Source: Lineus longissimus (taxonomy: Eukaryota; Nemertea; Pilidiophora; Heteronemertea; Lineidae). From it: a stretch of 64,000 nt of DNA. The translations under genes and the position numbers were made by a program. Positions 1-64,000 of the stretch are shown here, in pieces. A model generated the notes under the pieces. The model did no database searches. It worked only from the letters and a program-made list of their open reading frames with translations, and was not told where the DNA came from. The first letter of the stretch is position 1; each line of letters begins with the position of its first letter. Location of the stretch: the NCBI RefSeq assembly GCF_910592395.1, contig NC_088316.1:744001-808000 (forward strand), read 5' to 3'.

Positions 1-3000
1 TCGACCACCACGAAACATCTCTCAATGAGGTCCATAGGCCGAAAACGGGCATAGGAAAATAGACGTAACGACAACACTTTGAACTTGATATTTAATGCAT
101 CGGAGGGAAAACTACTTTGAACCATGGGTTTGTGAACAAATGGAAGAGAGAAGGGTATCCGAAATGACAGAAATAAATATTTACCAAAACCTATTCCATC
201 CTTGCTGTCAGCGGTCTCGGGGCTTCACAAATAGCGAGTCGCATCTGAACACATTTCGCAGATCCATAGCATTAGCCGGCATCCAGGAACGAACTGGTGT
301 TTTTTGTGAACCGGTGAAGAACTGTGCCAACGTTATGTTCGTCTTTATAAAGTAATTGGCGAGTCGCGTTTTGTAAATACGCATTGCTTTTATGCTCTTT
401 GTGACTGACGTATACTCAAACAAGAAATAAGTCATATATGTATAGAGCATCCAGTGATCTTTCGTAGGAAAATTTATAGCTTGTGTCACTCATCTCTGCT
501 CGAATGATTTTGTGGTAATTGTGATAGTTTTGAAAGGAAGACAAGTCTTCGGACAGGTTGGTGACTTAGCGCTCGCGATTGGGACTTCACGCATCCTCGG
601 ACGCTTCCTGGTCGGCGTGATGTTGACGCCTCAGGCAACGAACTTTGAAATGATTTATATGAAAACATTTCATAGTTAATGAAAAATCTCAAATGCAAAT
701 TGTGTCTTGTTAATGTCTAACTTTGAACAGCTGGGCCTAGTTGTGACATATGCGGAGCCGGTCCCACTTTTTACATTACCTTTAATCCGTTCGTGAGACT
801 TAACAAATCCGCCATTCTCAGCTTCCATAAACGAAGGATCATCAATGGCAAATTGGCTTCTCTTCAACCCAAGATTCGAGCCGTCGCAAAATCGAGCATG
901 AAATACGAAATTATTCCAGCTGAATATTGTCCGAAGGAGTTGTCCAAGTTAAGTGCACACCCGAGGCCCTATCAGCGTCCTCAGTTAGTTACACACGCTC
1001 CGCAAGTCAAAATCATGTTCAACTCATGTAGTCAAACAGATGTCCATCCAACTATAAAGTGTCTTCATCCGCCGACATCCAACTGAAGACAGAGCTGACG
1101 AAACGTTGTCTTTTCTAACTGGTTGTGACAGTGTCCCGTCGAAGTCCTTCGTTAAATCAACCAGCCCTTCTGTACTAAAGTCAAGGCAGACCAGTGATGT
1201 GACGGAGGAGGTTGATTACTGAATTCCAAATCAATACATGTGTCCCGGATTTTCCGACTAGTGGATGGTTGTGACCGTAGGCCTACCTCAGAATGTCCCT
1301 GGTCAACGTTAAACCGTCCAGAACGGTAAAAAGTAGGCCCACGCGGCAATAAAAGGAAACCTACAGTTCTTTTACATAGATATTTATTTAGAAAAACAAG
1401 GCAATTGAATTGTTTTATAGATTGTTTTATTCACCTACCGTAGGCCCTTCTTAACAGGCATGGAATAAGATAAGCAGTAAACCAATTAAGCCAAGTAGGA
1501 TTTGTAAAAAAAACGCGACCAAATCTTTTAAGAAGATTAATTTTGCTCGATGAAAAATTAAACATTGACTTTTTGCGATAAATTAACGCTGTGACGTCAC
1601 GCACTTTCGTCTTACTCGTTACACAGTGTACCCTTTAATACGCCTTGTTACATCTTGTTTACTTTTTAAATTATGTTCAGTTTTTATTGTCTTTTTATTG
1701 ATGTGAAAGATTTCGATGACGTGGGTCTGAGGTCGGAACTACAAGGCTTCCTTAATATTTGTCGGCTGTCTACTGACAGTAGTGTGAACAAGGCGTGTTG
1801 TTGCCTTAAACTAGAAATGGGCAGGTCCTCCAGGATAGAGAGGTTTATTTCTTACATTAAAACACGTTTTCATACTATATTGTGTTGATTTGAAAGATAA
1901 AATAGTCGAATTTCGTTCATAAGACTTCGAGTTGAAAGGTTTTTGTCAATAAGGTCTGCATATCAAAAGGCGAGGGAGGGGAGTTGTCTTTATAAAGGAC
2001 AACTGAAGACAGGTGTGGGATAAATGATAGTCCTCAAAGAAGGTGTCCCAGTCACAAAAGTTTCGTGGGGTCGCTAGAATTCTGTCACACCGATCAAAGC
2101 ACTCCTCTCATTTCCTGGTCTCGTGGTTGTGACATTGTCTTCATCAGACCAGTTTGGGTACAGCATCCACATCAAGCGTATGTATCGTTCGGGACACCCT
2201 GTATAGCTCCTTATCAAGTACATCTTGTCTTTGACCTGGATGGACGGCTGGTTATTCAGGGCGTCCCAACCTCCAGTGGGTTGTTCTCATCCAGAGGAAG
2301 ACAGTATTTACTTCGCCAACAACTATAAGATGTACTTGCTGAAAAGCTCCGTGTATCTGCTATTCATGGTCTACCGAAAGGCAGAGTAGGTTGTTCCCAT
2401 TCAAGGCCGAGATAAACTGGTTGGACAGCTGGTTATGAAGGATGTCTAAAAAGACAGTAGGTTGTTTTCCGACAGGGACAAGACGTAGCTAAAGGATGTC
2501 CCAAAGAGCAGTCGGTTGTTCTCTTTAAGGGCAAGACGTAATGGATTTAGCTATACAGGGCATCCCAAAAGGACAGTAGGCAATTCTCCACCAAGGCAAA
2601 GATCTAGATATACTCTGTGGTGTGACAAAATACAGTAGTTGGCGTGGCGTGGGCGTGATGTACTGAATGAAGGCCCACGCCTAGTTTTTCAGGGTGTCTC
2701 AAATGACAGTAGGTTGTTCTCTTACAAGGGCGAAACATTATGTCAAGATGTACAGAGCTCCCTGTAACTGCTATTCGTGATCTCCCTAAGGACAGAGTTG
2801 GTCGTTTTCTTACAAGGCCGAGATGTCCTGGACGGACGGCCGGTTATTGTGTCTCAAAAGACAGAAGGTTGTTCTCTTACAAGGACAAGATGTACTTGTA
2901 TTCGCGGTTTCCCTCAAGACAAGATTGTAACCTTACATATGCGAGATGTTCTGGCTGGGCGGTTGGTTCTTTATGGCGTCCCAATTGACTTCAAGAAGAA

Positions 3001-4847
3001 GACAGTATTCATGTCGCCAACAAAGACAAAATGTATTGCTGAAGAGTTCCCTGTAGCTGCTACTGGTGGTGTCCCTGAAGGCAGAGTGGGTTGTTCTCTG
3101 TCCAAGATGTCCTGAATGGAGGACTGGCTTTTCAGGGTGTCTCTGAGGACAGTGGGTTGTTCTTCCTCAAGGACCCTGTGTGCTTGGATAGGTAGACAAA
3201 GAAGGATGTTCCCTTCCAAGGCGAGACGTCCTGGATGGATATTCAGGGTGTCTCAAAAGACAGAAGCTTGTTCTCCAACAAGGAATCCCTCTGACCGTTT
3301 GCGGCATATCTCGTGAGAGAAAGACACCAAAGTGAGTTCAGCACTGGTAGACATGGTAGATATGGGGTACATCTCTGTCCTTGAGCACTATTCGCTTTGT
3401 CTTTGTACTCTGAATGAGAGCCAATGCTTGTCGGTGGGACGGCCAGCTAGCTGTCTCTGGTTGTGAAGTGCTACTCATTGTGCTCTTGAAGACAGGCCTT
3501 GCCTGAACATTGAGACAATGCAAGTCGTGAACTTCGGAGCAGTCAACATTGTGACTTAGATGTTATTCCCAGTCTGGTTGAGAATGGGTACAGTTTGTTA
3601 CATGGTCTCCAGGATTCTCATGGTTGTGACTTGTCCCAGTCGGTCTGTATAAGTCACAACTCCACTACTCATAGGGAGATGCACCAGACTTGCCAGAGAC
3701 AATGTCACATCTTCTTCTTATTTCTCTTGAAGACATTGTCACATATCAACTGTGCCAAGTGTGTTTCCATCAAACAAAACCAAGAACTCCAAAAATTAAA
3801 ATACATCATTTCATTAAGATAAATTGTATGTACAAGTCTCTAAATTATCAAATGCATCAATGGTCGTGTTTATGTATACATCAAAAGCAGAGGTGAACTT
3901 TCAATCCAGTTGGGATATATTTTCTTTACCATGTGAAGGGAAAAGTCAACATTGGAACCACTTTAGGATACCTCTCTCTCAGCCAGGAGATTTCAAGAGA
4001 TAATTTCAGGTGCGAAAACTCCCAGGTACGGTATGCAGTAGCTTTCAGCTTTCACTTTTCTACTTTGTCCTCTTGCCTTGAACAGACTATTCATCTGACG
4101 GACAACTTCATTCCGCTAACGAGCGATTCGAATCATGGCAACCTGTGACAGGGCCATCAGAATATTTACCAATACTTGTCCTTTTTATCCATTTTCTCAA
4201 AACGCAACAAGCCGCTACTTCAGCCAGAACAGGTCCAATACAACATCATAAGATCTGAAGGACATCGAACAGTGCTGGGCCAAAACTACCAAACAAACAT
4301 TTTAACATTTTCAAATTGTATAAACTCAGTATAATGCGAATATCAAGCTTTCTTCAAACAAAACATACATGCGTTTTATCTCAAGACCTGTGAATGCAAT
4401 AGCAACAGTCAGATGCTACTACAATGTCCCCCTCCAGACACATTAACTTAAAAATAACAATAGAGGGCGTGAGAACCAGAGTCTACTGAAGTGACTTTCA
4501 ATTTTGAGAAAGATGCATCGGTACTGGGCCCTCAACTTCTGATTTTTCATGTAAAGGAAAGTGGAGTGCTGCCATCTATGAGGAAATGGATTAAACTACA
4601 CAAATGAGCCTCTGTCAGAGACAGACGTTGCTACATCAACTTTACTCATTTTCGACCAAATTGTCACTCAGTCGACTCAGGTTTTCAATGCCAATGTCCT
4701 CAATGTCAAGATGAGTGTCCCTTTCTAAAGGTAAAGTCATGGCGTCCTAAATGTTCAGGCATATGAACTCAACTGCAGAAGTCCATCACATTAAAGTTTA
4801 TGAATTCCTCCCAACGTATTACTGTAGAAATAGCTATCCTCCGTCGG
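1..4847. other. Non-coding region downstream of ZCCHC10
   Basis: No coding exon with convincing splice sites or family similarity was seen. The open frames here are short (under 130 residues) and show no recognisable domain. The part next to 4848 should include the 3' untranslated region of the minus-strand ZCCHC10 gene. A degenerate tandem repeat occupies roughly 2160-3330. Confidence 0.6.
2160..3330. repeat. Degenerate tandem repeat
   Basis: Phrases such as ACAGTAGGTTGTTCTC, ACAAGGACAAGATGTAC and GGTTATTCAGGGTGTC recur many times in the same order, with irregular spacing of about 60-110 bases and many substitutions and indels. It looks like an old tandem array that is no longer being homogenised, unlike the clean arrays further right. 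The short open frames in it are by-products of the repeat. Confidence 0.6.
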
Positions 4848-27291
<22,444 letters not shown>

Positions 27292-29749
27292 GATGACCAC
27301 GCTACAAGCAACGATAGCACAGCAGATCACCAGCCTCCCTTTTAGAGAATTCTACTCCCAATGAAGAATGCAACTGTTGTAGTTTTCTAGTGCATTTCTC
27401 ATCAATTTTGCAATGTGTCACCTCATGCTTCATGTACATGTAAAGCCTTAATTACAGAAACTATGTCAATCTAGAAGTAATTCTCCTCGATAAAAACTGA
27501 TGCATGCATATTAACGCCAGCTGTTTCAAGCCATCGTGTGCAGGCCATCGATTTACTGTCAGAGTCATTAGTGGTGTGTATTGAACAACAATCAAGGCTT
27601 GATGTGAACCAAACACTTGCTGCTTGGTGAAAGAAGCTGCCGAGGGGGGGTCTGCCGACAAGCTGCATAGGGGGGTCTGCTGATGTGTCGATAATCAAAA
27701 CTGTTGATAGGGCAAGAGTCAGGGGTCACTGTCCGTGCATCTTGCAATGGTGGAAGCAGTGACCACCTTTCTGGGGGTCTCCACCTCGCTGAGTCACAAC
27801 CAAAAACCTCTCTTAGTAAAATCAAGCCTTAGACATGTCAGACTCATAACAAGGTCCTTGTGTGGACTGGACATCTAACTTCAGCTTCCTCACTGTGACA
27901 AGGCTGTGTCAGCAAGGACCAATGTTCACGTTATCGAAGTAGAAATCAAAGCATACATCCCAACTTTTACCAGTTACCAGCAAAAAGCCTACGAATCAAA
28001 CCCACCATAGTGATCATGCAACCATAGCCAGAAACCAGAAAACCACGCTGATCCTCTGACATTGATGGTCATTGATTAGAACAGTCAACATGGCCAATGC
28101 AATCATGTTGCGAAGTTTGAAAAAACCAAACTTGGATATCCCAAGAGAGGAGAAGCTCATTCTTTGGCCGTTCCTAATCCGCATCCAATGATTGAGAAAC
28201 AAAAACGAATGACTGCAACATTCTGATATAGACCTCCTTCATCACAAAACCAACAAACCATAATATTGGTGCGCACGCTATTTTATATAATTTTTTTGTT
28301 TCTGACTGCATTAGTTTGCAATTTGAGATGAAATTGTGAACGTTTTTATTAATGTGTTAGTCACCAATCTACTGGAACAGTCATTAGAGGAGTCGGCGGA
28401 CTTTCCCAACAAAATTTCTGTCTTCTATTTGAGCCGATAGTCTAAGCCCACTACATCAACTCCATCAGGGCCAGAGAAACACAATGACAATCATCTAACA
28501 CATCAAAATGAAAAACGTTGATAGTACGTTGACTTATGCAATGTTGCTTGCCACTTCTCATCTCAACTGAGACCCAGCAGCAACATCTGACTCATAAAGG
28601 CTAGTGCTCGCCCCGATTCCAGACTAATAGCTCACTCGGGAAATCATAATAGAGGCAACTACGATTCAGCTCAGCTGCCAGTGACTGGAGCAATACAATC
28701 ATGATAGTCCAGCTCTTTACTGCTCCCTTAGGCTGCGTACCCAAAGACTATTGGCTTGTCAGATTTTTCTTGTTACGTCTTATGCTTGTGACGCGTGACA
28801 CACGAAATAGGTAACTGGATATCTAAACACTGCTTGAGCTGCACTGACAACACATCATCAAAGGACTGTTCTCCTGGCATGTACAGCAGTGTTCATCTTG
28901 TATAGAGTGAAAGAGGTGCGCATATGTATTCATAGGTTTGACCTGAACCATCATCACCGGCCACCAAATCATGGTCTGTCTTTAATACAGGAAACAACCT
29001 TCCAAATGTAGCTTAGCTAAACACCCCCCTTGTCTCAGTGGCTCACATGCCAGAGTCTGAGACCCACTCCCCCAAGGAGCAGGAACAGTACACGACAACA
29101 ATAATTTCATTCCACAAATAACCTGTTTTCAAATCCACAGACGATTCTAGATTTCTCCTTGAAATCATTCAATTACTACAATTTTCTACTACAATCAGCG
29201 ACCAATTTTCCCGATCAGACTGAGTTAGCTACTGCGTGTGTAAGCAGAAGTCAGTCTGTACGGAGATCATGCTCAGTAGGATGTGAGTGATGTTTGGCAG
29301 GCTACTCCCACCAAAAAGACCGCACTCTTGCATGAAGGCCGCCATTTACAAGATGGTCTATAACGCTTCATACCGACCTCTATAAGTTAAACGGCCATGT
29401 AGCATTTTCGCAAGTGCCCGACCATGGGCGATAGGATGATGTATCGTACAAGTCATTTTGCCAAAATGGTCGCATCTTTTTGTCACCAAGTTGAAAGCTT
29501 GAACTATGTACTGATATCTATCTATTTTGTCGCACGACAAACTCAATGGATTTTGAAATCAATTTTCAAATACCACTGTCATTGCTCTGTCATGCAAGTG
29601 GTTTTATTTTCCGATAAATGAATATCATGACATTTGTCTGATCATGGCATGCATGGCGAAAGCGATTATTTGCTCGCAATCAAAAGCCCTGCTCTGGCCT
29701 CCACCATGTTTATATTTGCAGGGGTAACTTACCCCCTGCTGCTGCACTG

Positions 29750-29912
29750 GAACCTCCCTTAGCCGACACCTCTCTATCAAAGACACCCTTTCTATCAAGG
29801 ACACAAAGTGGTTGTTTGCATTCAATTCGGCCTCTCTAATCATGATACCTCTTGAGGACTTGTCAGTCCCGAGGATGTCCTTAATAGAGAGGTTCTACTC
29901 TATCTTCGCTGA
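29750..29912. mobile_element. Dispersed MITE-like repeat, copy 2
   Basis: Starts with GGAACCTCCCTTAGCCGACA and CCTCTCTATCAA, and ends with CCGAGGATGTCCTTAATAGA and GAGGTTCTACT. The ends are thus imperfect inverted repeats. The middle shares GGTTGTTTGCATTCAATTCG and CTTGTCAGTCCCGAGG with 25275-25434. I recall similar sequence in several invertebrate genomes, but cannot check this here. Confidence 0.65.
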
Positions 29913-32789
29913 GCATTTTAGGAATGTGATATCGCCACTTGGCTATTTGCCGACACTGCCTGTGGCGATCCTCTGTCCATAATACCCTCTTTGAATTCCT
30001 TGCCATCTTGCCTCCGGCAAGCCACAAGATCAAGGCCATTTTTTGCGATTTTGCAGCATCATATTCCCACATGACAGCGGCAGATCCTGGAGACGGAAAG
30101 AGCGTTCACAGCTTTTCTCATACAATTCCAGGTGTGTTCCAAAATTTCAAAGATTTTTCATGATTTAGGGGAGGGGTGTGTGTCTGGCATGCCCCCCCCT
30201 TGGATCCATGCTTGCATGATATGACGTCTCATTTAATCATCATCTCCACGTACAGTATGTGGCTTTAGGAGTGGAGGGGAGGGGTTAGTCATACATGCAA
30301 CCTTGGTTCAAACTGAACTGTATTTTTAGATCTCATGCCAGGAAATAACGTATTGACGTGTACGTTTATCGAAGCATTTTTGGAGCACCCTAGATCCAAT
30401 ACAGCTCACATATATTGGAAAACTTCAGCAATATCGAAAGCACTTAACTCTATGGTTCATTTAAGTGTTACAGAATTCGCATCACGCAATCTCGTTGTGT
30501 TGAATTGATAAAAAAGTTATTTGCAACACAATGCAGTCTGCTCTTGTCATTTCGCTGCACTCACGAACAATTTTTGATTCAATTTCACTAAATTTTCAAT
30601 TGAAGAAATAAAGACGCATTCGATTGGATCATTCTTTAGATTTAGCGGAGCTCAGCCGATATGATGAGTGCATCAAGAATGTCACATTCAATTCCCGATT
30701 CTCTATTTCTAAGCAGATTATGCGGAAAATGAACTAATCAAATGAAATCGACATTTTGAGATTCCTAATCAGAAATTTATTTATAATGACCAATTAGGAA
30801 ATGAATGCCAAAGAATCTTCTTGAATATTTTTACAATGCAGTCCTAAGTGAACCTGTTTTATGTCGTAACGAATTTACGTGTGGCATATTTCTGATGGAA
30901 GCACTTTTTATTTCATGAAAAAATTCGAAGCGGTTCAAAAATTATAGTCTATTCCGTGCATGTTGCTTCAATAGTCCCGAGCACGTCTGCTACACTGCAC
31001 ACACTGGCCTTTCAGAAACGACAAAAAGTGTTGAAAATTTATGCTTTAATTAGCAAATTCCATCAAATTATCAAGAAACGACGCCCGCACACCAAGTACC
31101 ATCGTGAATCATCTTACGACTCTCACTAGCCTCGCTATCTCAACTACTGCAGTAACGGGCAATAAATGCAATCATCGTGCCGAACTGTTTTCTGACGATA
31201 CCATCAATCACTTGGGAATGTTTGGTTGTCTGATTAAGCCGAGGCGCGAAATTCCAAAGATTACCCGAACGTCCTGAATTGGCATCCTGATAGAAAACTT
31301 GGTGATTTATGACAACGGATCGATGAAACTTGGATAGACCCTGCTGGGCTCATTTCCTTGATCGTCCACGCTCAAGGAGATTGCGCCAACTAATTTCACC
31401 TGAATACACAGTCTGGAGCAGCTGAAAGAGTGAAAGAGGCGGGATCTATTGAGCAAAGTTAGTGAGATTTACAAAAGAAAATGATAGTCAACACTCTGAT
31501 GATGTTTTAGCTATGGAAAATGATATACATGTACTCATCAACGTATGGAAGAAGAATCAGACCAATGACGAGGCGAGACTTGCACCATAAACCAGGTGAA
31601 CCCTGGGAAAAAGAATAAGCTGATCTCGTCGCATCAAAACTCCTGCGAGACGCAAGGAAAATAATGTGGAATCAGAGAAAAATGATCAGTGATCTTGCAA
31701 GATGACCAACGATATCCCTGAACGCCTCTGGGAAAAAAAGAAACCACCAATTCCAACTGCGACGGATGGAACAATGCAGGAGCTCATGATACGAGGTCCA
31801 ATCTGGCCGCAATCAAGCAGATACAGAACTGGGTAAAAAATATTTGTGCTGCGGGATGGAAAATTGGTGTGAATTGATCCCAGAGGTTGATGAGAGCCAC
31901 AATCGAGGATGACAGTTTGCCGAATTTGATTGGATCATCTCATTCAGTCAGTGACGATTGCAATTTCGCACTGATTGGTCATGTTGTGCTCTCCCCGATT
32001 GATCTCAGGGATCGGTGCTGTAACAAGTGAACCATGGTATCTTGTTGACGAGATTGTGCTACATGTTTTTATGGTCCACATCACAGCTGAAATATCAACA
32101 ATATCGATTGGCCTTGTTCGCTAAGAGTTACTAAGACGATATTGTCAGAGGACAGTGTCTTCCCTTGCTTATGATTTATGCGTCAGATGCCAATTTTGTT
32201 GTGTTATACATTGAGGACAGTTTCCTTAGTTTCACAGTTGACAAAGGTAATTGGCCATTAGCCAAAGGTAATTGGGCAATGGCCACACTGGGAGCTTCCT
32301 TGAGTTAGCACGCAACACCAATACTTTAAAATCAATCACCAAACCAAAGTGGCTGACTCGATGGCCTAATATTTGCTGACCAAATGAAAAAGGAACCCAA
32401 CCAGCCAATGAGCAAATAGGACGACACTACTGGATGATCAGTCCAGTGGATAAACATTGATTTTCCCGAGAGAAGATGCAGATTACGGCCTTTGTCATAC
32501 TGTCAATTTCAGGCCACTCTTGATAAGGATGATGTGATGACTTCATGGTGATGACCTGAAAAGCAGTAAGCTTATTCACCGACTTTATCGGGTGACTGAA
32601 TATTGAAGAACTGACGCAAGTCAAATGCAGGTTACACACCCTCTGACAGACAGAATAAACCAAGGCTGCCCACCACCACTGACATGAGGCCACACCAAAT
32701 GTTTTTTTTACTGTAAGCCCTTTATTTCTGCAATTCCTCATTTTTTCAGGTATCACGCAAGGAGGTCAAAATGCAAAGATCAGAGACAT

Positions 32790-32870
32790 GACCACCATGG
32801 TCCCAGCAGGGGTTTGAACCCACAACCTCTGGATTATACACGACATGCACGAAGCCACACAAGTGGGACT
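32790..32870 (-). mobile_element. tRNA-derived SINE fragment
   Basis: On the minus strand the sequence reads AATCCAGAGGTTGTGGGTTC then AAACCCCTGCTGGGACC. The B box is GGTTCAAACCC (32811-32820 region). The AATCCAGAGGTTGTGGGTTC context is typical of tRNA-derived heads. A complete cloverleaf was not found. Confidence 0.45.
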
Positions 32871-34005
32871 TCTGAGGAATCAGACTTCACCCGTCTTTGG
32901 TTTGGAAACCTTGCCAAGTCATCGACATCACGAGTCATCACAAGACATCTACGTATCTGTAAGCCTTGAAAGAGAAATAAGAACTTCCTCACATTCATTT
33001 GGCCCGACGCTGCAGTGACGTCCATGACATCATATTCAATGACACTTGATGCTGTATCGTATATTGAAGATCGGCTATCGATTTGGAGATAACTAGGACC
33101 TAACGAGATACTTCACTAAGCAAACATCGATGGAGATATATTCACAATGGCGTGATGTGACAATACGCAGTAGATTGCAATACAGAATTGCAGATATCGG
33201 GAGATTTGTCATGTTTGTGGGTTACAATGAATGGCTTTTTTGTAAAAGTACTTTTTTTTAAAAGACGTCTATCAATCACACCCTTGGCGGAGACAAGACA
33301 ATCTCTCTCCTCATTTGGATAAAGAAAACTGCAAAGGAGCGATTTATATATGCTGTGACCACCCATTTTTAAACTTTGCTTCCTTAACATTTCACCAACA
33401 ACTAGTATTAGTAATCAAGATAGAATTATACTTTAGATTCTTCAGTGCTTGTTTTATACTTTGAAGTAATAGCGAAATATCAAATACAAAAAGCTGCAAA
33501 GCAAGACAGTGAGCCTTACCTGATACATAATCATGGGTGTGTCCAAACAGAATCAATTCAATTCCCTTGCAATAACTCCAAAGAAAAGTTACAACTTGTC
33601 AGTATGAAGTTTGAAGAACTAACTTGAATGTTGGTTAAGCTTCCCTTTACATGTGCATGTACAATGTAAATCGAGTACAATCAAAATGTGAAATCAGAAC
33701 TGATTAGACTTATCGTTATTAGACGACAATGAAGCACGCACGTCATGATATTGCTGAAGATATTCCCAAGTAAGTAGGACCAGTGCTGCCAGCTATTGAA
33801 GACGGGATGAATAAGAAGTGGCTTGGTGAATGACATCAGCAGCAGACAGGCAAACATGGCAGAGCTCTTGCTGTACCCCCTGTGGCCAAACAATGAACTA
33901 GCAGCCATGTAGCAATACATCTGTTTCTGCATCTCATCTTTGGACATGTTGATAAATGTGTCCGGGTCTTAGCGAGGCACTGGGTAAAAAACATGCTCTA
34001 CAATG

Positions 34006-34128
34006 CAATCCCCGATCGGAAATGACATACCCGTACTTTGATCACCTTCAACTATAAATCCATTGAACAGTGGCACTTATCATTTTATCAATTGATGACC
34101 TTTTCGGGGGCCGTGATCGGGATTGTAA
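34006..34128. mobile_element. MITE family A, copy 1
   Basis: Imperfect terminal inverted repeats (CAATCCCCGATCGG at the left, GATCGGGATTG at the right) surround a core with CAACTATAAATCCATTGAAC, AGTGG and GATGACCTTTT. A second copy at 51018-51150 has the same ends and core, so this is a dispersed non-autonomous element. No transposase is visible. Confidence 0.7.
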
Positions 34129-35388
34129 ACTTGTTTCAAGACATGACTGATTACCAGACGACGAGTCAATATGCACATTACCCGTGTGGTAGTGGCCAGT
34201 GTGGGCCTGAATTAAAAACAGAGACCCAAATAGCCTACCGGTAGGCGGAAGGCTACAGTAGGGTGGTCGCTAGCTGTCATGTAAGAAAAAGTGGCATTGA
34301 AGGAGCCGTATTTTCTGCACCAATAATGTGGACGGGCACAGTAGATTACAAGAGTCAAGATTCACAGAAATTCTACAGATCCCTCTAGGCACTAGATTCT
34401 CCCAATACAGCATCAGTATGGCAATATAGGGCCTACATACATGTAAATGTACCCATTCCATGGCCTGTACTGTGTGTGTACAAAATGTACACAGAGAATA
34501 AACCACCATCAACAAAACGCCATAAACACATCATTTCAACAATGATTGCAAATATTTAGGTATCAGAATGTTCTAGAATGACCAATGATTTTCACTGATC
34601 ACAATCGAATGATCAAAAGTCGAAGAAATCGGCCAAAAACTTACTTTCTTTTCAACAAATGTTGTCTCATGGAGGCAGACATCTTGGATTTTTCAAGGGG
34701 GCATCTCAGAATCCTCAAGTACGCCAATTTTCTAAACTCACGATATTTGAGTTTATAGACATTTCTATGACCTATTCATAATGGTTCACTTTCCAAAGTC
34801 TAAATATATTCAAACCTTATCATTATAAGGTTGAAATATCTTATGAGAAATGAGTATTTGGCTTTTGAAAAATATGACGAAATGTTTTATCAGTCCTAAT
34901 TTTCTACAAAACCAGCGGTGGTACTTAATTTAGCTGAGCACCAACAACCAGGAAATGAAAATTTTGGATGTGAATCTCAAAACCTTTATATTCTGACCAA
35001 TTATTGGCGAATACTGTAGTTTAAACCGTTGAATAGTCTGATAAACCAGTACAGCGTAAGTTGGTGTCATGAAGATAGGAACTATTGTGCTGAGGCATGT
35101 CAAATAGTCTCTCTGATCAAGTATTACTGACGGGCGGAGCCAACATGGAGCATGGGGGGGGGGGGGCAATGGTGTGTGTGTGCAGATGTCAAGAATCATC
35201 AGGGAGTTTCAGCTTGTTGCAGTAGGGCTGATGTTCCGGTATCGATTTTAACAGACATCCCTACCTACATGCCCGGCCTGAAACAAGAAGAATAAAAAAT
35301 AATGTTTGACTCAAACACTGTGCGAATTATTTACTTAAAGTTCTCTTCTTTTTCAGTTATCTTTGGTGTGAAAACTCACGAGAAAAAC

Positions 35389-36855
35389 ATGGCAGAAGAA
35401 CAACCTTCGGCGATCCCTGAAACTCAAACTGAAAACTGCAACACAGACCAGGAGGATGGCATGAACCTGATGAACCTGACTGACCTACCCGACCTGGTGT
35501 TAGTCAAGATCATGTCCTACCTAGGTTTCAACGATCTTTACAGTGCTGCTTTAACCTGTCAGAGAATGAATGAGATTATGAACCATCCAGCTGCTTGGTC
35601 CAAGATCAGGATGGACATTCTTTCAGATACTGATTTGCATAATGAGAACTTCAAGACGTCAAGATATCTTGCGATGACTGAGCGATATGGGGCATATTTC
35701 CAAGACCTGGAATTCTACTACACTGGATACTGTCAACCAATAAACCTGGACATCAAAGACTTGATTGACAAACTGAATTCGAAATGCCGACTGAAAAGTT
35801 TAGTCATATCGGTGTATTTTGTTGAGACTAAGCAATTCAATCATGCAAATTTCAATGTGTACAGATTGAAGGAGCATTATGATGCAGTTTGTTCCTTGGT
35901 TTCAACGTGCGAGCGTTTGAAATCCTTCAGTTTACGCAGCTGGCCTGCTCGTAAAGCGGAACCTGATAAAAATGAGATTTTAGAAGCGCTTTGCGCAAAT
36001 GAGCATAATAAGAAGCTGAGGAAGCTGCACATGTTTTGGCCCGATAGAACGGAGAAGAATTGGGTGGGTCTTCGGACAAATCAGACCAAGAAGCATGCAC
36101 TTGTGGTTGTTGAGCACTTCACTGCCCTGACTCACTTGAGTCTCCCGTCCAATATGATTAGCCAGGATCTTCTAGATCAGCTGGCGAAAGGCAATAGAGC
36201 TCGGCTTGAGAACATGAGAGTTCTGGTCGTCTTCTCAAACAGTGATGATAATCTTCAGATCCCTAGACTATCTTGGGGACCGTTGCATAGAGCTTGCCCC
36301 GAGTTAGAAGTTGAAGTTGTCTTCAACAGCCGGGTCCCAGAGTTTAACATGGCGCAGATGTTAAAGTCTGAAATGCCTGTGAGTGTTTTGTATTTCATGA
36401 AGTATGCTCGACTTGGTGCTGATGATATCAATGCCATGGCTGTCAAATATCAAAAGACCCTGAAGAAGTTTATAAGCTACTCTGATGATACTCTTGATGC
36501 TGATGTCGCTCTTCTTAGCCTTGTTGTGAACTGTACTCTTCTGCACACATTAATCTTTTACGGTCCGTTGAATTTTAAAACAGTGATGGAGTTGGCCGAG
36601 TCCAAGGGTAAGAAATGGTATCAGTTTGTCGTTAAGAATGATACAATAGATCTGAAGGCTAAGAAGCTCGATCCAGATCTAGTCCTAGGTTATGATGATG
36701 CGACTGGGCAGTATTACCAAGCTGATATGGTGCAGTGGGGGGACACGGATAAATCTCTGAAAGAAAAGGAAGAACGATTCAAAGTGATGGTTGAGTCTGT
36801 CACAGAGTCTATCGGTCGTTCTTGGAAACCATTTTCTGAGCCCAAATCCACTTGA
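35389..36855 (+). CDS. FBXO39-like: F-box protein, FBXO39-like
   Basis: A single coding exon encodes 488 residues. An acceptor (TTCTCTTCTTTTTCAG, ending at 35356) lies 32 bases before the ATG, so the in-frame upstream ATG at 35302 is probably intronic and I start at 35389. Residues 31-73 form an F-box (LPDLVLVKIMSYLGF...ALTCQRMNEIM...W), the module that binds Skp1 in SCF ubiquitin ligases. The rest resembles the leucine-rich C-terminal region of FBXO39/FBXO33, for example the LENMRVLVVF...ELEVEVVF stretch. Substrate recognition is inferred from the family; no substrate is known to me. The C-terminus is charged. A poly(A) signal follows at 37261. It converges with the zinc-finger gene on the other strand. 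Confidence 0.85.
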   Translation: MAEEQPSAIPETQTENCNTDQEDGMNLMNLTDLPDLVLVKIMSYLGFNDLYSAALTCQRMNEIMNHPAAWSKIRMDILSDTDLHNENFKTSRYLAMTERYGAYFQDLEFYYTGYCQPINLDIKDLIDKLNSKCRLKSLVISVYFVETKQFNHANFNVYRLKEHYDAVCSLVSTCERLKSFSLRSWPARKAEPDKNEILEALCANEHNKKLRKLHMFWPDRTEKNWVGLRTNQTKKHALVVVEHFTALTHLSLPSNMISQDLLDQLAKGNRARLENMRVLVVFSNSDDNLQIPRLSWGPLHRACPELEVEVVFNSRVPEFNMAQMLKSEMPVSVLYFMKYARLGADDINAMAVKYQKTLKKFISYSDDTLDADVALLSLVVNCTLLHTLIFYGPLNFKTVMELAESKGKKWYQFVVKNDTIDLKAKKLDPDLVLGYDDATGQYYQADMVQWGDTDKSLKEKEERFKVMVESVTESIGRSWKPFSEPKST

Positions 36856-37260
36856 ACCATTTTAAGTACTCATGTTTGAACATGAAGGACACGTTGCCAA
36901 AATATTACTCTCAGTATTAACGCCTTTATGAAAAGTTTTTGATATAGCCTTTAGCTGTGATAGCCTCTGTAATGTCCACAAAAATAATAAGGTGTGAAAC
37001 TTTTGGTGTTTACAGTATGTGTGTGATGTGTACAGTAATACTCTAATCTCCACAGTGAAGCAGGGAGAGTGCAATAAGTTACTGTAGGACCAGACTGTTA
37101 AGAGGAAAAGCATTTTGGATTGTTTACATTTTGAAATACTAATAATTGTATGTTCACGTACTGAACGTCCATGCAGTGTTAATCATCATCTTAATCATAG
37201 ATCTAGTCTTTGTATGAACTTGACAATCATGACTGCTTGACATGCCTTTTCACTTTGCAC

Positions 37261-37266
37261 AATAAA
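37261..37266 (+). terminator. Poly(A) signal of the F-box gene
   Basis: AATAAA lies 406 bases after the stop codon, the first canonical hexamer in a suitable place, and is followed by a TTAATATTGTTAA stretch. A 3' UTR of about 420 bases is plausible. Confidence 0.55.
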
Positions 37267-37289
37267 GTTAATATTGTTAACCTGAAGTA

Positions 37290-37350
37290 GTTTTAGAACC
37301 CATGACCTTCTGATATACAGTCCGACACTCTTCCACTGTCATCACAAGGA
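37290..37350 (-). mobile_element. Degenerate tRNA-like SINE fragment
   Basis: The minus strand reads ATATCAGAAGGTCATGGGTT then CTAAAAC. It resembles the anticodon-to-B-box part of a tRNA-derived SINE, but the B box is degraded. Confidence 0.3.
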
Positions 37351-37729
37351 TCCGGAAAGACCTGCTGGCTGCATGTGCTAGAGACGTCACAACCAGGACT
37401 GTGTCTCCAAAAGAGCTGTCTCTCATCTCATGACGAGAGCTCTGACTGAGTCTTAGCCACAGCTGTGGTCGGACTCCCACAGTCCTGGCCACGACTGTGT
37501 CTCCACAGACCTTCATATTCTGTCAGATATTTTACGTTCTGACCAGGGTTGGGGGATCATAGCTTCTACAAGCAGCCGAATACTGTCTATTCTATGATTC
37601 ATGTTATTATTGAACATGGAAGAAGAAAACGCCAAACAAATCGATTTATCAAATTACTTTAATATTCAAACAAGTATTTCAAGCTTTATGATACTATAGA
37701 CAACAGTACATTAATCATAAATAACAATT

Positions 37730-37735
37730 TTTATT
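37730..37735 (-). terminator. Candidate poly(A) signal of the zinc-finger gene
   Basis: AATAAA on the minus strand (TTTATT on plus) lies about 700 bases after the stop of the zinc-finger gene. It faces the F-box poly(A) signal about 460 bases away, consistent with two convergent genes. Confidence 0.45.
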
Positions 37736-38436
37736 GCACAACAGTTAAAATGCAGTTTATCTTATGCTGTGTCAACCTGTTTAAGCTGGATAATGCATGT
37801 CTATTACACATCACACATCACACACGTAAAATAGGCCTTTTGTACACGAGCCCCGAAAAAAGCTCAAATGTGTCAACACAGTTCATTTCCTAAAACATCT
37901 CGTGATCTGACATTCAAAGGTGTAATAACGGTAGATTCACACGGTGCCAATGTGATACTCTTGGCTGAAATAAGGCCATACCAAGCATGGCTTGAACCTG
38001 TAATCTAGCTACAGCTCTCATAAATGCGAAGGTGCCATGCGTCCCGGGTTGTAGCAGCCTAACACTAACCACAACCTTCTCCAACGATACACAATCAAGC
38101 CTTTTGATCTGGAGACGTATAGACCCTGGGACACATAGAACATCCTTTTGATCAAGGACACAACCCAATGGCGCATATAGAATCCGGGATGCAGAGACAA
38201 CTCCATGACAAACAATGGTCACAGAACTAGTTAAGTGTCAAATCACTGACTAACATGGAATGTTAAACATTGAAATAAATACACATTTAAATTAAACTGT
38301 TGCTTGAAGTTCACCTCTAGTGTTGCTGCAATAGTTACCCCTAACACCAAGGACCATATAACGAAACTGAAAGTGGATGATTTCTGTCCCGTTTGTTGAA
38401 CAGAAATGAATTTATAACTTATACTTATTTGAAGGC

Positions 38437-41400
38437 CTAACAGTACATATATTTACCACTGACACTATCACCTTGTCCCTGGATTAGAAAATACGGCTGG
38501 TCGTCTCCTTCCACCTTTAAGATGCTGAGCTGCGGCGGGCCACGACTCTGCTGGCGACTCTCACTGGTTATGATGGCTTCCACACTCTCAGACACATACT
38601 CCACACTTCCATCCATCGGCAATGCCTCACCAGGTTGTGAATTCGTCGACTGACCTGCAGTGCCACCTAGTAACTGCCGGAACTGTGGCGCCTCACTGTC
38701 GGTACTTTCCAATACCTCGTTTGTGTTCAAGTTCTCCACAGTGAGTGTTAAACTTTGGGAAGGTACGTCAGACTGCTCGACCCCTTCTACCGCTACAGTA
38801 TTGATCGCATTCCGCAACTGGATGTCCTCAACTAAACGTGGCGGAGTCTTTACGGCACTTGGCACCGCTAAATGCTGCTCCTCTAAATTCTCCATTGCGT
38901 CATCTTTGATTTCCTCCACAGCAATTTGCAACGCATCATACGGACTCGGCACAACACTACCATCTGGTATCTGGTAGTGAACAATCTGGAAGCTGTCCGT
39001 ACTTTTCAAACCCTTTCTTGCGGTGGGATTTTTTCGGACGGACGTCGTTTGGTTTGGAGTCGGCAAGGGATTACCATTTTGGTCATGGCCTCTTTCCTGG
39101 TGCACGACCAGGAACTTCTTGCGGCGGAACTCCATCTTACAGACATCACATTTGTGGGGCAGATGACGGAGATGCACCGACTGAATGTGGACATCCATGT
39201 TGCCTTTGTCAGCAAACCCTTTACCACAGAAAGAACACAGGTAGGGCTTCTCACCTGAAAATTTACGGGTTGAAATATATACTGTGCGTTGAATAAAAAA
39301 AGTCGGCGAATCTTTTTCCACAAAAGGAATGAAAATGCTGATGAAAAATCAAATGGTACAAAGGTCTGGTGGGCATCTCAATTTAGGAGCTAGGAGAAAG
39401 CATGAAGAGGTTGGTTACAAACCTGAGTGAGTCCTCAAATGAACATTCAGATGGTATCGTTTGGCGAATTTCTTCGGACACATTTCGCAGGCGAAGGACT
39501 TCAGCTTCTTGTGGATGGCATCAATGTGACCTCTCAGGGCGCTGGAGTTCTTGAAGCCTCGGCCGCACTCATCGCACTGGTGAACTCGAGGGAAGAACGT
39601 CTTTTGGTCAGTTTTCCCATCGTTGTGGGTGACTGCTATGTGTTCGAGGAGAGGTCTGTTCCACGTGTAGCCCTGGGGTGAAGGAGGAAAACTTCATAAT
39701 TACTCAAGAACTTCATGTAGACTGTTAACAGTGTGTTTAGAGAACGCCCAAACTAGGGAAGGTAGATCATTATAGTTAGTCTCATGATTTACACTATCAT
39801 AAAATAGACAGGCCACACCCTTACCTTTCCACAGATGTGACATGTAAACGGGAACTTCCCTTGATGCATCGTCGAGATGTGGCGCAGGAGGTTGTGCGTC
39901 TGGGTGAACGTTTTATCACATGACTTACATTTCAAAGGATCTGAAGAAGATAAGACAGTCCAACATCAGTAAAGCCACACCAGTTACTTTGATCAGGAGA
40001 GCACGATCAGATGGTATGTCAATGTGAAAGTGGTTACAAGCCTCACAAACACGCTGTGTGGACAAAGAATCGATAAAAGTCACGAGCAGTCGCTGTTCGA
40101 GTCGCCTGTAGCCTGGGGTAGGTCACCACCAAATTGGCCAGGATTGAGTGAGTGGCTTTGTGTGGTGTGATCACAGGGGACCTAAGACAGCAGAAGGAAG
40201 AGGATAGCAATGTGAGTCACCTACCTCCATGAATCTGGATATGAGACGATATATTGTTGACGATTTTCCCACATACAGGACACTGCTGTCCACTTCGACG
40301 GCCTCTTTTTGGTCTAGCTTTCTGATCCGTGCCATCAGCTGCCCGAGCTGCATTCAACTTCGGCCTTTTGCGTCTCTCTTTTTCCGATGACTCAGCATCA
40401 TGACATTTCTCCTCAGATTCCTGTAGCTGCGACGGTTGTTCAGATCCAGCCTGAACCAACTCCTTTCCTGTGACGTCCTCCATTTCATCATAGTCCACAA
40501 ATGAACCACGTGACGGTTTCTTTACCCTGCGGCCACTTTTAGTCAAATTCACATCACTTTTTTTTTCCAAATCTCGATAACTCTGATCAGTTCCTCTGAC
40601 GCACTCTGGATCATTGAGTTCACCGTCATCCACAGTATTGGCGTCTGCATCATTTGACCCCTCAAATTTCCTTGGCCGCCCCTTTTTTCGTTTTCTCGAC
40701 GCTGTAGAGCTACCAGGGGTCAAATCATGCTTTTCAACAACTGATGCACTCTGTGTCACAGGCACCTGGAGACTAGTCTTGACCAAATCAGAATCACATT
40801 TCATTTGAACCACACCAGTTTTATCCCAACTAGTTTTATGCTGTCCTTCTGATAAAGATTTCTGCATAGAATTGATGTCATTTAGATTCAGTTCAGTCTG
40901 AGTCTCCTTCTGACTTTGCGATGCTGAGACGGTCCCCGGAAGTTTGGAGCTTGATTCCTCACCCAAATAGATATACTCGTATGATGACCCAGGGAAAAAG
41001 TCCTTCGGCTGATTTTCCATGTTCGACTCGACTTCTTCTCCGAGTAAACATCGCGCCAAACCCCCAGAGTAAAACTTGAGAACATCGCTACCTGAATTGA
41101 AAGGCAAATTAACCAGTAAAATGGTGAGACCATATGATGGATGACACCACTATCGAAAGGGATGCATAGCAGTTCAAAAAAGAATAGCTTGATAAGAAGT
41201 GAATAAATACCTTTTATTGATAAGACGCTGACTTCTCTGTCAATCCTGGTCTTCTTCCTCATGGCATGGATCTCTGACACTTTCTCATCTGAAATATCAA
41301 CAATTGGGCTCACTTTAGTTTCCCTTCATCTCTAATACAATAACATCCATCACATAGCATTCAATCAAACCATGCTATGGACCCACATGCCGAGTTGTGG

Positions 41401-42053
41401 CTAACAATTTGCGGCTTGACATTTTTTTGGGTCATTATGCACCAGTGTCTCTATTGTTCATGAGAACCTGGGGATGGCCTGGACAAAGAGGACTGGAGCT
41501 AGGTAGTTCACCAGATGAAACTCTTTCCAACCGGCGATTTTTTATGTTGCCTAATCTGACAGCTTGCTGGGCAATTTTCTCAAAATTGCCCTATTGTGCA
41601 GTTACATAAGCCATGTTGTCAATGGTTGTAATAATGACCACTCATGGTAACAGGTTAATAGTCTGGAATCCAGGCCTAATCCCTTTCTAACATGAAAGAA
41701 TCGAATTCTTTTTAAAGACCTCAATTATGATCAATGTTGCACTTGTCAGAGTCGTTTGAGTGCACTTATCACAGCTCAGAATTCATGATTTTTCCTTTCC
41801 CAGGACAGGCCAGCTCAGCAAACTGGAAAACCTGTCTGATTCTTGGAAGTCTGGGGATTGGATGAGTTTGATTCTTCATGGTGATATTGGACTTAAAAAC
41901 TTTGGACAACTTACTTTGATCAACAACATTGATGTCCAAATCTTCGCCTGCGTTCATTTGATAGAGTAACCTCAAGATCTCAAAGTCGATGTAGAACTCT
42001 AGCGTGCCGATCTCCAACATGGGGACAGGCTGGGGTTGGGCATCATCAGACAT
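38437..42053 (-). CDS. C2H2 zinc-finger protein with AT-hook, six coding exons
   Basis: Exons are 42053-41915, 41288-41211, 41091-40225, 39940-39825, 39672-39423 and 39254-38437. Junction phases are 1, 1, 1, 0, 1 and the total is 755 residues. The N-terminus (MSDDAQPQPVPMLEIG...) is unfamiliar. A GRPRK AT-hook lies near residues 205-215 in a charged, probably disordered region. A short degenerate finger (CPVCGK...HIQIH, only nine residues between Cys and His pairs) is followed by six fingers: CKSCDKTF, CHICGKGY (split across an intron), CDECGRGF, CEMCPKKF, CSFCGKGF and CDVCKMEF. The acidic C-terminal 200 residues could be an activation region. It is most likely a nuclear DNA-binding regulator; the targets are unknown. 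An acceptor at 42118-42120 shows a further 5' non-coding exon. A cryptic donor-like GTAAAT sits near the stop. Confidence 0.88.
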
Positions 42054-42839
42054 GGTGAGCAGATGGATATGGGTTTGCAAGATACTATGACTGCTGGAGG
42101 AGACGCTGAATTCTCACCTGAAAGATATAAACCTCGAAGTTAGTAGAATAGAGATAAAGAACATGAAGAAAGGTTATATGTGATAAATTGATGAAATCAA
42201 TGCCATTTACCATGGTTGGTTGAATATCATCATGCAATCAAACTACCGATAGCCTACCTCATTTCCGATGAGTTGGGGCAGGGGGGGTTGTAAATTTTAA
42301 TCGACTCCTCGATCCAGCCCTCCCCAAGTGCCAGCATCTACACCTAACACCAGATTACCACCAATGAAACCAGGCCAATGTACATCACAATGCCTGTGCA
42401 ACAATGTATACATCTACTTGTATTGCCTGTGATCGGCCATCTTGCGGGTTGAAAAATACGAGGGTGCACAATATCAACGATCAAATACATCTAATAGGTT
42501 GAACTCTTACGTGGTCTGCATCAATACAATCGACGAAACTTAATCTTTCTTTCTCTCGGTTTACTGCGCACAATTCGGCCAAATTCACGCAAAAATCGGG
42601 ATTTTTTTTAATAAATAAATTCAGTGTAGTTCTTTAAAACACCGGTAGCGCCGCCACTCGAAGGTTGTTGTTCGAGGGGCTGTCTCAGAAGTTTCTAGCC
42701 TAGTACCATGATGCGCCGCATGGTGGCCCTGAGGCGGCCGCTGCCGGGGCCAGGTCCGGGCCGCGAATTTTTTTCCTGAATCTTGGACAGGGACTTTCAG
42801 CCAATCAGATTTCGACAAATACATGACGTTAGAAGTCTT

Positions 42840-42935
42840 AGAAACTTCAGAGCAGTCGTCAGAAATGGCAGAATACGATGTTCGATCCAAAGGTCGCGAG
42901 TTCGAATCCGGGTGTGGACAACATCTTTTTTTTAA
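42840..42935 (+). mobile_element. tRNA-like SINE head with T-run
   Basis: Carries a B-box match (GGTCGCGAGTTCGAATCC, 42892-42909) and ends in ACAACATCTTTTTTTT, a possible Pol III terminator. No full cloverleaf folds by eye. The region lies upstream of the zinc-finger gene on the opposite strand. Confidence 0.45.
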
Positions 42936-43107
42936 ATATTTTATTTTTATAATACGTTTCATGTCCCTTAACATACATACAGAAAGGACAATAACAATCA
43001 CCCATCTCCAAGATCCAAGGGATAGTCCTTGAGATATCATCATATTGAGTATGAATATACAATGAGAATTGTCTTATGCGAATGGTCTTCCTCCAGACCA
43101 AAACAAT

Positions 43108-43673
43108 GGGATGGGAGACATGGCTGCTCCACCACGAGACTGTCACAACCAGATCAGACCAGAGGAGACATGGCTGCTCCAGGGTGCGGGACTGTCACAA
43201 CCAGACCAATGTTGGGAGACATGGCTGCTCCAGGGTGTGGGACTGTCACAACCAGACCAATGTTGGGAGACATGGCTGCTCCATGCAGGTGTGAGACTGT
43301 CAAAACCAGACCAATGTTGGGAGACATGGCTGCTCCAGGGTGTGAGACTGTCACAACCAGACCAATGTTGGGAGACGTCGCTGCTCCACCGTGAGACTGT
43401 CACAACCAGACCAATGTTGGAAGACATGGCTGCTCCAGGGTGTGGGACTGTCACAACCAGACCAATGTTGGGAGACATGGCTGCTCCATGCAGGTGTGAG
43501 ACTGTCAAAACCAGACCAATGTTGGGAGACATGGCTGCTCCAGGGTGTGAGACTGTCACAACCAGACCAATGTTGGGAGACGTCGCTGCTCCACCGTGAG
43601 ACTGTCACAACCAGACCAATGTTGGGAGACGTCGCTGCACCATACACGGTGTGAGACTGTGACAACCAGACCA
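43108..43673. repeat. 51-bp minisatellite with higher-order repeat, 11 copies
   Basis: Units built on ACTGTCACAACCAGACCAAT, GTTGGGAGACATGGCTGCTC and a variable joint repeat every 51-54 bases. Four joint types (CAGGGTGTGG, CATGCAGGTGTGA, CAGGGTGTGA, CACCGTGA) occur in the same order twice, making a 205-bp higher-order unit in tandem (about 43186-43390 and 43391-43595). Both strands have short open frames that follow from the period. Confidence 0.93.
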
Positions 43674-43701
43674 AAGCCCCGGCCTAGATTAACCATGGTT
43701 G

Positions 43702-43724
43702 TAACGGAGCGGCGCGCTCCGTTA
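43702..43724. repeat. 10-bp perfect palindrome with 3-base loop
   Basis: TAACGGAGCG, GCG, CGCTCCGTTA. This GC-rich hairpin lies about 30 bases after the 51-bp array. Confidence 0.8.
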
Positions 43725-44630
43725 ACATAAGACGGCCGTCGCCACCACTGTACTTTGCAATAAGCTCCCCTGGACCCCCATCCTTGGTTTGGTTAAACAG
43801 CGAAATGAGTCCCAGACAAACCAGCATGCAACCAAGCTATGTGCAAACTCCGGGTACAAACGACCGACTACAGTGCACTTGCAACACGATAGACCCGTAC
43901 CCTGGACAGCGCTCACTCTCGTTTACTGTGATTAGCCTCAGTGGGCCATATTTGCATGGTTGGCCTATGCGGAAAATTCTCCTAGTCATCTCCTCGAATC
44001 CCAATACAATTGAAAAAATAGTTTGGAAAACCCGACCTAAAATTTGAGGTCAATTGGCAAAACAACACGATTGTCTTATTTGTATAGTTTTGGACGAAAA
44101 TCGGAAATGAAGCAAGAGGAGGTTGTGACCTATTGCCTCAGATAGTTGGAAGTAAATTGCACTTTGCCCTAGGCGATTGTTTTGTCACCAGCATGTCTGG
44201 ATGTGATTACTGGTAGCATACTAGTATGTGGGACGGTGCATGGTGTGTCGATCTCGGCACACGGATATCATAGCCCCCACAGACCCGTTCACGGCGACAT
44301 AATATGAAAGATTTCGCACTAATGATGAAATGCACCATATCACCTTTAAATTTGAAATCCAAATTAATTTTTGAACTTCAACCCAACCTATTTGGCTACA
44401 GATTCAAAAACTATTCATGAACATCGTCATCCTCCTACGATAATTGCGTGAGATAGCAGTGACGTCTATTGGTCTGGACCGGATCGATGGGCCGTGCCGG
44501 GAGTAGCCCAGATATTCATCAATGTCCATTCATTCATCGCATTATCTGATTTACCAGATCAATATCATCGGCCTCGTCTCATTCTAACATTTTACAAATC
44601 CGGTTACACCGTGGATTCATCATCGGAGTA

Positions 44631-44860
44631 TTAAAGGGAGACTATGGCCAGGAGGCAGGTAGGTCCGAATAAGGTACACGAAGTCGCCAATAGGGGTGTC
44701 CCCCACGCCCGCTTAGAAAACTGGGTCTGATTAGACCAAGTGATAAAAACGAGAATGAAATAGATGTATCCGTATAAACCGTGAGATAGAAGTGACGTCT
44801 ATTGGCGGCTTCGTGTACTGAATCCGACCCACCTGGTTCCTACCTATAGAGTCCCTTTAA
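44631..44860. mobile_element. TTAA-flanked MITE with long inverted ends
   Basis: The left end TTAAAGGGAGACTATGG, followed by CAGGTAGGTCCGAATAAGGT and ACACGAAGTCGCCAATAG, is mirrored by ATTGGCGGCTTCGTGTACTG, AATCCGACCCACCTGG and CCTATAGAGTCCCTTTAA. The inverted ends are about 60 bases and imperfect. TTAA at both edges fits the target site of piggyBac-type elements, but no transposase is present. A short related piece (GATAGCAGTGACGTCTATTG) occurs near 44454. Confidence 0.75.
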
Positions 44861-45091
44861 AAGACACTTTCCCACGTCTGCTGGTCACGTGACTCCAATG
44901 GATAGAAAGCCTTTATTTTGATTCTGGGCGATCCTCAGTAGTTCCGGTTTGTGACGTTTGTCCCATTTGTCACTCACGGGTCCAAATATAGGCGAGTGTT
45001 TATCCCGTCTGGCTGCGTAAACAATAGCAAGGCAGTAATTACTCCCGATTACTCATTAGCCGCTCTTTCGGAGCATAATATCGACCGAGGA

Positions 45092-45099
45092 CTATATAA
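45092..45099 (+). promoter_or_regulatory. Candidate TATA box of the secreted-protein gene
   Basis: CTATATAA lies about 375 bases upstream of a good donor (GCATG|GTAAGG after 45467). A start site near 45120-45130 would give a first exon of about 340 bases, mostly untranslated. Inferred from position and motif only. Confidence 0.4.
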
Positions 45100-45464
45100 C
45101 GCCAATCACGACACATTCTGATATTATGTCGGACGGAATCAACTGATTGGGGCAATCGGTGGAGTACATCAAACAGCGGATTTACTCTCTGTTAGATCTG
45201 GAAAACAGTGGTTTTGAAATATCTACTTTTCCAGATCGGACACGGCAAGGAAAATTGTTATTTTTACCCGGATATTTGACAAGAAATCGATGATTCAGAT
45301 TGTTGACAAACCGGAGTATAACCTAGATACATCAGATTTGGAGAAAATTTGATCCGCTGAAAATTCATTTCTTTTCCCATCGACTGGACATCGGACACTT
45401 TGGAATTCAACCGCTTCCGAACTTTTTTATCATCATTCTCCATTTTTGGGACTGCGTCGGCAGC

Positions 45465-48400
45465 ATGGTAAGGACTGATTTTTTTTCTTTCTTTTAAACG
45501 CGAAACTATCATAAACCCATTTGTCTCAAGACTTCTTTGTCTATTCTCTGCACCAGTCGATTGGGTTTTTCGTGAGTTTTAAATATAATTTTAAGAAAAT
45601 CATGGCTGATGTTCGCTTCCCCGTCCCTGCTCTCTACTAAAGGACACTAGAGGCGAACATTAACCCCCAGCCCTGATTTCCTCGGGATGTCCTACCATGG
45701 GGCAGTCTCATCATGTGCGTTTCGTAAATGTGACATTCTCACTTGGTTTCCTCGACCCTGGACAGAAGCAGCTTCCAAAGATGTCTCGCCAGCCGATGGA
45801 AGGCTAGCTAAATACGAGACCTCTGAAGGAAGCAAAATAGCTTTTCCATTCACATACCCTTGGCTACTTGACTTTTTGGGACGAAAAGTCGACAGAGATG
45901 ATGGAATGTGAAAAGCATCTCTCCTGATTGATTATGTCATTTTCCGACCCTTTCTCTCTGTTTTTAGATGAATGCCGATGAACTAGTGAGGTTGATACTT
46001 CTCACTACTGCCACCCTCCTCTGCCTTATATCACCCCCCGCCCGAGGATGTTGTCTCCCGGACTTCTCCTCCATGGACGTCAGCGTCTCCGTCAATGTCA
46101 CATTCCCTCCAACAATGCCACAGCAGTGGAACATGAGAGTATTCACAAAAGCAAGGTGAGCCACGAATGTATTCACAAAAGTTTTTAACCTGAAATCAGC
46201 AGGTCATACATGTCGGTTGCTGCATGCCCCCTGGATATTGGCAATGCTTCTTAGGGCCCTGCTATGGTGGTCTGATTTCTCTTGGACGTCACTAGTCCCC
46301 GTCTACCGCCAACTATCACAGCGCGGTGAACATGCGAGTATTCACAAACGCAAGTTGAGCCACGATTCAATGTATTCGCCAAGGTTATAAACCAGTAGAG
46401 GTCGAGGGTTGCTGCATGCCCTCCTCGGTATTAGCAATGCTTCTTACCGCTGTTGTCGGCTTGATTTGTCTTATACACAGCGGCGAGAAGAGTGTCATAC
46501 TGTTTGTTGTGTTGCCAAAAGAATGGCGGGAAGAACACGCGGGAAACACTTCGTCAAGATGCCATGACCGCGATCAAACCAGACTGGTTAAACTAAATGC
46601 CATATCACGGAATGGCTTACGGCATGATCCCACAATATGCTGGAATGCCATGACAGCAGTACAACTGTGACTCCATAAGCAGACTCCATCATGTTTATTT
46701 GGCACTAATCGAAAGAGCGTAATATAAACCAATTAGCCTTTCTCCCGGATACGTTCAATAATGTCAGGCAATAATTGCATATATCGGAAATGGCCACGGC
46801 ATTTGGTATGTTTGTTGGTTTGTTGACGGTCACGTATTATTGTTTTATCAACATTGCTATGGGAGCATGACTATTTCTATCGTCCGTCAACACTGCACCC
46901 AGTTGCAGGGAATGTTATTTTTAGCGTGATGAAATAACACAAGATCATCAGAATGTACCCGTAAGCAATGATCCTCGATCGCCATGTGGTAGGCCGAGTA
47001 AGCTGGCAGTCGGGAATTTTGCAAAACCCCTTAAACACCAACGCCAACGCCAGTCCCATCGTTGGACATCGTTATCACGGCAGATCGAACAATGGGATGA
47101 GACACTCCGGACGCAGTGGACCGGCTTTCTCAGTCCCTCCCAATGAAGAAGGCTCATTACCGCCGCTACATGTATGTGCGACAACAGGATCTCTCGTCTG
47201 AGGGTAAAACCAGTAATCGCTGGATTGATATTCACTCTCAAGTCGTATGCGACCTGCGATGACCACCGCAAACGACCGATTATCATCGCATGCGATACAA
47301 ATCACAGATCGTAGCGATTTAAATGGCTCGTTGGCGTGGTGATTGTACTCTGCACGAGGTATAGTAGAGACAGGCCGCAGGATGACTGGCGAGCGGCGAT
47401 ATCTTGACCGGGCTACACGAACCTCTAATTTTTGCGACAAAAAACCCACAAGAGTATATACGCTGACAGAACACTAACTGTTAATAGGTATAATATACAC
47501 TGACAGATGGCCAACATAGTTCATAGCGATCGTTCAAATACTTGTAATGGTTAGTGGGTGTCTCGTCCATACAAATCATATGAAACATTGACACAGTTGT
47601 CAGCAAATTACAAATAAATGTCCAACTAGACATTATTCCTAAATCAGACGCACTACCACTTCTGATAATTAAATGACAGGTTTTTACAATTAGGCCAATT
47701 AGAGTTCCCTGTGGATTGGTCATTAGTGTCGAGGGCAATTTAATCACTTGCATATATCTCAAGTGCTGCACTTCAAATCACCGCCAGCGGAAACACGCTG
47801 AATGCAAGCATTGTACATTGTTGTAATGTTATGCTAACAACAAAAATATTCCACTTAAATTGAAGAAATCCGGAAATTGGTTACAGGCTGCGCATTCTCT
47901 CGCGACCACACACTTGTCATGTTGGTCAGGTTTCTCTTCAGTCCGGACGCGGTGGACCGGCCGCGTCCCTCGCCCTAACCATATGAATAGGATGACGAAA
48001 TAAAACCGACCACCTGATTTTAGTCAAAGCAACGATGCACTGACCACCTGAATTTGAAGGGTCACTCATTCTTGCGGCTTCGCCGACAAACGACTAAGCT
48101 GGCGACATGGGAGAGACCGGAAGGATTTGTCATTTTTAATGGGTATATAGGCCTTGTGGCAGGAAGGATTGTGTGCACCTCAATTAACTGGAATACCACT
48201 ATGGATATTAAGTCATGAGAATAAAGACAGACATTCCAATCAAAATATTGAATCATCTTACCTTCGACTTCACAGAGCTCTTTGGTAGAGCAGGCCCAAG
48301 CGCAGCCCCAGCTCACCAACCTTACTATTCAGGAGTTTTACTTTTTATTTCGTTTGTAAAAAACTGAACCCACCATATCAACAGAAGTTATTAAACTAAC

Positions 48401-51400
48401 GACCAGCTAATTTCAAAAGGTGCGCCCTCGACTATAAAAAGCACCAACCTCAATTTCACACCAACAAAGCTAAATTAAGTGATTTTCTTTTAGGAAACTG
48501 AAATACATTTCTTATAATAGGTTACCTCAAACACTGACTTGTGTGTCATATTTAAACAGGTTTCGCAACCCTACGAAGAACGATATGTAAGAACGACGAA
48601 TGACAAACGACGCCACGAAGGACGTATTTCATCCCCGACTTTTCTGAATTTTCCCAGATTCATCTGACCACCGAGTGTCTTGGGAATGTGAAGCTTCAAA
48701 GAACTTGATGACACGACAGACCTTCATAGTTCGTCGTTCGTAATGGTTGCGAAACCTGCCAATGTCAATTGGCCATTAAAAATAACCTGGCATCAATCAA
48801 GCAACATGTACTTGATCACCTAAAGTGTGACGAGTGCATCTTGATCTTGATCTTAGACGATACTGCACTAGACTACTGTGAGTGTATTGGTTGCGAAGAG
48901 TGACGACTGGTGTTATTGGTGGCACACAGTGGCTGAGAGTGAAGGGCAGAGATGTCCTCAATCTCGGCGAGCCCAGTTTTGTTCCACTCTGGTTCTTGGG
49001 AAAGGAGTGCAGTTTAAGTACTCTGCTGTAATAAAAGCTAAAAGTTAAACTTCTGGGTTTAAAGTCCGATATCAACTACGATATAGGTTATTTTCTGACT
49101 TCACACTTTAAACCCGGTCTGTCCTGAAACCTTTCAGTGGACCTCAGATGAGCTGCTCAACCAGCGCTATAATCTGAGCATTTCTGACCGGTACTGATTT
49201 ATACACCTGGGTGCAGAGAGGCAAGTAAGACAGAGAGACCAGCCTACAGTCTCATACCGACGGTGGGGATCGAACCAAAGAGTCCCAGCCGGCTCCTAAC
49301 GTGACTTACAACCAGTCGTACAGCATGGTACTATCATGTATCGTCACTCTTTCAGCATCCACACGAACTTCCGTCGACAAAACTTCCGAATCGATCTCGG
49401 TCCACTGGTGATGATGAAGGCCAGGGGTCGACCTTTGACCCTGATTGATGAGGCGAGCTTTCTGTTGGACAAACGAGGTGTAAGTATTAGGCCAGAGTTA
49501 AAGAGGTTTCACGTTGTCACTTGTCATGTTTCATTTGTCACGAGTTAACTGATTGAGGCTTGAAAACACGACGTGAGGATGAAAAGTGACCTCGTGAATC
49601 GTATGTAGCCCGCTCTTTAGAAACGACTTGTTCGTTCTTCATGTCACGCATGAAAAGTGTACAGTGACACGTTACATGTGAAAACGTGAACTCTATATCA
49701 TGATATAATGGTGGGCCGAGACGGAGATTGTGTATTATATCAGGGTTCCCCATTCATCAGTGTTTCCAGCAATACCATGTGTTATATGATAGTTACTCAA
49801 CCACAGTCATTTTTAATCATCAAAGCAAAACATTTTTGAGTTTTTATGCACCGATGTTTGCTTTAGATGACAATTAGACTTTCAATGAAGGAGTAAACCC
49901 TCTGACACACACTCCAACACAGCTACCACAGGATCTTCGCCAGAGGATGGAGATTGAGAGTCCCCGATAATTCTATACACAGAAATAGCCGAGTCTCGTC
50001 GGGAGTCGCTGCTAACGTCTGGTTAGTCAATGGTCAACGTGCGACATCAACTACGCATTTTTTACCCTATACTTTATCACTTATTGTCTTTTAGGGTGTA
50101 CTGACCGCCTACGTCAAGGCTCACGGTAACTCAAACTGCATGGAAGTGCCAATATATGGAAAAGTTGGAAAAGATTACCAATGCTTCACAGGTAAGATCA
50201 GACACGTTGCAGCAGTTCACGGGCAGCAAAAAAGGGATAGCAAGGACACGCAAATATTGTTGTTGACCAATTCTTCTTTAACTCTTCAGATACTCCTTTT
50301 TCGTCGATCGTCGAACGCGATGATGACGTCACGACTTACCTATTGCGACTGATGAGACGGGCATCACTACGTGTCGAGATGGACGATAAATGTCGACCAA
50401 AACATATGAAAGAGGTAGTGAAGATACCAAGACGAGGTATAGTGCGAGGTATTCTTTAAACCACCTGGGTCATTGACTCAATTCATTTCTCCTTTACTCA
50501 AGGTTTCGCTCGGGAAATGCAAGTGTTACGGCAAAGATTGTTCAAACGATTACCATGAATTGACCACCCGTATAGATGTATTTGTCATGTCTATATACAT
50601 GTATTGGCCAATTTGTTTGTAAGGTATTGATCCACTGACCACCAATTCCTGCTGTCATCTTTAAATACTTGATACACTCGAAGTATGGCCGAGCACAAGC
50701 CCGCAGAGGCTGACGAAATGAGCTGACTTATAGCACGAAATAGTACATGAATTGGTCAATGAACTGCGGTCATTGGCCGAGTTCGAGCGTGATCTGGAGT
50801 TCGACCAAAGCGGATCGGAACGGAAGCCTGACCATAAGTAAGAGCACGTGACAAGACGCACAAAAACCAAGAGAAATAATATGACATCATTTATTCATAT
50901 TACTCAACTCTTGTGTCATGTTTCAATTCATTGGCCATTACCAGGTACAGTTGGGTAATGTTCTCATATTAACAATGACCATACTTGGTTTATCGTCGAT
51001 TCGTTCCGATTCGGCTGAACTTTAGAATCCCCGATAGGAAATGACGTAGTTTGATCGCATTCAACTATAAATCCATTGAACAGTGGTGCTTGGTTAGTCA
51101 ACCGATGACCTTTTTTTGGGGTGTGATCGGGGATCCTAAACTCGTTCCACGGGCAGATGTATTCATTGTCCCTGAAATCTTCCACTTTTTTTTATTTTTC
51201 AGTGACTTTGACGGCTAGTCTCAAATTTGTCAACCGGAAGCGACTTCTGAGCAGGCGGAAGTTTTTAAAACCATGTGACCAGCCACGGAAAGTATCGAAC
51301 AAGCGAATAAAGGTGGGTAAAGACAACCTCTACCCCCAGGGGTCAGCGCACTCGCTACGGTGCGGCCATTTTGAATTGCTAATCATGAGTCCCCGGAGGA

Positions 51401-52288
51401 AGAGGTTGGGGTAAAAGAAGAGTTTGGAGAAACATATCGTCTCACGCCACGCCACATCCGAAAGAATTTGCACTTAGCCTTGGCAAAAAGGTTGTGTACA
51501 TCGGTGTATGGGTTCCAGATCCTTCGTGGTGGCCATAATGCTAGTAATTTGATTGTATTTGTGCGCCCATCTAGTAAATTGTAAATTTGCAATGATTAAC
51601 TTCTGTGCCAGTTAATTAACCTGCTAACAAGGCGTCTGCTTCTCTTGAAAGAGCTCGGGATCCGAATGAACATGATGAAAGTGTCGAGATCAAGATGAGA
51701 CATACCAATGTTTTCTACCTGTATAAATTTTTGCATACATAACCGGAGACGAAGTTGTATTTGGCGTGAGGAATCATGGGATTGAACCGTTGGATTAGTA
51801 CCCAGTCGACTCAAACCTGGCAGTACACCGGACGAATGGATAGATCGGTCATGCCTGCCATTTTATGATCATGTGATGCCAAGCACGTACAAGTGACGTC
51901 ATCATAACAAATTCTCTCGGCCAATCTGGAACATACGCTTGCTGTGGCATGTGACATGATGGAATCATTACGGTCCGAGAGGTCTACGAAATCGAAATGG
52001 CACATAGATACAATAACATGGCAGGCATAACCGACCGTCTCCTTCGTCCCCGTGCTGCCATCTTGTGGGACGATCATGTACCAATCTACAAATCGTTTTA
52101 CAGTTCGGAATCCTAAGATTCAAAGGGCCAAATTACACAGTCGTCATGTTGGGCCGACTGTGGTAAGCAGAGAACCTTTACTGCCTTTTAACTAATTCTG
52201 TTTACTGCTTTTCCAGATTCCTTCCTTTAAAAGAATGAGGCAGACACTGGCTACTGGCTGGTTCACCCAGTTTGCTCGAGGAAGATAG
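45465..52288 (+). CDS. Predicted secreted Cys-containing protein (possible ependymin relative)
   Basis: Coding exons are 45968-46155, 49356-49479, 50095-50191, 50290-50436, 51203-51312 and 52217-52288. Junction phases are 2, 0, 1, 1, 0 and the total is about 245 residues. An upstream exon may supply an extra in-frame ATG (45465-45467). The N-terminus MNADELVRLILLTTATLLCL is a signal peptide, followed by PPARGCCLPDF. Cysteines then occur in SNCMEV, YQCF, DKCRP and KPCDQ. The C-terminal 70 residues are very basic. The CCxPxF start and the strand-rich middle recall ependymin-related proteins, but this is weak. The donor of exon 50290 could also be after 50448. Function is unknown. The phase agreement across six exons is the main support. 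Confidence 0.6.
46284..46447 (+). pseudogene. Degenerate tandem copy of the signal-peptide exon end
   Basis: The segment from GGACGTCA through GAACATG.GAGTATTCACAAA, the exon end and the following intron to GGCAATGCTTCTTA at 46075-46253 is repeated here. The splice donor AAGGTGAGCC of the original has become AAGTTGAGCC, so this copy cannot splice in the same way. It is a non-functional partial exon duplication. Confidence 0.75.
48557..48758. mobile_element. MITE-like element with CAGGTTTCGCAACC ends
   Basis: CAGGTTTCGCAACC (48557-48570) is exactly inverted as GGTTGCGAAACCTG (48745-48758), and the similarity continues inward over about 28 bases (CTACGAAGAACGA against ATTACGAACGACGA). The length is 202 bp. 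A CAGG start resembles hAT-type ends, but no target-site duplication is evident. Confidence 0.65.
49200..49330 (-). mobile_element. tRNA-derived SINE
   Basis: On the minus strand the sequence reads GAGCCGGCTGGGACTC then TTTGGTTCGATCCCCACCG (B box GGTTCGATCCC). A body follows with CTCTCTGTCTTACTTGCC and CACCCAGGTGTATAAAT. It ends close to the acceptor of the exon at 49356. Confidence 0.6.
51018..51150. mobile_element. MITE family A, copy 2
   Basis: GAACTTTAGAATCCCCGAT at the left is inverted as ATCGGGGATCCTAAACTCGT at the right. The core shares CAACTATAAATCCATTGAAC, AGTGG and CGATGACCTTTT with 34006-34128. It lies in the intron directly before the exon at 51203. Confidence 0.72.
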
Positions 52289-52610
52289 AGACTTCTTTCA
52301 TGACCCGCAAAGGAAATTAATCAACTATGGCTTCTTAGGTTAATTAACCAATGAATGGTGTAAAAAAACAAATGCAGTGAAAGCTCGTTTTCCCTAAGAT
52401 CCCCAGATCGCCGATCTGTGCACCTGCGCTAGAAAAAAATAGTACGCACAATTTTCAGTGTTTAGGTCTCAAGTACGCAACTATTTTCTGGCTGAATGTA
52501 CAGAAACAAATAATGGTATGCGTACTTTGGCTTGATAACGCCTATTTAACGAGTCTATTGCATTATGCATTGCCTTTCAACGAGAGATTCCGCCGTGCGA
52601 AATTTTCAAG

Positions 52611-52616
52611 AATAAA
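52611..52616 (+). terminator. Candidate poly(A) signal of the secreted-protein gene
   Basis: AATAAA lies 323 bases after the TAG at 52286-52288, the first canonical hexamer downstream. Confidence 0.45.
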
Positions 52617-54105
52617 AATGACGTCACCGCTTTAAACTGTAAATATATTTCATGAAACTGTTTGTATTATCAATTGATATGGAAATTACACTTTCTGGTA
52701 TGGTTTAGGGTGACTTTATGAGGAACTATTGTCTCGTGCCTGTTTAACTTTGTTGAGTTGGACTATTTGTACGTACAGGACGTTGTTCAAAAGTGGTCGT
52801 CTTTAAAACCTGGCCGACACCAAGCTATTAAATGCCGAATAGAAATGTAACTATTTTACAATTGTAACAATGAATAGAGACTAAAAGAAGTGTTCATTCT
52901 TAACATCGAATCGATTTATCTGAGGGAGGTCGTTAAAAATGAGAATACTGCCCGAGTGTGTGATATGAGTCACCGAGTTGCATGAGTTTATTTTGTCCGG
53001 CCCGGCCCAGAAAGCTCTGAGACTGCATGTTGAGACCTCTCGGTCGAAAAATGCAACAAGTGGAGGTTTAGATCGGCCCCGACTCCCTTTTCGACGTTAT
53101 CATTTTCAATTGGGTTTCCCGTTCCAAGTCGTCAAGGCGGGCGAGAAAACGACGTGCAGTTCTTTAAGTCGTAAGCTGGCAATTCCAACCACGAAGCGGT
53201 GAAATGATCGTAACCGAAAATTCACCGCCGACTTCCGAGACCAACTTCGCGTTTATCTCGCTCTCGTTCAGGGAGTAGGGGCCTGTTTCATGGAACATCG
53301 TTAGTTTGAGAAGGTATTATTTGGGCCTCATCATGCATGTAAAAATGTTTAAGGCGTCGGTGAGGTTAGCCCTCTCGCACAGAAAGTGTTATTCTACTGA
53401 GAGTAAGTAAATGCATAATTAGAAATGTATTGTTATTAGTTAGAAATGTAGAGTTATTTATTTTGAATAAATCAATGGACATAAGCGTCTAGTTTGTTTT
53501 TAAATTTGTGGCACACAGTAACAGTAAACATGGTATACCCAAAGCTTGCGATCATCGCCTTGTTTTGTATTCGTCAAGGTTACTGCAGCCGTCAACATGC
53601 CCATCTATCGTTTTGTCGGTATAACTCGATACTTTATCAGGATTGCCGCACACCGCTAGTAAACACAGGCAAATTGAGTTCTCAGGGAACGAGTGAATTG
53701 GTACAATCATGATGCAAGTGCAAAAGTTTTGTTGACGAGCATGGTTAACCCACAGGACCTTTTGCCCAACCTTCTCCTGTACACCCGCCTCTACGTACTG
53801 CTGAACCTGATCACATCGTACTAGCCAACGTGGCACAGATTGGGTTACCGAGCGTTCCACGAACAAAGGCCAGCTCGCTCCGTCTGCCCATGAAAGAGTG
53901 CCTCCAGAAATATCAGCGCACCCTAAATATGATGGCACTGCAGGGTTTTATGTCTGGTAGGGTCATCTTTACCGCGGGTCAGTCAGACCAGGCCTATTAT
54001 GCAAACACTGCAATACTAATGCAACACTTTTCGACTAGAATAACCAAAATTGGTCGGTGGTGAGTCCAACGCCCTCTATAATACTAAGACTTCTTAGCCA
54101 GCCTG
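52617..54105. other. Intergenic gap between convergent genes
   Basis: No exon was recognised on either strand. A minus-strand open frame of 128 residues (53552-53938) has no domain I know. A minus-strand AATAAA (53457-53462) could serve the transporter gene, about 640 bases after its stop. Confidence 0.5.
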
Positions 54106-57100
54106 TTATTCCATATCTTCTGACTTCTTATCACGTGGTACAACCAGTAAAAGCTTTTGAAGGAACCTATTGGTGGCATCTGCAAAAAAAACATCAAATA
54201 ATTTCATAACCTTCCGCTACTCTCATCCAAGATGGCCGACACACTGGCAGCAGGTGGTTTTTCTTGCACTTGCTTCGCTAACACTTGCCAAAGACAGAAG
54301 ATATTTTGATAATCATATTGAAATTACACAAATCCTCGCGCGCTATGCCCCCCCCTTACCTATTTTCCTCATTAGGAACTTTGGTTTGTTCTTCCAGCAG
54401 ACACATATCCAGTAGACCGGAAGTGACCCAATCATGATGAGAAGGCATATACCACTGTCAACAGGCTTCTCATAAACCGTCAATGAGAGGAGAATGAGGC
54501 TCCATATGAACAGGGCAATGGGGAGGACGATGGGCATCTGCAAGTAGCGAGTCAAATTTGTAGACAGATTGTCAACTGAGTACCCTGAGTTTTGAAAATG
54601 CATGGAGTGGAATGTGATGTCTAAAGACATTTATATAAATATTCTACATCCATTAAGGACTTAGCAGACCATCAAAGTAATAATAATATGCTTCAATGAC
54701 CAAAAAAACGGAACAAAATTATTTATTCAGATTCAACTTGCCAGCTGGTGCTGATTACAGCCTTGTGCATTTGACAAGTCCATGAGGTCAATGGCATTCG
54801 TAACTGGAGGTAGTAACCCTACATGTAAGGCACAGAACAATCTGAAGTAGTCTGTAGGCCTCTTCTTAACCAGTTATAACGTATGTCTTATCCTAATGAT
54901 AAACACACTTGACAACTGTTTATTTTTGTCTTCATCCATTTTTCTTTTCAGGAATCGAGGTTATTTGCGAAGTACACCAAAATAAACTGCACTCGAATAT
55001 TTGACGGGTTACACTCCGTAATGAAAGATTGTTTTCACTTATTACCTTTATTGGTCTTGGTATATCTGGTAGTTTATATCGCATATACAACATAGAGGCT
55101 AGGACCATGGCAAAGATTGTGGCGAATCCGAATCCCATCATCTCCAGAAGGTAGAATATATCACCAGAGGTTAACATGACTAGAGTTACCATACACTGCA
55201 AGAGAAGGTAGAATATATCACCAGAGGTTAACATGACTAGAGTTACCATACACTGCAAGAGAAGGTAGAATATATCACCAGAGGTGAACATGACTAGAGT
55301 TACCATACACTGCAAGAGAAGGTAGAATATATCACCAGAGGTTAACATGACTAGAGTTACCATACACTGCAAGAGAAGGTAGAATATATCACCAGAGGTT
55401 GACATGACTAGAGTTATCATACACTGCAAGAGAAGGTAGAATATATCACCAGAGGTTAACAAGACTAGAGTTACCATACACTGCAAGAGAAGGTAGAATA
55501 TATCACCAGAGGTGAACATGACTAGAGTTACCATACACTGCAAGAGAAGGTAGAATATATCACCAGAGGTTGACATGACTAGAGTTACCATACACTGCAA
55601 GAGAAGGTAGAATATATCACCAGAGGTGAACATGACTAGAGTTATCATACACTGCAAGAGAAGGTAGAATATATCACCAGAGGTTAACATGACTAGAGTT
55701 ACCATACACTGCAAGAGAAGGTAGAATATATCACCAGAGGTTGACATGACTAGAGTTACCATACACTGCAAGAGAAGGTAGAATATATCACCAGAGGTGA
55801 ACATGACTAGAGTTACCATACACTGCAAGAGAAGGTAGAATATATCACCAGAGGTTAACATGACTAGAGTTACCATACACTGCAAGAGAAGGTAGAATAT
55901 ATCACCAGAGGTGAACATGACTAGAGTTACCATACACTGCAAGAGAAGGTAGAATATATCACCAGAGGTTAACATGACTAGAGTTACCATACACTGCAAG
56001 AGAAGGTAGAATATATCACCAGAGGTTAACATGACTAGAGTTACCATACACTGCAAGAGAAGATAGAATATATCACCAGAGGTTAACATGACTAGAGTTA
56101 CCATACACTGCAAGAGAAGGTAGAATATATCACCAGAGGTTAACATGACTAGAGTTACCATACACTGCAAGAGAAGGTAGAATATATCACCAGAGGTTAA
56201 CATGACTAGAGTTACCATACACTGCAAGAGAAGGTAGAATATATCACCAGAGGTTAACATGACTAGAGTTACCATACACTGCAAGAGAAGGTAGAATATA
56301 TCACCAGAGGTTAACATGACTAGAGTTACCATACACTGCAAGAGAAGGTAGAATATATCACCAGAGGTTAACATGACTAGAGTTATCATACACTGCAAGA
56401 GAAGATAGAATATATCACCAGAGGTTAACATGACTAGAGTTACCATACACTGCAAGAGAAGGTAGAATATATCACCAGAGGTTAACATGACAAGAGTTAC
56501 CATACACTGCAAGAGAAGGTAGAATATATCACCAGAGGTTAACATGACTAGAGTTACCATACACTGCAAGAGAAGATAGAATATATCACCAGAGGTTAAC
56601 ATGACTAGAGTTACCATACACTGCAAGAGAAGATAGAATATATCACCAGAGGTTAACATGACTAGAGTTACCATACACTGCAAGAGAAGATAGAATATAT
56701 CACCAGAGGTTAACATGACTAGAGTTACCATACACTGCAAGAGAAGGTAGAATATATCACCAGAGGTTAACATGACTAGAGTTACCATACACTGCAAGAG
56801 AAGGTAGAATATACACCAGAGGTTAACATGACTAGAGTTACCATACACTGCAAGAGAAGATAGAATATATCACCAGAGGTTAACATGACTAGAGTTACCA
56901 TACACTGCAAGAGAAGGTAGAATATATCACCAGAGGTTAACATGACTAGAGTTATCATACACTGCAAGAGAAGGTAGAATATATCACCAGAGGTTAACAT
57001 GACTAGAGTTACCATACACTGCAAGAGAAGGTAGAATATATCACCAGAGGTTAACATGACAAGAGTTACCATACACTGCAAGAGAAGGTAGAATATATCA

Positions 57101-60100
57101 CCAGAGGTTAACATGACAAGAGTTACCATACACTGCAAGAGAAGGTAGAATATATCACCAGAGGTTGACATGACTAGAGTTACCATACACTGCAAGAGAA
57201 GGTAGAATATATCACCAGAGGTTAACATGACAAGAGTTACCATACACTGCAAGAGAAGGTAGAATATATCACCAGAGGTTGACATGACTAGAGTTACCAT
57301 ACACTGCAAGAGAAGGTAGAATATATCACCAGAGTGAGCTAACTCAAAGTTCTCTTCCGCTGACATGAGTGGTATGGAAGATACTCATCGAGACGTTGAC
57401 GGAAATAGCCGATGGTGATAGTTCACAATTCCATTTGAAATATGCTCACACGAGCATCAACAAGCTACATGTATTGCATTCTCTTTGCCTTTGTGGCTGT
57501 TATCTGACTTGGGAATGATCCAGTTGGTCATCCGCCTAGGAATCTGAAATAAGTTTTCTTACCATGATAAGCAAGGAGGGCGCTGGGGTGAGTCGTTTCA
57601 TATGGATCATGGAGAAGAACTGAGGAAGTTGTCCTTCCTCGCCTCCGATGAAAAATACCCTGGAGAGAGAAATGTAAGCATAGTTTGAAATCGTAAGTGA
57701 GAAGTGGTTTTATCTTTGAGATTTCATTTGCAACGTGCTCAGGATTCCAAGATGAACCATACACAAAATTTGACTAAACATCGAATTCAAATCGCTCATC
57801 ATCCAACGTTAATGTACATGGTTAATGTACATGGTAATACCGCATGGTGTGTGACGATAATGAGGAGTGGACATAACAAGGTTTACTCCTCCTACCTTGA
57901 TATTGCTAGTGTGCCACCGTTCATGGCGCCGAACACCGAGGCAGCTACGAACAGAGGCATGATGAATGCTGCGGGGCCAAGCGTCCGTTCGGCAAACGTC
58001 TGCAAGAGAAAGGAAATCCATCACTCAGAAGGAATCGTTTGAGAATTGAGAAAACAACCAACAACCAAATATGCACACGAAATATCAGTGTACAGTGGAA
58101 CCCCGGTAACACGACCACTCTGGAATAAGACATTTTTTCATCCTTCAGAGTTGAATTTTTTTCATAAGTTCAAATTTCTGAAAATGTTTCAAAGCCAAAA
58201 TACTTTTGGGGTTGATGATGTTTCTTCATTTTGTGCAGAAAAAAAAAATTTGGACTTAACATTTTTTTCATCATTGAGACAGTTCAAAATTTTTAGGTCT
58301 TGTGGGCTGTAGGGCTTGACTGAAAGGCTTTTATGACCCTTGTCTGGTTTCTCGAATCCTCGTGTCTGAAAGTGATTCCGCACAAACTTACAACTGCCAC
58401 TGCGGGAGATTCCAGCATCTCGTCCGTACTGAGGACAGTCATGTAGGCGACATTCGCCAGCAGGTAGACGCCTGTCACCACCAGTATGGAGATCACAATA
58501 GCCCGGGGGAGATTTCTGAAAAATACATAGTTCTTGATCATTTACAGGTTACTGGTTCCTGAGGCCAAAATCAGCATGAAAAGCACGTTTTTCAAAGACG
58601 TTTCGAAAGCCCACACCCTCTCTATAAACGTCATCCGTCGTGTTGGTTGAACTGGCTGGAGGATATCACCAACAATTCCACTGACCGAATTAAATCTTCC
58701 CAAGCATCTAAGATTTTTATGCACTTCATCAAGATAGAATCCTTACTTATTTGGGTCCTTGAGTTCTTCTGTCAGAAAATTTAGATAATTCCTGGAAAAG
58801 TGAAACATGAAAATGATCATACTCGTAATTGTATCAACAGTATGTTGAAAGTAAACATATACAATAGAGAGGTTGAGTTACCGCCTCGAATGTGGGACAA
58901 TGCCTAAGGAATGGGCTTCAAATGCATATGATTTCGATCCGTAAGCGCAAACGTACCCGTAGCTAAAGACTCCGCACGCGATCGGTAATTGAACATCATA
59001 TTTCAACTATCTTTTTTCGAATTAACAATTGCGAATTATCTGCAGCTGTTGACAAGCTTGATAAACGTACAAAATGATTGATAACAAGAAATTTTTCAAA
59101 AAACACGATAAAATAGTTACGGCTGGGTTCGAACCCATGACCATCCAATCCATAGTGCAACCGTCTAACCGCCGAGGCCATCAAGGCTTTAATGATAGAA
59201 CGGGATTTTCGTTGTCCAGCTCGTCGCCATGTTGAAAAAGCGCCATGATTGTGACGAGGTCACGCTGGCGGAAGGGTAATTCGGTAGAAATAGTTCCAAG
59301 CTAATCGTATAATTCAATATTGCGACAGATTTTTCTTGATATATCGTATTTATATAGCTCGGTGATATAATAGATAATGTTCGTAGTTGATTTTAATGTT
59401 TGAATGGCTTTCTCAAAAATGTTTTTAGAAGCGAGGTCAACAGGGTCAAAAGAAATAGTCTTTGGCGCCAATGATGTCAGCAATGGCGAATTTGAGTTAA
59501 GATTCGAGTCGATTCTTTTGGAGTCGGAAGTGTGCATGCACAAGGCAATCATATTTATATAGCTCCGTGCACGTGATTTGAAGGGACAATTTGGGTGTGG
59601 GATTTAGGTGACCAGAAAGATGATATGTAATTTGAATCTGTCCGCCTGCTCATCACAGTAGTTAAAAACTAAATGCTCATCACTAATAATGAATTTAGCG
59701 CCGACTTGTCAAACCATTCTCTGGAGTGCTCGAACACCTGGAATCAGTGTGTACTTCAATGGCAGCAAAACATCACTTTGGTTTCGGTGACTCTGAATAT
59801 CGGACAAGATCTACTTTAAAAACACTTTTTTGGTGACCGTTGATGGGGCATTTGTCCCCTGCCCCCCCCCCTCTCCCTCTAGCTACGAGCCTGTGTAAGA
59901 CACACTTACCATCCTCCAAAGGCCCATGTTCCCGAATAGAACGCCAAAGCTAATGACCCGGCACTGTAGTCACTGCCTTCGAACGGATGATGTAGGTTCT
60001 CTAGTCGGCCTACAGCAAATAGGAGGGAAACAAGAATGTCAAGGGATTAACAGCTGTGTTATTGTGATTGTTACTGAAAACCCATCCTGAGGAAATCATG

Positions 60101-61459
60101 GGATAGTGTTCGCTTCCCCGGCCCTACACACAAACTGTTTACCTCGGGATGCTGAAAACCACATCGGTTCTTATCGACAGAAAATGGACAGACCGATATT
60201 GACTAAATGTCTTGGAGGATGAAGGAATAAGTCATGATAAGACTTTATACGGGTATAAACACTTATCAGAGGCATTATTCCGTGGCACAAGAAGGTCTGA
60301 ATCACGTGCATCCAATTCAGGAATCGTGTACAACTTACCCCTTCCCATCTCGACGAACCCAAGGACGATGATGATGCCCAGCGCCAGCAACTTGCACGCC
60401 GTGAACACCACTTGGACTTTCGCCGCCCATTTCACGTTGTAACAGTTGATGGCAGTTAGCAGGGCTACAACGAGACAAGCAGTTGAAGGAAAATTAGTTT
60501 TAAATCTATACAGTCATCTTGAATATCTCCAAACAGCAACCTGTGCCACTAGGGGCGCTGCAGCTGATATTTGTGTTTTCAGAGGCAGCAAATTACTGTT
60601 GAGCAACCATCGCAATCTCCAACAACAACGGTCGACGCCAGAACTGTGACACTGGCCATAGAGAGCGGAAACCCTGTTTAAACGTAAAGTTGAAATTATA
60701 GCGACTCCATTTTCCCTATCTAAGAAACACTAGAACAATTTTGGCGGGAAAACTTAATCATACCTTTTGTAACCGGATTTTCAACTTCGCTAACGCGACC
60801 ACCCCAGTAACGCGACCATTAAACCTCGGTCCCATGATCGAGTGGTCGTGTTACCGGGTTCACTGTACCCGATTTTAATGCAAAAGTGTCCATTTTATAG
60901 TATCTTAGGGAAAGGAATGGGCTGATAGTTGATTAGGGCAGGATTTCCTTCTGCTCTCTGAGCCTAATAAGTAAAACATTCCGTACCAGAATGGTCAGCA
61001 AACCAACAAGACTTATCGTTACTTACACACTGTAAGCACCGTTATGAGTTTAGCGGCTTCTTGTGGTGGCTCACAGGTCGGGAAGACGGGCCGCAAGATG
61101 TATGTCGCCAAGACAAGCCCGGATACAGTGAATCCGGGGGCCAACATCAAGAAAAGATTGATCATAAGGTAAATGAAAGCTGGGATGTCACCGAAAGCTT
61201 TCTTAATGTACATGAACTCCCCGCCAGATACACTGAATGTTGTCCCCAACTCCGCCCAGCAAAGCGCGCCCCCCGTCGAGATGATCCCCACCAAGAACCA
61301 CACAATAAGACTCATCCCCGGACTCCGCGCGTGCAGCAGGATCCCAACCGGGGACACGAAGATCCCCGAGCCTATCATCCCGCCGACGATTATCATTATG
61401 CCGTGGAGAAGCGTAAGTTGACGCTTTAACTCCACTTTCCCGGCGCTCCCCAACGTCAT
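54106..61459 (-). CDS. SLC7 (LAT-type) amino-acid transporter light chain, ten exons
   Basis: Exons are 61459-61027, 60464-60339, 60009-59910, 58791-58747, 58515-58392, 57999-57896, 57659-57563, 55195-55046, 54537-54360 and 54179-54106. Phases are consistent throughout and give 476 residues. Twelve hydrophobic segments are expected, as in APC-superfamily transporters. TM1 carries [12 protein letters not shown] (the GSG substrate motif). After TM3, FPTCEPP holds the Cys that in this family bonds to the 4F2hc/rBAT heavy chain. Further family signatures are [31 protein letters not shown] and the C-terminal [11 protein letters not shown]. It should act at the plasma membrane as an exchanger of neutral or cationic amino acids; the subtype is not resolved. 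Two further first exons lie upstream, and the acceptor of exon 8 is amplified about 38 times. Confidence 0.92.
55046..55195 (-). CDS. SLC7 exon 8 (nearest acceptor)
   Basis: From the last acceptor of the array (CTTGCAG, 55196-55198) the exon reads [20 protein letters not shown] and continues to PDIPRPIK, then donor AAAG|GTAATA. It is 150 nt with phase 0 on both sides. The length and the PRPIK end fit this region of LAT proteins, so this shortest form is the expected one. All upstream array units present the same acceptor and the same first 45 coding bases. Confidence 0.85.
55149..57334. repeat. 57-bp minisatellite made of an exon start and its splice acceptor, about 38 copies
   Basis: In gene sense each unit contains ACCTTCTCTTGCAG, TGTATGGTAACTCTAGTCAT and ACCTCTGGTGATATATTCT. 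The first element is a 3' splice site and the rest is the start of exon 8. The unit equals 19 codons and reads [19 protein letters not shown]. Variation is small (GTTAAC/GTTGAC/GTGAAC; GGTAGA/GATAGA; TTACC/TTATC). One unit near 56814 lacks a base (GAATATACACC), which breaks the otherwise continuous frame. Confidence 0.96.
58091..58120. mobile_element. End fragment of dispersed repeat (MITE family B)
   Basis: TACAGTGGAACCCCGGTAAC then ACGACCACTC. The same sequence, inverted, closes the copy at 60790-60869. It lies in an intron of the transporter. Confidence 0.55.
59108..59190 (-). mobile_element. tRNA-like sequence, probably SINE or tRNA pseudogene
   Basis: The minus strand reads GATGGCCTCGGCGGTTAGAC (A-box-like), then GGTCATGGGTTCGAACCCAG (B box GGTTCGAACCC), followed by T-rich sequence. 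The T stem has a mismatch and I could not close a proper acceptor stem, so I do not call a functional tRNA. Confidence 0.45.
60790..60869. mobile_element. Dispersed repeat (MITE family B), inverted end
   Basis: Begins with TAACGCGACCACCCCAGTAA and CGCGACCATT, and ends with GAGTGGTCGTGTTACCGGGT and TCACTGTACC. The right end is the reverse complement of 58091-58120. It sits in the first intron of the transporter. Confidence 0.6.
61027..61459 (-). CDS. SLC7 first exon, proximal variant (1C)
   Basis: Starts [20 protein letters not shown] and spans TM1 ([16 protein letters not shown]), TM2 (ending [12 protein letters not shown]), [12 protein letters not shown]3 and FPTCEPP. It ends with donor TGT|GTAAGT in phase 1. 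It joins to exon 2 at 60464 as ...[12 protein letters not shown]. It is the closest of three comparable first exons. Confidence 0.88.
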
Positions 61460-62062
61460 ATCCTGTCAGATGCTGTACTTCACAGGGTCACTTCACAAAT
61501 TTGGCACAAAAAAGTAACAAAAATGTCATTTGATGGACAAATACTGAGTAAGACTTCTTGTTATAACTTGCCCTTCACGCAATGCCAGATGTATGCCCCA
61601 ACCCATGCTATGTGCCACACTCAAAAGATAACAAAACGGGTCTAGGTCTTGTCTGCAAACTTTTCATAGGCCTTTTGGCATGATTAGTATATACCAAAGC
61701 ACATGTAGCAATAAAGTGAAAGATAAGTGTGAGTAAACCGTTAGGTAAACTTTATAACAACCAAGATAACCGATAAAAGGTCTTAGAAAAAACTACTAGA
61801 TCATTCTTCTGCCCCCTCATGGTAGTTGTTCAAAAGAAGTCTTGTCCCCGGGGATGACCTGACGTTAATTTAACTTGGCGTTAACTCTAAGGGCTTAACT
61901 GAAGGAGATAACGCCACGTTAGATTAACGCAACAAACGCCAGAGTACCCGGTAAGTGACAAATTTGTTTTGAACAATCAGACCCATGTTTATTTTCCCTG
62001 CTTCCACGTTGTGGTACTCCATTCCTAGCCACCAAGATGCATTTCATGTTCCGGTTACTTAC

Positions 62063-62492
62063 TGACTGCCAGCATTGCTACGAGCTTTACGGCCATTTCC
62101 GGCGGTTCACAGCTTTGGAAAACAGGCCTGAATATGTACGTCGCCAAAACGAGCCCGGAGATTGTCAACCCGGCTCCGAAGTTTAAGACGAGTGTGTTCA
62201 GAAGGTAAATGTAGCCAGGGGTATCACCCAGTCCTTTCTTTATGTACACGAATTCGCCTCCTGATACCTTAAATGTTGTCCCTAGCTCCGCATAGCAAAG
62301 AGCGCCCCCTGTCGAGATGAGACCGAGTAAGAACCACACCACCAGGCTCATGCCTGGGCTCTGGACGTGTCGCAGGATCCCGACCGGGGACACGAATATC
62401 CCTGAGCCTATCATCCCGCCGACGATGATCACTACACCGTGGAGAAGCGTCAGTTGGCGCTTTAACTCGACCCTTTCGACTCCTCGGTTCAT
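62063..62492 (-). CDS. SLC7 first exon, middle variant (1B)
   Basis: Starts [20 protein letters not shown] and covers the same TM1-TM3 module as exon 1C ([41 protein letters not shown]). It has many amino-acid differences, mainly in TM3 (YLLNTLVLNFGAGLTIS against [17 protein letters not shown]). The donor CA|GTAAGT leaves phase 1. No exon 2-10 set of its own lies between it and exon 1C, so it probably splices to the shared exon at 60464. It could also be a relic. Confidence 0.75.
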
Positions 62493-63855
62493 CTTTATTT
62501 GTTAATTCCAAAGTTAATTCTAACAAATCGGCTCAAAACGGATCCGGGAAAACGACTGAAAGAGTTGTGACTTTTGTCCACGACTCATTGAAGGAAATGT
62601 CTTTCTAACCATCGGCACCGAAACTTAAATTATGTGATTTACACATGTATAAGCCATGTCTGGGATGGACAGACATCTGGCCCTGTGTCAATCACGACCA
62701 ACTGTCATGCACCAATTGTAATTGTACCATTGTGTACGAATAAAAATATATATGACGGTCTATTTCGATAAATGTCATACATATACAGGTGTTATACAAG
62801 GTATTATACAGTATTAATACAAAATCAGTACGTGTAATACAGACGATTTACACCATTATTACTAATAACAAATACCGTGCTTAGTCGCACGTGACACCCC
62901 TCGGTCCGAAACTAAGTTGAGTTTCAGATGCATATTGAAGAAGAGATGCTGAAATTGTGTGCAGTATTAAGCCATGCGCACATGACAGACAAAATGACGG
63001 AAAACATTGAAGCCGTGAACCAGATCGATAGCGAACAGCGCCGACTGTCATGCTACACATTTATTCAATATGAAAAGAAAATCTTAAAGCAGTCTGAAGT
63101 TAGAGCGCTTACGTCATTAGTCAAGGGACCGGCCAATGATGACCTCGAAAATTGGGTATAACGAAAAACTCGTATGACGTATTACAATGTATCCTCAGCA
63201 GATACACCTACCACATAATTTTCATACAGTTGCGTGGGTTTGTAAAGGAAAAAGCAATTTGTCCGTTTTCAGCAAACACCCTCTGGTGGTAAAAGCATGA
63301 ATCAGACCGGCGTGATTTTCCAAAAAAACTCAAGTTAGAGTATTTACGTCGTTAGTTAAGGGAGCAAATGAACTTTTGAACTTTGACCTGTGTGGCCTCG
63401 AAAATGGCGTGAAACAAAAAACTCTTCAGGTGTATACTAAATGGGTTAACTAGTGTAACATCTGTGGCTATTCCCCATTTTTTGTCTTCCCCCTGTAAGC
63501 AACCACTATCCGAACAACAACCATCGAAGCGTGGTCTATTGTAGATGAAACACTGCCATACAGGCAGGACAGGAACACTCACTCTGGCTCCAGGCTGTGC
63601 TTGATATTTTCTTCACATGATTATAGGTATTCTGCAAAATGAGAGTGTTTCCTTCCCCCTGCACCCGGCATATTGTCATGACCGCTGGCCGTGTTGCTCA
63701 ACTGAGGATCTTGTAAGATCAAAATTCAAGTGAGTGGAGCGCCTCCTTCCATTGAGCTTCAATAGGCCTTGAAAGGGGGGGGCACCTTTACTCGGTACTC
63801 CGTATAATACGTGGTTTGGCAGATGGGTGTTAACTGCCGCCATTTTGATACTCAC
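62493..63855. other. Spacer between SLC7 first exons 1B and 1A
   Basis: No exon was seen. A 77-residue plus-strand open frame (62928-63161) has no recognised domain. If exon 1B has its own promoter it should lie in the left part of this spacer; no clear TATA box or initiator was identified. Confidence 0.5.
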
Positions 63856-64000
63856 TGATAACTCCCGCAGACAGCAGCCTCACCGCCACAAACGGGGGCT
63901 CACAATGGGGGAAGAATGGCTGTAGAACGTAGGTGGAAAGAATCATGGACGAGGCGGCATTGGCCACGCAGCAGATGATCAAAAACAACACAAGAAGAGA
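63856..64000 (-). CDS. SLC7 first exon, distal variant (1A), cut by the window edge
   Basis: The visible part encodes TM3 and the loop after it: ANAASSMILSTYVLQPFFPH, then CEPPFVAVRLLSAGVI. The donor ATCA|GTGAGT leaves phase 1. It is the counterpart of the ends of exons 1B and 1C and keeps the heavy-chain Cys. The start lies outside the window. Nothing resembling exon 2 follows before exon 1B, so it either uses the shared downstream exons or is a duplicated fragment. Confidence 0.7.

Follow-up and report, generated by a model that had tools for sequence, protein, structure and literature searches.

A 38-copy minisatellite across an intron–exon boundary of an SLC7 transporter gene in Lineus longissimus, and similar arrays at other genes

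Introduction

When the end of an intron and the start of the next exon are together copied dozens of times, which of the resulting acceptors is used, and what would follow from the use of another? This question is raised by a transporter gene of the nemertean Lineus longissimus in the window analyzed here (64,000 nucleotides of contig NC_088316.1), where a sequence-only reading had noticed an exon start amplified in frame.

Structure of the array and its host gene

The host gene encodes a LAT1-like SLC7 light-chain amino-acid transporter, in which an AA_permease_2 domain was found and whose product matched light-chain structures of LAT1 and Xc- (PDB 7ccs, E 3.4e-143; 6jmq, E 4e-136). Exon 8 joins exons 7 and 9 in frame (Table 1), and the complete coding sequence closes at 475 aa with exon 1A and 476 aa with exon 1B. 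The amplified 3' splice site is real: Tandem Repeats Finder reported a period of 57 bp (38.4 copies, 97% matches), and a direct count gave 38 occurrences of CTTCTCTTGCAG on the minus strand of the array. Each unit consists of the 12 intron-end bases CTTCTCTTGCAG and 45 bases of exon 8; this anatomy, the phase, and the inserted 19-residue peptide had been read correctly, whereas position 55046, given as the array start, marks where exon 8 ends. Thirty-seven units are 57 bp long, and the one-base deletion noticed earlier lies in the remaining 56-bp unit (no. 9, acceptor G at 56848). On the intron side, the array starts with a partial unit of 19 exon-derived bases (CTCTGGTGATATATTCTAC). There are ten distinct unit sequences, and their variants, which distinguish the units, sit along the array in a non-simple order. 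Six columns vary across the 37 full-length units, every one within the 45-base exon part. The copy number is that of one haplotype.

Table 1 Features of the SLC7 gene and its array (window positions, listed in the direction of transcription)
Feature	Position	Strand	Basis or remark
Exon 1A, alternative first exon, used in catalogued protein P0002	62063..62492	-	
Exon 1B, alternative first exon	61027..61459	-	
Exon 2	60339..60464	-	
Exon 3	59910..60009	-	
Exon 4	58747..58791	-	
Exon 5	58392..58515	-	
Exon 6	57896..57999	-	
Exon 7, donor next at 57562	57563..57659	-	
Single-copy part of intron 7	57335..57562	-	
57-bp minisatellite array, 38 acceptors, across intron 7/exon 8 boundary	55146..57334	-	Tandem Repeats Finder and direct count
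Partial first unit, exon-derived, intron edge of array	57316..57334	-	
Stretch with acceptors 1–9, predicted premature stop whichever is used	56848..57315	-	
Unit 9, 56 bp, with one-base deletion	56804..56859	-	Direct count
Predicted true acceptor CTTCTCTTGCAG, copy 38	55196..55207	-	Acceptor G at 55196
Predicted true exon 8, 150 nt; initial 45 bases are the last unit copy	55046..55195	-	Homology, catalogued protein, paralogs
Exon 9	54360..54537	-	
Exon 10, up to stop codon	54106..54179	-	

Acceptor choice and its predicted consequences

Exon length in paralogs and the join in catalogued proteins indicate that the last copy is the true acceptor. The product of exon 1A with this acceptor is identical, letter for letter, to P0002 (NCBI: Lineus longissimus LAT1-like isoform X2). 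P0003, one member of a two-member cluster, has the same exon 7/8 join, although both catalogued proteins may be homology-based predictions. Exon 8 is exactly 150 nt long, with one acceptor and no tandem repeat, in all four paralogs fetched. Three of these, with both ends of the preceding intron in view, have introns of 266, 285, and 282 nt; at the array locus, the distance from the first array acceptor to the donor is 259 nt. In a related gene (C6:21141561-21141881), the sequence reads past residue 343 unbroken, showing that the intron is not present in every relative.

The predicted consequences of using the other copies depend on the deletion in unit 9. Acceptors 1–9 would lead to a stop 1736 nt ahead of the exon 8/9 junction, and 29 acceptors (nos. 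10–38) would keep the full C-terminus. Exactly 28 of these (nos. 10–37, against about 28 proposed before) would do so with inserted repeats, adding 19 residues per unit. A search for the repeated segment, in which candidates had about 355–1130 aa and the 7,998 with most shared words were scored, found four proteins with a single copy each and none with more than one.

Splice signals and unit variation

The consensus unit contains a single branch-like site, TTAAC, 32 nt ahead of the next AG and separated from it by an AG-free tract. Five units (types C and J) read TCAAC instead, so the copies are not entirely alike in the branch region. A branch-like CTCAC lies 31 nt upstream of the 5'-most acceptor, again with no AG in between; because this acceptor is also transcribed first, a degree of upstream use would be predicted under a first-come model. 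RNA structure was rejected as the acceptor selector, since the predicted folding of 359 nt of the array did not surpass that of shuffled sequences (z = +1.2).

Reading the direct count, we classified the unit variants as four non-synonymous changes, two synonymous changes, and one frameshift. With a synonymous share close to the 23–28% expected under neutrality, the variants look neutral. Selection on the acceptor bases is not claimed, because chance alone gives a probability of 0.19 that all seven events fall in the exon part. The isoform reading requires a unit whose length is a multiple of three and which lacks an in-frame stop; that the SLC7 unit has both properties is weak evidence, the rough chance of this being 0.27.

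Boundary-spanning arrays elsewhere in the genome

Minisatellites are common in this genome (a 200-kb sample contained 10 distinct arrays), and the boundary-spanning architecture was also found at the donors of exons of Atg3, DNA-PKcs, an SLC22-like gene, and alpha-2-macroglobulin (A2M). The unit at the A2M exon is in frame and open, whereas three of the five identified arrays, counting that of SLC7, have frame-shifting periods (83, 44, and 56); in-frame isoforms are therefore not a general purpose of such arrays. That five identifiable nemertean genes are affected suggests that boundary-spanning arrays can arise wherever minisatellites abound and are not a cephalochordate oddity. It is also a warning that, in genomes of this kind, length variation at exon edges may go unnoticed in gene models and expression estimates.

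Splice motifs were not clearly enriched in arrays. Three TTTTGCAG motifs were matched 34 times, compared with 77 for the reversed-pattern control, the opposite of enrichment, and three GGTAAGT motifs 463 times, compared with 394, which is not a clear difference. We read 12 distinct places with acceptor-type arrays; judged without homology, only L030 has the appearance of a genuine exon edge, and in the frame presumed for it the unit is interrupted by a stop. L031, L035, and L040, where the sequence also stays open as far as a donor-like string, were judged unconvincing. At least 14 distinct donor-type arrays are among the GGTAAGT matches listed, a subset of the 463, and 11 were fetched, leaving out two near-copies of one of these and one with its upstream end out of view; for L056, among the 11, the fetched sequence does not reach the upstream array end. 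Five of the 11 (L047, L048, L050, L052, and L053) follow an open frame of 44–85 residues, taken as an exon; L051, which follows 41 open residues, was excluded from this count. A family match was obtained for three of the five. L050 and L052 had none (L050 also none in PDB), and the L052 unit has only six bases in common with its exon end, two of these mismatched.

Open reading frames (ORFs) were listed along the edges of the four further arrays in the window (66, 51, 75, and 58 bp) and of nine other sample arrays, among them those in L026 and L027. The peptides compared with Pfam, one per array, came from the 66-, 51-, and 75-bp window arrays and from the seven sample arrays outside L026 and L027; none had a match. 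A Pfam scan of ten ORFs of the window yielded nothing beyond weak or partial matches, which were set aside, as was a scan of the window for bacterial promoters and terminators, which is meaningless for this genome.

Comparison with known systems

This kind of array is already known from amphioxus; what is new is the phylum, the copy number, and the recurrence within one genome. In amphioxus, 'mirages' are boundary-spanning minisatellites in Adh3 and the globin genes BflGb6 and BflGb9 (PMC3087553). Like these, the Lineus arrays have tandem units with intron and exon bases over the splice site, at both 3' and 5' boundaries, and the SLC7 array shares the minisatellite size of the units, their mixed intron and exon bases, and the presence of further affected genes. 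The hosts differ (Nemertea versus cephalochordates), as do copy number (38 versus 6 and 3 units in two BflGb6 haplotypes) and period (57 bp versus 150–160 bp in BflGb6, 157 bp in BflGb9, and 10–72 bp in Adh3; PMC3087553). The amphioxus authors read the Adh3 data, together with their own RT-PCR, as suggesting undisturbed regular splicing (PMC3087553); in Lineus longissimus, what was observed is the normal join in the catalogued proteins.

Human genes offer partial parallels. In CBS c.844_845ins68 (844ins68), splicing strongly prefers the more distal copy of the duplicated site and yields normal mRNA, but this is a single duplication and the SLC7 locus is an array (PMC2630376). That paper names the duplicated sites donors; Romano 2002, which it cites, has 3' splice site selection in its title. 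The 31-bp CBS VNTR c.1444_1467+7 is placed across an exon end by its name (PMC2630376), and internal tandem repeats at human exon-intron boundaries occur in recently duplicated primate-specific genes, where they are tied to novel introns (PMC2812944). In these cases, as in SLC7, exon-edge copies may be retained or spliced away (PMC2812944, PMC2630376). A study of minisatellites within introns and their relation to splicing in C. elegans does not have boundary-spanning units as its subject (PMC4039745). Our literature search, at the level of titles and abstract beginnings in a limited collection, turned up no nemertean example of such arrays.

Origin and alternative explanations

The locus very probably represents a boundary-spanning minisatellite that originated by tandem duplication, expanded, and is tolerated with mainly or only the exon-adjacent copy being spliced. 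The process would have started with a duplication across the intron 7/exon 8 boundary, followed by growth to 38 units. The pentamer CTTCT is found in the acceptor tract CTTCTCTTGCAG and again 45 bases downstream of the exon start (CTTCTGGAG), and slippage between these short direct repeats would therefore give exactly the 57-bp unit. Judging from the catalogued protein models and the paralogs, the spliceosome would take mainly or only the last acceptor and the other 37 copies would leave as intron; the array would be tolerated because the copy adjoining the exon is used. Since the copies share the acceptor and a nearly identical upstream tract, the choice would have to be positional, with exon definition of the 150-nt exon as the probable selector. 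Use of an upstream copy would then be an error, giving a stop (nos. 1–9) or adding hydrophobic 19-residue blocks to the transporter (nos. 10–37). The SLC7 array is a ready-made experiment on acceptor choice by the spliceosome, since its 38 acceptors share their local sequence.

The sequence-only reading had left open whether the expansion is tolerated or a tunable source of isoforms. The catalogued join, the four paralogs, and the lack of a repeated-segment protein favour the former, and no positive support emerged for the latter, according to which acceptors 10–37 would be used in a meaningful, regulated way to insert 1–28 hydrophobic blocks at a membrane segment. Each of the 28 upstream acceptors between the deletion and the exon-adjacent one does keep the full C-terminus, in 19-residue steps, and the A2M array is likewise in frame and open. 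However, no protein was found with the block twice, the variation among units looks neutral and a base is missing from one of them, most identified arrays shift the frame, and the block falls in a stretch whose alignment to the LAT1 and Xc- light-chain structures has no gaps around it, where insertions would probably disturb folding. We consider this explanation very unlikely. It is quite unlikely that the array sets gene dosage, with 5' acceptors, which the polymerase reaches first, capturing a share of the transcripts, nos. 1–9 leading to decay through their stop, and array length and deletion position fixing the output: the distance of that stop from the next exon junction and the AG-free tracts that follow the branch-like sites, both in the consensus unit and at the first acceptor, agree with such a role, but the unit variants give no sign of selection. 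The broader proposal of a splicing rheostat, in which 38 acceptors compete (nine poison, 28 lengthening a membrane segment), copy number and the place of the single frameshift determine the amount of normal transporter, and boundary arrays at many genes provide heritable, fast-mutating expression variation genome-wide, appears quite unlikely.

Tandem arrays are error-prone in general, which might favour an artefact in the array or its copy number. Against this, the long-read library fragments (12–20 kb) far exceed the 2.2-kb array, the units are distinguishable by variants in a non-simple order, and sister arrays exist at other genes; we regard an artefact as extremely unlikely. The assembly is based on PacBio HiFi reads from DNA sheared to 12–20 kb, with 79-fold long-read coverage, and an alternate haplotype was deposited, according to the genome report (PMC8593623). 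Length variation of the SLC7 array could be determined with existing long reads. Finally, each unit contains a donor-like ATG|GTAACT, which scored 6.7 on a small in-sample matrix, where the donors of the gene itself scored 7.4–10.9, and splicing from this site is possible.

Structure of the transporter gene and its repeat array

The SLC7 light-chain transporter gene lies on the minus strand of the window. Its exons were placed from splice signals and homology; the introns follow the GT–AG rule, and the exons, once joined, give a closed frame of 475 or 476 residues. A Pfam match assigns the N-terminal exons to AA_permease_2, and the Xc- and LAT1 light-chain structures are matched over residues 4–471 of the protein of 475 residues. 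Five tandem alternative first exons (1A–1E) appear to lie ahead of the common exons 2–10, each an open stretch of about 150–180 residues that has an ATG in frame and a candidate phase-1 donor; two of the five (1A and 1C) are present in catalogued proteins (P0002 and P0003, respectively). This layout resembles protocadherin-type variable first exons.

Downstream of exon 7, which ends at 57563, an array of 57-bp period precedes the main part of exon 8. The sequence-only reading had described its unit as 12 intron-end bases plus 45 bases of exon 8 in about 38 copies, and direct reading of the units bears this out: the unit is CTTCTCTTGCAG followed by exon 8 bases 1–45, in phase with the gene, and offers 38 acceptors (numbered from the intron side), with a length of 57 bp in 37 units and 56 bp in unit 9. 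The published L. longissimus assembly (391 Mb, 32 scaffolds) used HiFi libraries from DNA sheared to 12–20 kb, with 79-fold long-read coverage (PMC8593623), so single reads should span the 2.2-kb array.

The units fall into ten sequence types with six variable columns. Read in the gene frame, the six substitutions comprise four non-synonymous and two synonymous changes, where a synonymous share of 0.23–0.28 is expected without selection, and the unit variants appear to be neutral. The 12 intron bases are free of all variation events, but the chance probability of this (0.19) counts against reading much into it. From the intron side, the order of types (CDCDDAFBGABBBADBFAAAABAAEAECAHCEIJAEAA) suggests local duplications, as seen in other minisatellites. 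The pentamer CTTCT occurs twice, once opening the acceptor tract and again 45 bases into exon 8, where CTTCTGGAG opens the single-copy part; slippage between the two would yield the 57-bp unit and is the probable origin of the array. Because the intron-side edge falls mid-unit, with 19 exon-derived bases, the first junction of the array can no longer be seen.

Choice among the acceptors

Protein searches returned a catalogued protein, P0002 (NCBI name: Lineus longissimus large neutral amino acids transporter small subunit 1-like isoform X2). Its sequence agrees at every residue with the protein encoded when exon 1A and the last acceptor are used, as anticipated by the claim that the acceptor adjoining the true exon yields a normal protein. 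P0003, which carries 1C, has the same exon 7/8 join. A query with the repeated segment (window 54935–56869, residues 30–600), scored against the 7,998 candidates that had most words in common with it, found four proteins among these best candidates (P0002–P0005), with a single copy in each.

Ten genome search rows outside the gene span residue 343, at which exon 8 starts. In all four places fetched (L042–L045), an exon of exactly 150 nt follows a single acceptor and the tandem repeat is absent at this exon. The introns measure 266, 285 and 282 nt in the three places with both ends in view, and the first array acceptor lies at a similar distance (259 nt) from its donor. Thus, the intron and 150-nt exon are common to these paralogs and the array occurs in none of the four. 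Among the other rows, one on chromosome C6 has a single open frame through residue 343, so the intron is absent there; four on C12 are distant (21–24% identity) and also continuous at this residue, and one on C9 has an internal stop.

Given these homologies and catalogued proteins, the worm probably uses the last acceptor. The consensus unit has a single yUnAy site (TTAAC, with 32 nt to the next AG and no AG between; TCAAC in five units), and for the first acceptor a CTCAC stands 31 nt upstream. Local sequence thus offers no ground to favour the last copy. RNA folding, considered as a selector, gives no preference for it either. Exon definition would be the simplest means of selecting the last acceptor, because the exon it opens has the common 150-nt length.

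Boundary-spanning arrays elsewhere in the genome

Boundary-spanning arrays recur in the L. longissimus genome. In a sample of 20 stretches of 10 kb (period at least 25, at least 3 copies), we found ten distinct arrays (12 rows) covering 6,223 of 200,000 bases, one of which (L024) copies an exon end and its donor as 28 × GATGTAAGT, with one copy every 83 bp. The peptide encoded by this exon matches ATG3 in the PDB (9e8p, E 0.00045; 4naw, E 0.0015) and nothing in Pfam; another exon, farther downstream, has matches to ATG3 (E 5.4e-15) and PF03987 (E 1.9e-9).

Pattern counts covered the whole genome (391,118,348 bases, 30 contigs), in which the window occupies G000:C9:744001-808000. Three GGTAAGT gave 463 matches versus 394 in the reversed control, and three TTTTGCAG gave 34 versus 77; by these counts, splice motifs show no clear excess among arrays. 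Among the matches listed, a coding-exon-like stretch precedes 5 of the 11 donor-type arrays read, with a family match in three; the TIGR00898 match falls far below the whole-protein cut-off because the query was only a piece of an SLC22-like protein. Exon-derived bases per unit number 63 in Atg3 (2 mismatches), 8 in DNA-PKcs (0), 28 in the SLC22-like gene (3) and 26 in alpha-2-macroglobulin (3). One of 12 distinct acceptor-type places resembles an exon edge (L030, 7 copies of 45 bp). The 50-bp unit of L051 (G000:C1:29026300-29026870) places an 18-base piece between two splice-like strings, CCCTTGCAG (acceptor-like) and GGTAAGT (donor-like).

Coordinates of exons and repeat arrays (G000, the genome; C, chromosome; L, fetched genomic stretch)
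Feature	Location	Strand	Details
First exon 1A	window 62063–62492	minus	splice signals and homology
First exon 1B	window 61027–61459	minus	splice signals and homology
Exons 2–10	stop at window 54106	minus	splice signals and homology
First exons 1A–1E	window 61027–62492 on to chromosome position ~813446 (L009, L046)		ORF and donor candidate
SLC7 array	window 55146–57334	minus	period 57, 38.4 copies
Atg3 donor-side array	L024 1316–3672 (G000:C10:7001316-7003672)	minus	28 copies, 83 bp
DNA-PKcs exon donor-side array	L047/L048/L053 group		PF20502, E 1.4e-12
SLC22-like cation transporter exon donor-side array	L047/L048/L053 group		TIGR00898, E 1.7e-16; PF00083, E 3.8e-06
Alpha-2-macroglobulin exon donor-side array	L047/L048/L053 group		PF00207, E 9e-23
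75-bp minisatellite	window 5825–6296
58-bp minisatellite	window 19353–20482
51-bp minisatellite	window 43112–43674

Isoform source or tolerated expansion

Acceptors upstream of the last, on the gene side of the one-base deletion, had been proposed to lengthen the protein in frame, and this is what is predicted for acceptors 10–37 (1007 down to 494 residues, C-terminus complete), compared with 475 residues for acceptor 38; acceptors 1–9 are predicted to lead to a stop that precedes the exon 8/9 junction by 1736 nt. The array had been read as either a tunable source of isoforms or a tolerated expansion. The five identified arrays have periods of 57, 83, 44, 56 and 42, and multiples of three (two of five) are near the chance expectation of one in three. 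Translation continued past the true donor runs into stops in three arrays (Atg3, DNA-PKcs and SLC22-like); in the alpha-2-macroglobulin array it stays open over the three units translated. These near-chance periods and stops argue against isoform function as a common rule, and of the two readings tolerated expansion is favoured by the catalogued proteins and the four single-acceptor paralogs. A rough neutral sum on assumed inputs (20,000 genes with 8 introns apiece, and an array of 60-bp units every 20 kb) predicts several hundred to a thousand boundary-spanning arrays, so chance placement and tolerance would be enough.

The amphioxus study (PMC3087553) describes mirages, tandem repeats that, like the SLC7 array, place their units across an exon-intron boundary; it gives two BflGb6 haplotypes with six and three repeat units, and states that Adh3 data and its own RT-PCR suggest that regular splicing is undisturbed. 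For the human CBS allele 844ins68, a strong preference for the more distal of its two duplicated sites is reported (PMC2630376), and novel introns can arise from tandem repeats at human exon edges (PMC2812944). Our literature search found no report of boundary-spanning arrays in nemerteans, which does not prove their absence from print; the SLC7 array is a large addition to a known type, in a phylum for which no earlier report was found.

Other features of the window

A 66-bp minisatellite (9979–18166; 124 copies, 8.2 kb) has three minus-strand frames open over most of its length, and one edge peptide had no Pfam match. No exon edge was recognised at the 75-, 58- and 51-bp minisatellites, and Pfam gave no match for peptides from the edges of the 75-bp and 51-bp ones. 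An intronless F-box protein frame at 35386–36852 on the plus strand is open over 489 residues.
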